A stretch of DNA of 64,000 bases from a virus. The stretch spans positions 1 to 64,000 of the IMG/VR virus record IMGVR_UViG_3300042508_000665; one strand, given 5' to 3'. Shown piece after piece: positions 1-64,000 of this stretch (positions within the stretch are counted from its first letter, which is position 1; every line of letters starts with the position of its first letter). Position numbers and translations under genes: made by a program. The notes below the pieces were generated by a model. That model was not told the origin of the DNA. It saw only the letters and a program-made list of their open reading frames with translations, and did not search any database.

Positions 1-926
1 GCTAATAAGTTATCGTGATTAAAGCAATTATCTTCAGCAGTCCAGAGATAAATTACTTTGCACTGATTTGCAAACTCCTCAATTGCTCCTTGTAATGGAG
101 CACCTGAGTTTAGATAATCCTTAATGGTGTTTGGGTTACGTTTTGCTAGTGCAGCAGATGCAGCCTCTCTTTCGGGAAAATTAATATCTGAGCCATCATT
201 GTTAAATGTACAGGCGTGAGTTTGAAATTTAGGATTCCATCCATGTTGCTCAACTAACTCCGCTCCCGTTCCTGCCGGACTTCCAACTTTTGCTATTGGA
301 TTCCAGATAATCTTACAATAAGGAAACGCTTCTTTCGTCCACTCAACTAAGACTTTAGCTGCACGAGTGCTTACATTACTCTCCAATCCGGGATTAATAA
401 GACATTCGGTATAGGGCTGAAGCCTTGAGGCTAAAATGTCTTGCAGAGGACTTACGTACTTTTCGAACTTTCTCTTTAAATCTGGATTTCTTGATTTTAA
501 TAACCTATCGTATTTTTTGGGACTTGATATTCCATATAGAAATTCATGTTTTTCTAGACGTCTATTTCTATGACCAGGCTCATTAATTAGGTTAGTTTGA
601 AGTGTAATGAGTCTCGGATCACTTAAAATTTCATTTAGGCACCGATAATCATTACCAAATGTATTGTATAACCAAGCAATGTGAAGAAAATCCAGTTCTT
701 TTATTGATGAAACGAATCCTTTGCAATTAAATTTCGGACTCGCCAAGGCGAACGGCGCACGACCGACATTAACCAATTTGGTTTGATTTGCCTGTCGATA
801 TGCGACGCGAGAAGGTTCACTTTCATCGAAAAATGACTTTGCTGCATCGGCTTCGTATACATTACTAGCTAAAAATACAGATAAACACATGCTGAGGAAG
901 CAAACTGATTTAGCAATATTTGCCAT
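1..926 (-). CDS. Exported protein of unknown function (partial, cut by window start)
   Basis: Open reading frame on the minus strand that starts at an ATG at 926 and runs off the left edge with no stop (about 308 codons visible). The first 28 residues look like a signal peptide: a short basic start, a hydrophobic stretch with Cys, Leu, Ser and Phe, then an Ala-rich end. The mature part is rich in conserved-looking aromatic, Asn and Cys residues (INEPGH near residue 116, CLINPGLES, IIWNP, LWTAEDNCF). I do not recognise the family. A glycosidase-like TIM barrel is one guess, with no firm support. Export suggests a role in lysis or at the cell envelope. Confidence 0.7.
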   Translation of the reverse strand, partial: MANIAKSVCFLSMCLSVFLASNVYEADAAKSFFDESEPSRVAYRQANQTKLVNVGRAPFALASPKFNCKGFVSSIKELDFLHIAWLYNTFGNDYRCLNEILSDPRLITLQTNLINEPGHRNRRLEKHEFLYGISSPKKYDRLLKSRNPDLKRKFEKYVSPLQDILASRLQPYTECLINPGLESNVSTRAAKVLVEWTKEAFPYCKIIWNPIAKVGSPAGTGAELVEQHGWNPKFQTHACTFNNDGSDINFPEREAASAALAKRNPNTIKDYLNSGAPLQGAIEEFANQCKVIYLWTAEDNCFNHDNLL

Positions 927-1013
927 AATTCAACCTTCTAAATTGTCTTGGAAACTATTTAGTAGTTGAGAATGGCGAAGTGGTGATAGAAATTAATTTT
1001 TATTTACTTGGCT

Positions 1014-1298
1014 TTATTCACAATTAGAACAAAGATGTTTTTTTCCTTCTAAATCCTGATTCTTAGCGCCACATTTATCGCAAAAATAAACATATATCGT
1101 TAGAGTATCTCGATTAGTGACATCATCCATCATTCGTCTAAGATCGGCTTTTAACTCTTCTGGCGTATCTCCTATAGGGCGTGCAGCATCTTCAGACCAA
1201 GAGCCCACTTTTCCTTCATCGTCGTAATAGACTTCTTTAATTTCCCAGTTTACGCCTTCTTTATAAACCACTTTACATGGTCTGTAATTCCATTTCAT
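1014..1298 (-). CDS. Small protein with C-terminal zinc ribbon
   Basis: 94 residues. The C-terminus holds two CxxC knuckles (CDKC and CSNC) separated by about 15 residues, a typical zinc ribbon. The N-terminal 70 residues are charged and have no recognised domain. The gene lies between the exported protein and the aminotransferase gene, all on minus. A nucleic-acid or protein-binding role is possible but cannot be specified. Confidence 0.65.
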   Translation of the reverse strand: MKWNYRPCKVVYKEGVNWEIKEVYYDDEGKVGSWSEDAARPIGDTPEELKADLRRMMDDVTNRDTLTIYVYFCDKCGAKNQDLEGKKHLCSNCE

Positions 1299-1382
1299 TG
1301 CATCTAAACCTCAAACTTCACTACAGTTCTCTGTCATCTGCAACAAAACTATTTATCAGATAAGGCATCATATCTGTGGTCA

Positions 1383-2741
1383 TTATCCAGAGCAGTTCGA
1401 TTTGTCATACAACTTATGCAAACATTTCCTGATGATAGATATGGCTCTTAGTGAGTCGACACACGAAAATGTCAAAGAAGGTCTTAGCCTGATACTTTTT
1501 TCACCACAGGGTAATACGAATAATTTATTATCGAAGCATAAATTAATAAATTCTGTTCTTTTATTGGTTTCAGCAATGTCGAAAGATATCATTAATCCAA
1601 TACCTCTAATGTTTTGTATCTTATCATTCAGTAATTTATCTTGAGATATTACCTTATTAAAATATGAAAGAAAAAATGCTCCAACGTCTCTGGCATTCTC
1701 GATTAAATTATCTTCTTCTATTATTTCCAAGTATCTTTGTGCTCTCACCATGTCGGTCAGTGAACCGCCCCAAGTAGAGTTCAATCTACTTTTTTCTTTG
1801 AAGACGTGATTTTCGACTAGATCAAATCTCTCAGTAGCTAATATCCCACAGACCTGCATTTTCTTACCAAAAGAAATAATATCCGGAACAATTCCATAAT
1901 TTTGATATGCCCACGTTTTTCCACTTAGTCCTAATCCGGTCTGCACTTCGTCGTAAATCAGAATGATGTCGTTATCATCGCAGACCTTTCTCAGTATATG
2001 GTGGATTTCTTTTGGGAAATGTCTATCGCCCCCTTCTCCTTGTATTGGCTCTACAATAACTGCTGCAATACGATTATTATCTCTCCAAAACTCATTTGTA
2101 ATTGTGTATTTGGCGATCTCTTTGTTGATGTCTTGATTGAATTTTAATATACATTCCTGCCCGCGAGCCTCGAATTCTATAGTGTCTGGAATATTTATTC
2201 TTGGCCAATCGAATTTCGGGAATAGGTCGTATTTTCTTGGATCTGCTGTATTTGTTAAACTGAGGGTATAACCTGAGCGACCGTGAAATGCATGCTTGAA
2301 GTGTAGAATTACTAAATCGTTTTCTCTGATGTTTGAATACTGCTTATGCTGTAATAATTTGTATTTCCAGTCAAAAGATGCCTTCAATGCGTTTTCTACT
2401 GCTAATGTGCCACCAGAAATGAAAAATTTATATTTGAACTCACGAGGTACAGCAATCCTATTGAACGTCTCTAGAAAGTCAACGTATTCTTCTGTGAGAA
2501 TATCTGAATTGGATGGGTTCGTTTTTGCGATTTTCAGCAGTTTGCGTTCAAAATCATTATCCTTTAATTTAGGATGATTGTGCCCGATAGGATTACTGGC
2601 AATGAAACTAAAACAATCTAAGTATTTCTTACCAGTAACCTTGTCTACAATATAATTACCATAGCTCTTATCTACATCATAGATAAGGTCAAAATGATCT
2701 AATAATATGTGCTGAGAAGCTCTTCGGTGGACGTCACTCAC
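1383..2741 (-). CDS. lat: L-lysine 6-aminotransferase-like class III PLP enzyme
   Basis: 452 residues with a GTG start at 2741 behind an AAGGA ribosome binding site. The class III aminotransferase signature is complete: the Asp of IYDEVQTG binds the PLP ring nitrogen, and the Lys in ISFGKKMQVCG is the likely Schiff-base lysine. The FGKKxQVCG motif, the RLNSTWGG loop and the C-terminal VLPCGxxxIRLRPSL stretch match the lysine epsilon-aminotransferase branch rather than ornithine or GABA aminotransferases. Such enzymes move the lysine side-chain amino group to 2-oxoglutarate and give 2-aminoadipate semialdehyde. It is full length and appears intact. Its role in a phage is unknown; use in modifying a protein, DNA or metabolite is inference only. 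Confidence 0.82.
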   Translation of the reverse strand: MSDVHRRASQHILLDHFDLIYDVDKSYGNYIVDKVTGKKYLDCFSFIASNPIGHNHPKLKDNDFERKLLKIAKTNPSNSDILTEEYVDFLETFNRIAVPREFKYKFFISGGTLAVENALKASFDWKYKLLQHKQYSNIRENDLVILHFKHAFHGRSGYTLSLTNTADPRKYDLFPKFDWPRINIPDTIEFEARGQECILKFNQDINKEIAKYTITNEFWRDNNRIAAVIVEPIQGEGGDRHFPKEIHHILRKVCDDNDIILIYDEVQTGLGLSGKTWAYQNYGIVPDIISFGKKMQVCGILATERFDLVENHVFKEKSRLNSTWGGSLTDMVRAQRYLEIIEEDNLIENARDVGAFFLSYFNKVISQDKLLNDKIQNIRGIGLMISFDIAETNKRTEFINLCFDNKLFVLPCGEKSIRLRPSLTFSCVDSLRAISIIRKCLHKLYDKSNCSG

Positions 2742-2803
2742 GGATTGTTCCTTTTATAATTCTCTTATCTGTTCACTTCATATCTCTGTCGCTTAATGCT
2801 CGT

Positions 2804-3109
2804 TCAAAATATTTTCCCTGAGCTAGAAGGGGTTATTATTCCGCTTGTTTTTTCTCTGAATAAGCTTTCAATTTGGGTATTAGGATTCATTGCATAATGA
2901 ATGGCGTCACTGGGGAGCGTTACGCTTTTAGGGTCTTCGGCAAAAGGAAATGCTACAAAAAATGCTAATCCAGGCTTTGATGGATCTCCACTCGGCACGA
3001 CCTGAAATGCTAATGCCTCGAATAGTGTAACTGTTCCGTCGCTATTATGGCTCAATTTACACACCAAGTATTCGCCACTATTTAATCTTACTACTTTTAT
3101 ATCAGCCAT
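2804..3109 (-). CDS. Sm-like small phage protein, paralogue of the product at 43536
   Basis: 101 residues, SD AGAGGAA just upstream. The N-terminus (IKVVRLNSGEYLVCKL) is the strand-turn-strand of an Sm-like barrel as seen in a common family of T4-like phage proteins, and matches the start of the product at 43536 (IRVIKITTGEIIIGFQ). It overlaps the 3' end of the upstream membrane protein gene by 8 bases, so the two are probably translated together. RNA binding is possible from the fold, but no such function is shown. Confidence 0.55.
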   Translation of the reverse strand: MADIKVVRLNSGEYLVCKLSHNSDGTVTLFEALAFQVVPSGDPSKPGLAFFVAFPFAEDPKSVTLPSDAIHYAMNPNTQIESLFREKTSGIITPSSSGKIF

Positions 3110-3419
3110 ATGTTCCTCTATAGTTTTTAATAAGTATGTAAATCCACCCGATAGCCGAGAGAATATAAAGGCAATTTAGCGGAAGAAGTATTCTTTTGAG
3201 TATTACCTCATCGTTATGCTTTTGCTTCCACAAAATAAAAAGTGCCAAAAGAGCAATTAATTTAATCGTCACGAGAGCATCGACTACTCCGAGATGCTCC
3301 ATGAGCTTGCGAACGAGCGGATTTCCTTCAGCGTTAATACTATTGAGAGTACTAACGCCGATGTAGGTAAGAATTCCATCTAGCACCTGTAATGATGCGT
3401 GCAGCCAAATAGGAAACAT
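3102..3419 (-). CDS. Small membrane protein resembling DUF5658
   Basis: 105 residues with an excellent SD (GGAGAGG). Three hydrophobic segments (about 5-22, 46-65 and 78-97). The pattern LQVLDGILTYIGV, then EGNPLVR, then a Lys in the second helix resembles the DUF5658 family of small integral membrane proteins, whose function is unknown. In a phage a membrane protein of this size could take part in lysis, but it has no holin signature that I can name. Confidence 0.55.
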   Translation of the reverse strand: MFPIWLHASLQVLDGILTYIGVSTLNSINAEGNPLVRKLMEHLGVVDALVTIKLIALLALFILWKQKHNDEVILKRILLPLNCLYILSAIGWIYILIKNYRGTYG

Positions 3420-3428
3420 TTACCTCTC

Positions 3429-4016
3429 CTATTTGTGGCGAAGCACGAGAATTACGTTGCTGGATGTTAAATCGAATCTCTCAATTAAAAATTGAAGAGG
3501 AGAATCTTGGAGAGATGCGATCCAGATATCTGCATCTGCTTTATCCATTTTTACTACATAATGACCTTTCTTCTCTGAAAGCTGATAACGTATTGGGGCA
3601 TCTTCCCATACCCACACGTCAGCAGCAGTGAAAGGCTTGCGTGCGTTGCTTTCACACAAAACGACTCCATCTCGCATCAAATCGCTGACATCTCGAACAT
3701 CAAACAAAATACGATTTCGAAAAATATCTGGATTATAACCTAGGGCTTTACATGACCAACGAAATGTAAGAGGCTCTTCAGACGGATTTAAAATGGCCAT
3801 TAAAGCTGATTTACGTCGCGTGCGACATTGCTTGCGATACGCTCCGGTTTGTCCTCCATCTTTAGAATTGATATATAAATCTCGGATCATACGCAGAAGG
3901 TGATAGATCACTAAGTTCCTTTCTGGGCAGTCATGAAGAACTTCTTCTTGAGATTCTCCGTAAACGATTTCATAAGAATTATCTAAAACAACTTTTGTTA
4001 AACCTTCACTAAACAT
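3429..4016 (-). CDS. Hypothetical protein, 195 aa
   Basis: SD TAGGAGAG upstream of ATG at 4016, ending ten bases before the next gene. The middle part is basic (KQCRTRRKSALMAIL), followed by a segment resembling a helix-turn-helix-like region (FRWSCKALGYNPDIFRNRI, about 104-122). That could mean DNA binding. No family recognised. It is part of the tight minus-strand cluster 5076-3102. Confidence 0.55.
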   Translation of the reverse strand: MFSEGLTKVVLDNSYEIVYGESQEEVLHDCPERNLVIYHLLRMIRDLYINSKDGGQTGAYRKQCRTRRKSALMAILNPSEEPLTFRWSCKALGYNPDIFRNRILFDVRDVSDLMRDGVVLCESNARKPFTAADVWVWEDAPIRYQLSEKKGHYVVKMDKADADIWIASLQDSPLQFLIERFDLTSSNVILVLRHK

Positions 4017-4102
4017 ACAACTCTCCTATATGGGCAAAACCCGTTAAAAAAATGACAAAAATGAATTTCTAGAATGCTTTAACTGCTATGCGGTGGCCGA
4101 TT

Positions 4103-4633
4103 TTACGAGGAATTTGGGTTGGGCGTTTTCTTTCTCCTATTAGTTTTTACGTTTTCTTTTTTGCTTGGGGTAATATCACTTGCGAGAACTTCCGCTTCAG
4201 GGCTTGGCTGACTGATGCCAAGTCGAACCATTAAACTATTGAATTTGTCTTTCGCTATTATTTCACTTTCAAAATTAAATACTTCATTCGGGAGTGACCC
4301 GGCGCTGATTGTAATCTCTGAACCATCAACATATGCGTAATTAAATAAATCAAACCTTACAGCTTGCGTCTCAAAGAACAAAAACGGCACAATATTTTGC
4401 GTGGATTGCAAAAGTTCAGCTATGGCAATAAAAAGACTTGTCGCTTGTGCTGGACTTTTCTCGGTAAAAATGAAATTTTCCTCGCTATTTTCTAAGTATA
4501 TTTTTACAGCTAGCTGCTGCACGTTTAGGATAACCTTCGCAATCCTCTTAACAGCAATTGTCGTGTCATTAATTCTAACCAGAGGCATGGAATTTTCTTG
4601 TTTCGCTTGAAGTCCGGTTTGGGCTGATGCCAT
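4103..4633 (-). CDS. Hypothetical protein, 176 aa
   Basis: Good SD (GGAGG) before ATG at 4633. Predicted mostly beta in the middle, with a basic, Pro/Asn-rich tail (KTNRRKKTPNPNSS). An internal ATG 15 codons in (MPLVRINDTT) is an alternative start, but the SD favours the upstream one. No family recognised. Confidence 0.5.
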   Translation of the reverse strand: MASAQTGLQAKQENSMPLVRINDTTIAVKRIAKVILNVQQLAVKIYLENSEENFIFTEKSPAQATSLFIAIAELLQSTQNIVPFLFFETQAVRFDLFNYAYVDGSEITISAGSLPNEVFNFESEIIAKDKFNSLMVRLGISQPSPEAEVLASDITPSKKENVKTNRRKKTPNPNSS

Positions 4634-4656
4634 AAAACCTCCACGATATTGTTAAA

Positions 4657-5076
4657 TTAAAAACCTTTTTGGATTCGTCGAATGATATATTTGCGAAATT
4701 CTTTTACTTCTTCGACGCGACTCCTACAGAGTGTATATGAGCTATCCCAGGCTAAATTATCTTTTTTTGCTGCATTTAGAATTATTTCTGCGCGACGGAT
4801 GAGAGCACCCAATTGACCACCGACGAAAAAAAGTTCATCCGGAGTAAGAACAATTGCTTCCTCCCAAACCCGTCGACTCTGAATTGCTCGATATAATTCG
4901 TGTGATAAACTTTGAATTTGAATGCTCATCATTAAAATTCCTTCAGACTTCGAAGAAAATTGTACGGGGTGCTGAGGAATGGCGAGCATTGCCTTTTCAA
5001 TTTCAGCTGCCAAAATACGAGATTTCGGTATGACTTTTTTTGGTTTTCTAGATTTGGTTTTATTAGCGCTTGTCAT
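4657..5076 (-). CDS. Hypothetical helical protein, 139 aa
   Basis: First gene of the minus-strand cluster that runs to position 1. SD-like AGGGG upstream. The N-terminus is strongly basic (KTKSRKPKKVIPKSR); the rest is predicted alpha-helical and ends in RKYIIRRIQKGF. No family recognised. Confidence 0.5.
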   Translation of the reverse strand: MTSANKTKSRKPKKVIPKSRILAAEIEKAMLAIPQHPVQFSSKSEGILMMSIQIQSLSHELYRAIQSRRVWEEAIVLTPDELFFVGGQLGALIRRAEIILNAAKKDNLAWDSSYTLCRSRVEEVKEFRKYIIRRIQKGF

Positions 5077-5325
5077 CGTGAATTCCCCTGCGACTTCTTT
5101 GGACTGACTTCTGCTGACAACGCGCCAATCAGAACTCGAACCCTATTCTTTAATCTTATATTCATATTCGCCGGACTTCAAACAAAACTTAACATTCGGA
5201 CGAACATAATTTAATAAATTATTCAAGCCGCGGACCAAATTTTGAGGGTTACGCTTATTAGATTAGTGATTTTACTTAAAAAAACGGGCTTTTACCGCGC
5301 AAGGATTAGTAAAATACTCAAGTTA

Positions 5326-5376
5326 AGAAAAATTCGTATTAGCTGTATGAGTGGGTATTAGATTACGAATTTTTCT
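5326..5376. repeat. 13-bp perfect inverted repeat
   Basis: AGAAAAATTCGTA at 5326-5338 is perfectly repeated in inverted form as TACGAATTTTTCT at 5364-5376, with a 25-base loop. It lies in the non-coding gap between divergent gene clusters. It could be the stem of a small RNA or a binding site. On plus the right arm carries a T5 run, but it is not a standard terminator. Confidence 0.7.
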
Positions 5377-5637
5377 AATGTCCAGTCGGAGGAGTGTACA
5401 AAATTGCACAACTACATTTCTAAATCTGAAAAATTTTCAAAAACAATGACTTACATAGTTCGAAAAAGATTGTTTTAAGAGCTATGCGTACGCAAGGGAA
5501 GTACAATTTTGAACGGCTGTAGATTTCGTAGGTGCTCGCGTAATTTATTGCAATTTAGCGGTGTTTAAGAAAAAGTCTTATTTTTCTGACACTCACCGTA
5601 ACTGTAACTTTAATTGAACTGACGGCGTTTCGCTCGA

Positions 5638-5645
5638 TATAAATA
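5638..5645 (+). promoter_or_regulatory. Late promoter (TATAAATA), with a second box at 5680-5685
   Basis: Exact match to the T4 late promoter box, 73 bases before the ATG at 5719. A second TAAATA follows at 5680-5685. Both point to the structural-type gene at 5719. Confidence 0.65.
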
Positions 5646-5718
5646 AACTTAGCGCACTCTGAATAGAAAAGTTGCACTCTAAATATAAACTAAGAAAAGT
5701 ATTTGAATAGAAAAAGTT

Positions 5719-6126
5719 ATGGCTAATGCAATGTACGCTAAGGGGCTTGAGGCGTTTTTGACCGGGCAAATCAACTGGGAAAATGACGCTATTAAAGCAG
5801 TCCTCATTGACTTTAATCTCTACACCCCGAATCTTAATACCCATCAATTCTTAAGCGATATTCCTTCTGGGGCGCGTGTGGCAATCTCCCCCGCCTTGAC
5901 TGCAAAATCGGCATTGAATGGCGTTGCAGATGCAGCTGACATCACTTTTCCTACCGTTTCCGGTGCTCAATCGGAAGCGGTAGCTCTTTTTAAAGATACG
6001 GGGAGTGATGTAACATCTAGGCTGATTTGCCTGATTGATACTGCAACTGGTCTTCCGGTCACCCCAGGTGGAGGGGATATCTCTCTCGTATGGGATAATG
6101 GAATAAATAAAATTTTCCGCCTGTAA
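5719..6126 (+). CDS. Probable virion structural protein
   Basis: 135 residues. The layout (short helical start MYAKGLEAFLTGQ, then IKAVLIDFNLYTPN, HQFLSDIPSGARV, and a beta-rich Gly/Thr domain ending in LVWDNGINKIFRL) resembles small structural proteins found in many marine phages. It stands behind two late-promoter boxes, which fits a virion protein. The exact location in the particle (head decoration or other) is not known. Confidence 0.55.
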   Translation: MANAMYAKGLEAFLTGQINWENDAIKAVLIDFNLYTPNLNTHQFLSDIPSGARVAISPALTAKSALNGVADAADITFPTVSGAQSEAVALFKDTGSDVTSRLICLIDTATGLPVTPGGGDISLVWDNGINKIFRL

Positions 6127-6179
6127 GAAAATCTCGTAAAAATTAAATTTAAAGATTTTTCGATTTACCTCTCTAAAAA

Positions 6180-6214
6180 GGTAATGCGCCGTAGTGCGCG
6201 ATGCACATTATTAT
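6180..6214 (+). promoter_or_regulatory. GGTAAT-class promoter
   Basis: GGTAATGCGC at 6180-6189 and TATTAT at 6209-6214, with the -10-like hexamer starting 29 bases after the first G, as at most other sites of this class. Expected start near 6221, giving a 30-base leader for the gene at 6251. Confidence 0.6.
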
Positions 6215-6250
6215 CAAAAAAACTGATAAACCTTTTTCAAGAGGTAAAAT

Positions 6251-6442
6251 ATGAGCAAAAAAACTTCACCTTCTAAATCGGCAAAGAAAAGCACCACAAC
6301 GAAGAAAGTTGATCTGAAAGTTGTTCGCGGGACTGCCAAGTCGAGCAAAGCTGCTTTATCGACGCCAAAAAAACAAGCTGCTAAAAAAGTCGGGCTTTTA
6401 AGACGTTTTTGGGCTTTTTTGACTAAGCCTTTAGGTCGTTAA
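6251..6442 (+). CDS. Histone H1-like lysine-rich basic protein
   Basis: 63 residues, SD GAGG before the ATG. The first 48 residues are Lys/Ser/Thr/Ala-rich with KK and PKK motifs like bacterial H1-like nucleoid proteins; the last 15 (GLLRRFWAFLTKPLGR) form a hydrophobic-basic, possibly amphipathic helix. Likely binds DNA or RNA non-specifically. The tail could touch a membrane or partner. Function inferred from composition only. Confidence 0.6.
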   Translation: MSKKTSPSKSAKKSTTTKKVDLKVVRGTAKSSKAALSTPKKQAAKKVGLLRRFWAFLTKPLGR

Positions 6443-6466
6443 TTATTGCTTTCGAGTGAGGTTGTT

Positions 6467-6808
6467 ATGAACAATATTATTAAAAATGATCTTTTGGGAC
6501 GACTTACTCAAGCAGTTTCGACGCTTGAAATGGTTATTATTTCGTCGACAGAATCAATTAAAGCGAAGGGAAATTTTTCTAATGATGCCTTCGAGCGTTT
6601 AGATTCATACATGCAGATTGTAAATAGGCAGAAAAGAGAATTACCTTTATTAGCAATTCATATGGCTAATAACGACTTACAAAAGGTAGAAGCCTCATGC
6701 AAGCGCATAGCAGCTCTATCCAAATTAGTGCGAGATGATGCAAAAGAGTTCATGAGCGTTTTAATCGAGCCAGAAGCTAAGCATATTAGAGCTATCCTCG
6801 TTAACTAG
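6467..6808 (+). CDS. Hypothetical helical protein, 113 aa
   Basis: The ATG at 6467 with GAGTGAGG upstream is preferred over an in-frame TTG at 6446. Entirely alpha-helical by eye, with no cysteine cluster or known motif. It follows the H1-like gene closely and is probably co-transcribed. No family recognised. Confidence 0.5.
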   Translation: MNNIIKNDLLGRLTQAVSTLEMVIISSTESIKAKGNFSNDAFERLDSYMQIVNRQKRELPLLAIHMANNDLQKVEASCKRIAALSKLVRDDAKEFMSVLIEPEAKHIRAILVN

Positions 6809-6830
6809 TCCCAAATAAATTCCTTTCCAC

Positions 6831-6877
6831 GCAAGTGTCCAATTCAGCAGCTACTGGCTGGTGAATTGGACACTTGC
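6831..6877. repeat. 16-bp perfect inverted repeat
   Basis: GCAAGTGTCCAATTCA (6831-6846) and its exact reverse complement (6862-6877), with a 15-base loop. There is no T-run after either arm, so it is not an ordinary terminator. It lies between the helical protein gene and the integrase. Confidence 0.85.
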
Positions 6878-6947
6878 CTCTAGATGGCACAAGAAAATTG
6901 TGCTATAATTTTTATGTTTGATTGATTGTAAAAACAGTTTTTTTTTC

Positions 6948-7239
6948 TGTGCCATTTTTTGTGCCACTGAAAGGCACAAAAGGTCGAAAAAACGCAATCA
7001 ATGCTAACACTCGGCAGCACTTGTTGAGTTGACAAAAAAAGAACTTAACTGTTCAGGATCGCAAAATATATTTGGTCAAACCGAGTCCTTACAGAGAAAG
7101 TTTGAAAATCGCCATCTATTAGTGGCATTGGCTTAGAAGGCGTAAGCTCATTCTTAGCCATCATTTGTAAGGTGCTTAACTGACTTAATAAATTGAGCGA
7201 ATAACTTTGTCAACATTGCTTTGTGCCATTTTTGTGCCA
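6948..7239. repeat. Repeated TGTGCCA elements upstream of integrase
   Basis: A composite element TGTGCCAT(T)5-6GTGCCA occurs at 6948-6966 and again at 7222-7239. The first copy is followed by an inverted GGCACAAAA at 6973-6981, which forms a 9-bp hairpin with TTTTGTGCC at 6957-6965. A further GGCACAA lies at 6886-6892, and CTGTGCCACAAAAG at 7317 lies inside the gene start. Repeats like these are what arm-type integrase sites look like; binding is not shown. Confidence 0.6.
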
Positions 7240-7291
7240 AGTTTTTTGGCTCAGCAGCCGAGAATTTACCCTAAATGCGGAGATAAATGCT

Positions 7292-8383
7292 ATGGGACAA
7301 ATCCTCGTGCGTCAATCTGTGCCACAAAAGGCGGGAGACCGTTTGACCTTTAGGTACACCGCTCGAATTCGGCTAAAAGGGACAACTCGCTGTAAGACGT
7401 TTCGTACAGAAACCCAAGCAAAAGACTGGATTGAAAAGGAAGAGGCCAAGATACGAAAGGAGTGGTCTGAGGGAAATCTCATACGAATTGTTTGTACAGT
7501 AAGGGATGCCGTGGCAAAGTATAAGGAGGAGTCTTTAGTAAATATATCAAACACTTGGGCGTGTACTCTAAGAAAGCTTAACGAGTATCTTGGGGATGTA
7601 AAATTAACAGAACTGAGACAGTCCGATATTCTTATTGCCAGAGCTAAATATAAAAAAAGTCGGGTGCCACCTCTGACCCCATCAACTGTAAACAAATTTA
7701 CAACTTGTCTTAGAAATGTTCTTAAAGTTGCTCGAAAATTTGAAATGATTTCTCATGATCCTTTTCGGGATTTTGAGCGTGAAAGTGAGAGAGCACATCA
7801 ACGCAATCGTTTTCTGTTAGACGATGAGAGAGAACGATTATTTGCGGAAGCTAAAAAGTCACGAAACCCACATTTGTGGGTAATTATTAACTTTGCCATT
7901 ATGACAGGATTTCGAAAAAATACCATTCGCTTCATGAAGTGGAGCCAGATTGATTTTAACGAAAACATCATTCACATAAAAAATCCCACCGTCAACGAGC
8001 AAGGTAAAAAGGGAAAGCCCAGAGCAACTAATGTGCCAATTGTCCCGACTCTTAAAACTATTTTGCTTGAACACTTTAAAAAATACGGCACAACTGAATT
8101 TGTGTTTCCTTCCAGCGACAATCCACAAGTTCCAACAAATTTTAGATCAGCTTGGGAAGTTGCTAGAAAAAATGCAAAATTAAAAGACTTTAAATTTCAT
8201 GACTTGAGGGGATCTGCTGGAACGTATTTGGGAATGATGAAAGTTCCTCTTCATATCATTCAGCAAATTTTAGGTCATTCAGACCCAAAAATGACAATGA
8301 AGTATGTGCAAACCGTAGATGAGACTGTAAGAACTGAAATGACTCGTGTATTTGAAAAGATTTTTGCTATTCCCAAAACATAA
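7292..8383 (+). CDS. int: Tyrosine recombinase / phage integrase
   Basis: 363 residues from the ATG at 7292, chosen because GGAG lies 9 bases upstream; the frame is open back to 7223. Domains in order: N-terminal arm-binding region (about 1-65, beta strands and a basic helix), core-binding SAM-like domain (about 65-155) and the catalytic domain (about 170-350). Catalytic residues visible: R208 (TGFRKN), a Lys in the GKKGKPR hairpin, H303 and R306 (FHDLR), H329 (LGHSD) and nucleophile Y338 (MKYVQ). All are present, so it should be active. The excisionase-like gene follows directly. A tyrosine integrase is unusual in a T4-like genome. Confidence 0.88.
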   Translation: MGQILVRQSVPQKAGDRLTFRYTARIRLKGTTRCKTFRTETQAKDWIEKEEAKIRKEWSEGNLIRIVCTVRDAVAKYKEESLVNISNTWACTLRKLNEYLGDVKLTELRQSDILIARAKYKKSRVPPLTPSTVNKFTTCLRNVLKVARKFEMISHDPFRDFERESERAHQRNRFLLDDERERLFAEAKKSRNPHLWVIINFAIMTGFRKNTIRFMKWSQIDFNENIIHIKNPTVNEQGKKGKPRATNVPIVPTLKTILLEHFKKYGTTEFVFPSSDNPQVPTNFRSAWEVARKNAKLKDFKFHDLRGSAGTYLGMMKVPLHIIQQILGHSDPKMTMKYVQTVDETVRTEMTRVFEKIFAIPKT

Positions 8384-8424
8384 ATTCTAATGTGCGCCCA
8401 TCTCTAGTAAAAGGGCACTTAGAG

Positions 8425-8459
8425 GGTAATTCCCTACTGGCAATATGATGTTTTATTAT
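8425..8459 (+). promoter_or_regulatory. GGTAAT-class promoter for the excisionase-like gene
   Basis: GGTAATTCCC at 8425-8434 and TATTAT at 8454-8459 with the standard spacing. The expected start near 8466 lies only two bases before the ATG at 8468, so the message may be leaderless. Confidence 0.6.
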
Positions 8460-8467
8460 AAGAGGGT

Positions 8468-8713
8468 ATGTACCCTTGGAGGCTCTATACACCCATAAAC
8501 AGCTTACCGGAGGCTCTATTCACCCCTAAACAGCTTGTAGAGCGTCATTCCTGGCTTAAGTTGGGCACTCTTCGTGAGATGCTCTTTAATCGCGACTATA
8601 ACGGCTTGGCCGCCTCTGGAGCCGTTATAGTACTGACATCCCGCAAAATCCTCATAGACGAGGCTCTATTCGTTTCTTGGGTCAAATCCCATAGGGTAAC
8701 TCCCCGAAAATAG
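8468..8713 (+). CDS. Excisionase-like small DNA-binding protein
   Basis: 81 residues. The body (KQLVERHSWLKLGTLREMLF, then NGLAASGAV, then RKILIDEALFVSWV) matches a family of small winged-helix-type proteins commonly encoded beside integrases in proteobacterial prophages and islands. It lies 84 bases after the integrase. A recombination directionality factor or regulator is the likely role; this is inferred from context. The first 15 residues come from a duplicated DNA segment (see the repeat at 8478), so the N-terminus may be recent. No SD precedes the ATG. Confidence 0.65.
   Translation: MYPWRLYTPINSLPEALFTPKQLVERHSWLKLGTLREMLFNRDYNGLAASGAVIVLTSRKILIDEALFVSWVKSHRVTPRK
8478..8536. repeat. 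Tandem 28-bp near-identical repeat inside gene start
   Basis: GGAGGCTCTATACACCC... at 8478-8505 is repeated at 8509-8536 with two mismatches; the period is 31 bases. As 31 is not a multiple of three, the two copies are read in different frames. Confidence 0.85.
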
Positions 8714-8769
8714 CCGAGTTGGTACTATAAAACCATAAATAGCTATCAAGAACTGTGTTTAGGATAGCT

Positions 8770-9057
8770 ATGGACACCAAAAAGTGCTCAATGTGTAAAG
8801 AAGACAAGCCGTTAGAGGCTTTTGGGCGTAACAGGAAGGGAGAAAAGGTAATTGTACGTTCAGCGTGTAAGGCTTGCACAAATGCAAAGAAAAAAGCACA
8901 GAGAGACGCTAACCCACAGAAAGTAAAGGATATTCTACGACGTTCCTATCTTAAACATCGCAAAAAGAGACTTGAGTATGCTCGTCGGAAAAGAGCCGAA
9001 GCCTTACGCAGTAACACTCAGGAACAATTAGTTAAAGTGGTTATCCCTTCCGAGTAA
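8770..9057 (+). CDS. Zinc-finger protein (CxxC...CxxC), HNH-type N-terminal knuckle family
   Basis: 95 residues. CSMC and CKAC knuckles (C6, C9 and about C32, C35) enclose an EAFGRNRKGEK segment, the layout of the zinc-binding head often found on phage HNH or endonuclease VII-like proteins. The remainder is a Lys/Arg-rich helix without the HNH catalytic motif. It is a paralogue of the product at 9471. Probably binds nucleic acid; a catalytic role is not supported. Confidence 0.6.
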   Translation: MDTKKCSMCKEDKPLEAFGRNRKGEKVIVRSACKACTNAKKKAQRDANPQKVKDILRRSYLKHRKKRLEYARRKRAEALRSNTQEQLVKVVIPSE

Positions 9058-9095
9058 TGTTTCTCTAACACTCCCAAACGTGTTAGAACTATCTA

Positions 9096-9404
9096 ATGAA
9101 AAATCCCAATTTAGGAAAAATTTTAATAGAAAATGCGTGGGATAAAGGGTTTACCGGCATACTTGGACCAAGACCCAAAAAATACATTCTCCACGTTGAA
9201 GATAACAGTGTGTCATTTTCCATTCTTGAGCCAGACGATGAGCAACTCGTTCATCTATGTTGGAACTGCCTCCTACTTGATCGGGAATTTGTCGGCGCAA
9301 TTGTGCAGGAAGCACCAGAACCACATTTGCAAAATTTAGTGTGCTTGACTCTTGAACAAAAGGTCAACTATTTAGTCGACAAACTAAAAATTTCAACTAT
9401 TTAG
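9096..9404 (+). CDS. Hypothetical protein, 102 aa
   Basis: ATG at 9096, no strong SD. Acidic and mixed alpha/beta; the C-terminus VNYLVDKLKISTI is helical. It lies between the two zinc-finger paralogues. No family recognised. Confidence 0.5.
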   Translation: MKNPNLGKILIENAWDKGFTGILGPRPKKYILHVEDNSVSFSILEPDDEQLVHLCWNCLLLDREFVGAIVQEAPEPHLQNLVCLTLEQKVNYLVDKLKISTI

Positions 9405-9470
9405 TTTTTTGTGTTTGAAGTCGAACTAATTATATGATGCAGTCTTTCTGTCATTTTTGTCAGGAGGAAA

Positions 9471-9773
9471 ATGTCTCAAACAAAAGTTTGTTATAAATGT
9501 AACAAAGAACAACCGCTTACTGAGTTCTACAAGCGAAAGCAATTGCTCGATGGTTTTTCTACATATTGCAAAAAATGCTGGAAGATTCTTATCGAAAAAC
9601 GAAAATCAGAAATGTACGACCAGCAAGCCGAGTATCGCGAACAAAACAAAAACAAAAGAAAGCAATTGCGAGACAAATATTACGCAAAATATAGAGATAA
9701 AATACTAGCGCATAAACGAAAGAAATATCAGGAAAGAAAAAAGGCCGCTAAAGCGGCCAAAAACCTCAAATAA
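9471..9773 (+). CDS. Zinc-finger protein, paralogue of 8770
   Basis: 100 residues with a strong SD (AGGAGGA). CYKC and CKKC knuckles (C7, C10, about C33, C36) around LTEFYKRKQLLDGFSTY, then a very basic helical tail. Same architecture as the product at 8770 but diverged. The tail DNA doubles as a terminator for the opposite strand (9737-9758). Confidence 0.62.
   Translation: MSQTKVCYKCNKEQPLTEFYKRKQLLDGFSTYCKKCWKILIEKRKSEMYDQQAEYREQNKNKRKQLRDKYYAKYRDKILAHKRKKYQERKKAAKAAKNLK
9737..9758 (-). terminator. Intrinsic terminator for the leftward head operon, inside a plus-strand gene
   Basis: Read on minus: GGCCGC, TTTA loop, GCGGCC, then TTTTTT (complement of 9737-9742). It lies about 45 bases past the stop of gene 21 and inside the 3' end of the zinc-finger gene of the other strand. 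Confidence 0.75.
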
Positions 9774-9802
9774 AACCTGACTTCAAAAAAACCCCGATTT
9801 AC

Positions 9803-10453
9803 TTATTTACTTTTTGATATTGATTTGATAAAATTATGATAAGCCTCAAAGCTAACCTTTTTTAGTTGCGCTGCTGGCGCAGCTTCAATTGCTTTTTTTG
9901 TTTCTTCGACAATTTTTGATACCCACGTTCCTTCCGCTGATAGAACCCATTCTTTGTTTTCCATCACTGCTTGAACGAAAGCATCTGGTGCTGAAGGAGT
10001 CATCACCACATCTCCCGCCGTAACGAGGATAAATGGAGTTCCTACTTCTTCATAGCCTTCATTGGTAAGAGAGACCTTACCGACGGCACGTGTCGAAACA
10101 CCGAATTGAACACCTCCTTTAAGAAGTCCCTTAACTACATTACCCATTGGCGTATCAAGCACCAATGCTCTTCCCATGTAATTATTCCCCTCTCTAGTAA
10201 GAGAAATAATACGATGTGAAATTCTATCGATGTTTAAATTTGGGTTGGTCGGGTGGTCAGCTTCACCCACTGCTTTTCCGGTGTTAACTTGATTTTGAAT
10301 ATATTCTTCTATAATTGGGGAAATCTTTTCCGCTGGATAAAAACGATTATTACGGTTTATGGTATTCATTTGAATAAACACACCTTCGAAGAATATTTTA
10401 TTCTCTTCTTCTTGGCGTTTGATTTCAAAATTGGCTTCTTGTAGTAATTTCAT
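9803..10453 (-). CDS. 21: Prohead core protease gp21
   Basis: 216 residues, like T4 gp21. Motifs: FEGVFIQMNTINRNNRFYP at the start, GEADHPTNP carrying the catalytic His, and GVSTRAVG carrying the catalytic Ser. This serine protease cleaves the scaffold and the N-terminus of the capsid protein before DNA packaging. The gene is transcribed from a late promoter at 10499-10492 and ends before an intrinsic terminator. In T4, gene 21 precedes 22 and 23; here it lies downstream of them and of 20. Confidence 0.92.
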   Translation of the reverse strand: MKLLQEANFEIKRQEEENKIFFEGVFIQMNTINRNNRFYPAEKISPIIEEYIQNQVNTGKAVGEADHPTNPNLNIDRISHRIISLTREGNNYMGRALVLDTPMGNVVKGLLKGGVQFGVSTRAVGKVSLTNEGYEEVGTPFILVTAGDVVMTPSAPDAFVQAVMENKEWVLSAEGTWVSKIVEETKKAIEAAPAAQLKKVSFEAYHNFIKSISKSK

Positions 10454-10491
10454 CTTTATTTGTTAATAAACGTTTCAATTCTATTTATTGT

Positions 10492-10499
10492 GCGTATCA
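10492..10499 (-). promoter_or_regulatory. Late promoter (AATAAATA) for gene 21
   Basis: Minus-strand AATAAATA 39 bases before the ATG at 10453. It forms a divergent pair with the plus-strand box at 10513. Confidence 0.65.
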
Positions 10500-10512
10500 A
10501 GCGTTCAGCCCC

Positions 10513-10520
10513 GATAAATA
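10513..10520 (+). promoter_or_regulatory. Late promoter (GATAAATA) for the gene at 10527
   Basis: The box ends six bases before the ATG, so the RNA should begin at or within a base or two of the start codon (leaderless). Confidence 0.65.
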
Positions 10521-10526
10521 GAGTTC

Positions 10527-11357
10527 ATGTCGAAACGCAAAATGTCTATTGAAATAAGAGATGTATCTCCTGGAGCTGGGGCGGTGCGTTTAACGGGCAA
10601 TAGAGCAGGAGGCGGTTCTGAAGGATTTCATACTGGTGGAGCGTGGCTATATCAAAATAAAGTGTGGAAACCCTTAGACGGCAGACCATACGGTAATGCT
10701 GATTTTCACATCGAGACTGAGGAAGAGGCATGCTTAACAGCCTTACAGGGAAAGCTTCTTTTTCCTAAAAATTGGGAAATTAAAGAAGTAAATTCTCGCA
10801 GGTTTCTTGTGCGTGATCTTGTTCCGACTTTTCCAAATGGAAGTTTACGTCTTTCTCTAAATGACATTTATGAAATAGAGAAAGGTTTAATCGAAATGAA
10901 TCGTTTAAAATGGGAAGTAAATGACGATTTAGTTATCGGTAAAGATAGAAGCAATCGGCTGTTTATAGTGGATCTTTCAGCTGCTCAATATACTACTGGT
11001 TCCGGCGCTCAGGCAGCAGACGATTCTTTACATTTCAATAAATTATGCGAACAAGCCGGTTTTCGTGAAATACCAGCATTAAAAGCAGCAGCGAGGGAGC
11101 TTTCAGTGCAGGTTACGTTTAATCGAAATTTCAAAGAAACTGGTATTAATCGCCGAGATATTAAATATTTTTACAGTTCGGAAAGCAAGGTAGACATAAA
11201 AAATACTGTTGATTTGACGTATTTAATCTCATCAATACCACCAAAAGATCGACAAGTAGCCAGTAAATACTTTTGGATTGGGTCGACAAAGCCATTATCA
11301 AACCAAGACATTCGAGTGCATAAGATGCATTTACGTCACTTTCGTAGAGGAACCTAG
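10527..11357 (+). CDS. Putative protein-kinase-like fold protein
   Basis: 276 residues. Features that recall a minimal kinase fold: a Gly-rich strand pair (GGGSEGFHTGGAWLY), a Lys in KVWKPLD (K48), an acidic helix (ETEEEACLTAL), a hinge-like RRFLVRDLVP (96-100), and IVDLSAAQY (147-155) at the place of the DFG segment. The canonical HRD loop is not seen. The C-terminal 110 residues are not recognised. Late promoter and no SD. It is inserted between 20 and 21 on the opposite strand; its stop overlaps the stop of gene 20 by 4 bases. Kinase activity is uncertain. Confidence 0.5.
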   Translation: MSKRKMSIEIRDVSPGAGAVRLTGNRAGGGSEGFHTGGAWLYQNKVWKPLDGRPYGNADFHIETEEEACLTALQGKLLFPKNWEIKEVNSRRFLVRDLVPTFPNGSLRLSLNDIYEIEKGLIEMNRLKWEVNDDLVIGKDRSNRLFIVDLSAAQYTTGSGAQAADDSLHFNKLCEQAGFREIPALKAAARELSVQVTFNRNFKETGINRRDIKYFYSSESKVDIKNTVDLTYLISSIPPKDRQVASKYFWIGSTKPLSNQDIRVHKMHLRHFRRGT

Positions 11358-13027
11358 TCATCTTCGGATGTGCTAGGAGGTGTTTTGGAGTCTGGTGTGG
11401 GTTCGTTGGTGCCTGTCTGTGGTTGTTCATTAACCGGAGCACCTGTAAGGGGATCGATGGCGAGTCCAGTTGCCGGATCAAACATACTAGCTTGCTGCAT
11501 CTGCTGAGCTGCTATCTCCTCTTGAATTTCACGCTGCATCTGCATTTGCTCAGCATCGGTCATTTTAAATATGCGCTCACGAATCCATTTATCTGAAACA
11601 TATTTCCCAACGAAAGGTTGTGCTTCCGCTGCTAATCCGATTCGGCTAGTATATACGCTCGCTTCAGACATTTCAGAATAGTAATTATCTGTTGAGAACT
11701 TATATTTCCAATTGCTTCGGAGATAAAACATATCTTGCTCATTTTGCACGATACCCTTTAAGCGAAGTTGCGTTAATAAAAGCACATCAAACAACTTAGA
11801 GAATTGCTTACGAAGTCTAAAAATCATCCTAGCGAATTGTCGCTCGTCTCTTGAAATCGCTCCAGCATTTCCAAAAAGAGCCATAGCATTCTGTTCTAGT
11901 CGAGAAGATGGAACGTTTAATGCTCGCAAAAGCTGTTTATTAAAATAATCAATAGTTGACGTGTCATCAAAACCAGATCCACCCGGAATCGCATCAACTT
12001 GCACCGACTCGCCTGAGCTTGGTACCGGAATAAAAATATCATCAATAATAGACATTACCTTTCGCTCATCAACGACGTCTCCGGAAATGGCATCGAATGC
12101 CGTTTTGGTGCGATATTGAGCGACGATTTGATCAAGGTAGTGACTTACCTGCTTTTCGGGCATTTGGCCTGTAGGAATACGCCACACTCTCCTCTCTGGA
12201 GCACGAGCAACTTTATAAATTAAAGTTGCATTCTCCATTGACTTTAATTGCGACATCGGGCGAATTGCTTTATGGAGAGGCGAGAGGATAACTGAACTTG
12301 TTGAATCAAATATTCCTGAATGGATAAACGCTATAGAATCCTTGGTAAGTTTTACTCCGTTGACAATTGGATTTTTTCCAACTGGTACTACTGCGGTACC
12401 ATTATAATCTATTCCAAATGGCGCATAAACAAAATATTCTGAAACAATAATAGTGTACTCCACTTGCGTGATAGGATCGATGTGTTTATCTGTTTCAATA
12501 AATTTACGAATTTGTCGAGGGTCAATGTAGCGCAATTCTTTTATTCCCTCTCTGTTATCAGAATGGGGTAAAATTTGATAAAATAAACGACCATCAATAT
12601 AGAAATTACGAAAAATATTGTAAGATTCGTTCTGCCAACTTAAGAGGTCTAAAATATTTTCAAATTCGGCATTGATTAACTCTTTTGCGTCGTCTGTTAT
12701 TTGCTCGCACTCGGTTAAGTCCAGCTGAACCGATGCAACTTCACCATCCTCAACTATTGCCTCATTAGTAATTTCATTAATAGCCCAATCGACAAGTGGG
12801 TGAATGCTCATATCACGATATCTTGTGATAAGCTGGTGCTCTGTCAATTGTGCATCTATTTTTGATTGTGCATTACCCAGATAGCCAAATGAATTTGGAG
12901 CACCAATAACTACCGAACCATCATTGGGGTTTGGTGGTACTGGAGATGGCATTTTAGGCTCAGAGTCTTTGCGAAAAGCAAAACCAAAAAGTCGCTGTAA
13001 TGATAGAAATCGATTCTGTTGCGCCAT
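11354..13027 (-). CDS. 20: Portal vertex protein gp20
   Basis: 557 residues, close to T4 gp20 in length. Recognised by the conserved core: DMSIHPLVDWAINEITNEAIV, FYIDGRLFYQ, YIDPRQIRKF, APERRVWRI, and the Pro/Gln/Thr-rich C-terminal tail. It forms the dodecameric ring at one head vertex through which DNA enters and to which the neck attaches. A late promoter lies at 13064. Confidence 0.95.
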   Translation of the reverse strand: MAQQNRFLSLQRLFGFAFRKDSEPKMPSPVPPNPNDGSVVIGAPNSFGYLGNAQSKIDAQLTEHQLITRYRDMSIHPLVDWAINEITNEAIVEDGEVASVQLDLTECEQITDDAKELINAEFENILDLLSWQNESYNIFRNFYIDGRLFYQILPHSDNREGIKELRYIDPRQIRKFIETDKHIDPITQVEYTIIVSEYFVYAPFGIDYNGTAVVPVGKNPIVNGVKLTKDSIAFIHSGIFDSTSSVILSPLHKAIRPMSQLKSMENATLIYKVARAPERRVWRIPTGQMPEKQVSHYLDQIVAQYRTKTAFDAISGDVVDERKVMSIIDDIFIPVPSSGESVQVDAIPGGSGFDDTSTIDYFNKQLLRALNVPSSRLEQNAMALFGNAGAISRDERQFARMIFRLRKQFSKLFDVLLLTQLRLKGIVQNEQDMFYLRSNWKYKFSTDNYYSEMSEASVYTSRIGLAAEAQPFVGKYVSDKWIRERIFKMTDAEQMQMQREIQEEIAAQQMQQASMFDPATGLAIDPLTGAPVNEQPQTGTNEPTPDSKTPPSTSEDD

Positions 13028-13056
13028 TGTTGGGACAATCCTTTAATATCTCCATT

Positions 13057-13064
13057 TATTTATG
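13057..13064 (-). promoter_or_regulatory. Late promoter (CATAAATA) for gene 20
   Basis: Minus-strand CATAAATA 30 bases upstream of the portal ATG, with AAAGGAT between as a possible SD. Confidence 0.6.
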
Positions 13065-13248
13065 GCTCGTTTTTCTTTACTATAAACGACTCATATTAAA
13101 TGGAACATTACTCTTTCTTATAGTTAACTATTTTCTCCGCGCTTTTTTTGCAATATATTTAAGTAGTTAAAATTAAATAAAATCGCTTAAAATTATTAAG
13201 TTGTGTTTGAAGGCTGCCGATTGTATTACTATACAAGAGAGGTAATAT

Positions 13249-13500
13249 ATGAAAAAATACCTATTCCCTTTAGAATTAAAATCTGATCTTTTGGAAATTA
13301 ATCAGAAAAAAGGTCTTCCGATTCAGCTCCTCTCTACCCCAACCCAAACATTTGTAAGATTCAAAGTTATTAGAGATTTTGGTAGCTATCGAAGACAATT
13401 TACGTATAATAAAAATCCCTATGAACTGCTAAAAGATTTAAACTGTTTGCCAGATTTAACGCCGAAATATAACTGGAGCTTATTAGGCAAATTTCTGTAA
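13249..13500 (+). CDS. Hypothetical protein, 83 aa
   Basis: SD GAGAGG just before the ATG. A beta-rich middle (TQTFVRFKVIRDFGSYRRQFTY). Its 3' end overlaps the end of the convergent protease gene by 18 bases. No family recognised. Confidence 0.55.
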   Translation: MKKYLFPLELKSDLLEINQKKGLPIQLLSTPTQTFVRFKVIRDFGSYRRQFTYNKNPYELLKDLNCLPDLTPKYNWSLLGKFL

Positions 13501-14322
13501 TTCACAAACCCAATTTTCCACGATTGCTTCTTTCACTTCAGGATTTTTTGTTTGTGGCTTCGGTGTAGTAGATTTAGAAATTATACTTCTTAAAAATTTG
13601 ATTGCTTCTAAGTGAGTTTTCATTTGCTGTAAACTAAAGTGACTCAAAGCATCGCTGTATTGATTGACGCACGCACAAGGATGCATAATTCCCTCTTCGA
13701 CGTGTTCACCACCTAATACGTGACCAATTTCATGAATAAGCACACGAGTCGTAAATTGTTCACTTCCTATGACTTTCGCGAATACAGTCGCAGGAACCAC
13801 CCCCAAAATTCCAAGACCAGTAGCAAGTCCAATCATGCTTTCTTCTCGAAAGTCAAAACTATTTACGTTATTTGGGAATGCTTCCAATAAAATAACAGTT
13901 AAATCGGTTTTGTACGTCTCAAGGGAATAAGATATATTTAGCCATTTTTGCCATCTTTCTTGTACAGTACCCTTTGGTTGTTCTCTATTTAAAATAATGT
14001 TTTTAATCTCAAAGGACAAATCTAATTCAGATTCGAGATAATTGATAGCCTTTTTTAGTGGCTGAAGTCCTCTATTGCATTCAACGTGACCACCACAAAT
14101 AACAGTGACCGTAAAAACAATTTTTTCATTGGTATTATTTAATACTGCCTTTGTTGAGAGAGCTGTATTTGACGGGGAAAAGTCAACTTGAGATGGTTTG
14201 TTTCTGGAAAATGAAGCAGTTAAAAATGGAAAAAAGAATAACAAAAGTAAGAGACTTATTGTTCCAATTAAAGATATGCTTTTTTTCGACGAGTATTTTA
14301 TAGGTTTATACTGTTTTCTCAT
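13483..14322 (-). CDS. Membrane-anchored metzincin-type zinc metalloprotease
   Basis: 279 residues. A basic start and a single hydrophobic segment (about 15-37) form a signal anchor or uncleaved signal. The zinc site HEIGHVLGGEH (197-207) has the full HExxHxxGxxH spacing, and GIMHP (211-215) is the Met-turn, so the metzincin active site is complete. Cys pairs flank it (CGGHVEC near 76-82; CAC near 216). The predicted catalytic domain faces the periplasm. The late promoter ends six bases before the ATG and no SD is present. Possible roles: host envelope damage or superinfection control; both are inference. Confidence 0.78.
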   Translation of the reverse strand: MRKQYKPIKYSSKKSISLIGTISLLLLLFFFPFLTASFSRNKPSQVDFSPSNTALSTKAVLNNTNEKIVFTVTVICGGHVECNRGLQPLKKAINYLESELDLSFEIKNIILNREQPKGTVQERWQKWLNISYSLETYKTDLTVILLEAFPNNVNSFDFREESMIGLATGLGILGVVPATVFAKVIGSEQFTTRVLIHEIGHVLGGEHVEEGIMHPCACVNQYSDALSHFSLQQMKTHLEAIKFLRSIISKSTTPKPQTKNPEVKEAIVENWVCELQKFA

Positions 14323-14328
14323 ATCAAG

Positions 14329-14336
14329 TATTTATT
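14329..14336 (-). promoter_or_regulatory. Late promoter (AATAAATA) for the metzincin gene
   Basis: The box ends six bases before the ATG at 14322, which predicts a leaderless message. Confidence 0.6.
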
Positions 14337-14415
14337 GACCAAAAACAAACAAAGATAGAAATGGGGATGTTTTTTGGTGCGATAAAATGTTATGATTAAA
14401 ACGTGAGAGAATCGA

Positions 14416-16347
14416 ATGCCTAAATTAGCTCTAAAAGATTGGATAATTAACACACTTGGTATAGGAGAAGCCAAGAATGCTGCCCATTATCGGGAAAAAT
14501 GGCTACGTGACAATCACCCGCACAGACTTGCCGAAATAATACAGGCAACAAATTTCCTCGATATAGATAGTAATCTTTCATTTAGAATATTTTGCATTCT
14601 AAACGACGTAGAATCAAAGCCTATATGCGACCGCTGCAATGCAAAACCAACTAAATTTTGCAATGGGAAAATTCAAAAATACTGTTCCGTAGAGTGTGCG
14701 TCTTCTTCGCCGGATAGACAAAAGAAGCGAAAAATCACTAATTTAATGAAATATGGTGTAGAGCACGCACAGCAAAATGAATCGGTAAAAAGAAAAAGAG
14801 AGCAAACGTGTTTGAGGATTTATGGAGAAACTAATCCGACTAAAAATCAGAATGTTAAAAAGCTAATATCTGAAAAATCAAAGAGTGCACATTCTAATAT
14901 CGACCATTCCGAATACGCTAAGAGATTGGAGAAATATAAAAAGACAAATTTAGAGCGCTTTGGCGTTGAATTTGCTATTCAGAATGAAAAAATAAAAGAG
15001 AAGTCTAATAAAACATGCCTTGAAAAATATGGAGTTGATAATCCTAGTAAATCTGAAGAAATTAAAAACAAAATTAAAAATACGAACATGTCTAGGTATG
15101 GAGTTCCATGGGGTTTATCTAACGACGGCATACGAAAGAAGATAGTTAATACCTTAAAAGAAAAGTGTGGAGTAGAACATCCATCACAAATACCAGACGT
15201 GCGACGGAAGGCAGAACAAACTACTCTTGAGAGGCTGGGAGTGTGTTTTGCTGCTCAGTCTGATGAAATTCAAGAACGTATGCAGCAAAAAATGTTAGAA
15301 AGATATGGTGTCAAATGGGCAACTCAAACACATATTCCGCCAGATTCTATTATAAAATTAAATGATATCGAATGGTTAAAAAATGCGAATCAAACCAAAT
15401 CTTTGACTGAGATATCAAAAGAACTTGGTGTTGGTGACGTAACTGTGGGGATCTATTTTAGGAAACATGGTATAGAGCCAATATATCATTATCGCTCATC
15501 AGGTAAGATTGAACTCTGCTCATTTCTAAAAGAATCTGGTGTGGTAGATTATGAATGTAATATTCGCGGAATAATAGGTAAAGATGAATTAGATATTTTT
15601 ATTCCGGAAAAGAGGATTGCAATTGAATATCATGGGATATATTGGCACTCGGAAAACATATCAGCCCAAAATAGAATCAAACATTTTAAATTATGGCAAA
15701 AATGTCATAATAAAGGTATAAGACTCTTTCAAATATATGAGCATGAATGGTTAGATCCCCAAAAGAAACTTATCTGGAAGAATATTCTTTCGGCATCACT
15801 GGGAAAATTTGATTCTATATATGCCAGAAAGTGTTTTGTGATTGAATTAAATCCAAAAGAGGTCAAAACATTCTATGATTCAAACCATCTACAGGGAATG
15901 GTGGGAGCAAGCAGTCATTTTGGTCTTTTATATGAGGGGCGGATTATAGCTGCAATGTCTTTCAGAACATCTAAGGGGCAGTCTGAACTTATAAGATTCT
16001 GTTCATTGCTAGGAGTCAGAGTCGTTGGGGGCGCGTCTAAGCTTCTTATGGCTTATGTTAAAAAATATAAACCAAAAGAAATTGTTACCTTCAGTGATAA
16101 TAGATATTCTTCCGGAAATCTTTATAATACTTTAGGATTCGATGCAGTCGCTAATGTGCCTCCCAGATACATTTATGTTCACGGCAATACACACGAAGAG
16201 ATGCATAGGCGTTCTTTTCAAAAGCAATATTTAAACAGAATCATACCCAATTATGATTCATCTTTAACTGAATGGGAGAATGTTAAGCGGTCTCTTTGGT
16301 TACGTATTTGGGATGCTGGTAAAATCAAATGGATTTTAAAACAATAA
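14416..16347 (+). CDS. Freestanding homing endonuclease (Vsr-like/EDxHD type) with YGV repeats
   Basis: 643 residues. N-terminal zinc finger (C71, C74, C90, C94), then eight repeats of about 23-46 residues built on (K/R)YGVxxxxQ (at about 113, 135, 181, 205, 228, 250, 274, 297), a helix-turn-helix (about 328-355), and a Vsr-like nuclease core with D393, E404 and H411 (LDIF...IAIEYHGIYWHSE). The C-terminal 200 residues resemble an accessory domain found on such enzymes. The repeat array probably reads DNA. It lies antiparallel between the capsid genes 23 and 20, a typical homing site, and appears intact. SD GAGAG upstream. Confidence 0.75.
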   Translation: MPKLALKDWIINTLGIGEAKNAAHYREKWLRDNHPHRLAEIIQATNFLDIDSNLSFRIFCILNDVESKPICDRCNAKPTKFCNGKIQKYCSVECASSSPDRQKKRKITNLMKYGVEHAQQNESVKRKREQTCLRIYGETNPTKNQNVKKLISEKSKSAHSNIDHSEYAKRLEKYKKTNLERFGVEFAIQNEKIKEKSNKTCLEKYGVDNPSKSEEIKNKIKNTNMSRYGVPWGLSNDGIRKKIVNTLKEKCGVEHPSQIPDVRRKAEQTTLERLGVCFAAQSDEIQERMQQKMLERYGVKWATQTHIPPDSIIKLNDIEWLKNANQTKSLTEISKELGVGDVTVGIYFRKHGIEPIYHYRSSGKIELCSFLKESGVVDYECNIRGIIGKDELDIFIPEKRIAIEYHGIYWHSENISAQNRIKHFKLWQKCHNKGIRLFQIYEHEWLDPQKKLIWKNILSASLGKFDSIYARKCFVIELNPKEVKTFYDSNHLQGMVGASSHFGLLYEGRIIAAMSFRTSKGQSELIRFCSLLGVRVVGGASKLLMAYVKKYKPKEIVTFSDNRYSSGNLYNTLGFDAVANVPPRYIYVHGNTHEEMHRRSFQKQYLNRIIPNYDSSLTEWENVKRSLWLRIWDAGKIKWILKQ

Positions 16348-16375
16348 AAAAGGGAGCCGAAGCTCCCCTTTTTAT
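16346..16375. terminator. Bidirectional intrinsic terminator between the endonuclease gene and gene 23
   Basis: GGGAGC (16352-16357), CGAA loop, GCTCCC (16362-16367), followed by CTTTTT on plus and, on minus, by TTTTTT (complement of 16346-16351). It serves both convergent genes. Confidence 0.9.
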
Positions 16376-16392
16376 TTCTATTTGTTTTTAGA

Positions 16393-17706
16393 TTAGAGAA
16401 TGTTCTTAATCTTAAACTTACGATACCAAATATTAGTATTTGCTGTAAATGCACCAGTGCTATTACCAGCAAGATTACCGAAAGGTGACTCAACCATGCC
16501 GTATCGTGTTTTAAACGCGAGTGATGGTTGATAAGACTTAGGATCGGTAGCTTGGAACATTTGGAGTGGTGTATATGGGCAGTAGAAGAATCCAGCATCC
16601 ATCGGACTAGGACCACGATACCCAACAACAGCGAAGTTTACATTAGATGGGATATATGGGTCGGCATATACTTTCCATCTTCCCATTAAGGAACCTACGA
16701 AAGTACGTCCAGACTCTTCAACACCAATGTCAACCTTAAGAGCATCAGTAGCATCAAGCAATTTAGCCATTGAAAGGGCTGCTGCTGTGTTGCTATCACA
16801 GATGACGATGTTACCAATTCCTCTGCGAGTTTCACGAGCAATCGCATTAGACTCACGTGCAAGCTGTATGATAAGACCTACATACTTTTCTGCATGGAAA
16901 CGTCCATCAGCATCTTCATTAAGGTCAAACTCACCAGGAGTTGCAAGTCCAGCATCCTGACAACCAACTTTAGCGATTAAGTAGATAGTGCGGATAACTT
17001 CTCTGTTAATTTCGCTAAGAAGCTCAGTGGCTACAATCTCAGCAAGCTCTTTTTGAGCGTCGAGACCATGAACTGCCATAAGATCTTGCATTAATTCGTG
17101 GGTATATGCTGCACGAAGGGCGCGAGTCTTAGCTTCAACTGGTATACGATCGATGCTAAGAGCCATTTCGGGCATATCAGGTGAAGCACCACCAGTTCCG
17201 AGAGCCTCACCAGCGACAGTTGAAGAACCAACACCGCGAGAGAATCCAACATCGAACGGATCGATTGTTGCGGAATGTGTGCCTGTACCAGCGTAATCGG
17301 TATCTGCTTCATTAAACAAAGCTTCCGTACCGCCCTGAGTCCCATATTTGGCTTTCAGTGCAAATACATAAGATTGTGGCTGATTCATCGGCTGCACACC
17401 TGCTACATCAAATGCCATCATATAAGGTAGCGCACGACGTAGCATGGTCATCAATGGAACTGTAAACCCTTTTAAATTTGGGTTTGCGTCCGGAAAGCCA
17501 CCCTGAGAGTTAGCTGGGGCGTCTTCGGTGATGAACTTTGCGTTAAAGTCGCGATATACGGCATTAGACTTAAGGTCCTGCAACTGATTCTCAAGCAGAA
17601 CGGCAAGTACTTTTTCTTTATACTCACTTAGCTTAGGGAACGCCTGGTGGCGAAGAACCCCTTTCCAACTTTCAACGAGTACTCTTGAAGTCTCATTCTT
17701 TATCAT
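16393..17706 (-). CDS. 23: Major capsid protein gp23
   Basis: 437 residues with the gp23 core: TVPLMTMLRRALPYMMAFDVAGVQPMNQP, the RTYVGSLMGRW-like segment and the C-terminal WYRKFKI. The first ~65 residues are the region removed by gp21 in T4-like phages (acidic site near FITEDA). It forms the head hexamers. A strong SD (AGGAG) follows a late promoter located at the end of gene 22. It is shorter than T4 gp23 (521), with the insertion domain reduced. Confidence 0.95.
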   Translation of the reverse strand: MIKNETSRVLVESWKGVLRHQAFPKLSEYKEKVLAVLLENQLQDLKSNAVYRDFNAKFITEDAPANSQGGFPDANPNLKGFTVPLMTMLRRALPYMMAFDVAGVQPMNQPQSYVFALKAKYGTQGGTEALFNEADTDYAGTGTHSATIDPFDVGFSRGVGSSTVAGEALGTGGASPDMPEMALSIDRIPVEAKTRALRAAYTHELMQDLMAVHGLDAQKELAEIVATELLSEINREVIRTIYLIAKVGCQDAGLATPGEFDLNEDADGRFHAEKYVGLIIQLARESNAIARETRRGIGNIVICDSNTAAALSMAKLLDATDALKVDIGVEESGRTFVGSLMGRWKVYADPYIPSNVNFAVVGYRGPSPMDAGFFYCPYTPLQMFQATDPKSYQPSLAFKTRYGMVESPFGNLAGNSTGAFTANTNIWYRKFKIKNIL

Positions 17707-17739
17707 TTAAAAAACTCCTATCCTTTAATGGAATGTAAA

Positions 17740-19029
17740 CTATTTATTGCTTTCAATACCCGCTGGGATTAAATTTGCAATTAAATCTGCTTCAGTTTTC
17801 ACTGAAGGGACTTCTTTGCGAATACCTCCCCTTAAGGCCAAGGTTTCATTTGTTTCTTGAATACTTTCAACTTTATTAACTGCTTTAGGCATGAAAGATT
17901 TTTTCATTGCAGTCACATTTTCTTTGAAAGTGTCTAAATCCTCAGCCTTGATTTTAGCAACCACGGCTCGGAAATTTTCTATCTCAGTGAGCGGAAGCCC
18001 TTTTGATGCTTCTTCGATAATTAAAGCTCTGTCTCGAAGAGAGACTTCCTTTAGTAAATCTGCATTTTCAGAAACGAGCTTATTGGACTCACTTGTCAAA
18101 GTGGCGATTTTATCTTCATACATATCAATTAGCTGTGACGATATGTCCACAGTTTCGATATCAAACGTCTCAACAAGTGTTTTCACACTTTCAAAAATTT
18201 TCTTTGCAACCTTTACTTGTGCGGTTGTAAACAACTTAGGCTCATTTTGCTTCCGCCAAGTTTCAACAACATATTCTAAGTAATGGCTAATTTGCTCATT
18301 TAACTTCTCTTCGCGAGTTAGAATGATCTGCTCATATTTCTTACTGAGAACCTGTTCTGCTAAACGAACTGCCTTGCTAATTCTAGCTTCAGCGACTTCT
18401 TTAACTGATTCGTCGAAAAGTCTCTTGAGAACAACGATTTGTTCAGGCGGTAGCGTTTCCGATCCCGGAAGAGGTTCATTTTGCTTCCCTTCTTCCTGTT
18501 CTTCTCCCTCGTTGGCGCGAGTTACCACGTCCTTAACTTCTTCGTCCGACAGGCCAACGTTGTGCGTGGCTGCAAAATCGTTATTTTCAGATTCACCATC
18601 CTCAGATTTGTCGTCTTCGTTTTCCTCATCATCTGAATCTTCAAGTTCTTCGCCCTCTTCCATCATGCGAATAATCTCAGCAACTTCGGGGTCTATGTCG
18701 TTTTCAAGATCATCACTAGAAACTAGAGCGTCGGCTGAGAGATTGCCCTTCCCCTCGCCAGCTTTAGGCTGATCTGGTATTGGAGATGGATCGGGAAGCG
18801 GTGTTCCGGATGCTGCCAATAGATCGGCTTCTGGAAGAAGAAAATCGCCCATTGGTTCTTCGAGTTCTTCTACTTCATCATCAAGCAAACCATCTAGCTC
18901 TTTACCAGAGACTACTCGATTTGCCTCTGCTCCTGGCTGTTTGGCTGGTTCGCTACTCGCTACAGCTAGTGCCGGATTAGCATCACTTTCTCGAAGCAAA
19001 TCTAATAATTCGCTTACTTTCTTGCTCAT
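17740..19029 (-). CDS. 22: Prohead scaffolding core protein gp22-like
   Basis: 429 residues. It ends just upstream of 23, the same place as T4 gene 22. A very acidic, low-complexity first half (Glu/Asp runs at about 45-60 and 120-165) is followed by a long coiled coil (about 210-400). Composition and position fit the head scaffold, which is digested by gp21. Sequence identity alone would not identify it. It is longer than T4 gp22 (269). SD AGGAG. Confidence 0.75.
   Translation of the reverse strand: MSKKVSELLDLLRESDANPALAVASSEPAKQPGAEANRVVSGKELDGLLDDEVEELEEPMGDFLLPEADLLAASGTPLPDPSPIPDQPKAGEGKGNLSADALVSSDDLENDIDPEVAEIIRMMEEGEELEDSDDEENEDDKSEDGESENNDFAATHNVGLSDEEVKDVVTRANEGEEQEEGKQNEPLPGSETLPPEQIVVLKRLFDESVKEVAEARISKAVRLAEQVLSKKYEQIILTREEKLNEQISHYLEYVVETWRKQNEPKLFTTAQVKVAKKIFESVKTLVETFDIETVDISSQLIDMYEDKIATLTSESNKLVSENADLLKEVSLRDRALIIEEASKGLPLTEIENFRAVVAKIKAEDLDTFKENVTAMKKSFMPKAVNKVESIQETNETLALRGGIRKEVPSVKTEADLIANLIPAGIESNK
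17741..17748 (-). promoter_or_regulatory. Late promoter (AATAAATA) for gene 23
   Basis: It overlaps the stop codon of gene 22. A leader of about 30 bases with AGGAG follows, unlike the leaderless late genes. Confidence 0.65.
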
Positions 19030-19040
19030 TTTTAAAACTC

Positions 19041-19391
19041 CTATAGTTCTTTCACTCTAACAAAAAAATCTTGCTCGAAGGTTTGTCCGTCCTCGGTTTC
19101 AGCAAGGCATTTTATGTGATAATCGTGTTCCACATCGCCACCAACGATAGTGATTCTCGCTTGCGTTGAATACGGCGCTTCAATTTGAATACTGGCCTGC
19201 TGAAGAATGTCATCCCCATCTTCTTTTTCACTCGGATGGGCAATATTCCATTTTTCGGCAGAAAAACTAGCCGTTACAATCCTACCAAAATAGGGGAGCA
19301 CTTTATCGGAAAAGTCACAAGCAATTCTGACCTCTTCCGACGGCTGCTTTATGAGTGAGCGTTGAAACTCCGGCACAATCCAGTTCTTCAT
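19041..19391 (-). CDS. Small beta-rich structural protein (fiber-tail-adaptor-like)
   Basis: 116 residues from the second of two consecutive ATGs; with the first it is 117. Beta-sandwich pattern: SFSAEKWNIAHP, ILQQASIQIEAPYSTQARITIVGG, then YHIKCLAETEDGQTFEQDFFVRV. This resembles small Ig-like phage structural proteins called fiber-tail adaptors. The late promoter box ends three bases before the first ATG, so a leaderless start at the second ATG is likely. A head or neck role is also possible. Confidence 0.5.
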   Translation of the reverse strand: MKNWIVPEFQRSLIKQPSEEVRIACDFSDKVLPYFGRIVTASFSAEKWNIAHPSEKEDGDDILQQASIQIEAPYSTQARITIVGGDVEHDYHIKCLAETEDGQTFEQDFFVRVKEL

Positions 19392-19397
19392 CATTTC

Positions 19398-19405
19398 TAT
19401 TTATT
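19398..19405 (-). promoter_or_regulatory. Late promoter (AATAAATA) for the gene at 19391
   Basis: The predicted RNA start falls at the tandem ATGs at 19394 and 19391. Confidence 0.6.
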
Positions 19406-19472
19406 GTGCTCGATGTGGAGATGAAAAATGTTTGCTACTTATGCCATTTCATATCACCACTAAAGTGTCATT

Positions 19473-19781
19473 TCACACCATTTCCGTTTCTTGCTTACGC
19501 CCGAAAACTATTGTTTTACAGTGGCCTCTAACTGGCTCTAAACCTGTAATTTCTGTAACAAATATTCCAGGTTCGAACGCTCTGCTCTTTATCACTTCAA
19601 CATTTTCCTCATTATCAATATTACATCTAAGAATAATTGAAGAATTTACCTCTACTGTAAAATTTTCAAATGATTCATCAAGAATAGAAGTTATTATCCC
19701 ATAAAGAGGGTACACTTTACCTACTTCTACCTGTCCCTCTTGGATGTTCAATCCATACTTATTAAAGAAATCTTCTGACAT
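19473..19781 (-). CDS. Hypothetical phage protein of beta-rich type
   Basis: 102 residues from the ATG at 19781 (AAGG upstream). The in-frame ATG at 19820 is less likely because the GGTAAT-class promoter predicts RNA start near 19812. The pattern ILDESFENFTVEVNSSI followed by IKSRAFEPGIFVTEI is seen in conserved T4-like phage proteins of unknown function. Confidence 0.55.
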   Translation of the reverse strand: MSEDFFNKYGLNIQEGQVEVGKVYPLYGIITSILDESFENFTVEVNSSIILRCNIDNEENVEVIKSRAFEPGIFVTEITGLEPVRGHCKTIVFGRKQETEMV

Positions 19782-19818
19782 TGTTTGACCTTTACAAGAA
19801 AGTAGCCCCGATATCTGC

Positions 19819-19853
19819 ATTATTCCTCATCTTGATATCTGGCGAGCATTACC
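19819..19853 (-). promoter_or_regulatory. GGTAAT-class promoter
   Basis: Minus strand: GGTAATGCTC at 19853-19844, AATAAT at 19824-19819, standard spacing. It decides the start of the downstream gene (19781 rather than 19820). Confidence 0.55.
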
Positions 19854-19873
19854 CTGCGAGGGGCGTGAAGAAC

Positions 19874-19881
19874 TATAAATA
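19874..19881 (+). promoter_or_regulatory. Late promoter (TATAAATA)
   Basis: Exact T4 late box, 34 bases before the ATG at 19916. Confidence 0.7.
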
Positions 19882-19915
19882 GCTTTTGTTCTTTAGTTAC
19901 GAAAAACTTGTATAT

Positions 19916-20281
19916 ATGAAAAAATTCACGAAATTCATCGCAGAACAGAGGGTCACTACATTCGATTATTCTAAAGAGCCTAATTCGACCATAGGCGCTG
20001 TGAATGTAGATAAGCTCGTCAAAGTGGCTTCAGTGCTGCTTGATGGTCCAATTACTTCAAAAAAGTTTAGATTGGCAGTCGTTTACGTCAATCCCCGTCG
20101 CGATGATGGAAGAACGCTTGACGTATTTCCATCATATGGAAGTCCAGCTTGCTCTTCTGTAGAGGAACTCAGAGCATTGCAGCCTGATGTTACTGACATT
20201 CATGGAGTAATTCCAGAAGCTATTAATACATTTGAGCAATCTCCCTTATACAAGAATTTGACGTCATCCGAAGGTAAATAG
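19916..20281 (+). CDS. Hypothetical protein, 121 aa
   Basis: The ATG at 19916 is chosen; the frame is open back to 19886. Begins MKKFTKFIAEQ, a start style common in T4-like late proteins. VVYVNPRRDDGRTLDVFPSYGSP suggests a beta core. Late promoter upstream. No family recognised. Confidence 0.5.
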   Translation: MKKFTKFIAEQRVTTFDYSKEPNSTIGAVNVDKLVKVASVLLDGPITSKKFRLAVVYVNPRRDDGRTLDVFPSYGSPACSSVEELRALQPDVTDIHGVIPEAINTFEQSPLYKNLTSSEGK

Positions 20282-20325
20282 CCGCTATACAGGTTTAGAA
20301 TCCAGCAATCCTTATTTTTTTAGCG

Positions 20326-20333
20326 TCTAAATA
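20326..20333 (+). promoter_or_regulatory. Late-type promoter (TCTAAATA)
   Basis: The box ends 12 bases before the ATG at 20346. The first two positions differ from TATAAATA. Confidence 0.5.
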
Positions 20334-20345
20334 TCTTCAAGCAAC

Positions 20346-20570
20346 ATGAAAACATTTCTTCAATGGCTAACAGAAGATGGAAGTGTAAGTGGAGCTTCGG
20401 GTGAAGTTACTTCTGGAGAAGGCTTACCTGCCAATAACATAGGAAGTGGAAATATAGATTTGTATTCACTTCCTTTAGGAATGGTAAGAAGAAAAGGCGG
20501 AAAATATGGCAACAAGAGGTCCGACAGAATTAGAACTAAGCGTACTCGCAGGATACAAACCACCAATTAA
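20346..20570 (+). CDS. Hypothetical protein, 74 aa
   Basis: Begins MKTFLQWLTED, as many small late phage proteins do. A Gly/Ser-rich middle (SGASGEVTSGEGLPANNIGSG), then a basic tail (KRSDRIRTKRTRR). It overlaps the next gene by 65 bases in another frame; the tail may thus be dictated partly by the other reading frame. Function unknown. Confidence 0.45.
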   Translation: MKTFLQWLTEDGSVSGASGEVTSGEGLPANNIGSGNIDLYSLPLGMVRRKGGKYGNKRSDRIRTKRTRRIQTTN

Positions 20571-20877
20571 ATCTATTCAATCCTTGCGAAAGGATATTTT
20601 ATCAATCAATCAACTTACAAATGCCCTCAAGAGCTACAGAACAAAACAAGACGAGCAATATTTAAAACGTTCGGTCAATCTCATTATTATTCTCTCTAAT
20701 GTTTTTGAAGCATCCACTCTTGAATATGCATTATACGCAATAATGCCAAAGGATCTTTGGCCTGAAGTAGCTACGTTATTATTTGTATTTAAACTTTCTA
20801 CGAGCCGGAAACACGTAGATGAAGATTTAATTCGTCTTATAAAAGATTTACGAGTAGAGCGTAGTACGCAACATTAA
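20506..20877 (+). CDS. Hypothetical helical protein, 123 aa
   Basis: SD AAGGCGGA before the ATG. Begins MATRGPTELELSVLAGYKPP; the rest is predicted alpha-helical. Its start lies inside the preceding gene, suggesting translational coupling. The stop overlaps the convergent gene at 20874 by 4 bases. No family recognised. Confidence 0.55.
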   Translation: MATRGPTELELSVLAGYKPPIKSIQSLRKDILSINQLTNALKSYRTKQDEQYLKRSVNLIIILSNVFEASTLEYALYAIMPKDLWPEVATLLFVFKLSTSRKHVDEDLIRLIKDLRVERSTQH

Positions 20878-21563
20878 GACCAGAGATATTCTCGCAAGCT
20901 AATTAGCTTTAATAAATTATTCTTATCTTCTTCGAGATATCCATTCTCAATATCACACATCTTTTCTTTCAAACTATCCCACATTCGTTTTTCATAATCG
21001 CTCAAGATAACTTGTCCGAAATAGAAATCATCGTTATTATATATTTGCACCAATCGTCGCTCGAACTCTGCACAACCAGAAGCCTCATATGGTTCTTCTC
21101 TAAACGGTCTTTTACATTTCCACCATATATACAATTCTTTAATCTCACCCCAACATTTATTATCATCCTCGCTGTTATGCGAAATAAACTCATCTATATT
21201 TAAGTTAATCCGCCAATTAAGATAATCTATGCCCTTTCCGATTGAGCGTACGGGTGGTAGAATCATGTTAAAAGGCCATAGCTCCTTAAAGGCTTTTAAA
21301 CATTTTGTTTTCCTACTTTCAGATTGAACTTCATCATCTAATTCCCAATTCATTGAAGCGCATTCGATTTCCACAAAATCAACAAGTAATGAAAAGCATG
21401 CGTGAAGCATTCTTTCATCGATATCTCGATATCCTGGTACTAAATCAGTTTTAACAGTATGATATTTTTCATATGTGCGATATGCGATTTGTCTTTCCAA
21501 ATGTTTTAGGTGCTCAAGCGCATCGCGAATAAGTGTTTTTATTTTATTTCTTATTTTATTCAT
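20874..21563 (-). CDS. Conserved phage protein of unknown function
   Basis: 229 residues from the ATG at 21563, four bases after the nrdJ stop; an upstream in-frame ATG at 21614 would lie inside nrdJ. Conserved-looking core: LVPGYRDIDERMLHACFSLLVDFVEIECAS, then GEIKELYIWWKCKRPFR. Similar proteins occur in T4-like marine phages. Co-transcribed with nrdJ. No catalytic motif is evident. Confidence 0.6.
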   Translation of the reverse strand: MNKIRNKIKTLIRDALEHLKHLERQIAYRTYEKYHTVKTDLVPGYRDIDERMLHACFSLLVDFVEIECASMNWELDDEVQSESRKTKCLKAFKELWPFNMILPPVRSIGKGIDYLNWRINLNIDEFISHNSEDDNKCWGEIKELYIWWKCKRPFREEPYEASGCAEFERRLVQIYNNDDFYFGQVILSDYEKRMWDSLKEKMCDIENGYLEEDKNNLLKLISLREYLWS

Positions 21564-21567
21564 ATTA

Positions 21568-23502
21568 TTATAGTCCAACATCTGCAACCTCGCATGAGTT
21601 ACCAACACACGCAAGTTCTTGGGATGATGTCGTCGTATCTACTATTTCATAATCAGACAATTTAGACCAATCGACATTCTTTGGCATCTTTTCTAATAGA
21701 GCCTCGTACTGCTCTTTAGAGCATTCTTGAAACGGTGCTTGTTTGTAAACAAAGTCGCTATAAGGTAAAAATGAAATACCGCAGATTTGATTAAAATGTT
21801 TGTAAACCCACGCAGAAACTTCTATCCATTCATTCTCCCTAACAGAGACGGTCACTGAGGGGTTATGTTCGCACCAATTTTCATAATAAGCTTGCCAAAT
21901 ATTTAAGTGTTCTAGCGCGTTGATTTTCTCCTTTGTAATGCAATTATCTGGTGCTTTTATTGGAAATGAAAACACCGTAACGTTTTCGGGTTTCATCACG
22001 CAAGATTCGTATGGAAAACCTATATCCTTCATCATCTGACAAAGAGGATCTTTATTATCTGCTCTTATTGTGCGAATATAGTATTCGGAGTGTCGAGGGT
22101 GAATTCCAGATGCACTATCGACCAATGCTGAAACTGTACCACTTGGTTTTACGCAAGTTACTGCAACAGATGGATTTATTCCGAACTTCCCCGCGAGTGA
22201 GCGATTTATCTCGATTGCAAAATCTCTCATTTCTCGCAAGAACTCTTTAAGTTCTTCGGTAACAGTGGCAGTAAACGAATTATCCATTATGCCAGTAAGT
22301 GATACGCCAAGAAGTCTTTCTTCTTCGCAATTCATTTTCCACTTCTTTGAGATGTATTTGAAATCAGTCATCGTTGACTGGATTGTACCTAAGATGGTTG
22401 CCACTTTAATCTTACGCTTTAGAGTATCTTTGGTATCTTCTGCTCTTATTACCACTTCAGATAGGTTGCAAAATTCATTTGATCTCAACAAGATTTCACC
22501 ACACGGATTCGTTCCGAAGTTATGATTAGGTTCCCTTCGCCCGAACTTCTCTGCTTGCTTTTGTGCTGATACTCTATTAAAAATACCTCTTTCGCCAGAT
22601 TTACTATCATATAAAGACTTCCACTCGTCCATAAAAATGCCCACATCTGGCATTTCAGTATAGGCAGCGGAATTGTTAGCTAATGCTCTTTGTCCATTAT
22701 CATTCCACCATTGCCCATTTTTAGCATGGCGCATACGATCATCGGAAAGGTTGGATAAAGATATAAGAGCCGAGCGTCTAACGCCACCAACAACAACGAC
22801 TTCAGCAATTTTGCATACAATATCGTGACATTCAACCGACTGTAATCTTCGACCTTTAGCTTGCTTAAAAATGCGAACGATAAAGTTAAATAACTGAACG
22901 AGTGGTTCTGGTCCCGATGCTCTACCGCCGAATGTTTTTAAAGGTGAACCTGCGGGTCTTACTTTTGAAATGTCCCACCTTGGAATTTGACCAGTGTAAA
23001 GCATGGCGATTAATTCTTTTAAAGCTTTCGCCCATCCGATTTTGCTATCAGCAACGATTATTGTTGTATCTGTTTCATAAAGTTCTTCCGGAATTTCTGG
23101 TAGTTTAGATACAAATTGCCGCTCTACGCTGAATCCAACTCCAGTACCATTCATTAGGACGTATAAGATTTCATCAAATGCTCTCGGAGAATCTATCGAA
23201 ATATAAGAGCAATTATATCCAGCAACGTGACATCGCTCTAATGCCGGTCCTGCGGTCATAAGGGCTCGCATGGAAGGCATAACTTCTAAATTTAAAACAG
23301 CATCTTCCAGTTCCTTCCATTCATTATCAGAAAAAGAGAAATTATATTGCTGCTTTAAATGTTTTTGAAAGAAGCTAAAATATCTTTTTACGGTTTCATC
23401 CCAAGTTTCTCGTCGATTCTTTTCAGGAAGCCACCTAGAATATCTACTTAAGTGAATGTAAGTTTGATAATCAGTTGGGAGATTTTTAGACATATTTTCC
23501 AT
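21568..23502 (-). CDS. nrdJ: Adenosylcobalamin-dependent (class II) ribonucleotide reductase
   Basis: 644 residues, the length and layout of monomeric class II enzymes such as that of Lactobacillus leichmannii. Catalytic set: C98 and C345 (redox pair), C334 and E336 in NPCGE, and a C-terminal Cys pair (ACVGNSCEVAD) that reduces the active site. It makes deoxyribonucleotides using host adenosylcobalamin and, unlike class I, needs no oxygen. No small subunit is needed. A second ATG at 23493 is an alternative start. Confidence 0.93.
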   Translation of the reverse strand: MENMSKNLPTDYQTYIHLSRYSRWLPEKNRRETWDETVKRYFSFFQKHLKQQYNFSFSDNEWKELEDAVLNLEVMPSMRALMTAGPALERCHVAGYNCSYISIDSPRAFDEILYVLMNGTGVGFSVERQFVSKLPEIPEELYETDTTIIVADSKIGWAKALKELIAMLYTGQIPRWDISKVRPAGSPLKTFGGRASGPEPLVQLFNFIVRIFKQAKGRRLQSVECHDIVCKIAEVVVVGGVRRSALISLSNLSDDRMRHAKNGQWWNDNGQRALANNSAAYTEMPDVGIFMDEWKSLYDSKSGERGIFNRVSAQKQAEKFGRREPNHNFGTNPCGEILLRSNEFCNLSEVVIRAEDTKDTLKRKIKVATILGTIQSTMTDFKYISKKWKMNCEEERLLGVSLTGIMDNSFTATVTEELKEFLREMRDFAIEINRSLAGKFGINPSVAVTCVKPSGTVSALVDSASGIHPRHSEYYIRTIRADNKDPLCQMMKDIGFPYESCVMKPENVTVFSFPIKAPDNCITKEKINALEHLNIWQAYYENWCEHNPSVTVSVRENEWIEVSAWVYKHFNQICGISFLPYSDFVYKQAPFQECSKEQYEALLEKMPKNVDWSKLSDYEIVDTTTSSQELACVGNSCEVADVGL

Positions 23503-23522
23503 ATTGCGTGAACTCGTTGGTG

Positions 23523-23561
23523 AAAAAAAAAAGCAAACACACTTTTTATGTGTCTGCTTTT
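23523..23561 (-). terminator. Intrinsic terminator after the antitoxin gene
   Basis: Minus strand: AAGCAGACACA, loop, TGTGTTTGCTT (one wobble), then ten Ts (complement of 23523-23532). It isolates the antitoxin-like gene from nrdJ. Confidence 0.9.
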
Positions 23562-23591
23562 GATAATGTTGTTATTTAGCGTTATGTTAGG

Positions 23592-23807
23592 TTAGGATGC
23601 CACTGATGTTCCGCCCACATTCATATCGGCTTCAGCATCAATATTACCATCACCAGAATTACCCGAATTGGCTTTTAGCTCAGATTCGGTACCAATAAGC
23701 TTTGCTACCGCTCTTCCATATTTAGTAATAACAATGTCACACTCTTTCGATTCATCCAAATATGTTTCTAAATTGCGCCTAAGCTCAGTCAACGTTACAG
23801 TTTTCAT
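23592..23807 (-). CDS. Phd/YefM-type antitoxin-like protein
   Basis: 71 residues from the ATG at 23807 (SD GAGGG); an in-frame ATG lies at 23825. The N-terminus KTVTLTELRRNLETYLDES...VITKYGRAVAKLI is the Phd/YefM DNA-binding fold. The tail is Asn/Gly/Ser-rich and not like a toxin-binding helix. No toxin gene lies beside it, so it is either an orphan that neutralises a host toxin or a repressor. It has its own GGTAAT-class promoter and its own terminator. Confidence 0.72.
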   Translation of the reverse strand: MKTVTLTELRRNLETYLDESKECDIVITKYGRAVAKLIGTESELKANSGNSGDGNIDAEADMNVGGTSVAS

Positions 23808-23848
23808 AAAACCCTCGTAAAACAAAAGTAAAATATTTCAATATTGTA

Positions 23849-23883
23849 AGAATGTCATATTAGCCAATCTCTAGCGCATTACC
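23849..23883 (-). promoter_or_regulatory. GGTAAT-class promoter for the antitoxin gene
   Basis: Minus strand: GGTAATGCGC at 23883-23874 and CATTCT at 23854-23849, standard spacing. Leader of about 35 bases with GAGGG. Confidence 0.5.
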
Positions 23884-23916
23884 TTTTTACCAGATTTCCG
23901 GTACGCAAATTTCGTA

Positions 23917-24408
23917 TTAAAGAGTAGATTTGTTGGTTGTAAGTCCCACACTTCCTTGATAATGTGATTTTCTTCGCTCGTCGCCGTATGGAATCTCCGC
24001 TGGCTCATTCAGGCTATGAAATATAAACTGCCCTACCCTTCTTCCAAAATGAAGTACGTATGGAAGATCACCCATGTTAATAAGGCAAAATGTTATATTT
24101 CCATGATAACCAGGGTCGATGAAAAGTCCCATCGGAGAGATAATCATCTGTCGAGCGAGAGAGCTTTTTAACCGAACCGTAACGGCTACATCTACCGGAG
24201 TTTTTATATATTCCTCAGTAACAACCACAGCTCTATCTTTGGGTAAAAGACTAATTGGCTTCTCGGATAAATCCAAATTAATATCATTTAATTTGATTTG
24301 CTTGCCAAGGGAAATATCATAACTAGCGGGGTTCACCGCTTCTGGATTATATGGAGTGATTCCTCCTGCTTGTGCAAATTCTTTTATCCATCTATCATTT
24401 TTAATCAT
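23917..24408 (-). CDS. dCTP deaminase/dUTPase family protein lacking the deaminase glutamate
   Basis: 163 residues. Family motifs: NPASYDISLG, LKSSLARQMI, IDPGYHGNITFCLINMG and YQGSVGL. In dCTP deaminases the position after DPGxxGxxx(L) carries the catalytic Glu (VLEF in E. coli); here it is Cys (TFCL). The Asp of DPGYHG used by dUTPases is present. Hence the enzyme more likely removes pyrophosphate from dUTP than deaminates dCTP. It belongs with nrdJ in nucleotide supply. Confidence 0.75.
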   Translation of the reverse strand: MIKNDRWIKEFAQAGGITPYNPEAVNPASYDISLGKQIKLNDINLDLSEKPISLLPKDRAVVVTEEYIKTPVDVAVTVRLKSSLARQMIISPMGLFIDPGYHGNITFCLINMGDLPYVLHFGRRVGQFIFHSLNEPAEIPYGDERRKSHYQGSVGLTTNKSTL

Positions 24409-24426
24409 ACTTCCCTCAATTTATAT

Positions 24427-25827
24427 CTAAAATTCAAAATCATCATAAGTTTTCGGTATATTTTCTCCTCGCATTCTTTGCCCAAATGCTGATTTATCAA
24501 ATGACGACGAATCGTCATCTAAATCGCTACTGCCTTCCGCTTGTCCGTTGTCTTTCTGCACCACATCATAAACTCGCATCTTCTGCTTATCGATGCCAAC
24601 AATGAATTTATTATAGAAGTTAATATCTCCATAGCGACTTTTTAATTGCTTAACGCGAACGTGTTGAGCTTTTTGTAAGTTTTCGTCGGCGCTTAATCCC
24701 AAAAATATATCTGCGGTGAAGGGTAAACCCATCGACTCTGATGTATTTTCCAATCCTATATCATCGCCCTTGTATCCTTCTCTATTAACTTGCGTTCCAG
24801 TCCAGACGCAGGCATTATACTCGACGGCGAGTCCTCTACACTCTTCGGCTACTGCCTTAACAACCTCGTAGCTCTTACCCTGCTTCACACGCGCTGAATT
24901 CATCAAGTTTAAGTAGTCTATACAGATGATGTCGGGTCGAAAGTTATCTTTAAGAGACAATTCTTCGATAATTTTCCTAAAATGATTGACCGAGACGCTC
25001 GCCGGTGGGAACTCGTGTATCTTAAGAGTTCCCTTGATCTTGTTCTTCATAAAATTCATTTTGGCAAAGTACATGTTCTCATCTAAATTGACAAAATTCT
25101 GTATTGGAATGTCTAATAGATTTGCGTCGATACGCTGGCGGATTTTATGTTCGGAGAGTTCTAATGTTAGATACAGTACGTTATAACCAATCTGAAGATA
25201 CTTAGACGCAAAGTGACACATTACTAAGCTTTTTCCAACGCCTGTCCCAGCCAACAGCACATTAAGCGTCTTTCGCTCTACGCCACCCGAAGTAATCTTA
25301 TTGAACATCTCAAGATCAAATGGCAATTTATCTACTTTTTCTTTGTACCAGCTGAATTGTTTATCTGAATCTCTGAAATAGTCGTGGGTCTTGGTCGGCT
25401 CAAACGATATAGCTAAAGAGTCCTGAACCAGCTTTGGAATGTCGTACATTGACACGCCATCTTTGCCCTCAAGAACATCTAGCGCCTTCGATATACTTAT
25501 CTCAAAGTCTGCCGTTCGGCAGAAATCTTCCGTCTTTTTAATTAACCACTCAGAATCGATGTCAATCTCTCTCAGAGATTGCATGTATTCATTTAACTCA
25601 TTAATATTCTCCTGAGATGGAAGATTTTTAGAAACGCTTATAACTAGAGCTGCCTCAGAGGGAAGTTTTTTATATTCGACAAAAAAACGGAGAGCCTCAG
25701 TTATAAGTTCTTTTTCAAGAAGGTTTTTAAAATATTCCGGCTTTAAATATGGCGATACTTTAACAACAAAGGGTTCGTCCGACACGAAACCCTTAATAAT
25801 TGCTTTTTGAATGGTCGGACCTTGCAT
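24427..25827 (-). CDS. 41: Replicative DNA helicase gp41 (DnaB family)
   Basis: 466 residues. Small N-terminal helical domain, linker, then the RecA-like domain with Walker A GTGVGKSLV (about 196), Walker B DIICIDYLNLM, and WTGTQVNREG (H3/arginine-finger region). T4 gp41 is 475. It forms a hexamer on the lagging strand and is loaded by gp59, also present here. Position after uvsX as in T4. Confidence 0.92.
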   Translation of the reverse strand: MQGPTIQKAIIKGFVSDEPFVVKVSPYLKPEYFKNLLEKELITEALRFFVEYKKLPSEAALVISVSKNLPSQENINELNEYMQSLREIDIDSEWLIKKTEDFCRTADFEISISKALDVLEGKDGVSMYDIPKLVQDSLAISFEPTKTHDYFRDSDKQFSWYKEKVDKLPFDLEMFNKITSGGVERKTLNVLLAGTGVGKSLVMCHFASKYLQIGYNVLYLTLELSEHKIRQRIDANLLDIPIQNFVNLDENMYFAKMNFMKNKIKGTLKIHEFPPASVSVNHFRKIIEELSLKDNFRPDIICIDYLNLMNSARVKQGKSYEVVKAVAEECRGLAVEYNACVWTGTQVNREGYKGDDIGLENTSESMGLPFTADIFLGLSADENLQKAQHVRVKQLKSRYGDINFYNKFIVGIDKQKMRVYDVVQKDNGQAEGSSDLDDDSSSFDKSAFGQRMRGENIPKTYDDFEF

Positions 25828-25923
25828 TTTTCAACACTCACGGATAATAATTTAAATAAAGGCTATCATTCGATAATTTGTATCTTTAATTCCTCCGATG
25901 ATTTTCAAATACTATAAAGTTAA

Positions 25924-26988
25924 TTACTCTTCGCTTGAGTCATCCCCGACTAGTTCCGTTAAGGTTTCGGTCGAGTCAGAAAAACAAAAGCGTTGTTTTG
26001 CATATTCTTCAATTTTACTGAGAACTTCTTTACTATAATACTTCTCTGGGTGTGCTAGTAATTCCTTTTCAAATATTTTTGTCCCATCTGGCATGGCAAT
26101 TCTAGTTGCCTCTTTCTTAAACACGCCGGACTCAAGAGCGATATCCTGAAGACCAAAATAGCGATCTAATCCTTTCGTATATGACAAATATGCTCTAAAC
26201 TCGCTATATTGCTTAACGTTCCATCCTTTGGCGACTTTAATGTGGAGAATGTTCCCTTGTACGACTTTCTCTGAGTCTGCGTCTTTCCGCTTCGCTAGAA
26301 GCAAAATAATATCAGCAGCATACTTAAATCCTCCACCACCCGCGACTTCGGTAGTTGGAAACATACCAGTCGATTGATATGTGTGATTTGTACAAAACAT
26401 TGGCACTTTTGCTTTAGATAGTGGTTGGCGGAGAACACGAAATGCCGAACGCCACGCTTTGGCTCTCATTCCCATATCACCGGCATCTTTGTCTGCTGCT
26501 GCGTCGGCTGTTTCTTTTACTGATGGCAGTTGGGTCAGGGAGTCGGCTACCATTAATAACGGGAACCTGTCCTTTTCGCCACGCTCTCGGTAATTTACTA
26601 AAATTTGATGATTTGCGTTACGAAATTGTTCAATTGATTCGGGATAAAGCATCAACACTCTTGATACATCTACACCGCGCTTTTCCATCATCTCTTTGTC
26701 GATACGCCCTTCTGTATCATTGTAGATTACTCTTCCATTTGGATTTTCAGCTAAGAAATTTCGCACAACCTGTATGATAAGATAACTTTTCCCCACAGCC
26801 TCCAGTGCCGCAAAACCGACAACTTTGTTAGTCGGAGCACCGCCAAATAGGGAACCAGATAGAGCCAGGTTTAACGTGTAACTTCCTGTATCAATAAAGG
26901 TAGTGTTATCGGCAATTGTACCATCTTCCGCTACCCTCGCGATGTCATGCCCTACAAGTTTTGCGATATCATTAAAAAAATCGGCCAT
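25924..26988 (-). CDS. uvsX: UvsX RecA-like recombinase
   Basis: 354 residues with SD GAGGAAA. Walker A AALEAVGKSY, Glu in NDTEGRID, Walker B-like LLMVADSLTQL, TNHTYQS and VAGGGGFKYAADII (L2/Gly-rich region). T4 UvsX is 391. It performs strand exchange for recombination-dependent replication with UvsY and gp32. Confidence 0.95.
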   Translation of the reverse strand: MADFFNDIAKLVGHDIARVAEDGTIADNTTFIDTGSYTLNLALSGSLFGGAPTNKVVGFAALEAVGKSYLIIQVVRNFLAENPNGRVIYNDTEGRIDKEMMEKRGVDVSRVLMLYPESIEQFRNANHQILVNYRERGEKDRFPLLMVADSLTQLPSVKETADAAADKDAGDMGMRAKAWRSAFRVLRQPLSKAKVPMFCTNHTYQSTGMFPTTEVAGGGGFKYAADIILLLAKRKDADSEKVVQGNILHIKVAKGWNVKQYSEFRAYLSYTKGLDRYFGLQDIALESGVFKKEATRIAMPDGTKIFEKELLAHPEKYYSKEVLSKIEEYAKQRFCFSDSTETLTELVGDDSSEE

Positions 26989-26997
26989 ATTTCCTCT

Positions 26998-29592
26998 TTA
27001 GTCATCAAAGATATTCATTATCGAAGCAGCAGAACCAATTTCTCTCCACTTTACGGCTCGAAGTAGAATATTTAAGGGTTTCACAAACACTTTTTCAAAC
27101 TGAGCCTCGTAATCTATCCATTGCTTTAAGTCTAGCTCCTTGGGTACTTTATCGAACATTCCCATGACGTGACTTTTAAAAGGATTTTGCTCTTTTAAAT
27201 AAAAAAAGCGCATACGTTGACCGGATTTAATTTTGTCGTATTTTTTTGTAAGATTGTTTTCTTCCAAAAATCTATTATATGTAAAAGCGGCAGCAACTTG
27301 TACTGGAGTGCTTTTTTTCAGCCCCTTACGTTCGCCAACTTCGATTGTTTCTTCAAAAGTGATGAAAGCTTTACTCGATAATTGAGCAACGTAATTTTCT
27401 ATATCTGATACATTTATCGGGTAACTTATCATCTCCAAGGAGAGGGTTTCGAACTCTTTGCGGTATGAATCTACAAGAACCTGCAAATCATTTACATTTC
27501 CTTTCAAAATAACGTCTGCTGCGGAATTCAGCCACTGCTTACAATACTTTGAAGTGGTACTCTTTATCATCTCTAAGCCAGTAGCCTTACGCTTTGGTTT
27601 GGGATAACGAGTTCCTTCCTTGTCCCATATCTCCATCAGGTATCGCTTTTTCGAAACGAATATGGTGTCTTCTGCAATAACATCTCGTACCATTTCCAAC
27701 TGACGAGTGAACGTGTTATACCTATCCCGATGTACTTCTAACGCCTCTCCAATATACCCATACAGCTCTGCACAAAATTGTTTATCAATACAATCTACAA
27801 TTTGTGCAGATACCATATCGCTTGGTAACTGATCGACAAAAGGTTTAGCAGAAATGTACAGAGAATCGGTGTCGCCGTAAATTATCGGATCGTAATCAAT
27901 TTTATACTTTTCCTGTACGCTTTTGGTTATTTTATCTTTCACTGTTAGTAATACGGCTCTACCAGAAAGTGTGACGCTACGAGCCAGTTCCGGATTATAA
28001 AACCGGAAATATTTGCTACCTAATGAACCATAAGCGGCGTTAAGCTGAATCTTTTTTGCGCTTTGAAAGTTATTAAATTTTATCGCATCACTTTCATATT
28101 TACGCCTTTCATCAACATTTTGAGATGATACGGCTTTTTTTTGCGCCTCTTTCATTTTATTTTTGTAGATCATTCTCTCATCGAAAAGGCGCTTCATAAT
28201 GTCGCCCAAAAATCCAGATTTATCTCTATCAAAAAGCCACCCCGCACCTGAACAGGTCATGTTTACCTTCTTTAAAACCGAGAGATCTTCTGTGCGAGAA
28301 ATCATCCCCTCTTCGTCGTAGGTGATTTCTCTACCGTTCAACACTGTGTTGATATTTAAACCGAATGTATCAGGAGAGATGTTGTGCTCGCGAATTAAGG
28401 ATGGATATAGTGATGCAAAGTCGAAATTGACCACCCATTTATGCTTTCCAGTCTGTGCTGGTAGAACAAAAGCCCCCTCATATTGTTCATTTTTATCATG
28501 TTCTTTAATAGGTGGAATAACAACCTTTCGCTTTTTCAATTCATTAAAGGAGATGGCATCCCACATCCGAACTTGCTGCTGCACATCTGAAAAATTACAC
28601 AGTGAGTCGTATGCCGTCGTTATTACAACATCTGCAAGTTTTAATTTGGCGTCGAGCTTTTCGACAAGAGCAACGTCCTGTACGTTATATTCAATAAATT
28701 TGTCATAATCTTTTGTGTACAGATCGTGAAGAGTTCCGTCATACTCAACTTTCGTCTCACCCAATTCCAAATCAGCTACAAATTTGAGCGAATCACTTTC
28801 TGCTTTCGGCATATATCGCCGATATAAGTCTATGTAATCTAAAGAAATGATGCCTACGATGTCGTATGTGTTAATTCTTTTACCCCTAAAATTGACAGCG
28901 GTGTCTCTAATTTTTCCCCAAGGGGAGAGTTTTTCTGCGACTGAGCGAGAGTATTTTGGCCTATCCGGATCGTGGAAAACTTTTATAATTCTATTAATAA
29001 TATATGGAATATCATACTGATCTGTATTCCAACCAAATAAGATATCGAAATCAATTCTTTGCCAATACTCAATGAAATTTAAAAGCATTTCCTTTTCGTC
29101 TGGAGCCCGAAAGTACCTAACATCCACTCTGCTAGATTTAAAAGGCTTGACACCAAAGACGTAGAATTTATCTCTATATTTCAAAGTAATTGAAATTATT
29201 GGTGCAAATGCATTTGATGGGTCAGCAAATCCCTTAGAGCTATCAGTTTCTATGTCTATTGTAGCCTTCCTGATAAGATTCATATCAAAATCAATGCCAT
29301 CTTCGAACTTGTCTGATATGTATGCAAAACTCCAACGAGTATTCCCATAAACATAATCATGTTCAATCGTATCGTTAGAACTGGCAAAGTCCTGTGCTTC
29401 CGATATTGAAGAGAATTTTATACGCTGTACATCTTGACCAAAAACAGTTTTATATGGAGTCGGTTTATTTGTAGGGACGAATAGAGATGGAGAATAATCT
29501 TTAATTAACTCTTTAACTCTCTGATTATTCGAATAGCCACGATAGTAGATCCCTCTTCTATCTGCATAGACATGAGTATAAAATTCGCTCAT
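26998..29592 (-). CDS. 43: Family B DNA polymerase gp43
   Basis: 864 residues from the ATG at 29592 (SD AAGGG 6 bases upstream; alternative ATG at 29604). Exonuclease motifs DIETDSS, NTDQYDIPYI and YNVQDVALV; polymerase motifs DFASLYPSLI (A), KIQLNAAYGSLGS (B) and YGDTDS (C). All catalytic aspartates are present, and it ends in a clamp-binding-like tail (SAASIMNIFDD). T4 gp43 is 898. Its GGTAAT-class promoter starts in the endolysin stop codon. Confidence 0.97.
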   Translation of the reverse strand: MSEFYTHVYADRRGIYYRGYSNNQRVKELIKDYSPSLFVPTNKPTPYKTVFGQDVQRIKFSSISEAQDFASSNDTIEHDYVYGNTRWSFAYISDKFEDGIDFDMNLIRKATIDIETDSSKGFADPSNAFAPIISITLKYRDKFYVFGVKPFKSSRVDVRYFRAPDEKEMLLNFIEYWQRIDFDILFGWNTDQYDIPYIINRIIKVFHDPDRPKYSRSVAEKLSPWGKIRDTAVNFRGKRINTYDIVGIISLDYIDLYRRYMPKAESDSLKFVADLELGETKVEYDGTLHDLYTKDYDKFIEYNVQDVALVEKLDAKLKLADVVITTAYDSLCNFSDVQQQVRMWDAISFNELKKRKVVIPPIKEHDKNEQYEGAFVLPAQTGKHKWVVNFDFASLYPSLIREHNISPDTFGLNINTVLNGREITYDEEGMISRTEDLSVLKKVNMTCSGAGWLFDRDKSGFLGDIMKRLFDERMIYKNKMKEAQKKAVSSQNVDERRKYESDAIKFNNFQSAKKIQLNAAYGSLGSKYFRFYNPELARSVTLSGRAVLLTVKDKITKSVQEKYKIDYDPIIYGDTDSLYISAKPFVDQLPSDMVSAQIVDCIDKQFCAELYGYIGEALEVHRDRYNTFTRQLEMVRDVIAEDTIFVSKKRYLMEIWDKEGTRYPKPKRKATGLEMIKSTTSKYCKQWLNSAADVILKGNVNDLQVLVDSYRKEFETLSLEMISYPINVSDIENYVAQLSSKAFITFEETIEVGERKGLKKSTPVQVAAAFTYNRFLEENNLTKKYDKIKSGQRMRFFYLKEQNPFKSHVMGMFDKVPKELDLKQWIDYEAQFEKVFVKPLNILLRAVKWREIGSAASIMNIFDD

Positions 29593-29619
29593 AGGACCCT
29601 TCATTATGTGAATGATCCT

Positions 29620-29654
29620 AATCTAATCTATATACTCAAATAAATAACATTACC
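29620..29654 (-). promoter_or_regulatory. GGTAAT-class promoter for gene 43
   Basis: Minus strand: GGTAATGTTA at 29654-29645 (it contains the TAA stop of the endolysin gene) and TAGATT at 29625-29620. Predicted RNA start near 29613, upstream of the ATG at 29592. Confidence 0.5.
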
Positions 29655-30225
29655 TTTTCCACTTACTGCGTCGTGCAGAATTAGAAACAGTAGATTTTAA
29701 GGGCTCACTTAATGTGGTAGTTGGTGTTGATGCTTCAGTGGGAGTCTCGACCAACGCTTGAGTCGATGGCTGCAAAGTTTCTATCCCCTCAAGAAAGAGC
29801 TTTCTTTCTCTCTCTCTTCGAATTGTAAGTCCACGCAATACTACACCATTAGCCTTGTTCCACCTCGGAAACTCATCAGCAGCACCGCCATAATTTTTAG
29901 CATTCATCTTTTTAAGAAGTGTAGAATTAATCAAATTCCCCTCTCCTAAGTTGTAAACCCACGAAACAAGGGCATCAAACATTTCTTGTGAAAGCGGAAC
30001 CTTTACATGTCTCTCAATCGCAACGGATTTCCTGCGACAGTCGTTGCTGAGATATTCTTCAGCTTGCTCTGTCGTACATACATCTCCCATTTTAACCCTT
30101 GAGCCGTTGGGATATACTGTCGTACCCCAACCAATTGTGGGAACTCCAGCTGGACAGATATATGCTCGAAGGTATAGCCCCTCGGCATCTTTTATGATTT
30201 GTTTTCCCTTAGTTGATACTTCCAT
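29650..30225 (-). CDS. Endolysin, GH24 lysozyme (muramidase)
   Basis: 191 residues. The GH24 triad is visible as E15, C24 and T30 (E-x8-C-x5-T, with Cys in place of the usual Asp as in some phage enzymes), followed by TIGWGTT and the C-terminal helices SWVYNLGEGNLINSTLL and RREREKLF-like. A Ser/Thr/Pro-rich tail of about 45 residues ends in SKWKR. No signal peptide, so a holin is needed for release. It overlaps regA by 17 bases. Confidence 0.9.
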   Translation of the reverse strand: MEVSTKGKQIIKDAEGLYLRAYICPAGVPTIGWGTTVYPNGSRVKMGDVCTTEQAEEYLSNDCRRKSVAIERHVKVPLSQEMFDALVSWVYNLGEGNLINSTLLKKMNAKNYGGAADEFPRWNKANGVVLRGLTIRRERERKLFLEGIETLQPSTQALVETPTEASTPTTTLSEPLKSTVSNSARRSKWKR

Positions 30226-30646
30226 CGGTTGGAATAATCCTCTTTAATTTTTTAAACCTATATTTAGGGTGTAGAATATACTCTTCACGGTTAGCGTAAG
30301 GGACTATAAACACACTGTTTAGTGCTTTTTTCGTAAAAGGCAGGTTCACAGTATCCACCTGAATTAGCTTATTTTCTACTAATAACGCTATAATTCGATT
30401 ACGTCTTTCGTAATCCAGCTGATCCATATTCCTTTCACGTCCGTCTATCCAAAATAACTCTTTGAAATGACAAATATAAAAATCATTTCCTTCTCTTAGA
30501 ATATGGCAAGTTTGAAATACGTTATTTGTGTTCCGAGGATTTACTCCTACCCTCTTGAGAAGATTTTTAATCTTCGTGAAACTGTCGGGGGCAGTTAGTT
30601 CCACCTTTATCAGCTCTTTAATTCGTTCCTTATCCCTTTCCGCCAT
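30209..30646 (-). CDS. regA: RegA translational repressor
   Basis: 145 residues from the ATG at 30646; an upstream in-frame ATG at 30676 would lie further into gene 62. Matches T4 RegA (122) in order: VELTAPDSFTKIKNLLKRVGV, FQTCHILREGNDFYICHFKEL, IDGRERNM, RRNRIIALL and LHPKYRF. RegA binds ribosome sites of early mRNAs and stops their translation. Gene order 44-62-regA-(lysozyme)-43 follows T4 except for the endolysin insertion. Confidence 0.9.
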   Translation of the reverse strand: MAERDKERIKELIKVELTAPDSFTKIKNLLKRVGVNPRNTNNVFQTCHILREGNDFYICHFKELFWIDGRERNMDQLDYERRNRIIALLVENKLIQVDTVNLPFTKKALNSVFIVPYANREEYILHPKYRFKKLKRIIPTDGSIN

Positions 30647-31031
30647 ACGCCACCCGTAATAATTTAAGTTCTTCAAATGAGTATAGTGTAAGATATTCTC
30701 GCGCCGTTTCTATTGAACATTGATAATATTTAGAGATTAAGGTTATGTCTGAAGTGTCTTCTGCTTCTTTTTTTGAAGATACCCATCGCTCAAATGGTCG
30801 CTTTTGCTTTGCTGTCTGATTAAACAAGAAAGCATAGTGCTGTTCCGGCTCAACATTATATTCATTAAGCATCTGGCATAGATAGATGCAGTCTCGGTGG
30901 TGAGCTACCGCACGATTGACCACATATGGGACATATCCCTCCGTTAATTTCATAGGCTTATTGGAATTTAATATCGACTTTGCGTATTCAAATGGCGTGA
31001 GTTGGCTTTTGGTACTCTTATTTTCTCCCAT
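30630..31031 (-). CDS. 62: Clamp loader small subunit gp62
   Basis: 133 residues (T4 gp62 is 187). Recognised by position between 44 and regA and by the core TPFEYAKSILNSNKPM, YVPYVVNRAVAHHRDCIYLCQMLNEY and RPFERWV. It forms the 4:1 complex with gp44 that loads the gp45 clamp. Confidence 0.85.
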   Translation of the reverse strand: MGENKSTKSQLTPFEYAKSILNSNKPMKLTEGYVPYVVNRAVAHHRDCIYLCQMLNEYNVEPEQHYAFLFNQTAKQKRPFERWVSSKKEAEDTSDITLISKYYQCSIETAREYLTLYSFEELKLLRVAYGGKG

Positions 31032-31043
31032 GCAACCTCACAT

Positions 31044-32000
31044 CTATATGAATTCGCAATTACCCATAACTTCAGTTAAAGCTGACAATAGACAAATACC
31101 TTTATCTACGACTCTCATGGCTTTATCTTGATGATCATTCAAAATAATAACTAGGGCAGGTTTACTTTTGTTATCGATTTTATCCTCCAGCGCTCTGTAA
31201 AGCTTGCTGTAAATTTCCGGTTTTATATTTGTCTGAGAAAACACCCAATTACGTACTGATGTCCAGCTTTTTAATTTAAGTAACTCTGCAAGTTCATCAA
31301 AGTTTTTATCTCGATATACAGCCAAAATACCTTCGTTTATTTGTTCATATGCTTTAGCATATCCCTGCAATACATTAAGGATGTGTCTTATGTCCGGGAA
31401 GAATTCCTTAACTATCGCTGCTAATATTTCTTTATCATATTTGATATCTTCTGCTTTAAGGATACTTTCTAGTCGTACAAATGTCGCTTTCATCAATTCC
31501 TTTTTTTCTTCTTGTAATAAGGGATTGAAATCGATTTTCGTACAACGTGAATGAATCGCCTCGATGATTTTATTCGGATAATTGCAAGTTAATATGAATC
31601 CACAAAGATGTGAATATTCCTCCATAAAAGTACGTAAAGCTGGCTGAACATGAAGGGACAAGTTGTCGGCTTCGTCAAATATTATTACCTTTCTCTTTGA
31701 CGAAAGAAGAGATTGAGTGGAAGCAAACTTCTGAATGTTGTTTCTTAAAGCATCTATTCCGGTTTCGTTGCCGCCGATTGATGCGTTCAACATTAGAAAA
31801 TCTAAATCAAGCTCAGCACAAATAGACTTTGCCAGTGTCGTTTTGCCGAGACCCGAACTTCCAATTAACATAAGGTTCGGTATCTCGCCTGTTTCCAGAA
31901 TTGTACCAACAAGTTTTTTTACATAAGCAGGTAAAATGCAGTCTTTAGCACATTTTGGCCTATATTTCTCTGCCCATATAACATGCTCTAGAGTTGTCAT
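31044..32000 (-). CDS. 44: Clamp loader ATPase gp44
   Basis: 318 residues from the ATG at 32000 (AAGGGCG upstream); an in-frame ATG at 32027 would overlap gene 45. AAA+ motifs: WAEKYRP, Walker A GSSGLGKTT, Walker B IIFDEADN, sensor 1 LTCNYPNKI and SRC. T4 gp44 is 319. It drives clamp opening and loading. Confidence 0.95.
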   Translation of the reverse strand: MTTLEHVIWAEKYRPKCAKDCILPAYVKKLVGTILETGEIPNLMLIGSSGLGKTTLAKSICAELDLDFLMLNASIGGNETGIDALRNNIQKFASTQSLLSSKRKVIIFDEADNLSLHVQPALRTFMEEYSHLCGFILTCNYPNKIIEAIHSRCTKIDFNPLLQEEKKELMKATFVRLESILKAEDIKYDKEILAAIVKEFFPDIRHILNVLQGYAKAYEQINEGILAVYRDKNFDELAELLKLKSWTSVRNWVFSQTNIKPEIYSKLYRALEDKIDNKSKPALVIILNDHQDKAMRVVDKGICLLSALTEVMGNCEFI

Positions 32001-32014
32001 CGAATCGCCCTTTA

Positions 32015-32662
32015 TTAACGTGTGCAACTGACATGATAATTCACCGGAAACTCAATACCGGAAAATCTAATCATGTTTTTTTCCGGAAAAAATGCCAACT
32101 TGTAACCAATATCGAGCATACTTAAGGCGCTAATGCTAAATCTGACGTCGCCCTTTTCAATTGGCACGTTTAGTTCGATTGTGTAGGTATGATTGTGTGA
32201 TGCCTTCTTATCGTGCAAAACTAACTTACCCGAATCACCAGCTTCGACATTTACGTCATTAATGCCTAAATATCCGGCCATCTTGAACATGTTTTTGATT
32301 TCAGAGACTGGAAGATCAACCTCAAAGGATGGTGAATTAAGATTGATCTTCTTTTGATACACATCATCCACAATCTGTAAATTAGCATATCGAAACACAA
32401 CAGAATTGTGACCGTTAGAAATGAATAAATGGTCATCCCTAAAGTCAATGTCAGCATCTCTCACAACAGTAAGCACTTGTAAAAGTTCCCTGACGCTGAA
32501 TACGGCAAACTTATTTGGAATTACATCTTCTATTTGTGCAGTCATATATACTGACTTGTCACTCGAAAGACTTTTAATTTCATTTCCGGGATAAAAGAGT
32601 ATCGAATCGTTAAGATTCTTAAAGTTGTTCAATACAGAAAGGGTGCTCTCAGAAAGCTTCAT
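32015..32662 (-). CDS. 45: Sliding clamp gp45
   Basis: 215 residues (T4 gp45 is 228). Recognised by order 46-45-44-62 and the PCNA-like pattern, with conserved starts LSESTLSVLNNFKNLNDSILF and ending FSGIEFPVNYHVSCTR. In T4 it tethers the polymerase and activates late transcription through gp33 and gp55, both present here. A hairpin lies in its leader. Confidence 0.92.
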   Translation of the reverse strand: MKLSESTLSVLNNFKNLNDSILFYPGNEIKSLSSDKSVYMTAQIEDVIPNKFAVFSVRELLQVLTVVRDADIDFRDDHLFISNGHNSVVFRYANLQIVDDVYQKKINLNSPSFEVDLPVSEIKNMFKMAGYLGINDVNVEAGDSGKLVLHDKKASHNHTYTIELNVPIEKGDVRFSISALSMLDIGYKLAFFPEKNMIRFSGIEFPVNYHVSCTR

Positions 32663-32687
32663 AATTCACCTGTAATAAAATAGTTCT

Positions 32688-32701
32688 TGAGACTACAGGT
32701 G
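32688..32701 (-). promoter_or_regulatory. Short hairpin in the gene 45 leader
   Basis: Minus strand ACTACA-CC-TGTAGT, a near-perfect palindrome close to the predicted RNA start and about 25 bases before the gene 45 ATG. No T-run follows on minus. It could affect translation or RNA stability. Confidence 0.4.
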
Positions 32702-32727
32702 TAGTTTTTCACAACTTATATGCTATG

Positions 32728-32737
32728 GTGCATTACC
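32728..32737 (-). promoter_or_regulatory. GGTAAT-class box upstream of gene 45
   Basis: Minus strand GGTAATGCAC at 32737-32728. Unlike the other sites there is no -10-like hexamer at the usual distance; TATAAG lies closer (18 bases after the first G). Placement just after the gene 46 stop is as expected for a promoter of the clamp-loader operon. Confidence 0.45.
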
Positions 32738-32739
32738 TT

Positions 32740-34749
32740 CTATGATGAGGCTGTAGTGAAGTTATTTTTTTTCTGAAAATGAAGCATGCGATCAAAACTA
32801 TCACTTAAGCCTTCCTTATGAGAAATCACAACAATATTGAAGGACTGAAATTCATCGCCCTTCATGAGACCTAAAATAGTTTCAGTTGTGGTCTGATCTA
32901 AATATGAATCTAACACTTCATCTAATACTAAGAGATTAGTGTTGACTGCGGATTGAGCTTGTGCAAGATGCCTCCACGCCATCAGTATTGCCAAATCAAG
33001 CCTTTGTCGCTCTCCTTCTGAGTAATTTGCATAAGAAAGTATGTCTCGATGTCTGGATTTGATGGTGTCGTTAAAGTCCCCGTCAAGTTCAAACGAGACA
33101 AACATTCCCATCTTTTCCAAATATTGATTGATGTAGCGATTAAGGGTTGGGACGTATCTTTTTAATATCTCCGACTTAACACCATCATCTTTGATGATTG
33201 TCTGCGCTTCTCTGAGTAGCTTTAACTTCTTAGCTGAAACATTAATGGCGTTAATTACCCTCTCGATCTCTACTTGAAGTCTCTGTATTTCCTGTGTGTT
33301 ATCAAGGATTGGGTTATTCTTTTTTTCCTCAATTGAAATCTTTATGAATTTAGCTTCAGTAATAATTTGCGTTATTAGAGCTTTATTTTCATCAACTGCT
33401 TTTTTTTGCACTGCGATTGTTTTTTCAAATTCGTCCTTTTTTTGCTGAATTAGAATGTTTGTTCTTTTTATTGCTTCGTCATGTGCCCTTCTGCGCTCCT
33501 CGAACTTACGAAGCTTATCTTCAAATGAGCGACGACGGCTTTCGAATGCTAACAAGCGGGCTTCATATTCACTTTTTCGCTTAGTAAATCTCTCTTTAGC
33601 TTCGTTAAAAGCCTTTTTTTTCTTTTGAATGGATTCAGCCTTTACTTTTATTTCATCTATCCGTTTGTTGCTAACGGTGATGGAGCGTTCTAAGTCGTTC
33701 TTCTCGGAGCGTAGGTCTGAAATGGCTTTATTCTTGAACGAATCATCTATGGACTGAGAGCATGTCGGACACTCGCTATGTTCTTTATAAAACTTTAAGT
33801 GCGTTTCAATATGATGTAGCTTTTCAGTCGCTGCCTTAATCTCAGCGATGCAAGTTGCTTTTTCACTTACTAGCTCGCTCACATCAAACTGAGTCGAATC
33901 AATCTCCTCGAATACTTCATCGAATGTTTCCGTAAATTCCTCTGTAAACGATTCATCGAATACCTCGGTGAATTCGGGAACGTCGACATTGGGATTAAAC
34001 GATTCAGTTAAAATCTCAATTTGCTGTTCTTGTTTGAGAATTGACAAATCTATATCCTTTTTCCGATTTCGCAAGTCTATAAGCTTGTCTGTTAATGTTT
34101 GTATTTCCTCTTGCCTCTTCGCGTCAAGGCTTTTTTGCTGTTGTATCAAATATTCCTGCTGACGGACTAGCGTGTCGCGAGCATCAACGGAACCCTTGTA
34201 CTGTAGAGTTTCGTCCGATATTTTGGTTTTGATAAGACCATTCATGGTTGAGAACACATCGATACCTAAGATGTTTTCTACCATTTTTTTCCGTTCACTT
34301 GGCTTTAAACGCATGAATGGGGTATAATTAGCCGCGCCCAACATAACCACATGCGTGAATATCTTCCAGTTCATTTTTAATATCTGGTCTTCTAGATATT
34401 TCTGCTGATCTTTTATGTGAGCTTCCTGATTTAACGCTTCCCCATTTAATATTATTTCAAAGATATTAGGTTTAAGGCCGCGAATAATTTTGTACTTTTC
34501 ATCACCGACCGAGAAGCTAATTTCAACCAACAAGCCTTTGCCATTAATGGTATTGATTAAATCAGTCTTATTGATATCGCGAAATGCTCGACCAAATAGA
34601 ACAAAAGATAGGGCGTCTAAAAAAAGGCTTTTACCAGAGCCGGATGGACCATAAAGTGCTGTTAATCGATGTGAGCAGAGGTCTAGAGTTAGGGGAGCCT
34701 GTCCTACGGAAAGAATGTTCTTATATGATATTGATTGAAATCTAATCAT
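32740..34749 (-). CDS. 46: Recombination endonuclease subunit gp46 (SbcC/Rad50-like)
   Basis: 669 residues (T4 gp46 is 560). Walker A GPSGSGKSL near the N-terminus, two long coiled coils around a CPTCSQ zinc hook (about residue 326), and the C-terminal signature SEGERQRLDLAILMAWR and Walker B NLLVLDEVLD. It overlaps gene 47 by 4 bases. With gp47 it resects DNA ends for recombination and host DNA breakdown. Confidence 0.95.
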   Translation of the reverse strand: MIRFQSISYKNILSVGQAPLTLDLCSHRLTALYGPSGSGKSLFLDALSFVLFGRAFRDINKTDLINTINGKGLLVEISFSVGDEKYKIIRGLKPNIFEIILNGEALNQEAHIKDQQKYLEDQILKMNWKIFTHVVMLGAANYTPFMRLKPSERKKMVENILGIDVFSTMNGLIKTKISDETLQYKGSVDARDTLVRQQEYLIQQQKSLDAKRQEEIQTLTDKLIDLRNRKKDIDLSILKQEQQIEILTESFNPNVDVPEFTEVFDESFTEEFTETFDEVFEEIDSTQFDVSELVSEKATCIAEIKAATEKLHHIETHLKFYKEHSECPTCSQSIDDSFKNKAISDLRSEKNDLERSITVSNKRIDEIKVKAESIQKKKKAFNEAKERFTKRKSEYEARLLAFESRRRSFEDKLRKFEERRRAHDEAIKRTNILIQQKKDEFEKTIAVQKKAVDENKALITQIITEAKFIKISIEEKKNNPILDNTQEIQRLQVEIERVINAINVSAKKLKLLREAQTIIKDDGVKSEILKRYVPTLNRYINQYLEKMGMFVSFELDGDFNDTIKSRHRDILSYANYSEGERQRLDLAILMAWRHLAQAQSAVNTNLLVLDEVLDSYLDQTTTETILGLMKGDEFQSFNIVVISHKEGLSDSFDRMLHFQKKNNFTTASS

Positions 34750-35792
34750 TCACTTATACCATGTAAGTTTACAGCTTCCTGATATAATTCTCGCAATACT
34801 GACTTTAAATCAGATTTTGAACTCTCGAAGTTAAGTGAGTCTACGTATATATCCATCAGCGAGAATATGTCTAAGTTATCATCGATTTTACCATCCAGCG
34901 TCGACACAGACTGTTGTTCGCTTACGTTAATCTCCGCTGGTCCTTGCTTCTCTAGTGCTTCCAGGTACTCTAGAAACTGATTCTGGCTTGCTTTTTCCTT
35001 CACCAACACTCGGACAATCTTATTCCGAACGTCTGGAGCACTATCAAGTGTGTTATTCTGATAATCTATATGTACAAACGGGGTGTGTGGATTTTCTATA
35101 AATGTAATCTTTCGAGTCTTTGTGTCGAAAATGTGAAATCCTTTACGATCAAACGCCTCAGCCCATGTAGTTGCATAAGGAGAACCAAGGTAGTCAATAT
35201 TTTTTTGATTGCTTTTTATGTGGAAGTGGCCGGAAAAAACCCTTTCAAATCGGGAGAACACCGAAGGGTCGAATCCCCTATCAATGTTTTCGATGCCTCT
35301 AAACATTAGAGAACCTATTACTTCGAGGTGTCCAAATACTAATTTAGCCTCAGATTCCTCTAGTAGTTTCTTTGAACGCTCTTCATTCTCATCGCATATC
35401 CAAGGTAGGATGAGCGTTGGAACCCCGTAGAAATCAATCTCTTGTGGGTGTGAATAGAATATAAATGGACTGTAGTGAGAGAGTAACTTTTCTGGTGTGT
35501 TGACCTTGTTGGTATTTTTAAAATATGTATCATGATTGCCAATGATGATGTGAACCGTCTCAAATAAATCTGCCCATCTAGCAAATACCTTTCTATCCCA
35601 CTCGTATATTGAGTAATTGTTAGTATCCTTTCTTCTATCAAAAACATCCCCCAGATGGAGCATATGCTTAATATTCTCTCGCTCGACGTACGGGAAGAGT
35701 ATCTCTTCAAAAAACTTAAATTGATTGGACATGAACACGGGCGAGTTATTTCTCACTCCGGCATGAGTGTCAGCCAATATACAAACCTTCAT
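34746..35792 (-). CDS. 47: Recombination endonuclease subunit gp47 (SbcD/Mre11-like)
   Basis: 348 residues (T4 gp47 is 339). Phosphoesterase motifs in order: DTHAG, LGDVFDRR, GNHD, and SGHFHIK. These bind two metal ions. Partner of gp46. Ends with an ATGA overlap into gene 46. Confidence 0.95.
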   Translation of the reverse strand: MKVCILADTHAGVRNNSPVFMSNQFKFFEEILFPYVERENIKHMLHLGDVFDRRKDTNNYSIYEWDRKVFARWADLFETVHIIIGNHDTYFKNTNKVNTPEKLLSHYSPFIFYSHPQEIDFYGVPTLILPWICDENEERSKKLLEESEAKLVFGHLEVIGSLMFRGIENIDRGFDPSVFSRFERVFSGHFHIKSNQKNIDYLGSPYATTWAEAFDRKGFHIFDTKTRKITFIENPHTPFVHIDYQNNTLDSAPDVRNKIVRVLVKEKASQNQFLEYLEALEKQGPAEINVSEQQSVSTLDGKIDDNLDIFSLMDIYVDSLNFESSKSDLKSVLRELYQEAVNLHGISE

Positions 35793-35836
35793 TGTTATTT
35801 TCTCACAATCTCAACCAACTGCGACGATATATCTCT

Positions 35837-36517
35837 CTAGACTGAATCACGCATATTCAATTCTTGTTTCTCTAGGTCACCGTCCCCTCCATCTAAGACA
35901 TCTACATTATCTTGATTTGACGTATCGCTATCATCAAATTGAATTTTTCCTAAATTAACCTTCTTCCTTTGTTTATTTTTTTCGCGCTTCTCCGCCAGAC
36001 GTCTCTCAAATTTCTCACAGAACTCACGCATTTGAATGTCACTATATTTTGTGCCGTATATCTGAGCACCCTCCCCGCATATCTCCCCGCACATTTCTTT
36101 TTGCCTTTCCATAATAGCTTTGAATTTTCTATACAAAGCTGTGTGCTCCCGTAAGATGCGCTGTATAAACGAGTAATGAACAATTTGGGTAAAATAAGGG
36201 AACGCTGTAGGTCTTTTTGGGTCAAAATTATGGAGATTCTTGAAGCAGCATAAAATTGCATCTCCAATCATATCTTCGATAAAGGGATACTGTGAAAATC
36301 CAGGCTTTCTTGCTATTTTTCTCGCAAGAATCATTAAGCTTTGTGCAACATAATCGGAGACTATCGGCTTTGGTAGATCATTAGCTTCTGCGTCTTTCAC
36401 TGATTGCTTATACTCAGAAAGAGCTTTATGGAATTTTTTATCATCGATATAATGGCGATCAATGTTTGCCTTTCTTTTGGCTTTTACTTTTATTTTTGGG
36501 AATGTCTTTGGTGTCAT
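35837..36517 (-). CDS. 55: Late-transcription sigma factor gp55
   Basis: 226 residues (T4 gp55 is 185). The sigma region 2-like core is visible: IEDMIGDAILCCFKNLHNFDPKRPTAFPYFTQIVHYSFIQRI. It directs host RNA polymerase to the TATAAATA-type boxes listed here. The C-terminus is Asp-rich. Its own gene has an AATAAATA box upstream, which would give positive feedback late in infection. Confidence 0.92.
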   Translation of the reverse strand: MTPKTFPKIKVKAKRKANIDRHYIDDKKFHKALSEYKQSVKDAEANDLPKPIVSDYVAQSLMILARKIARKPGFSQYPFIEDMIGDAILCCFKNLHNFDPKRPTAFPYFTQIVHYSFIQRILREHTALYRKFKAIMERQKEMCGEICGEGAQIYGTKYSDIQMREFCEKFERRLAEKREKNKQRKKVNLGKIQFDDSDTSNQDNVDVLDGGDGDLEKQELNMRDSV

Positions 36518-36535
36518 GTCTTCTCTTGTGCTTTA

Positions 36536-36543
36536 TATTTATT
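36536..36543 (-). promoter_or_regulatory. Late-type promoter (AATAAATA) upstream of gene 55
   Basis: Minus strand box, 18 bases before the ATG at 36517. Confidence 0.5.
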
Positions 36544-36554
36544 TCTGTTCCAAT

Positions 36555-36881
36555 TTATACTCTGTCATGCTCGTAGTGCTTCCATGACCAACCTATTCTT
36601 TTCATTTCCGTTTCTACTCTCGCGGAAACTATTCCTTCCCCGCCACTACAATAATAATCGAGGTAATCTTCACCCCTTCCAGTAAGGTTTGCTACAACTC
36701 CCCCAGCGTATCTCCAGCTTGCCGTGAATTGGTTTCTATTCGGTGAAGTCCAGATTACGTTGCACAAAGCGCAATACATTTCATGAGCAAACGACGCATC
36801 CTCTTGGATGAGTGTGTTAAGTTTTTCATCGGCAATAATATCGCCTTCCAAATCTGAGATAACGTCACTAACATTGTTCAT
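36555..36881 (-). CDS. Conserved phage protein of unknown function, 108 aa
   Basis: The start overlaps the uvsW stop by 4 bases. The core FTASWRYAGGVVANLTGRGEDYLDYYCSGGEG followed by GW and a C-terminal YE resembles a small family common in phages near replication genes. No catalytic motif can be named. Confidence 0.6.
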   Translation of the reverse strand: MNNVSDVISDLEGDIIADEKLNTLIQEDASFAHEMYCALCNVIWTSPNRNQFTASWRYAGGVVANLTGRGEDYLDYYCSGGEGIVSARVETEMKRIGWSWKHYEHDRV

Positions 36882-38347
36882 TTCAGATTTACCTTTACTA
36901 TGCTGTAGTTAAATCTCTCTTCTTGGTATATTTTCATTCTTTCACTCGCATGCCGAAGTGAATAATTTGTCCACGATTTCCATGTTAGATCATCGCAGAT
37001 GTCAAATACGCATATCTTGTTGGAACGTCCTATTCTTAATCCTCTACCAATTCCCTGAAGGGTTGTAATTTTAGCTTTTAATCCAAAGGCGAAAATTAGG
37101 TTTTCCAAATTTTTAATATTAATACCGCGAGAAAACGTCCCAAGGGATGCTACTATGATGACACCATCACTTTTCTCTGCAACATTCACTATTTCTAGTC
37201 TCTCGTCTTTCGGAACCCCACCATGCACTAGAAAGATTTTGCGATTTAATTGTTTTTGTTCATTTTCAAGTTTTAACTGTTCAAATATTTTCTTACCGTG
37301 GTTCTCTACTCGCTGAAATAAAATTAATGTATTACCCGGACACCGGAGGGCAAGCTTAGTTAAAAACTCCATTCGGGGAGCAGATGACAGCAGAAATTCA
37401 ACTTCTTCCTGATAAATCTTTTTGGCGTTTTGCTTTCGTATCTCTTCTGGGTATTGGAGAATGACTTGTTTTAGAGATAAATCTGCCAATAGACCCTGAT
37501 CGATAAGTTCGGCAGTACGGCTAACACGGTGAACATCTCCAAATAGACCTCTTAAAATCATTTCATTTGTAAACGTGCCATCTAGAGTTCCAGTAAACCC
37601 ATAGCGATATTGCGAATTCTTACACTTTTCTATCAACTGCCTGAGTTTTTCTGCCTTATCTTCGTGACATTCATCGGCGATAACCAACTCAAAATTGTTA
37701 AAATATTCTACTGGAAGTTTGTATATGGATTGCCAGGTGGATATGACTATCTGCTTGGTGACTTCTTTTGTTTGTCCTCCGTGTATCTGCTGAACCATCC
37801 CATCGACGTCAAAGGAAGGATCGTCGGATGAGTAATCCTTAAAATCCCCATGCATTTGCCCGACAAGCTGAATGGATGGCACAATTAAGAGAGTTGGCTT
37901 ATTGATTAAGCGTATAAGTGCGTAAATCGACAGGCTTTTGCCACTTCCGGTTGATGATAGGAACAATGCCTTCTTTTTCTTGGAAGCAATGTGCACAATT
38001 TCTTTTTGATAATCTCTTAGTTCATATTTTGATTTGAAAGATTTGAGAAACTCGTCGGCGTTTAATGCTGCGCTAGAATAAATGTCCTCTAGGTTTACGT
38101 TGACTTCTAATTCGTGATTTTTTGCAAATTCTAGTACCTTAGTGGTCAAGCCAAGATAAGTACTACTTGTTTTTAAATCATATAGAGAAACCCTCCCATC
38201 CCAAATTCCAAATTTGTATTTAGGCATGTGTCTAAAATTTGGAACAAAAAAAGAAAACGCCTCTTTAAGCTGTTGCCGTATAGCTCCGGAGGTAGCAACA
38301 ACTCGGATTCTTACTTCATCTATTTTTTGAATTACAATATCTGCCAT
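36878..38347 (-). CDS. uvsW: UvsW superfamily 2 helicase
   Basis: 489 residues (T4 UvsW is 503). N-terminal substrate-binding domain (RHMPKYKFGIWDGRVSLYD), Walker A STGSGKSLS, DECH box ADECHEDKA, motif III GFTGT, and motif VI QGIGRGLRIGR. It unwinds R-loops and branched DNA and switches origin-dependent to recombination-dependent replication. No SD; the GGTAAT-class promoter places RNA start at or next to the ATG. Confidence 0.95.
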   Translation of the reverse strand: MADIVIQKIDEVRIRVVATSGAIRQQLKEAFSFFVPNFRHMPKYKFGIWDGRVSLYDLKTSSTYLGLTTKVLEFAKNHELEVNVNLEDIYSSAALNADEFLKSFKSKYELRDYQKEIVHIASKKKKALFLSSTGSGKSLSIYALIRLINKPTLLIVPSIQLVGQMHGDFKDYSSDDPSFDVDGMVQQIHGGQTKEVTKQIVISTWQSIYKLPVEYFNNFELVIADECHEDKAEKLRQLIEKCKNSQYRYGFTGTLDGTFTNEMILRGLFGDVHRVSRTAELIDQGLLADLSLKQVILQYPEEIRKQNAKKIYQEEVEFLLSSAPRMEFLTKLALRCPGNTLILFQRVENHGKKIFEQLKLENEQKQLNRKIFLVHGGVPKDERLEIVNVAEKSDGVIIVASLGTFSRGINIKNLENLIFAFGLKAKITTLQGIGRGLRIGRSNKICVFDICDDLTWKSWTNYSLRHASERMKIYQEERFNYSIVKVNLK

Positions 38348-38353
38348 TCTGGA

Positions 38354-38388
38354 AGAATAGTTGATTTGTAATTTTCTAGGGCATTACC
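38354..38388 (-). promoter_or_regulatory. GGTAAT-class promoter for uvsW
   Basis: Minus strand: GGTAATGCCC at 38388-38379 and TATTCT at 38359-38354, standard spacing. Predicted start is about 38347, the A of the uvsW ATG. It is back to back with the late box at 38394. Confidence 0.6.
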
Positions 38389-38393
38389 AAAAC

Positions 38394-38401
38394 GCTAAAT
38401 A
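38394..38401 (+). promoter_or_regulatory. Late-type promoter (GCTAAATA)
   Basis: The box ends 7 bases before the ATG at 38409, which predicts a nearly leaderless message. Confidence 0.55.
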
Positions 38402-38408
38402 TGGTGAT

Positions 38409-38969
38409 ATGAAACAATTAAACTTCCAGAACGAGCTTCATTTTAATTTCCAAATACAAAAGTTGGCGACTTTGCCACTGTTTGTACAATCGGTGATTTT
38501 GCCTGGAATTTTCACGGAAGCTCCCCAAACGGGAACTCAATTTGCGCCGATTAAACACGTGGGAGATACACTCTTTTTTCAAGATCTAAGTGTTACTCTT
38601 AAGCTCGATGAAGGTATGGAGACTTGGTTTGAGATGTATAAGTGGCTTACTGGGATTACTAGAGCGGAATCATATCAGCAATTTATAGAGCTGATTAACG
38701 ATCAGGGCAAAAGTTTAGACGGTTCCAGAAAACTATTTAAAGCCAAAGAGCCTGATGCTACTAAAAAAGGATATAAAAATATTAAATCAACTGCTTCGCT
38801 TAGTGTCCACGACGCCAATCATATTCAATACATAGAAATTATCTTCGCTAATTTGCACCCCATTAGCATGAGTGGATTAAATTTCCGTACAGATGAATCT
38901 GGAGTGGGCTTCATCACATATGATGTCAATTTTGCATACGATTTTTATTATCCAAAACTTGCACGATAA
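38409..38969 (+). CDS. Tail-tube-fold structural protein
   Basis: 186 residues from the ATG at 38409; the frame is open back to 38361, but the late promoter fixes the start. Pattern FNFQIQKLATLPLFVQSVILPGI, then VGDTLFFQDLSVTLKLDEGMETWFEMYKWL, then a beta-rich end with VNFAYDFYY. This is the layout of T4-like tube and tube-initiator proteins (gp19/gp54 fold). The exact role (tube, baseplate or neck) is open. Confidence 0.6.
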   Translation: MKQLNFQNELHFNFQIQKLATLPLFVQSVILPGIFTEAPQTGTQFAPIKHVGDTLFFQDLSVTLKLDEGMETWFEMYKWLTGITRAESYQQFIELINDQGKSLDGSRKLFKAKEPDATKKGYKNIKSTASLSVHDANHIQYIEIIFANLHPISMSGLNFRTDESGVGFITYDVNFAYDFYYPKLAR

Positions 38970-38977
38970 GCCGAAAA

Positions 38978-39012
38978 GGTAATGTGCCATAGGACTACGT
39001 TTCTGCTTCTCT
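38978..39012 (+). promoter_or_regulatory. GGTAAT-class promoter for uvsY
   Basis: GGTAATGTGC at 38978-38987. The hexamer at the usual distance (TTCTCT, 39007-39012) is poor; TATAAG at 39012-39017 is better but 5 bases further. Leader of about 33 bases. Confidence 0.5.
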
Positions 39013-39051
39013 ATAAGAGGGCAAGTGTGTTTGTTGCTATTGTAGGTAAAC

Positions 39052-39489
39052 ATGAAATATGAAGACCTCGTACAGATGTGGGAAATCGACGCTAAACTTG
39101 ATTCGGATAACCTGGATCGAGAATCGCTAAGAATTCCGCTATTACAGGGCAAATATTTCAACTTATATTGCCGAGAGAGGGCATCTTTAGCCAAATTAAA
39201 TTTAGAATTAAATCAATTAAAGAGATGGAAGCGTGATTATTATTTGGGCGAAATCTCACCAGAGGAACTCACTGAAAAAGGAATTCCCGTTTTTGCTAGA
39301 CGTCTCGTGAAATCTGAAGTTGATACGTATGTCGACACAGATTCAGATATAATTACGTTTTTAGAAAGGCTCGTTGTAGTGCAAACGAAAGTTGATTTTT
39401 TAAATCTAATTGTAAAAAGTATCAATGACCGCCAATGGAATGTGAGAAATGCGATTGAATTTTTAAAATTTAAAAATGGGATCTCATGA
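39052..39489 (+). CDS. uvsY: UvsY recombination mediator
   Basis: 145 residues (T4 UvsY is 137). Matches by length, by position beside uvsW, and by the pattern YEDLVQMWEIDAKLDSDNL, PLLQGKYFNLYCRERASLAKLNLEL, RRDYYLGE-like and KVDFLNLIVKSINDRQWNVRNAIEF. It helps UvsX replace gp32 on single-stranded DNA. Confidence 0.85.
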   Translation: MKYEDLVQMWEIDAKLDSDNLDRESLRIPLLQGKYFNLYCRERASLAKLNLELNQLKRWKRDYYLGEISPEELTEKGIPVFARRLVKSEVDTYVDTDSDIITFLERLVVVQTKVDFLNLIVKSINDRQWNVRNAIEFLKFKNGIS

Positions 39490-39968
39490 GTAGTTCTTTT
39501 AAATCTCCCGAAGATTGGTACTTGTATTATGTGGCTAGTCCATATTCACATCCAAGTATTGAAGTTAGAAAGGAACGCTATAAACTTGCTGTTGTAGTGG
39601 CTAAAACTCTTACACGATTAGGATATTCCGCTTTCGTTCCTATCGCATACGATGGCCTTTGGGATCTTGATCCGAATTATACCGTCGACCACTCATGGTC
39701 TTTTTGGGAGCGAATAGATATTCCAATATTAGATAGATGCTCTGCTCTTATTTTATTTGAGATTCCAGGTTGGGAAACGAGCAAAGGAGTAACCGAGGAG
39801 CTTAAATACTGCGAAAAAGTGGGAATTCCTGTAATGCCATTATCGCTTTTTGATTTAAACAGCGATGCTGTAATAAATAGAAAAATGTCGCTATTAAAGG
39901 GGATGATTCGCCTTAGTAGTCGAAGTGTTCGTCCTCAATTCAGCCCTACCGTGAGAAGCAATGAATAG
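39486..39968 (+). CDS. Nucleoside deoxyribosyltransferase-like protein (DUF1937/DUF4406-like)
   Basis: 160 residues, start overlapping the uvsY stop by 4 bases. Core: YYVASPYSHP, VPIAYDGLWD, SWSFWERIDIPILDRCSALI, and GWETSKGVTEELKYC. This is the Rossmann-like fold of the nucleoside 2-deoxyribosyltransferase family, with a conserved Glu near the end. It may act on nucleotides or nucleoside derivatives; the substrate is unknown. Confidence 0.65.
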   Translation: MSSSFKSPEDWYLYYVASPYSHPSIEVRKERYKLAVVVAKTLTRLGYSAFVPIAYDGLWDLDPNYTVDHSWSFWERIDIPILDRCSALILFEIPGWETSKGVTEELKYCEKVGIPVMPLSLFDLNSDAVINRKMSLLKGMIRLSSRSVRPQFSPTVRSNE

Positions 39969-41295
39969 TTATCCTCCAATCCAAGTACTACAGAGGAATG
40001 TCGATACTATGTCTGAACTTTCCGAAGTAGAGAAATCCTTTTCAAACTACTCTTATGATAGATGTGACGTACCCTTTGATCTTTGCGAAGGGCGCAAGTT
40101 CACTCGCGATCTCGACTATGGCTCATATCCATTTACTATCTCAAATGGAAATCCCATAGGATACACCTTTCCTGGAGATAAGTCTGCAAAATACAAAGCT
40201 GGAAATAGGTTCTTTGAATTTAAGCACGCTCGAAATAAAAAGAAAAATTATCAACCATGTTACCCAAGATTACACTTTTGGACTCGTAAGTGGGCGCGTC
40301 AATTTGTTGTTTGCGTCGATTTTGACCAACTTAGTACTCAAAATTATAGAAGAGTTCGAATGTGGGGTGTGTCGGCGACTGAAGAACATGGTCATACTCA
40401 TAAAGTTTTTAGACTAGGTTGCATTGAGCTTGCTAAAGAATATCAGGAAAAAATTGGCCACCATGGATTTGTTTACAACTCTCCCAAATCTGGGCGACCT
40501 AAAATATTGCTTCTCATAGAGTACCCTGAGCCTGTAAAAACACCAGCAACCAAGGATATAGTTAATTTATTTCAAAAATTATTTCCAGAGGAAATGGATA
40601 ATGGATACATAGACATAGAGCGTGGTGCGATGTCCTCTACCTTCTTCGACTGGAAACAGAAGGAACTTTTTGCAGATTCACTTCCACAGCTTGTACCTAT
40701 AAAAATTGATAAAAATACCAAAGAGACGACTTTTAAGACAACAAACTCCGAATTCAAGTCAACGTCCGATTACAAATACTACAAAGCTTCTAAAATACCA
40801 AAGGAGCTTCGCTTTAAAGATAGTAATAAAACATTTGAAGAATTTCTAAAATGTCTATGCACGATGACTGGTCTAGTGCGTAATGGCTTCGGCATATCGC
40901 AGATTGTATTGGCTCGCACTTTAGAGATCGACCAGCCAAGTTGCTCAAGATATATCCGGAAAGCTATTAAATTGGGAATCCTTGAGGTAACCCATGAGCA
41001 GTACATACCCGGACAGAGAGCAAAGATTTATAAAGCGAAAGGTGTTCTTAAGAGATTTTTATTATCTTGCATCCGGAATTCATCTCTCGTAAAGATTCCA
41101 AAGAAAATAAAAGATGGCACATGGCACTCGACCTTATTGCATGTTGCTACGACATCTTTTAGATCGTCTCTGGGGCGTTTCATTCCGTGGGTTAAGACTT
41201 TGAAGGGGTATGATCAGGGCGACCGTTTATATCAAGCTCAAACCATCGTCCAGTGGCTTATACGCAGGCACCCAGAACTAGCGTCCGGTTTATAA
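39961..41295 (+). CDS. Putative replication-initiator-like protein with winged helix
   Basis: 444 residues, overlapping the previous gene by 8 bases. An N-terminal domain holds VCVDFD (D120/D122), YNSPKSGRPKILLLIE (172-187) and GYIDIE (215-220), an order that recalls the DxD, SxH and hD motifs of archaeo-eukaryotic-type primases in Rep proteins, but the motif II His is not present. A winged helix follows (about 313-345: FGISQIVLARTLEIDQPSCSRYIRKAIKLGIL). It precedes a 703-base AT-rich gap. Replication initiation is inference. I do not recognise the full-length family. Confidence 0.5.
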   Translation: MNSYPPIQVLQRNVDTMSELSEVEKSFSNYSYDRCDVPFDLCEGRKFTRDLDYGSYPFTISNGNPIGYTFPGDKSAKYKAGNRFFEFKHARNKKKNYQPCYPRLHFWTRKWARQFVVCVDFDQLSTQNYRRVRMWGVSATEEHGHTHKVFRLGCIELAKEYQEKIGHHGFVYNSPKSGRPKILLLIEYPEPVKTPATKDIVNLFQKLFPEEMDNGYIDIERGAMSSTFFDWKQKELFADSLPQLVPIKIDKNTKETTFKTTNSEFKSTSDYKYYKASKIPKELRFKDSNKTFEEFLKCLCTMTGLVRNGFGISQIVLARTLEIDQPSCSRYIRKAIKLGILEVTHEQYIPGQRAKIYKAKGVLKRFLLSCIRNSSLVKIPKKIKDGTWHSTLLHVATTSFRSSLGRFIPWVKTLKGYDQGDRLYQAQTIVQWLIRRHPELASGL

Positions 41296-41761
41296 TTTCA
41301 CATTTCAGTAAATACAATTTTCTTCTTATTAACTAACAGGACGGGTCTATCTCGTATTACATATTTTTGCGATTAGACTAGTCTGAGATTGGCATTTCTT
41401 CTGTAGTTTTCAAATTAGATTTAGCTTTCACTCTCAGATTAACTCACACATACACTAATTGAATTATCTTATATCGATTATTGAGAGTTTCATATCAGAT
41501 CCTTACCATACTATAAAAGCAGAATCAGATATGTGACACATCACGTGTCATGAATATATCAATATCAATTATTATTATACATTATAATAGATTTAATTCT
41601 GAAGTAATGAATGATGTATTTGAACGATAGAAATAAACAAAACAAAGACGCTCGTAGAGCGTTAAAAAAAAAAAGAATTAAAGATTATTTCTCTGAATGT
41701 ACATGTTCATTGATATTGTATATTCATCCATCCATTCTTCTAATAACTATTTCCCGATTAC

Positions 41762-41781
41762 GTTCTACATGTCTGTAGAAC
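41762..41781. repeat. 8-bp perfect hairpin
   Basis: GTTCTACA (41762-41769), TGTC loop, TGTAGAAC (41774-41781). Confidence 0.7.
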
Positions 41782-41825
41782 TAGGTATACAAAATTAAAG
41801 AAAGATTCAATCTATTTGGAAGTTC

Positions 41826-41860
41826 GTAACCAAAGGTTTTTGGTTACTTAATATTTTTTT
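41826..41860 (+). terminator. Terminator-like hairpin in the 703-base gap
   Basis: GTAACCAAA (41826-41834), GGTT loop, TTTGGTTAC (41839-41847), then TTAATATTTTTTT. It would end transcripts coming from the initiator-like gene or from an RNA within the gap. Confidence 0.6.
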
Positions 41861-41867
41861 ATAGTTT

Positions 41868-41902
41868 GGTAATGTCAGCGAGATAATATCATCGCGTAAG
41901 AT
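41868..41902 (+). promoter_or_regulatory. GGTAAT-class promoter for the phosphoesterase gene
   Basis: GGTAATGTCA at 41868-41877, TAAGAT at 41897-41902, standard spacing. Leader of about 90 bases to the ATG at 41999. Confidence 0.5.
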
Positions 41903-41977
41903 TTATTTTATTGGAAGAAAAATAGATAAAACTAAAAAAAAAACAAACAAAGCAAAATAAATGTCAGTTGGCATGTT

Positions 41978-41985
41978 ACTAAATA
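41978..41985 (+). promoter_or_regulatory. Late-type promoter (ACTAAATA)
   Basis: The box ends 13 bases before the ATG at 41999. Together with the GGTAAT site it would give early and late expression. Confidence 0.5.
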
Positions 41986-41998
41986 TCGTAGTGTTGAT

Positions 41999-43528
41999 AT
42001 GAAAAAAAGACCCACCAACCCGTACATCATTATTGGTACTGCACATTTAGGGCTTTCTTCTCCTATATTAAAAACAATCGCATGCTTTGCTAATCACTTT
42101 AAGGCGCAAGTTATTCATGTCGGTCCTCTTTGTACAATCGAAGAAAGAAAAATGTACGAGACTCGAATTCAGCGCGTGAGGACATGGGAAAAGATTGATA
42201 ATAGAAATATTCAAATTGAGGAGTTATATCAAAGATATAAAAAGGAAGCTGCTGATCTTTTAGGATTACAAAGAAAGAGAGTTACTGCCCTTAAAGATGC
42301 CTTCGGGAAAGTACAATTCGTCGCTAACGATGAGCAGATGATTCCAGATGAAGATATGATTACTTTAGGGGTCGAGTATTCATTATCAAAGTATCTAACG
42401 CTAACTTCAATACCAGCTAACGGAGACAAAGTTACTGGAGACCCAATCAGCCCACGCTGTATGCTTGCTATGAGGGAATATGATTCGTCTGTAATCATGG
42501 CACATCCTATTCCGTCGACTAAGATGTATAAAAAGGAAGGCGTCAATTGCGCCTTTATGTTTACTACTACCGGAAGCTTGATCCCTTCCGAGAAATGCAA
42601 GCGTGTAAGTGATATATGGAAGCAAATTTTAAAACCATCTTTTTTACTTGTAGGGATTGATGAGGCCAATCAGCAATTTCACTGTCAGAGAGTAAGAATT
42701 AAATTCAATCGAGATCAAATTTCACATCGCCAGACACCCCACATCGCATTTGACGGTTTAATATTCAACCCAAACAGCAAAAAGCCTCTTGAGGCTCCAA
42801 GCTCAGATAAAGCTTGCTATATTACTGACACTCACGCTCCTCACCACTCTCATGGCGTTGTCAAATGTTTCCACCAACTTATTAAACTTCATAAGCCAGA
42901 AATTGTAATAGAAGGAGGTGATACCGCAGATTTTGCATCAGTCTCTCGCCACACTGAGTTTCTACCTGGTGCTAGAGAGAACCTGAGATTAATAGATGAT
43001 CTACAAGCCATGTGGAATATCCTTGATGGATTTAAGAAAGCAGATCCATCCGTAAAGACTGTTAAAGTTTTAGACTCAAATCATGCTGAGTGGCTTTCAT
43101 TGTTCGTTCAAAAGAATCCAGCACTTAAAGGAATGCTTGATTGGGAAACGCTGGCTAAAAATTTCTTTGAAGATTTCGAACTCGTTATTCGGAAAGGAAA
43201 CGTAAAAGCAATTTGGTTTGGTGATTTAGCCATTAGACACGGCGACCAAGAGAACTCGCTGATGGAGGCTCACCTATCATATAGAAATTACGTATCGGGA
43301 CATTTTCATTCCTTTCAAGAATTAGGTGATGCTGTACGTGTTGGCTGTGCTGCTAAGTTAGATCCAGGATACCTCGGAGGAAACAATACTGCATGGCAGT
43401 GGAATATTTCAACTTTTACGAAATTTAAAGGAGTAACTGATAAACATCCGAGAATTGTACTTTCTAACAAGGCTGGAGATCGCTTCACGTTTATGTATCG
43501 TGGACAAATTTGGGAAATAAATCATTAG
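41999..43528 (+). CDS. Calcineurin-like metallophosphoesterase with unknown N-terminal domain
   Basis: 509 residues. The C-terminal half has a full set of metal-binding motifs: DTH (277-279), GGD (306-308), SNH (360-362), RHGD (413-416) and GHFH (434-437). The N-terminal 265 residues are not recognised. SNH replaces the usual GNH. Compared with gp47 it is a different, larger type. A nuclease or phosphatase is possible; the substrate is unknown. Two promoters of different class lie upstream. Confidence 0.7.
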   Translation: MKKRPTNPYIIIGTAHLGLSSPILKTIACFANHFKAQVIHVGPLCTIEERKMYETRIQRVRTWEKIDNRNIQIEELYQRYKKEAADLLGLQRKRVTALKDAFGKVQFVANDEQMIPDEDMITLGVEYSLSKYLTLTSIPANGDKVTGDPISPRCMLAMREYDSSVIMAHPIPSTKMYKKEGVNCAFMFTTTGSLIPSEKCKRVSDIWKQILKPSFLLVGIDEANQQFHCQRVRIKFNRDQISHRQTPHIAFDGLIFNPNSKKPLEAPSSDKACYITDTHAPHHSHGVVKCFHQLIKLHKPEIVIEGGDTADFASVSRHTEFLPGARENLRLIDDLQAMWNILDGFKKADPSVKTVKVLDSNHAEWLSLFVQKNPALKGMLDWETLAKNFFEDFELVIRKGNVKAIWFGDLAIRHGDQENSLMEAHLSYRNYVSGHFHSFQELGDAVRVGCAAKLDPGYLGGNNTAWQWNISTFTKFKGVTDKHPRIVLSNKAGDRFTFMYRGQIWEINH

Positions 43529-43535
43529 GTAAGTC

Positions 43536-43892
43536 ATGACGCACTTTGAACTAGACGAGATTAGGGTAATAAAGATTACTACAGGAGAAATAATTATAGG
43601 ATTTCAAGCTAATTTTTCTGAGGAATTACAACATAATCCTGAGCTAGACAATTATCTCGTGGTTCATAATCCATACCAAGTAGAATATCATGTTGAGGAG
43701 AAGGAAGCAGAAAATTCGAACTTCATCGTAAATTGTTTTGAGTGGATGCCTTTTTTAGAGGACGATGCTCTTTTAATTCAAAAGCATAATATAATTGCTA
43801 TTGGTATTCCTGACGAACATTTATTAACTCTTTATACTAATTTACTTCAACTTCGAGTCTTTGATGGAAATAGCGATGAGTCAGAAAATTAA
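43536..43892 (+). CDS. Sm-like small phage protein
   Basis: 118 residues, SD-like GGTAAG. Opens with IRVIKITTGEIIIGFQ, the same pattern as the product at 2804; then VVHNPYQVEYH and WMPFLEDDALLIQKHNIIAIG. It belongs to a conserved T4-like phage family with a likely Sm-like barrel. Function unknown. Confidence 0.6.
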   Translation: MTHFELDEIRVIKITTGEIIIGFQANFSEELQHNPELDNYLVVHNPYQVEYHVEEKEAENSNFIVNCFEWMPFLEDDALLIQKHNIIAIGIPDEHLLTLYTNLLQLRVFDGNSDESEN

Positions 43893-44133
43893 ATCTAATA
43901 TCTTATCCAATACGCAAAATACGGAAAATGCGTTAATTGATGTTTTTCTCGACGAGGTTGAAGATATTAATAATCTAATTAAAATACAGTCGGTTTTCTC
44001 TATATCACCTGAGACTGAAGTTAGGGTAAATGCTCGAAGAACATTAAATAGGGAAATTTACCATCGAATTGACTCTTTAGCCGTTCATATCATTGAATTT
44101 TTCAAAAGTAAGGATGAAAAGGCAAAATCCTAA
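43876..44133 (+). CDS. Hypothetical helical protein, 85 aa
   Basis: The ATG at 43876 overlaps the previous gene by 17 bases. It is predicted alpha-helical and has no recognised domain. Likely co-translated with the Sm-like gene. Confidence 0.5.
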   Translation: MSQKIKSNILSNTQNTENALIDVFLDEVEDINNLIKIQSVFSISPETEVRVNARRTLNREIYHRIDSLAVHIIEFFKSKDEKAKS

Positions 44134-44207
44134 TACTGCCGGAACTGTAAATGTGAAGTCATCCGTCTAAGTAAGTATTCAGTCTTTGGAAAAACGAAAT
44201 ATTTTCT

Positions 44208-44639
44208 ATGGTTTCCGAGAAACAACCATCACCGAAGAAAACTAAGACTTCGAAGAAAGTAAGAAACCATAAAACAGTCACGCTGGCTGAGATGTTGATT
44301 ACTGAGTTTCAATTAAAAAAAGACGGCGATTATATTCGGTTCAAGGAAGGACACTCTAAACTATCTAATTCTTTGGCAAACGCAACAAGACAGATAGGAT
44401 TAAAATATCAATCTAAAAACGTTCAACCCGAACTAATGCAACTCGTTCACTATGCGTCTTTTGTAAAAAACCCACTGCGTTACATATTCGACATGATTCA
44501 ACACGCGGATACGACACAACAGATTAAAAAAAACCGAGTTGAAGCAGTTCACCGAATAGTAAAGCAGGCGATGGATGAAGATCCTCTTTCAACAGTCAAA
44601 AGTATAATTTGCTCGTTAGCCAGAGTCGTTCGGTTTTAA
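44208..44639 (+). CDS. Hypothetical basic protein, 143 aa
   Basis: A Lys/Ser-rich start (SPKKTKTSKKVRNHKTV) precedes a helical domain with several Arg and His residues. No clear SD. No family recognised; nucleic-acid binding is possible from charge. Confidence 0.5.
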   Translation: MVSEKQPSPKKTKTSKKVRNHKTVTLAEMLITEFQLKKDGDYIRFKEGHSKLSNSLANATRQIGLKYQSKNVQPELMQLVHYASFVKNPLRYIFDMIQHADTTQQIKKNRVEAVHRIVKQAMDEDPLSTVKSIICSLARVVRF

Positions 44640-44688
44640 AGCGAACATATATACTACTCAATCGCAAAAAAAATTAGCTGGCATAAAT

Positions 44689-44723
44689 GGTAATGCACTA
44701 GCGACGTTCTTTTGACCTATTAT
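44689..44723 (+). promoter_or_regulatory. GGTAAT-class promoter upstream of the fibre genes
   Basis: GGTAATGCAC at 44689-44698 and TATTAT at 44718-44723, standard spacing. Leader of about 74 bases. Confidence 0.6.
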
Positions 44724-44803
44724 AAAAACTACAATTTAGAATTAATTGCTAATTCTCCATGATCATTAGCCTTTACTATAGCGATTGTTGAAAATGGATA
44801 TGC

Positions 44804-45646
44804 ATGGCTACGAATAATAACGATAGAAAGATTAGCCAGTTACCAACTGCGGAACCGCTAACTGGCTCCGAATTAATCCCTATAGTGCAAAATGGGCAAA
44901 ATAAAAGAATAACAGTTTCTGACATCGCATCCGTAGCCGGATTTATTTCATCGGCCAGTGAATTAATTGTTAGGGAGACTCCCTCTGGACTCATTGATGG
45001 TATAAATAAAGTTTTTACATTATCGAACACCCCTGCACTTAATAGTGAGCAAGTATTTTTAAATGGTATTTTGCAGGAGGCTAATCCGGCTGGAGACTAT
45101 ACAATCACAGCCGATGAAATAACTTTTAATAGAGCCCCCGATTCTGGTTGGACTCTTTTTGTTAATTATCTCAATGGCGATGCTGGTTCTGGAGCTGGTT
45201 CGGCGACATTAGATGCTCTTACAGATGTAGTAATTTCCTCACCTACTGCTAATCAAATTCTCAAATTTGATGGCGCTAAGTGGATTAATTCCGATAATAG
45301 CGGAGGAAGTGTAGCTGCATTTCAGTGGAGTTCTAGTGAACAGGTTTACCCATTTGAGAGGGCTTCTAATGGCTCGATATTATATTGCAAAGAAATCGAT
45401 ATGGGATTTTTAACGAATAAAGGGGGGAAGACTCTTCCACACGCAATAGATAATTACTCACCTCATAAAATACATTCCATTACAGGAATGATTTACAACA
45501 CAGTTGGGGGTGATGCCGTGGCGATAAATAGCATGGCTTACGGTGGTAATTATTGCATTTTAGATGGTTCAAATATCAGCGTTTACACTCCACAGGCCGA
45601 TTGGACTACGTATAAGTGTAACGTCAGATTGATTTATTTTAAATAA
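44804..45646 (+). CDS. Tail-fibre-type protein sharing modules with the large fibre
   Basis: 280 residues. An N-terminal KISQLPTAEPLTGSELIPIVQNG motif is typical of phage fibre attachment regions. Then a beta module (TPSGLIDGINKVFTLSNTP, EQVFLNGILQEA, GDYTI, LFVNYLNGD) also found near the end of the 1217-residue fibre, and a C-terminal tip module (FQWSSSEQVYPFE, LYCKEIDMG) that again matches that fibre. Likely a virion adhesion or fibre component. Confidence 0.7.
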   Translation: MATNNNDRKISQLPTAEPLTGSELIPIVQNGQNKRITVSDIASVAGFISSASELIVRETPSGLIDGINKVFTLSNTPALNSEQVFLNGILQEANPAGDYTITADEITFNRAPDSGWTLFVNYLNGDAGSGAGSATLDALTDVVISSPTANQILKFDGAKWINSDNSGGSVAAFQWSSSEQVYPFERASNGSILYCKEIDMGFLTNKGGKTLPHAIDNYSPHKIHSITGMIYNTVGGDAVAINSMAYGGNYCILDGSNISVYTPQADWTTYKCNVRLIYFK

Positions 45647-45693
45647 CAGTTTTTTTTAAGTTGAATTTTTGTCGTATTAATTAAGGATTATAA

Positions 45694-48600
45694 ATGTCAG
45701 GAATAATTAGAACAAAGATTTCAGGAAAACAGATTATCGATGGAAGCGTAACTCGCTCAAATCTCGATACATCTATCGTTTCTGATATCGACACACTCAA
45801 GAGTCATGATACTCAACAAATTGGTCAAATCGCTCAGCTAGAAACTGACGTTGCGACCGAGACAACAGCTAGAATTGCCGGTGATACCGCTCTTGGACTA
45901 CGTATTGATGACGTAGAGAGCAATTTGGCTGATGAAGTAACCGCAAGGACATCTGCTGATACTTCACTAAACAATGCTATCGCAGCCGAAGAGAGTCGCG
46001 CACTTCTTGCTGAACAAGGACTTGCAGATGACATTCTTTCAGAGCAAGAGCGTGCGATTGCAATAGAAACAGATCTTCAAGCTCAAATTGATGCAGAAGA
46101 AATCGCTCGCGCTGCGGCTGTTAGTGCTGTTGCTGGCGATCTTAGTACTGAAGTAACTCGCGCCACTTCTGCTGAACAAGCATTAGATGCACGATTAGAT
46201 GTTCTTGAGCAAGACCCAACAACAAAGGGCTATGTAGATCAAAAGGTTGCAGACCTAGTTAACTCAGCCCCTGCGGTACTTGATACATTAAAAGAACTTG
46301 CTGATGCTATTGGCGAAGATCCTAATTTCGCAACTACTATCGCAAATCAAGTAGGAGTAGTAGCTGCTGATCTAGCAACCGAAACAACAGCTCGTATAGC
46401 TGGAGATTCAAATCTTCAGTCTCAAATTGATGCTTTATCGCTCGGTTCAAGTACCGACATAAGTGCATTGCAAACATCTTTAAATCAAGAAATCCTTGAT
46501 CGTCAATCTGGCGATACTGCTCTCGGACTTCGAATTGATGGAGTAGAAGGTGATTTAGCTGATGAAGTAACTGCAAGAACATCCGCTATAGCTGCTGAAA
46601 CCTCAGCTCGTACCTCAGCTGATACCGCTCTCGGACTTCGAATTGACGGAGTAGAAGGTGATTTAGCTGATGAAGTAACTGCAAGAACATCTGCTGACAG
46701 CGCTCTTAGCAGTCGAATTAGCGTCCTTGAATTATACAAAGATGCACAGGTAGTCTATGTAGCTAAAAATGGAAATGACTCCACTGGAAATGGTGGCGAA
46801 CATGCTCCATACTTAACACTTCAAGCTGCTATGGCTTCTATTACTGATTCATCTCCTTCAAAGAGATACGTCATTAGAGTAAAGGCTGGTAACTATACCG
46901 AATCTGGCATTTTAAATCTTAAGCCAAATGTGTATGTTGTTGGTGATTCTATATATTCTGTTAGAATTACTGCTACCTCATTTGCTCTTGATTCAACATT
47001 CAACGCAAATTCTAGCTTTGACAACAGATCAGGATTTTCGAGTTGTACGCTATTAAGTGCATGTGACTTTAACTGGCAAACCGTATCATCTGCTGCTGGT
47101 AAATTGTATTTTACCGAAGTTCAATTCGGTTCTACTGTTACCATGTATGGGCATAATAATGCAATCGCACAAGCACAATTTCTCGGTTGTATATTTTTTG
47201 GTGCCTTTACTGTTAGTGGGATTAACGTAGGTGTTCATAGAAATAACATACACTACGGCAATATCACACTTAATCAGCATCCTAATGGTGGTATGGTTAC
47301 CAATCTTACTGCTGATGGTGGAGTTTGTACTGGTACAGTTACACTAAATGCAACTACAAATGACTTTAATAGAAGATGCTCCGTGTTTGCTCGTTCATTC
47401 TACATGGAATATCTAACTGTTAACGGTCCAAGTGCATACTGCGACCTTACTGATAGTAGCGTTCCAAGAGACATTGCACGTGTAACAAAGTCAAATGGTG
47501 GGAATATTGTTTATATTAACTCATTAACACCAATTGATACTAATACACGTAATCAAGGAGATGTTGGAAAGCAATATCTGTATAACTTTAACTACGTGAA
47601 CGCTTCTACGGGAAGTGATTTGTACGTCATTTCAATGGGTACGTCATATTCCGCAGATAACTCAGGTAAAAACATCTTTATCAAAGCTGACTCAAATGGA
47701 TTAGCTCCTAACGTAAACGGTGGTGATATTAATATTAACACCTCAGAAGTTAGTGGAACTGGTGTTCGCGGAGAAATTAAATTTGACGGTCGACAAGTTA
47801 ACGTCAGCAGCAAGAAAATTGTAAATCTTGCTAATGGTGTTGATGCAAACGATGCAGTAAACGTATCACAACTTAATTCTTCTATAGCTGCCGAAACATC
47901 AGCTCGTACCTCAGCTGATACCGCTCTTGGTCTCAGAATTGATGGAGTTGAGGGTGATTTAGCTGATGAAGTAACTGCAAGAACATCTGCTGATACAAAT
48001 CTTCAGTCGCAAATTGATGCTTTATCACTCAGCTCAAGTACCGATATAAGTGCATTGGAAGCAGCTTTAGAGCAAGAAGTTCTTGATCGTCAATCTGGCG
48101 ATGCAGCTACGCTTTCAAGTGCTAATACTTATACCGATGGTAAAGTAGCTGACCTTGTAAATTCTGCACCTGCTGTACTTGATACCCTCAAGGAATTAGC
48201 TGATGCACTCGGACAAGATCCAAACTTTGCTACCACTGTTTCAAATCAGATTGGTGTTGTAGCTGCTGATCTAGCTTCGGAAATTGCTCGCGCTCTAGCA
48301 GCAGAGTCTGAGATTGCTGGCGATCTTGCTGATGAGGTGATTGCAAGAAGTGCTGCTATAACCGCTGAAGCAACAGCTCGTACCTCAGCCGATACAGCTC
48401 TTGGACTACGCATTGACGGAGTTGAGAGTGATTTAGCTGATGAAGTGACTGCAAGAACCTCAGCTGATACAGCTCTTGGACTACGCATTGACGGAGTTGA
48501 GAGTGATTTAGCTGATGAAGTGACTGCAAGAAGTGCTGCTATAACCGCTGAAGCAACAGCTCGTACCTCAGCCGATACAGCTCTTGGACTACGCATTGAC

Positions 48601-49347
48601 GGAGTTGAGAGTGATTTAGCTGATGAAGTGACTGCAAGAAGTGCTGCTGATTCTGCACTTGATCTTAGACTGGATGCTCTTGAAAGCAGCGCTTTCGTTA
48701 CCAGAGAAGTTCCTTCCGGACTTATTGATGGAGTCAACAAAGTATTTACTTTGGCGAACACTCCAAATCCAGGCTCGGAGCAGGTATTCCTCAACGGTGT
48801 GTTGCAAGAAGCTGGAGTGAGTGGTGATTACACCATTTCTGGAAGTACCATTACTTTCGGAGAAGCACCAACCGTTCCGTTCAGCATCTTCGTTAACTAC
48901 ATAACCGGAGACCTAGTAGTAGGTAGCGCTGGCGGAAGTGGAAGTGGAAGCGTTCAGCCGTTCCAATGGACGACAACTGAGCAGTTATATCCTTTTGAAG
49001 TTGCCGATGATGGAAGTCCATTATATGCAATAAGAATTGATATACCATCTCTTCCGAATAACGGCTTTGCCTCATACAACTTGACACCTCTCGCACCGTT
49101 CCTTGCGGATAAAACAAACAATCTGCATGAATACTTACACAGGTACGAGTTTCACTGGAAGGGATTTAGCACAGTCTACGGGCAATCCATTGTGAGAGAA
49201 GGCGCTCAAGCTGGTGTTGTGAATGCTTCTATAGAGTGGGATGGAGTAAGCAGCTACAGCCAAGTAGTAGTTGGTACTAGTGGTGGTGGCAATTGGCATA
49301 GCGACCTCTCTGGTACTTTCAGAGTATTATATAAGAAAACAATATAA
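45694..49347 (+). CDS. Large tail fibre protein with coiled-coil repeats and beta-helix domain
   Basis: 1217 residues, SD AAGGA. N-terminal shaft of repeated heptad-like units (ADEVTARTSADTALGLRIDGVE and variants, about 20-350). Then a right-handed beta-helix-like domain starting at YVAKNGNDSTGNGG (about 350-690), as in receptor-binding or depolymerase fibres. A second shaft (about 725-1000) is followed by the SGLIDGVNKVFTL module and a tip module (about 1085-1217) shared with the product at 44804. No catalytic residues can be assigned. Probably the main host-recognition fibre. Confidence 0.85.
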   Translation: MSGIIRTKISGKQIIDGSVTRSNLDTSIVSDIDTLKSHDTQQIGQIAQLETDVATETTARIAGDTALGLRIDDVESNLADEVTARTSADTSLNNAIAAEESRALLAEQGLADDILSEQERAIAIETDLQAQIDAEEIARAAAVSAVAGDLSTEVTRATSAEQALDARLDVLEQDPTTKGYVDQKVADLVNSAPAVLDTLKELADAIGEDPNFATTIANQVGVVAADLATETTARIAGDSNLQSQIDALSLGSSTDISALQTSLNQEILDRQSGDTALGLRIDGVEGDLADEVTARTSAIAAETSARTSADTALGLRIDGVEGDLADEVTARTSADSALSSRISVLELYKDAQVVYVAKNGNDSTGNGGEHAPYLTLQAAMASITDSSPSKRYVIRVKAGNYTESGILNLKPNVYVVGDSIYSVRITATSFALDSTFNANSSFDNRSGFSSCTLLSACDFNWQTVSSAAGKLYFTEVQFGSTVTMYGHNNAIAQAQFLGCIFFGAFTVSGINVGVHRNNIHYGNITLNQHPNGGMVTNLTADGGVCTGTVTLNATTNDFNRRCSVFARSFYMEYLTVNGPSAYCDLTDSSVPRDIARVTKSNGGNIVYINSLTPIDTNTRNQGDVGKQYLYNFNYVNASTGSDLYVISMGTSYSADNSGKNIFIKADSNGLAPNVNGGDININTSEVSGTGVRGEIKFDGRQVNVSSKKIVNLANGVDANDAVNVSQLNSSIAAETSARTSADTALGLRIDGVEGDLADEVTARTSADTNLQSQIDALSLSSSTDISALEAALEQEVLDRQSGDAATLSSANTYTDGKVADLVNSAPAVLDTLKELADALGQDPNFATTVSNQIGVVAADLASEIARALAAESEIAGDLADEVIARSAAITAEATARTSADTALGLRIDGVESDLADEVTARTSADTALGLRIDGVESDLADEVTARSAAITAEATARTSADTALGLRIDGVESDLADEVTARSAADSALDLRLDALESSAFVTREVPSGLIDGVNKVFTLANTPNPGSEQVFLNGVLQEAGVSGDYTISGSTITFGEAPTVPFSIFVNYITGDLVVGSAGGSGSGSVQPFQWTTTEQLYPFEVADDGSPLYAIRIDIPSLPNNGFASYNLTPLAPFLADKTNNLHEYLHRYEFHWKGFSTVYGQSIVREGAQAGVVNASIEWDGVSSYSQVVVGTSGGGNWHSDLSGTFRVLYKKTI
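48343..48639 (+). repeat. 114-bp perfect direct repeat within the fibre gene
   Basis: 48343-48456 and 48526-48639 are identical over 114 bases, 183 bases (61 codons) apart. A partial third copy lies between them. Recombination would remove or add exactly 61 codons in frame. Confidence 0.9.
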
Positions 49348-49362
49348 TTAACTAGTTAAACG

Positions 49363-49387
49363 CCCCTCTTAATTGAGGGGCTATTTT
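49363..49387 (+). terminator. Intrinsic terminator after the large fibre gene
   Basis: CCCCTC (49363-49368), TTAATT loop, GAGGGG (49375-49380), then CTATTTT. First of two in tandem. Confidence 0.75.
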
Positions 49388-49410
49388 AGAATAGCATAAA
49401 CATAAAACAA

Positions 49411-49440
49411 AAAGAGGGAGCATCGCCTCCCTCTTTTTTT
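49411..49440 (+). terminator. Second, stronger intrinsic terminator after the fibre gene
   Basis: AAAGAGGGAG (49411-49420), CATCGC loop, CTCCCTCTTT (49427-49436), then TTTT. The last T is also the first base of the late promoter that follows. Confidence 0.9.
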
Positions 49441-49447
49441 ATAAATA
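49440..49447 (+). promoter_or_regulatory. Late promoter (TATAAATA)
   Basis: Exact late box joined to the terminator T-run; the ATG at 49457 is 9 bases after it. Confidence 0.75.
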
Positions 49448-49456
49448 AGATATACT

Positions 49457-49705
49457 ATGGGAACTTGGAAATACGATCAGCCTCCAACTTGGAGAAGAGA
49501 TGCAATAGCGACAAATGCCGGATGGTGCCATCCAAAAACTGGAGAAGTTCTTGCGTGCTGCCCGCGATTAAAGCGCCTTCGTAGACAAAAACTCGACGAA
49601 TCTGACGAAAACTTAATTACCGAAGAGGGAAGCTTGTTCGTTTTAGAACAGGAAAACACCGACACTACGGAAAATTTTGTAGACTTAGAAGACCCTGGCG
49701 CGTAA
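49457..49705 (+). CDS. Conserved small phage protein, 82 aa
   Basis: Begins GTWKYDQPPTWRRDAIATNAGWCHPKTGEVL, a pattern shared by small late proteins of T4-like phages. Acidic C-terminal tail. No SD; near-leaderless behind a late box. Possibly a virion or assembly protein. Confidence 0.55.
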   Translation: MGTWKYDQPPTWRRDAIATNAGWCHPKTGEVLACCPRLKRLRRQKLDESDENLITEEGSLFVLEQENTDTTENFVDLEDPGA

Positions 49706-49715
49706 TTTTAATAGT

Positions 49716-50159
49716 TTAAATAACCACCCCAAGCTTCTTTAGAGTAATTTCGTCCCATACTTGGAACTTGTAACCCATAGAATGGGCATATTGCTCTGCT
49801 GCTTGCCACTTGGCGGTGTTTTGAGCGTAAGTCCTAGCTTCAGCCTCAATTAGATGCTTACGCTTTCCCTGCCTCCTTTTAGGAGGCATACACTCCTTTT
49901 GCGGCTTCACTTCAACTAAGAATACCCCTTCGGTGGTTTCGATCATAAAATCTATAAAATACCGATGAACTTTATTATCGATTGGGGAAACGTAAGGAAC
50001 TATAACATTTTCAGAAGACCACGCTTTTACCTTGTCGTTAATATCGAGCCAATACATAAGAGCTGCCTCCCAGGAGGAGCGATATACAATTTGTGAAATA
50101 TCCCCCCTATATTTTTTAGGATTTCTGGGGATAAATGTTCCTCGATAAAAGCCAGCCAC
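49716..50159 (-). CDS. 4: Head completion protein gp4 (nuclease-like fold)
   Basis: 147 residues (T4 gp4 is 150) with a GTG start at 50159 and SD AGAGGA. Core: YRGDISQIVYRSSWEAALMYWLD, YFIDFMIETTEGVFLVEVKP (PD-(D/E)xK-like D...E-x-K) and KWQAAEQYAHSMGYKFQVW. In T4, gp4 acts at the end of head filling before tail joining. Confidence 0.88.
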   Translation of the reverse strand: MAGFYRGTFIPRNPKKYRGDISQIVYRSSWEAALMYWLDINDKVKAWSSENVIVPYVSPIDNKVHRYFIDFMIETTEGVFLVEVKPQKECMPPKRRQGKRKHLIEAEARTYAQNTAKWQAAEQYAHSMGYKFQVWDEITLKKLGVVI

Positions 50160-50167
50160 CGATTTCC

Positions 50168-50175
50168 TCTAAATA
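50168..50175 (+). promoter_or_regulatory. Late-type promoter (TCTAAATA) for gene 48
   Basis: The box ends 5 bases before the TTG start of gene 48. Confidence 0.5.
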
Positions 50176-50180
50176 GATGA

Positions 50181-51116
50181 TTGAAGTTTAAAACTTATTT
50201 AGGGCATCGTTTTACTGTGGGATATCTCGACTTTCAAAGAAAAATACAAAAAGACCGAGCAACTGATTACATAAATCAAGCCGGAGCAAACTTAGAGAAA
50301 AAGGGTACGCCGAAACAATTGGTGTATCCTCAAGATTTATTTTCGCCGGAGTGTGCCCCCTTCATCCTATTTTTTGCCGTAGATCCGACTAAACCAGATG
50401 TTCTTTTGGACAAAATAGCCCTCTATATGCCGAGAAACATCGAAGTCAATTATGGGATTAACTACAGCGAAGCCACTAACTATTTGAAATATTTATCGTC
50501 GAACTCACTGGCAGGTTTAGGTGAACTTGCTTCAGATCCACTTTACGGTGGAGCTGCCGCCTTTGGCGCTATAAGAGGAGCAATTGGAGCTGCTATGGCT
50601 GGAGGTAGCGTAGCTGGAAAAATATCTGGGGCTGCTTTAGGAGCAATAGCTTCTGGGTTAAATGCATTCAAAGCTAGTAATGCTATCGGCCAAACGGCAT
50701 CAATTAACTCCAAGAAAACTCTAAACCCACATAAAGCGGCATTATTTGAGGGAGTAAACTTCCGCAGACATAATTTCCAATTCGACTTAATTGCGCGAAA
50801 CGAAGAAGAATCTGAAACCATTAGAGAAATCTTACAGACATTTAAAATACACGCACATCCAGATGCAGGAAATCCAGACGATCAAAGTTCAGTATTTTAT
50901 TGGCCGTCAGCGTGGCAGATAGCTTTATACTCACCAGCCAGAAAATACCTATACGCCATATCTACTTCGCATATTACAAATATCGCAATAAATTATACAG
51001 GAGGAGGTACAAGAGCTTTCTTCGCGGATACGGGAGCACCAGTTGTTGTCCGTTTAAATGTCGATTTCATGGAAACCGAACAATTAACTCGCGAACGCAT
51101 CAGACAAGGATTTTAA
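50181..51116 (+). CDS. 48: Baseplate tail-tube cap gp48
   Basis: 311 residues (T4 gp48 is 364). TTG start at 50181, as no suitable ATG exists upstream in frame; the start is thus uncertain by a few codons. Conserved C-terminal half: NPHKAALFEGVNFRRHNFQFDLIARNEEE, ILQTFKIHAHPD and FYWPSAWQIALY. An Ala/Gly-rich stretch (about 115-165) is a likely membrane-like or flexible segment. It caps the hub and starts tube growth. Confidence 0.85.
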   Translation: MKFKTYLGHRFTVGYLDFQRKIQKDRATDYINQAGANLEKKGTPKQLVYPQDLFSPECAPFILFFAVDPTKPDVLLDKIALYMPRNIEVNYGINYSEATNYLKYLSSNSLAGLGELASDPLYGGAAAFGAIRGAIGAAMAGGSVAGKISGAALGAIASGLNAFKASNAIGQTASINSKKTLNPHKAALFEGVNFRRHNFQFDLIARNEEESETIREILQTFKIHAHPDAGNPDDQSSVFYWPSAWQIALYSPARKYLYAISTSHITNIAINYTGGGTRAFFADTGAPVVVRLNVDFMETEQLTRERIRQGF

Positions 51117-51118
51117 AT

Positions 51119-51625
51119 ATGAAGTATTTTCAATATCTTCCTACGTTTGAATACTCGTCACTTAGTGCTACTAACATATTAGTGAGGGCAAAAGTAAGAG
51201 AATATGTTTTGAATAATGCTGCCATTTATTACACACATCGAATTGAAGAGGGCGAACGCCCCGATACTTTAGCAAGCAAATATTATGGAAATTCAAGTTT
51301 TACTTGGCTTCTTTTTTACGCAAATAACATTTACGACCCTATATTTGACTGGCCGTTAAATAGCGAAAATTTAATCTCCTACATGATTAACAAGGTCGGA
51401 TCGTTACAAATTGCACAGCAAACACCACATCATTACCTTTTAGATGGGCTTTATATAATCGATAAAGCAACTTACGAAGATGTAAATGTTCCAGCTAATC
51501 GAAAAAGCATTATAACGGTATATGACCACGAATTAGCGGAAAATGAAAAAAAGCGCAACATAAAAATCATCGACGAAACTTACGCGACGCAAATTGTCAA
51601 TGAAATGAGAAGACTGTTTTTATAA
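51119..51625 (+). CDS. 53: Baseplate wedge protein gp53
   Basis: 168 residues (T4 gp53 is 196) from the ATG at 51119 with AAGGA upstream; the frame is open back to 50900. Pattern YFQYLPTFEY, IRVRAKVREYV-like, YYTHRIEEGERPDTLASKYYGNSSFTWLLFYANNIYDPIFDWPL, the LysM-like gp53 core. It joins wedges into the baseplate. Confidence 0.9.
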   Translation: MKYFQYLPTFEYSSLSATNILVRAKVREYVLNNAAIYYTHRIEEGERPDTLASKYYGNSSFTWLLFYANNIYDPIFDWPLNSENLISYMINKVGSLQIAQQTPHHYLLDGLYIIDKATYEDVNVPANRKSIITVYDHELAENEKKRNIKIIDETYATQIVNEMRRLFL

Positions 51626-51631
51626 TAGATT

Positions 51632-53023
51632 ATGTCTGATATTAAGTCTAATCCGCAATTAATTCGAGTAGAGCGGGATTACTATATCCATTATATTAAA
51701 ATTGTCGCTTACAATAATAAAGAATACGACATAGATTCGCAGATGGTTGAATTGTGCTATCACGAAAATATCGCATCCATATGCACATATTTGTCTATAA
51801 CAATGTACGATACGGTCGATTTTCCGACACTATTGCCAATGATAGGTGAAGAAAGAATAAAGATATCATTCACCAGACAGGATGAAAAAGCGGTTAAAGG
51901 GGAAGGCGCACTAAAGCCCCCTATTATCTTAGATATGCCGATTTATAAAATTACGGGGCGATCTCCAGAAAGCAGGAGTAGAAAAACTCAAGTTTATACC
52001 TTACATGCAGTTTCCGATGAAATGATACAGTCGTTAAAAACCAAAGTTCGACTAGGCATAAAAGGCAAAAGCTATTCGGAAATGGTAGAGCAAGTTTACG
52101 ATGAATATGTAAAAGTTACAAAGCCACTCGAAGTTGAAACAACACAGCACGTGCATGATTTCTGCATTGCGAACATGAGTCCTTTTCGCTTCATTACTCA
52201 TGTTTCTGGACGTTCAATAAGTCCAAGTTACGGTGGATGTTTATATTTTTTCTACGAAGATCGGGATAAATTTTACTATAAAAGTCTAGGTGCCCTGTTC
52301 AATTCTAAGGAGCAGCTTGATTTTAACTTTGCGGTTAAGGGCATTCTAAAAAAAGGTAATGACACAGAGCCAAAACAAAGAAACTTTGACCGTGATTTGT
52401 ATACAATCGAGCACTTCGAACACAAAGGGAGTTTTGACATTTTAAAAACTATTATGAGCGGAGCTTACTCCCAACGTGCTATATTTTTTGATCCAGTTAG
52501 GCAAATAATTAAAGTAAATGATTTTGATATTGATAGTGAGTGGGATTCTCTACCTCATACTAATCAAGTCAAGCCTTTTACACAAGCAAATAAAGCAAAA
52601 GCATCTCCCGATTGTCGCATGACTCTTCATTGGACTAATGCCGAACATGATATCGTAGAGCATATTTCTTCAAAACAACCTGGAATTAATCCATTTCGCA
52701 CAGAAGAGTTTTTTTTGAGAGTAACTTCTCAAGTAGACACTATGCTTCGTAATGCTATAGATGCGGTTCTTCCAGGCACTCCAGATTTAAAAGCAGGGAT
52801 GACTGTAAATTTCAAGCTTCCGGAAGGTTTGGGAAAGATTAGTGAGGAAGAGAAAGAACTTCCTGATGCTTACTTACAAGGTAAATATCTAATTGTGAGC
52901 GTGCTTCATAGAATTGTGAAAGGCGAATACACATGCAGCGTAACACTCACGAAAGATTCTTTCTTTTCCGACATAACGCATCGCGCTCCGACAGAAGAAT
53001 ATCCACTCTATAGGTATATGTAA
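51632..53023 (+). CDS. Baseplate hub protein (gp27-like)
   Basis: 463 residues. Located in the hub cluster between 53 and 26. Its beta-rich layout with ASICTYLSITMYDTVDFPTLLPMIGEERIKI, then RSRKTQVYTLHAVS, FRFITHVSGRS and LQGKYLIVSVLHRIVKGEYTCSVTLTKD is that of gp27/GpD-type hubs of contractile tails. Longer than T4 gp27 (391). It would form the trimeric base of the tube. Confidence 0.72.
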   Translation: MSDIKSNPQLIRVERDYYIHYIKIVAYNNKEYDIDSQMVELCYHENIASICTYLSITMYDTVDFPTLLPMIGEERIKISFTRQDEKAVKGEGALKPPIILDMPIYKITGRSPESRSRKTQVYTLHAVSDEMIQSLKTKVRLGIKGKSYSEMVEQVYDEYVKVTKPLEVETTQHVHDFCIANMSPFRFITHVSGRSISPSYGGCLYFFYEDRDKFYYKSLGALFNSKEQLDFNFAVKGILKKGNDTEPKQRNFDRDLYTIEHFEHKGSFDILKTIMSGAYSQRAIFFDPVRQIIKVNDFDIDSEWDSLPHTNQVKPFTQANKAKASPDCRMTLHWTNAEHDIVEHISSKQPGINPFRTEEFFLRVTSQVDTMLRNAIDAVLPGTPDLKAGMTVNFKLPEGLGKISEEEKELPDAYLQGKYLIVSVLHRIVKGEYTCSVTLTKDSFFSDITHRAPTEEYPLYRYM

Positions 53024-53679
53024 TGGATATAAGATATAGCCATAAGAAAAAGCAGGTTTCTCGGCACCCTGAAGAAATCTTTGAAATCGCTATTCAAGAA
53101 GCTAAAAATGACGATGTATTTAGAAAAAGAACACAAACTGCAATCAAATGGTATCTTGCTCTTATTAAACGATTATCACCGACTAGAATAGATCGAGCCG
53201 ATTTTACAAAACGGGGCAGACTGCGCTCGAATCTGCAACTTGGGCATATGTACTGTTACGTCTATGATGCGAAAACGAAGGATGAACTCCCCTACTGGGA
53301 TCGCTTTCCTCTTATTTTTCCCATCGAACTTACTGAAAATGGCTGGTATGGTCTAAATTTGCATTATATTCCAATTCAATTCAGAGCCAAAGTATTGTCC
53401 GTTTTATATCGTTTTTTAAATAATAAAAAATACGACGAAACCACAAGAATTACTCTAACTTACAGATATTTAAAAGATTTAGGTGCTTCGGACAAAGCTT
53501 TAATGCAAGTGGCCTTTAAGCAATATCTAACAAATAGAGTTAAAAGTCGCTTTATACATATTTCACCCGACGAGTGGCCTATTGCTTTGTATTTACCGAT
53601 GGAACAATGGCAGAAACAGAGCTTTTCGAAAGTGTACTCTGATATTGATTCGAAAATTAAACAATTGCGGAATAAATAA
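53023..53679 (+). CDS. Conserved baseplate-cluster protein of T4-like phages
   Basis: 218 residues, start overlapping the hub gene stop (TAATG). The core MYCYVYDAKTKDELPYWDRFPLIFPIE, GWYGLNLHYIPIQFRAKVLSVLYRF and HISPDEWPIALYLPMEQW is conserved in marine T4-like phages. A hub or DNA-end role has been suggested for neighbours in such clusters, but I cannot assign one here. Confidence 0.6.
   Translation: MDIRYSHKKKQVSRHPEEIFEIAIQEAKNDDVFRKRTQTAIKWYLALIKRLSPTRIDRADFTKRGRLRSNLQLGHMYCYVYDAKTKDELPYWDRFPLIFPIELTENGWYGLNLHYIPIQFRAKVLSVLYRFLNNKKYDETTRITLTYRYLKDLGASDKALMQVAFKQYLTNRVKSRFIHISPDEWPIALYLPMEQWQKQSFSKVYSDIDSKIKQLRNK
53671..53678 (+). promoter_or_regulatory. Late promoter (AATAAATA)
   Basis: It overlaps the stop codon of the preceding gene and ends 6 bases before the ATG at 53685, giving a predicted leaderless start. 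Confidence 0.5.
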
Positions 53680-53684
53680 ACAGC

Positions 53685-54338
53685 ATGAATATTGATAAGC
53701 TAAAAACTGCCATAGATGTTGGTAACGGCGTTACCATGGCATCGCATTTTAGGGTGCAATTTACATTCCCTGAAAGTCTTCGTGCGGTTTCATCGGAGAG
53801 CTTTTCTCCCAGAAACATGACTATATACTGTCAAAGCGCAACTCTACCTGGAACTCAAATAGCCACTTCGGAGACGCCCATTTACGGACAGAGCGTGAAA
53901 ATGCCGTATGGGTTGATTTATCAGGATTTAACTTTATCTTTCATTTGCACCAATACAATGTCTCAGAGGTACATATTTGAAGAGTGGAGGCGAATAATCG
54001 TAGACCCTACGACCAATTATGTAAATTACTACGATAAGTACGTTGGATACGCTTTCATACAGAAACTCGACCAGACTGGCAAAGTCGTTCATGGGATAGT
54101 TTGTGAGGAAATTTATCCAATAGCAATCTTTGAACAAGAACTTGCGGCGCAAAATAATGACTGGCTCAGATTAACAGTGCAGTTTTCGTATAGGAGATGG
54201 AGAGGGCGTTATGATCTTGTCGCTGCAAGTCAAGCTGGATTTGAGTTAACGGACGTGCAGCCGCCGGGAGATGAGCCAAATCCAGGAGATGTCTTTAGTA
54301 AGACTAGAGCGCCACGGGTACCTGAATTTAAACCATAA
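53685..54338 (+). CDS. Tail-tube-fold protein (gp19/gp54-like)
   Basis: 217 residues. Pattern FRVQFTFPESL, YCQSATLPGTQIATSETPIYGQSVKMPYGLIYQDLTLSFICTNTM, FEEWRRIIVDPTTNYVNYYDKYVG, then YRRWRGRYD: the tube fold with the typical G-Q/P-Y linker. A tube initiator (gp54 position) or baseplate tube subunit is likely. The Pro-rich tail is variable. Confidence 0.65.
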   Translation: MNIDKLKTAIDVGNGVTMASHFRVQFTFPESLRAVSSESFSPRNMTIYCQSATLPGTQIATSETPIYGQSVKMPYGLIYQDLTLSFICTNTMSQRYIFEEWRRIIVDPTTNYVNYYDKYVGYAFIQKLDQTGKVVHGIVCEEIYPIAIFEQELAAQNNDWLRLTVQFSYRRWRGRYDLVAASQAGFELTDVQPPGDEPNPGDVFSKTRAPRVPEFKP

Positions 54339-54350
54339 TGAGGTAATTAT

Positions 54351-55094
54351 ATGATGCCAACTCTACCGCAAATTGCACACCCAACTTACGAGATTACTAT
54401 CCCATCATCTAAGAAAAAGCATACTTTTCGCCCTATGCTAACTGGCGAGAGAAAAGTTCTTCTTATTGCTATGGAATCTCAAAATCCCCTAGAAATTAGT
54501 CGTGCTGTGCGTCAAATTTGTAATTCTTGCGTTAATAATTTAAACGCCGAATCACTTACAAGTTTTGATTTAGAATGGGTATTTCTGCAACTTATTATTA
54601 ATTCTATTCGCGATACTATTGACTTAGAAGTCAGAATACCAAATCGCCAAGATACGTGCGAAGAATGCGGAAAACCTAAGTTCGTAAAAGCAGATTTAAC
54701 CAAAGCACAGATTAAGGGAGATATAAAAGATAAAAAGGACTTGTTAATTGATGTTGGTAGTGGAGTAGGTGTTAAGCTGAAATACCCATCAGATAAAGAC
54801 ATTGAATTATTGGAAGAATTAAATCAGAGCAAAACTGAAATTGAAAAATTGATGAATCTTATCTCTGTTAGCATTGAGTCGGTCTTTGATCAAGACAAGA
54901 CATTTTCTTTTTCGGAGTACGACTACAGAGACAGGTTGGCATGGTTAGAGGCATTACCTCCAAATGTAACCGATAAAATTGAAGCCTTTCTTAATTCCAT
55001 TCCTCAGTTAGTTTTGGACGTAGCGATTGAGTGTCCGAAATGTAAATTTCAAGCTACATACCAATTGCAGGGGTTATCTGATTTTTTCGTTTAA
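54351..55094 (+). CDS. 26: Baseplate hub protein gp26-like (zero frame)
   Basis: 247 residues, SD GAGG. Pattern FRPMLTGERKVLLIAMESQNPLEISRAVRQICNSCV, FDLEWVFLQLIINSIRD, a CEECGK knuckle (about 102) paired with CPKCKF (about 229), and a tail ending in SDFFV. This is the T4 gp26 family (208 in T4), needed for hub assembly. A -1 frameshift signal at its end should make an extended product to 55270. Confidence 0.85.
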   Translation: MMPTLPQIAHPTYEITIPSSKKKHTFRPMLTGERKVLLIAMESQNPLEISRAVRQICNSCVNNLNAESLTSFDLEWVFLQLIINSIRDTIDLEVRIPNRQDTCEECGKPKFVKADLTKAQIKGDIKDKKDLLIDVGSGVGVKLKYPSDKDIELLEELNQSKTEIEKLMNLISVSIESVFDQDKTFSFSEYDYRDRLAWLEALPPNVTDKIEAFLNSIPQLVLDVAIECPKCKFQATYQLQGLSDFFV

Positions 55095-55117
55095 CGCTAG
55101 GTGATGAAGACCTAGCG
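55082..55117 (+). promoter_or_regulatory. Programmed -1 ribosomal frameshift signal
   Basis: Slippery heptamer T TTT TTC (55082-55088) in the zero frame of gene 26, a six-base spacer holding most of the zero-frame TAA (55092-55094), and a perfect 8-bp stem CGCTAGGT (55095-55102) / ACCTAGCG (55110-55117) with a 7-base loop. All three parts of a canonical -1 signal are present at the right distances. Confidence 0.8.
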
Positions 55118-55270
55118 GCATATTATAGGATGTGTTTCGATTTGATGCATTTTCATAAATGGAGTTTAAAAGATATTGAAAGCATGTACCCATTTGAACT
55201 TGAATTGTACAAGGTTTTATTAGTTAATCATTTACAAGAAGTTCAAAAAAGTAGGCAAATGAGCAGTTAA
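55082..55270 (+). CDS. -1 frame extension of gene 26
   Basis: Open in the -1 frame from just after a TGA at 55079 to the TAA at 55268-55270. It adds about 60 residues: LTLGDEDLAAYYRMCFDLMHFHKWSLKDIESMYPFELELYKVLLVNHLQ and a short tail. The sequence is protein-like and resembles chaperone-type segments of T4-like phages (YY...HHKWSLxDIExM.PFExELY). An independent start at the ATG at 55130 (46 residues) is possible but has only a weak SD. Confidence 0.75.
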   Translation, partial: FFRLTLGDEDLAAYYRMCFDLMHFHKWSLKDIESMYPFELELYKVLLVNHLQEVQKSRQMSS

Positions 55271-55272
55271 TA

Positions 55273-57822
55273 ATGAATCGCGAAAAGCAAAGGCAATTAA
55301 AATCACAGGAAGATCAAGCATATCTTCAGTTCGTTGACGAACTAAGGAACGCTGCACGTTTAGATTCACCCACAGTGGAGGTTTCTAGAATATATAAGGA
55401 AGTAATTGACATCCTCACTGAAGCATTCGACGAATATGATCCAGAGGAATTGCCCAAATATCAAGATAGACTTGATAATGTTGTAAAACTAGTAAAAGAA
55501 CAAGGAGCATTTTCAGATCCCCTCTTTTTAGACGATTTAGATAAAGCCACAGAAATCTTAAATGCCAAAGTAAAGAGAAGATGGAGTACATTTGACAAAA
55601 TTAAAACTTTAGCCTCCACGGCAATACGGGTCGTCGGAAGCTCCAGTGCTATAGTGCAAGAAATTTTGGATATAGGAAGTCAAGCCGAATCACTTGGAAG
55701 AAGAGCTGGTTCTATCTTTAGAGGGAGAGTTAGAGTAGACGACGAAGAAAGCAGAAGAGTTAGAGACTTAATAAAGGGCAATACCGGACAATACGGTAAT
55801 TATGAATCACCTCAAGGCTCTGCAAGTAATCGGCAGAATACTCTAACTCCACTTTCGAATTCAGCCATAGCAGTTAAAGATGATAAGTTAATTGGCACAA
55901 ATACTACACAAAATAAAGTCCTTAACAATTTACTTGATGTCAGTAAAGAAACTAATGTCAATATTAAAACTATTAAGAATCTTTTAATAAATCAGGAAAG
56001 ACAAAGAGATGATAAAAGCGACGATGCAACTCTTGACGCTTTGGAAAACAACCGAGAAAAAAATGCACTTGTTGCAATAAAGAATGATCGAAAATTACTC
56101 CAAAGTATTTTAGGTCCCGAAAGTACTGGTGGCTTAATACCATCAGAATCTGATAGAGGCGACAATCAGGGCGGAAGTACAATTTCTGATATGCTAGTGC
56201 AGGGATATGCCATAAAGAAAGGCGTAGAATGGATAGCGAAAGGAGGGAAAAAGACTCTCGGAGCAATTAAAGGAATAGCAAAAAAAGCATTACCGGCATT
56301 AAAAAAATCATCTTCTGTAATCGGGAGAGCACTCCCATGGCTTGGAAGAGGTGCTGCAACAGTCGCGGCATCCCCAGCAGTTGGTACGGCAGCTACAATA
56401 GGAGCTACGGCGCTGACGGCTTATGAAGTTGGCGGTTTAATCAATGATTATGTCGTTGATCCGGCAGTAAAAAAACTTAGTCCCAAAGTCACTAATATTG
56501 GCCAATCCATTTCGGCTACTGTGGGTGAAAAGACTAAAGGGATCGAATACTATAAGCAACTTTTTAAATCCGTCGATTTCGACGGGGATAGTCAGGAGAA
56601 AGCCGAAAAGTGGGCGCTTGAGTTTTTGGCGAAAATCGCTAAAGAAAAAGAAGAATTATTCCAGAAAGCGTATGAGAATGGCAGTCAATATGGGGATGGT
56701 TCCTATAAGATAAACAACAAGGATGCCAGCATCAGCGAAGCTTTACTAGATGTTAAGGCTGCAAAAGAGCAATATGAATATTATAAAAGATATCTTTTAG
56801 AGAAAGAGAAAAAAGGCGGATTGACTGCAACTGCCAGATTCAGAGGCTCCGATAACAAGATATATTCAAATCCATTATATAGAAATGAAGAACAGCCTCC
56901 TATCGTTTCAGGTCAAAGTCAAATAGAGCTAAAGAGTGATGCGTTAAAAACACAAATTGCTTCTCCCGCTCCTATTCCAGCACCAGCTCCAACTCCAGAT
57001 TTAACCAGTAAAGAGCGTAAAGAGGCATCTGTAAGGTCAGTAACACCACTATCTCCAACCTCAGCACCAAATCCAACGCCGACCGAAGCGGTCATGCGAG
57101 GTATTACGGCAGCAGAAACTGGAATTATTAGTGATGAGAGGCCAATAGATGACCCTAGTAGATTTATTAGAACCAAAGGAGGCGCAGAATCAAGCGCCTA
57201 CGGTCCTCAGCAGATAACCATGAGTCTCGCTAAGGGAGCATTGGAAAAAGGACTTCTTGATGGCGATGAAGAACTTAAAACATGGGTACAGGACAAGTTT
57301 ATACCACAGGGTAGAAAATTCTTACAATCAGATTATTCTCACCCCACCTATGGGGCTGGAGGACAGGGCGACTTAAATACTCCAGAAGATCGCAAGATGT
57401 ATCAAAAAATGTCGGAAAGGCTCATTGGTGAAGCCGTTTTAAACAATAAAGGAAATCTTGAATCTACACTAGGGGAGTGGAGATTTGGTCGTTCTAAACG
57501 CCATATGCTAGATCAATTAGATCCGGGATACGCTATTAAAGCAAAATCTCAGATATCAAAAGATCAAGTTTTGATGGCTAAATCTGATGTTGAAATTGGA
57601 CCTAAATCTCAGAATTATCTTGAAAATGCTGTTAGTTCATTATCCAGGGAAAATGAAGCAGCGAGAACACAGCCCATTATCATATCGCAAAATAGCGGAG
57701 GTTCGGGGAAACAGGAAGAGCCAATGCCTTCGGCTAGTATGAAAAGTGTCGGAGCGCCCGCAAATGGTGCATCTGAGAGTACACTTATGATTGCTATAAG
57801 ACAATCCATTTCACCCATATAA
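55273..57822 (+). CDS. Tail tape-measure-type protein with C-terminal lytic transglycosylase-like domain
   Basis: 849 residues. Directly after the gene 26 extension, the place of T4 gene 29. The N-terminus is charged and helical; a hydrophobic Ala/Gly-rich middle (about 345-395) follows; then a Pro-rich linker (about 560-600). The end (about 600-760) has AAETGI, then SSAYGPQQIT and the helical pattern of Slt-type transglycosylases; the Glu of AAETG is the candidate catalytic acid. Probably sets tail length and opens the cell wall during entry. Confidence 0.72.
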   Translation: MNREKQRQLKSQEDQAYLQFVDELRNAARLDSPTVEVSRIYKEVIDILTEAFDEYDPEELPKYQDRLDNVVKLVKEQGAFSDPLFLDDLDKATEILNAKVKRRWSTFDKIKTLASTAIRVVGSSSAIVQEILDIGSQAESLGRRAGSIFRGRVRVDDEESRRVRDLIKGNTGQYGNYESPQGSASNRQNTLTPLSNSAIAVKDDKLIGTNTTQNKVLNNLLDVSKETNVNIKTIKNLLINQERQRDDKSDDATLDALENNREKNALVAIKNDRKLLQSILGPESTGGLIPSESDRGDNQGGSTISDMLVQGYAIKKGVEWIAKGGKKTLGAIKGIAKKALPALKKSSSVIGRALPWLGRGAATVAASPAVGTAATIGATALTAYEVGGLINDYVVDPAVKKLSPKVTNIGQSISATVGEKTKGIEYYKQLFKSVDFDGDSQEKAEKWALEFLAKIAKEKEELFQKAYENGSQYGDGSYKINNKDASISEALLDVKAAKEQYEYYKRYLLEKEKKGGLTATARFRGSDNKIYSNPLYRNEEQPPIVSGQSQIELKSDALKTQIASPAPIPAPAPTPDLTSKERKEASVRSVTPLSPTSAPNPTPTEAVMRGITAAETGIISDERPIDDPSRFIRTKGGAESSAYGPQQITMSLAKGALEKGLLDGDEELKTWVQDKFIPQGRKFLQSDYSHPTYGAGGQGDLNTPEDRKMYQKMSERLIGEAVLNNKGNLESTLGEWRFGRSKRHMLDQLDPGYAIKAKSQISKDQVLMAKSDVEIGPKSQNYLENAVSSLSRENEAARTQPIIISQNSGGSGKQEEPMPSASMKSVGAPANGASESTLMIAIRQSISPI

Positions 57823-57823
57823 T

Positions 57824-57858
57824 AAAAAACCCCGTATTAGCATAATGCCAATACGGGG
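57824..57858 (-). terminator. Intrinsic terminator after gene 32
   Basis: Minus strand: CCCCGTATT (complement of 57850-57858), a hairpin loop containing GCAT/ATGC, AATACGGGG (complement of 57830-57838), then TTTTTT (57824-57829). It ends leftward transcription after gene 32; on plus it has no T-run. Confidence 0.9.
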
Positions 57859-57881
57859 AACGGGAGGAGTATGGTTTTTTC

Positions 57882-58814
57882 TTATTCGCTGAACATGCGA
57901 TCTACTGCATCGTCACTAGATAAAGATTCGACGCCTTGTAATAACTCATCGAATATTTTGTCCGGATCATCCGATTCATCAACTGCCGGTGGAGCACTTT
58001 TGGTTTTAGCGGGAGCAGATTTTTGATTTACCCTATCATCTGAAGATGATGGCGATTTCGAACTACGGCTATTATCCGAACCAACAACCTGTTCTAGTAG
58101 TACTGAAAGCTCTTCATAACTCTTAAATGTTTCTGGAGCAATCAGAGGCATTAAGGGATGAGCTGTTTTCCACATAGCCTCAATCTTTTCTAGATCACCA
58201 TTAAACAACTTGGATTGTCCCATAAACTGCGATTCGTCATAGTTATTTTGCCCACCCTGCTTAGTGACGACTATCTTGAAGTTTGCACCCTCAAGAGGGT
58301 CGAGAATATTAAGTGGGTCTCGTGGATCAATCGGGTCATCCGAACCATTCATCACAAGTGTTATCTTCTTCATGATTTTGTTACCAAATTCTAGAAGAAA
58401 CACTTTCCCATTGTTTTCTGGTTTATTACCATCTTGTAAAACAAGAATATTAGCTACAAATCTCGGAGTTCTGCCATACTTTAAGTACGTAGCTTTGTCA
58501 TTACTACCTAGCTTTTTAGCAAGTTCCTCAGCCGGATCTGGCTGATTAAGCGTTGTGCGACAACGTTCTATATACATTTTATTATTCTGCCCTCGAATAT
58601 AATGAGTGAAGAATTTAACAAAATCATTAGTCTCGCCATCTGGTGCTGGTAAAAATCTTACAATTGCCTTAGATTCTTCGCGACCATCTTTGCTCTTAGA
58701 AAAGGTGGGTGACCAAAATCGCGGATCGGCCACATAATTAGACTGAACCTTATTTACTATTTTTTTCACCGCATCTTTCTGCTGCATGCGATCCATCATA
58801 TCTTTAAAAGCCAT
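57882..58814 (-). CDS. 32: Single-stranded DNA-binding protein gp32
   Basis: 310 residues (T4 gp32 is 301) with SD AAGGAG. Basic N-terminal B domain (MQQKDAVKKIVNKVQSNYV), the OB-fold core (FWSPTF, IVRFLPAPD, FVKFFTHYIRG, YIERCRTTL), and an acidic Ser-rich C-terminal tail ending in DDAVDRMF. Only one Cys remains where T4 has three zinc ligands, so zinc is probably not bound. Protects single-stranded DNA and organises replication. Confidence 0.93.
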   Translation of the reverse strand: MAFKDMMDRMQQKDAVKKIVNKVQSNYVADPRFWSPTFSKSKDGREESKAIVRFLPAPDGETNDFVKFFTHYIRGQNNKMYIERCRTTLNQPDPAEELAKKLGSNDKATYLKYGRTPRFVANILVLQDGNKPENNGKVFLLEFGNKIMKKITLVMNGSDDPIDPRDPLNILDPLEGANFKIVVTKQGGQNNYDESQFMGQSKLFNGDLEKIEAMWKTAHPLMPLIAPETFKSYEELSVLLEQVVGSDNSRSSKSPSSSDDRVNQKSAPAKTKSAPPAVDESDDPDKIFDELLQGVESLSSDDAVDRMFSE

Positions 58815-58816
58815 AT

Positions 58817-59485
58817 CTACTCCTTAGTCAATTTCAAAATTGTTTGTTTTGTCATCTCTACATTTAATTTTGTTCCTAGAAAGCTCTCATACTTTTCCAT
58901 TTTGTGCTCAAAATCTGCCCAAAGGCGATCTTCTTGCAGAAAAGGCTGATAAACTTTTCTAAGATTTAATACTAGTGATAATAACAAGTAACTTTCAATG
59001 CTGAACATTCCCCCCCAAAGAAGTCTTAAAACTAAAGGGTGAGTATTTTCTGGCTTTTTAATTAAGTATTTTACAGCATCCTTACATTTGATTTGCTTCC
59101 GTCGTTCTATTTCTTGAATAGCACCCTTAAAATCTTCCTCAAATTGATAATCAATACGGGATATTCTCCCCTTCCAATCGTTCCATATACTTATGCAATT
59201 TTCGGCGATTAGCTCACCAATCCAAATGTGTCGATTGTAAACAAAATTAGCAAGGAATATTTGATTTATTTCTGTTTTTGAATATTTACTTTGAATAATT
59301 TGAAAGAATATCTTGTCCTTACGTTTTTGAAATGATTCTTCCGTCAAGTGTGGAATTTTACCCTGATACTTTTTCCAGTTGTAATCTCTGTTAAAGTGAG
59401 CTTTTAAACTCACATATTGACAGTATGCTTCAAACCCATTTGAAGTATCTTTTTCGTCTATCTGCGATAAGGCTTCCTCGACCAT
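58817..59485 (-). CDS. 59: Helicase loader gp59
   Basis: 222 residues from the ATG at 59485 (GGGA upstream); an in-frame ATG at 59515 lies inside the previous gene. Matches gp59 (217 in T4): GFEAYCQYVSLKAHFNRDYNWKKYQGKI, FQKRKDKIFFQIIQSKYS, and FLANFVYN. It loads gp41 on gp32-coated forks. Gene order 33-59-32 is as in T4, with two small genes inserted. Confidence 0.88.
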   Translation of the reverse strand: MVEEALSQIDEKDTSNGFEAYCQYVSLKAHFNRDYNWKKYQGKIPHLTEESFQKRKDKIFFQIIQSKYSKTEINQIFLANFVYNRHIWIGELIAENCISIWNDWKGRISRIDYQFEEDFKGAIQEIERRKQIKCKDAVKYLIKKPENTHPLVLRLLWGGMFSIESYLLLSLVLNLRKVYQPFLQEDRLWADFEHKMEKYESFLGTKLNVEMTKQTILKLTKE

Positions 59486-59489
59486 GTGG

Positions 59490-59843
59490 TTAATCCCACA
59501 AAATTCTTTCTCCATTCAGATGACGTCTCCAGCGGTCATAGTCCCATGGATAAAAAGCATCTTGTTCTTCATGCGGAACTCCGCTCATTAATGGACACGT
59601 CTGACCAGATAACCACTGACGAAATGGTTTTTGCTCATCTTTAGGGAGTTCTCGAATCCGAGGCCAATGAGTAATCTGATGTTCAGCAAGCCTACATTCT
59701 AACAAGTGATTTTCTTGCTCAAGAGCGCTGATGTAATCTTCAGCTATTTGAAATCTTTTCTCTTCGTCTACCTTATCTGCAACTTTTGCATGCCAGTAAT
59801 TATTTCTACATTCCACTATCTTTGACACTTCGAATCTCCTCAT
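59490..59843 (-). CDS. Hypothetical protein, 117 aa
   Basis: A coiled-coil-like N-terminal half (VDEEKRFQIAEDYISALEQENHLLECRL) is followed by a conserved-looking WPRIRELPKDEQKPFRQWLSGQTCP and FYPWDYDRWRRHL. Similar small proteins occur in phages. No function known. Confidence 0.55.
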   Translation of the reverse strand: MRRFEVSKIVECRNNYWHAKVADKVDEEKRFQIAEDYISALEQENHLLECRLAEHQITHWPRIRELPKDEQKPFRQWLSGQTCPLMSGVPHEEQDAFYPWDYDRWRRHLNGERILWD

Positions 59844-59854
59844 TACTAGTAAAT

Positions 59855-60157
59855 TTACTTATTTTGTAAATCGTTAATTTGAATTGTTAATTGTTCCTTT
59901 TCCTTTAATAGAGCGGAGACCTTTAATACCAACGCCGCCACCTTCTGGTGCAACGACTGGTTTTCGAGCAGTAGTGAGTTTATTTGATCTGTTTGCATGT
60001 CATTTTTTAAGGTTAATGATGTAATATACGCCTCATCAATAACAACATGACCCTCACGTATCTCAAGCTGTTGATTATGTTTTGAATTTGATGTTTCAAA
60101 AATGTTTTCATCAGTCTCCTCTTTTGGGGACTTTGATTTTTGTTTTCTCGCAACCAT
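59855..60157 (-). CDS. Small coiled-coil protein
   Basis: 100 residues. Basic start (VARKQKSKSPKEE), then heptad-like repeats of Leu and Asn/Gln to the end (about 55-100). A GGTAAT-class promoter lies just upstream. Probably oligomeric; function unknown. Confidence 0.5.
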   Translation of the reverse strand: MVARKQKSKSPKEETDENIFETSNSKHNQQLEIREGHVVIDEAYITSLTLKNDMQTDQINSLLLENQSLHQKVAALVLKVSALLKEKEQLTIQINDLQNK

Positions 60158-60183
60158 GCCAGCACTCCGTAAGGTTTGCTATT

Positions 60184-60218
60184 AAGATAGCGTATGCTTT
60201 GAGAAGCGTAAAATTACC
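60184..60218 (-). promoter_or_regulatory. GGTAAT-class promoter
   Basis: Minus strand: GGTAATTTTA at 60218-60209 and TATCTT at 60189-60184, standard spacing. It gives a 20-base leader for the gene at 60157 and on to 59 and 32. Confidence 0.55.
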
Positions 60219-60259
60219 TTTTTCGGCGACCCGCGAATATTTGTCGAAATTGTATTTAC

Positions 60260-60496
60260 TTACTCGTCAAATTGAACTTTAACATTTTGCTGTCGAAACA
60301 TATTCAGATTGACTGCTTCTTTATAGAGCATCGCTTTGAATTCATTTGTCAGTAGATTCTCTACTTCTTCGATTTCTACTCTTTTATTGCGACAGTATTC
60401 CGTTAAAGCATCAAGTAGGTGTAATTCATTTAATTGTGCAAATTTGATTATTTTCTCGGAAAAAGAGCTTTTACTTTCTAATATTATTTCGTTCAT
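60260..60496 (-). CDS. 33: Late transcription co-activator gp33-like
   Basis: 78 residues (T4 gp33 is 112). SFSEKIIKFAQLNELHLLDALTEYCRNKRVEIEEVENLLTNEFKAMLYKEAVNL fits the helical pattern of gp33 homologues in marine T4-like phages. Position upstream of 59 and 32 agrees. With gp55 and gp45 it activates late promoters. Confidence 0.72.
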   Translation of the reverse strand: MNEIILESKSSFSEKIIKFAQLNELHLLDALTEYCRNKRVEIEEVENLLTNEFKAMLYKEAVNLNMFRQQNVKVQFDE

Positions 60497-60498
60497 AT

Positions 60499-61269
60499 CT
60501 ATAATCCTAAGTTCCTTTTCACTGTAAGAAATTCTTTTACTAATTCACTTCGAAGTATGTCTTGTACGCCGAACTCTACAACATCAAAGTTTCTCATATT
60601 GTGACACACCCGGATGAGACTCTCCAATCCACTTTTCTCGTTTTTCCTTTGCTGTGTAAGATCATTTTGCTCGACGTCTCCTAAAACAATCAGGCGCGAA
60701 CCTTCCCCAACGCGAGTTATCAAGCTACATATTTCATGCCAAGTGCAATTTTGAATTTCGTCTGCGATTATGAGGGCATTTGACCAAGTGATGCCTCGCA
60801 AGAACGAAGTGCTCTTAAATTCAAGTACTTCATCCCTTTTTAAATCATCATATGCGCCCTTGCGCCCCAGCAAATCATTCACAATTTCCTGATACGGCTC
60901 CTCATATATGTCTATTTTTTCTTGCAGGTTCCCTGGAAGAAAGCCAATATCTCTTGTTGGCACTATTGAACGTAGAATAATTATTTTATCGAAGCGACCG
61001 CTAAAAAGATCATTAAGAGCCAAATATAAGGCACAATAACTTTTTCCTGTTCCGGCACACCCATGAAGTAGAATGTGCTTGTCGCAAAAAAAAGAATGAA
61101 AAAGCTGCTCTTGATTTGGTGTTTTTGGACTGACGTCCTTAATTTTATCGCGAAAATTTAATAGTTTTTTTGAACGTCTGCGCTTTACTTTTTCTGTTTT
61201 TTTCTCAAATACATGGGTTTCTTGTTCTTGTTCGGATAAAACGTTCTCACTTTCCGTCTCGTGACTCAT
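60499..61269 (-). CDS. phoH: PhoH-like ATPase
   Basis: 256 residues. The PhoH core is visible: NQEQLFHSFFCDKHILLHGCAGTGKSYCALYLAL (Walker A), ILRSIVPTRDIGFLPGNLQEK, and IADEIQNCTWHEICSLITRVGEGSRLIVLGDVEQ (Walker B and motif III). Common in marine phages; the exact role, perhaps linked to RNA or phosphate stress, is not settled. The N-terminus is charged and unconserved. Confidence 0.92.
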   Translation of the reverse strand: MSHETESENVLSEQEQETHVFEKKTEKVKRRRSKKLLNFRDKIKDVSPKTPNQEQLFHSFFCDKHILLHGCAGTGKSYCALYLALNDLFSGRFDKIIILRSIVPTRDIGFLPGNLQEKIDIYEEPYQEIVNDLLGRKGAYDDLKRDEVLEFKSTSFLRGITWSNALIIADEIQNCTWHEICSLITRVGEGSRLIVLGDVEQNDLTQQRKNEKSGLESLIRVCHNMRNFDVVEFGVQDILRSELVKEFLTVKRNLGL

Positions 61270-61538
61270 TAGAAATCCGGTATGTTAGCCTTCTTATCTT
61301 TTGCGAAATGCTTTTTGATTTGCTGCATCCTCTCCCTAAAATCCCCTTGAGGCTTAGAAGATTTGGCTGCATCAAGTCTGTGAGATGAGCATATCGCTGG
61401 AGCACCTATCCGCATAATTACCGTTTTATGAAAACAGTTCGGACAAGGTAATGTTTCTGGGAGATGCCTTTCGGCGATACTCTGAATATCTTCAAATTCG
61501 TGTTCGCACGAGGAGCAGGAGTAATTATATGCAGGCAT
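61269..61538 (-). CDS. FmdB-family zinc-ribbon protein
   Basis: 89 residues beginning MPAYNYSCSSCEHEFE, with a second CPNC knuckle (about 32-35); the start and spacing are those of FmdB-type putative regulators. The tail is basic. The stop codon overlaps the phoH start by one base. Behind an exact late box at 61577. Confidence 0.8.
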   Translation of the reverse strand: MPAYNYSCSSCEHEFEDIQSIAERHLPETLPCPNCFHKTVIMRIGAPAICSSHRLDAAKSSKPQGDFRERMQQIKKHFAKDKKANIPDF

Positions 61539-61569
61539 AACTGTATTTCGCTTTTTTCTACTCGCAGTA

Positions 61570-61577
61570 TATTTATA
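61570..61577 (-). promoter_or_regulatory. Late promoter (TATAAATA)
   Basis: Minus-strand exact late box, 31 bases before the ATG at 61538. Confidence 0.65.
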
Positions 61578-61661
61578 GAGATTATTTTAAAGGCGAAAAG
61601 TAACCTTGATATGAATTTTACAAGAAGACGAATAAACTTTATGCTTAAAATAGTTTGACTG

Positions 61662-61669
61662 GATAAATA
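61662..61669 (+). promoter_or_regulatory. Late promoter (GATAAATA)
   Basis: Seventeen bases before the ATG at 61687, followed by AGGAG. It drives the gene at 61687 and the proteasome-like gene. Confidence 0.65.
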
Positions 61670-61686
61670 CCAGTAGGAGTTTAATA

Positions 61687-62028
61687 ATGACCGCGCCCGC
61701 TGACACAAATGACACCTCACCAGCTCTCGTTGAATTGGCTGTAATTATTCGTTCTCGATTCACTAAGAATGAACAATCTGATTTACCGCTTGACAAAGTA
61801 ATCGTAAAAGCCGAGGAAGTCGCCAAGATTTACCATCGCAATCGAGAGCCTATTACACCGTCAGAATTAGATATTTTGTATGAGGTTCTGCGTGAGTTTG
61901 GCATAATAGCAGCTCACATCCCCTCTGACTTCCATGTGCATGTTGGGAATGTCATGGCATTATTAAAAAAAGGTGACAGGACGCTCAGTAAAAGTCACGT
62001 ATCTGGTGTTATCTTTTCAAGGATGTAG
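61687..62028 (+). CDS. Hypothetical protein, 113 aa
   Basis: SD AGGAG. Helical; DKVIVKAEEVAKIYHRNREPITPSELDILYEVLREFGIIAAHIP gives a compact domain. It ends two bases before the proteasome-like gene, so the two are translated as a unit and may act together. No family recognised. Confidence 0.55.
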   Translation: MTAPADTNDTSPALVELAVIIRSRFTKNEQSDLPLDKVIVKAEEVAKIYHRNREPITPSELDILYEVLREFGIIAAHIPSDFHVHVGNVMALLKKGDRTLSKSHVSGVIFSRM

Positions 62029-62030
62029 AT

Positions 62031-62609
62031 ATGACATGCGTTGTTGGACTAATTACTGATGTCGGATTGGTATTTGGAGCCGATTCTCTTGTTACCACAG
62101 AGACTGGGTTAAAGCTGACACTTTTAGACAAAAAGGTTTTCGTTAAGAATAACGTATTATTCGGTTTTTGTGGCGATCTTCGCTTTGGGCAGTTAGTAAA
62201 GCATCGATTTACACCCCCTTCGCCTGGTAGAAGCAAAGACCTCGAAGCCTTTATGCATACGAAATTCCTACCCGACTTGCAGAAATTTTGCACCGATTCC
62301 GGAGTGCTTAAAATGGAAGACCTATCATTTGAATTGCTGATAGGCATTCATCGTAGCATTTATACTATTGCTTCCGACTTCTCTGTTGTGGAAGCCTCAA
62401 CTCGATATCAGGCTATAGGCAGTGGCGCTGAATATGCCCTTGGGGTGATGTACGCCACCAAGTCACTGTCTAACTTCCAACAACGAATAACTCTCGCCCT
62501 AGAAGCCTCCAGCGCATTCTCACAGACTGTTGCCAAGCCATTTCATTTTGAATGTCTAACGACCACTCCCAAGAAACAGGTAAAGACTAAATCCACTTCT
62601 CGCAAATAA
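62031..62609 (+). CDS. Proteasome-beta/HslV-type Ntn hydrolase
   Basis: 192 residues, SD AAGGA. After loss of Met1 the protein starts with Thr1 (TCVVG). Counting from it, Asp17 (GADS), Lys33 (LDKK) and Ser130 in GSGAEYALG fall at or within one residue of the catalytic set of HslV and proteasome beta subunits. The order of strands (FGFCGDLRFGQL, LLIGIHRSIYTIAS, YQAIGSGAEYA) is that of the fold. No propeptide. No ATPase partner is visible here. Either a self-assembling peptidase or a related amidase; it is expressed late. Confidence 0.72.
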   Translation: MTCVVGLITDVGLVFGADSLVTTETGLKLTLLDKKVFVKNNVLFGFCGDLRFGQLVKHRFTPPSPGRSKDLEAFMHTKFLPDLQKFCTDSGVLKMEDLSFELLIGIHRSIYTIASDFSVVEASTRYQAIGSGAEYALGVMYATKSLSNFQQRITLALEASSAFSQTVAKPFHFECLTTTPKKQVKTKSTSRK

Positions 62610-62669
62610 CTAATGTTTGACTGCTCTTAAACAGTCTAAGATAGTCTTATCTTTATAGGGTATTTAATA

Positions 62670-62978
62670 ATGTCGCAAAGTAGAAAATCCTTTTTACACC
62701 ACCTTTCCAAAAAAGGTTTTCATGAATATCAACCAGATGGAGATATTTTCAAATATATAAATCGCGACTTTCTAAAATGCCATCCTTTTGCTGTTGGCAT
62801 CTCATCGAAGGGAACATCGATTAATGTGGCTGTATATCATTTAGAAACAAAATTAACTAAACACTTTGAAACGTATTCTGAAGCGTTGCGGTTTTTAAAT
62901 GTTCTCAGTAATGAGAAAGAAAATCCACCTATTATTGACGAGAAGCCAAGACGAAGAAGAAAAAAAAAGCACCTCTAG
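62670..62978 (+). CDS. Hypothetical protein, 102 aa
   Basis: It has a basic end (EKPRRRRKKKHL) and a beta-containing middle (GTSINVAVYHLETKLTKHFETYSEALRFL). No strong SD; TATTTAATA precedes the ATG. The stop codon lies in the loop of a terminator. No family recognised. Confidence 0.5.
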   Translation: MSQSRKSFLHHLSKKGFHEYQPDGDIFKYINRDFLKCHPFAVGISSKGTSINVAVYHLETKLTKHFETYSEALRFLNVLSNEKENPPIIDEKPRRRRKKKHL

Positions 62979-62988
62979 GGTGCTTTTT
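62961..62988. terminator. Bidirectional terminator overlapping a gene end
   Basis: GCACC (62968-62972), TCTAG loop, GGTGC (62978-62982), then TTTTTT on plus and, on minus, TTTTTTT from the A-run at 62961-62967. The loop holds the TAG stop of the plus gene. It serves both this gene and tail tube gene 19. Confidence 0.88.
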
Positions 62989-63013
62989 TATTAGGAAAGA
63001 GTCTGCCAGCCAC

Positions 63014-63571
63014 CTAGACACGGAATGTAGCTTGCGGAATTACAGCATCAACTGCGAACGTTACTTGAAACCTCTCAATTTGATTTGTATCCTGCCATCC
63101 TAGAGTTATTTCTGAAACATTAACGGGGAACAATCCAGTACATTTCCACGTTTTGATTCTCGCTTCATCCTGGCCGAACTGCTGAATAGTTGCCTGTGAT
63201 TTATATGCTTCAGGTCGACTGGAGAACCCACTATTGCGAACGTTATCAATAGGCTCGTTGAGGGCTGAAAGCCATGAGATAAAAGCGTCATAAACGCCAA
63301 AATCTTCATCATTTATTACCTCGATAGCCCAAGGTGCATAAGTGCGATTTCCTGAAAAATTCACAGCCCTACCTTGATAAAACACCGGAATCGCATCAAC
63401 AGTGGATGCTGGAATTTGAGTAGCCGAAGCCTTTACCACTATATCAGCGGAAAAAACGGCACCAGGAAAGCTAGTAAGAGCAGGTGGCAGCGACATTTCT
63501 ACTTGAAAAAGATGTGGCCTTGCGCCACCGAAGCGCATTGTTTCTGTAAATTGATCTATCTTAAATGTCAT
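63014..63571 (-). CDS. 19: Tail tube protein gp19
   Basis: 185 residues (T4 gp19 is 163). Pattern FGGARPHLFQVEMSLP, ADIVVKASATQIPASTVDAIPVFYQGRAVNFSGNRTYAPWAIEVINDEDFGVYDAFISWL, and GLFPVNVSEITLGWQDTNQIERFQVTFAVD, the gp19 signature. It forms the inner tube through which DNA is injected. Follows gene 18 as in T4. Confidence 0.92.
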   Translation of the reverse strand: MTFKIDQFTETMRFGGARPHLFQVEMSLPPALTSFPGAVFSADIVVKASATQIPASTVDAIPVFYQGRAVNFSGNRTYAPWAIEVINDEDFGVYDAFISWLSALNEPIDNVRNSGFSSRPEAYKSQATIQQFGQDEARIKTWKCTGLFPVNVSEITLGWQDTNQIERFQVTFAVDAVIPQATFRV

Positions 63572-63598
63572 ATTATTAAGCCAAACTTATTATAAAGG

Positions 63599-63606
63599 TA
63601 TTTATT
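63599..63606 (-). promoter_or_regulatory. Late promoter (AATAAATA) for gene 19
   Basis: Minus strand box, 27 bases before the gene 19 ATG at 63571, located between 18 and 19. Confidence 0.6.
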
Positions 63607-63617
63607 ATTCTAAACAC

Positions 63618-63640
63618 AGAAAGGAGGGAGAAACCCACCT
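63618..63640 (-). terminator. Weak terminator-like hairpin between genes 18 and 19
   Basis: Minus strand GGGAGGTGGGTTTCTCCC followed by TCCTTTC. The stem is about 5 bp and the T content poor. It may lower read-through from 18 into 19. Confidence 0.35.
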
Positions 63641-63648
63641 CCCCCACA

Positions 63649-64000
63649 TTAAAATTGCCCAACAACTTCGTTGAATGATACTCCAGAGCGAGTTGCTACA
63701 AAATTTAAAGTAATGAAGTTAATTGATTTTGCTGGCTTAATGAAGATATCACCAACAAATTCATTTCTATCGACTACTTCTGGGGTATTATTAGTAGAAT
63801 CGCAGACGACCCTAGAATCGTAAATGCCGCGACGAGCTTGTACATTCTTTAAGAATGGTTCAACTTGGTTCTTGAAATTATTGCGAGTAACTTCATCATT
63901 AATTTCATGAATAAGATTTTTAGCAATAATTGCAACTGATTTGCGAAGTACGATAAACAAACGCCTTACATTAATTCGATCAAACGCCGAAGGTCTCGCA
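63649..64000 (-). CDS. 18: Tail sheath protein gp18, C-terminal part (partial)
   Basis: The frame is open to the right edge of the window, so only the C-terminal ~116 residues are seen; an internal TTG at 63960 is not the real start. The segment FDRINVRRLFIVLRKSVA at the edge, followed by NFKNQVEPFLKNVQARRGIYDSRVVCD and VGDIFIKPAKSINFITLNFVATRSGVSF, is the conserved end of T4-like sheath proteins. Confidence 0.93.
   Translation of the reverse strand, partial: ARPSAFDRINVRRLFIVLRKSVAIIAKNLIHEINDEVTRNNFKNQVEPFLKNVQARRGIYDSRVVCDSTNNTPEVVDRNEFVGDIFIKPAKSINFITLNFVATRSGVSFNEVVGQF

Follow-up and report, generated by a model that had tools for sequence, protein, structure and literature searches.

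The tail assembly chaperones of lambda and other long-tailed phages are reportedly produced by frameshifting, with gpG as the short form and gpGT as the long form, in work attributed to Levin et al. in 1993 and to Xu, Hendrix and Duda in 2004. With regard to the T4-like phages, a passage of the PRFect paper (PMC10885494), which follows Vladimirov et al. 2022, states that some of them use a short gene and a fused long gene and no frameshifting. According to a passage of a 2025 paper that cites Vladimirov et al. 2022, chaperone genes of T4-like phages are known to contain poly-T slip sites. The chaperone locus of the Vandenendeviridae and Andersonviridae (phage Adele, PMC12846349), which are families different from that of the phage analyzed here, contains an invariant GTTTTT. 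In cyanophages, gp51 reaches only ~20% of the usual length, with the first ~200 residues missing (Sullivan et al. 2010, PMC3037559), and was regarded in that study as the product of a shortened gene.

We analyzed a window of 64,000 nucleotides, which is part of a 68,613-base viral record with T4-like genes. Close relatives of the window were sought with single sequences as queries, which recovered one identical contig only. The gene 26 homologue of the window ends in a slippery heptamer that is followed by a stop codon, a hairpin and an open -1 frame (Table 1). The best explanation is that -1 programmed frameshifting at the end of gene 26 makes the long form of a tail assembly chaperone (TAC-NC), as in lambda G/GT, and we estimate the probability of this reading at about 0.92. 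An earlier note on this DNA knew of no description of such a frameshift in T4-like phages. The poly-T slip sites reported in the passage of the 2025 paper place the window case in a known kind, at least one predicted already. What is added here is the breadth of the census and an explanation of the short gp51.

Table 1. Positions of the features at the gene 26 locus and its flanks (window coordinates).
Feature	Position	Strand	Evidence
gp54-like/tail tube protein gene, upstream	53685..54338	+	phrog_45 tail tube E 1.2e-35; PF23849 E 4.6e-7
Gene 26 homologue, zero-frame product of 247 aa, predicted short tail assembly chaperone form (TAC-N)	54351..55094	+	PF12322, phrog_150, AlphaFold2 model
AGGGG, Shine-Dalgarno-like, 8 nt 5´ of the heptamer, weakly supported candidate stimulator	55069..55073	+	sequence
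Slippery heptamer T TTT TTC, X XXY YYZ register	55082..55088	+	sequence; T TTT TTN kept in 201/207 loci
-1 frame extension, 60 aa and stop, gp51-type C-terminal domain of predicted TAC-NC	55088..55270	+	phrog_634, conserved tails, T4 gp51 alignment, AlphaFold2
Zero-frame stop TAA, one codon 3´ of the heptamer	55092..55094	+	sequence
Hairpin, perfect 8-bp stem CGCTAGGT (55095-55102)/ACCTAGCG (55110-55117), 7-nt loop, likely stimulator	55095..55117	+	folding z-scores
46-aa ATG ORF inside the -1 domain, probably no separate gene	55130..55270	+	start inside helix, upstream conserved residues, RBS spacing
Long ORF of 849 aa, candidate tape measure, downstream	55273..57822	+	position only

Slip site and downstream structure at the end of gene 26

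In profile searches, the gene 26 product matches PF12322 (T4_baseplate; E 1.1e-47) and phrog_150 (baseplate hub, the T4 gp26 family; E 6.6e-51). Body and tail of the predicted fusion were modelled as separate chains with AlphaFold2. The model of the gp26 body has a mean pLDDT of 92.4, and T4-like gp26/hub-chaperone models in BFVD matched it down to E 4e-20. A Foldseek comparison of the same model with the PDB gave no significant match to any solved structure, and the HK97 tail assembly chaperone (PDB code: 2ob9) occupies ranks 10-11 among these matches at E 1.2-1.5. In profile searches of the PDB, the body had no match, and those obtained with the tail were chance coiled-coil matches only. The window gp26 also contains two CxxC pairs (CEEC and CPKC), which are suggestive of a zinc ribbon; one or both are absent from several cyanophage relatives.

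The last codons of gene 26 in the zero frame are TCT GAT TTT TTC GTT TAA, and a 6-nt spacer (GTTTAA, 55089-55094) lies between the heptamer and the hairpin. The earlier note had described the heptamer, six bases and a perfect 8-bp stem-loop. All three are present and the heptamer is in register, with the single correction that the spacer holds the whole TAA and not most of the stop. The end of the stop codon is located 6 nt 3´ of the heptamer in 81 of the first 95 loci of the census as well. Directly 5´ of the heptamer, the -1 frame is closed by a TGA (55079-55081), and it is then open up to the TAA at 55268-55270, in agreement with the frame proposed at first. The predicted fusion comprises 246 + 60 = 306 residues, which corresponds to the gp26 body plus about 60 residues that had been expected.

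Of 200 dinucleotide shuffles, 195 fold less well than the hairpin region (z -2.28), and the z-score of this region against synonymous recoding is about -4.9. Across the family, the mean folding z-score against synonymous recoding is -1.17 to -1.30 in 42-nt segments whose first base lies 3-6 nt inside the -1 frame. It remains at ~ -1.1 when the start is shifted by as much as 21 nt into this frame, and is only -0.07 to -0.38 in segments upstream or further downstream; further calculations gave similar values. The specific stem is not conserved, given that perfect stems of at least 7 bp were found in 11 of 99 cluster representatives versus 9 of 99 recoded sequences. The structure excess in the family is one of mean folding energy only, just 3´ of the heptamer. 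Among the features on whose conservation in relatives the first account had staked its case, the heptamer, the -1 frame and the average structure are kept, but the exact stem varies.

The AGGGG motif upstream of the heptamer resembles the stimulator of dnaX frameshifting. Shine-Dalgarno-like cores occur upstream in 87 of the 99 cluster representatives, whereas the encoded amino acids by themselves would predict 78. This excess is little beyond the codon constraint on an invariant Gly, and a conserved Shine-Dalgarno stimulator cannot be told apart from such constraint.

The -1 frame domain and T4 gp51

The 60-residue -1 domain matches phrog_634, the ‘baseplate hub assembly catalyst’ (gp51) family, with an E-value of 2.5e-17, while the fusion matches phrog_634 with 5e-20 and phrog_150 with 2.4e-56. 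AlphaFold2 predicts three helices in the tail (residues 6-23, 27-31 and 35-59; pLDDT 82), and the domain is under protein-level constraint among homologues. The protein-like, helix-rich character ascribed to it at the outset is borne out, with the amendment that the -1 domain is no unknown extra but the C-terminal part of T4 gp51.

T4 gp51 contains a PF12322 body (residues 1-201) and a phrog_634 tail in one ORF, and the profile of the -1 tails aligns to its residues 206-245; T4 gp26 belongs to the body family only. A single fused ORF, for which the earlier note had proposed to search T4-like genomes, is thus found in T4 itself, and the predicted window fusion has the architecture of a protein that is encoded by its own gene in T4. 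The same two protein forms are specified by two genes in T4, whereas the window has one gene and a predicted frameshift. Genes 26 and 51 of T4 are separate and divergently transcribed, and gene 26 ends in GAG TTC TTT GAG, in which the heptamer is lost. Erwinia phage Vettismorki (Tevenvirinae) has separate genes, as in T4. The cyanophage gp51 has the same C-terminal domain as the window product, and it looks truncated because the missing residues would come from gene 26 via the frameshift.

Alternatively, gene 51 could be a separate small gene with an internal start, for example ATG 55130, from which it is translated independently or through coupling, with the heptamer as a by-product of the conserved Asp/Ser-Phe-Phe end of gp26. 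gp51 is annotated as a separate short gene in many GenBank records, and in the sampled Ackermannviridae the gp26 stop overlaps a -1-frame ATG (TAATG), which would permit re-initiation. However, ATG 55130 of the window corresponds to tail residue 15, in the middle of the first predicted helix, and the conserved L-x-H-x-x-L segment of the tail is located 5´ of it. An AGG stands only 1 nt from this ATG, and there is no well-spaced ribosome-binding site. Since the only nearby ATG cuts off half of helix 1 and no good separate start is present, the -1 product is read as a frameshift extension. Amino-acid constraint, moreover, can explain neither the fixed synonymous T of the heptamer nor the retention of the slip site when the second Phe becomes Leu, and body and tail are joined in one T4 protein. 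Taken as a whole, a separately translated gene 51 is improbable, and for the window a separate 46-aa gene that starts at ATG 55130 is rejected as unlikely, given the start within a helix and the lack of a spaced ribosome-binding site.

Conservation of the slip site among T4-like phages

The census comprises junctions read in isolates and IMG/VR loci from several scans. All 201 of the 207 gene-26 loci examined that contain T TTT TTN in register also have homologous -1 tails. At 80% nucleotide identity, the heptamer-bearing loci group into 99 clusters, the representatives of which carry TTTTTTC (65), TTTTTTT (26), TTTTTTA (7) or TTTTTTG (1). The lineages with TTTTTTA or TTTTTTG have exchanged the second Phe for Leu and still retain the slip site. 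At other positions of these genes, TTT accounts for 70% of the Phe codons and T-ending codons for 67% of the counted Asp/Asn/Ser codons. Under codon usage alone, the occurrence of T in 99 of 99 representatives would have odds of ~10^-15 and 10^-17, which are too extreme given that the loci are related by descent and hence are no independent trials, while the direction is clear. Because the T of the heptamer is fixed at freely synonymous sites, codon usage does not explain the invariance of the junction. A tblastn search with the fusion against phage records identified 640 records, in 609 of which at least 80% of the fusion is covered; each of the 60 best-ranked rows consists of two joined pieces.

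Heptamer and tail are present in the Kyanoviridae isolates S-SSM7, ACG-2014j, DSL-LC03, KBS-M-1A, Mosig, Melnitz-2, HTVC008M and phiOC, and cyanophages, Pelagibacter, Methylophilales and Ochrobactrum phages are covered within this family. The signal also appears in Straboviridae outside Tevenvirinae, namely the KVP40-like phi-pp2, the Aeromonas phages phiAS5, AsFcp_2 and 65.2, and Citrobacter phage Ci1; Mendera and pf16 likewise have the heptamer and the -1 tail. The slip site is retained in virtually all T4-like phages outside the subfamily of T4, and the signal is real.

Two further explanations of the junction are less probable than a separate gene 51. RNA polymerase might slip on the T run in place of the ribosome and yield mRNAs of altered length that join both frames. 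The run is 6 T long here and longer in some relatives (e.g. loci L019, L055 and L061). A run of 6, however, is short for efficient transcriptional slippage, and the strict X XXY YYZ register together with a stop one codon on and downstream structure is the signature of tandem tRNA slippage, which makes the polymerase a very unlikely source of the two forms. An artefact, either through a sequencing error or through decay of an ancestral single ORF that was divided by an indel, is conceivable in an individual genome given the single ORF of T4 gp51, but it is refuted to near certainty by the same junction in 201 loci from isolates and metagenomes, a census that rules out assembly or sequencing artefact, and by the protein-level constraint that still acts on the -1 domain.

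The six loci without the heptamer (L014, L015, L105, L106, L107 and L109) belong to Ackermannviridae or close relatives (vibriophage D492). They keep the -1 tail, and in five of the six the gp26 stop overlaps the -1-frame ATG as TAATG. In Kuttervirus FEC14 (L107), ATT replaces the overlapping ATG and may serve as an AUU start. We tentatively suggest, with somewhat less than even confidence, that frameshifting is the general route to the two forms in T4-like phages outside Tevenvirinae and has been replaced at least twice: by duplication into gp26 and gp51 in the Tevenvirinae, and by the stop-start overlap TAATG with loss of the heptamer in the Ackermannviridae. If this is true, one protein pair would be made by three expression mechanisms within one virus group.

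The census also bears on annotation. The frameshifted domain lacks any annotation in the records of ACG-2014j, DSL-LC03, AsFcp_2 and 65.2, and many other records name the -1 domain as a separate gene 51 or as a hypothetical protein. Annotation pipelines have thus missed or misnamed the product in several of the records examined, and in hundreds of marine T4-like phages the annotation ‘gene 51’ would denote the C-terminal half of a predicted frameshifted protein.

Proposed synthesis of the two chaperone forms and the surrounding genes

From the observed sequence elements, their conservation and the homology of the -1 domain to gp51, we infer for the window phage that slippage occurs, how often it does so, and that the products act as chaperones. 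Most ribosomes would read to the TAA at 55094 and release the 247-aa short form (TAC-N, equivalent to gp26). In a minority of them, the tRNA-Phe molecules that occupy the P and A sites and pair with TTT TTC would slip back by one base on T TTT TTC, aided by the downstream hairpin. The slipped ribosomes would then read 60 codons of the -1 frame, which would yield a 306-aa TAC-NC with a helical C-terminal domain of the T4 gp51 type. If lambda gpG/gpGT is taken as a guide, the tape measure may be coated by many copies of the short form and few of the long one, and the added domain may recruit tail tube subunits.

The likeness to the frameshifted tail assembly chaperones of the lambda type, which the earlier note had pointed out, is supported by the slip site, the -1 domain and the conservation. 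In both systems, a short chaperone is accompanied by a long form that arises, in the window by prediction, from a -1 frameshift near the 3´ terminus of the gene, and the gene is flanked in the tail cluster by a tail-tube-type gene upstream and a long ORF downstream. The slip site of lambda is G GGA AAG, in contrast to T TTT TTN here, and the extension in the window matches T4 gp51 and not gpT. Frameshifting at gene 26 would unite T4-like tails with the lambda-type chaperone scheme, and KVP40, cyanophages and other tractable phages are systems in which the clear and widely kept signal can be tested.

The long ORF downstream has no family match in profile searches, and pairwise comparison revealed no convincing similarity to T4 gp29 or to the putative tape measure of HTVC008M. 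The annotation of the latter, a Pelagibacter phage, places a ‘putative tail tape measure’ in the same region, with one small gene in between. In cyanophage ACG-2014j, the long gene that follows the frameshift site (L003:2396-3884) carries the annotation ‘2OG-Fe(II) oxygenase family like protein’; it may be a tape measure candidate that was misnamed or is fused.

Three other ORFs of the window were noted. The 386-aa ORF at 7223-8383 reads as tyrosine-type integrase-like, which is unusual for a T4-like phage. The 1217-aa ORF at 45694-49347 contains many near-identical repeats (ALGLRIDGVE..LADEVTARTSA) and is probably a tail fibre; the repeats could recombine or be misassembled. The 643-aa ORF at 14416-16347, which is located between structural genes, contains repeated ‘E+YGV..A.Q...I..K’ units, and its C-terminal region is homing-type endonuclease-like.
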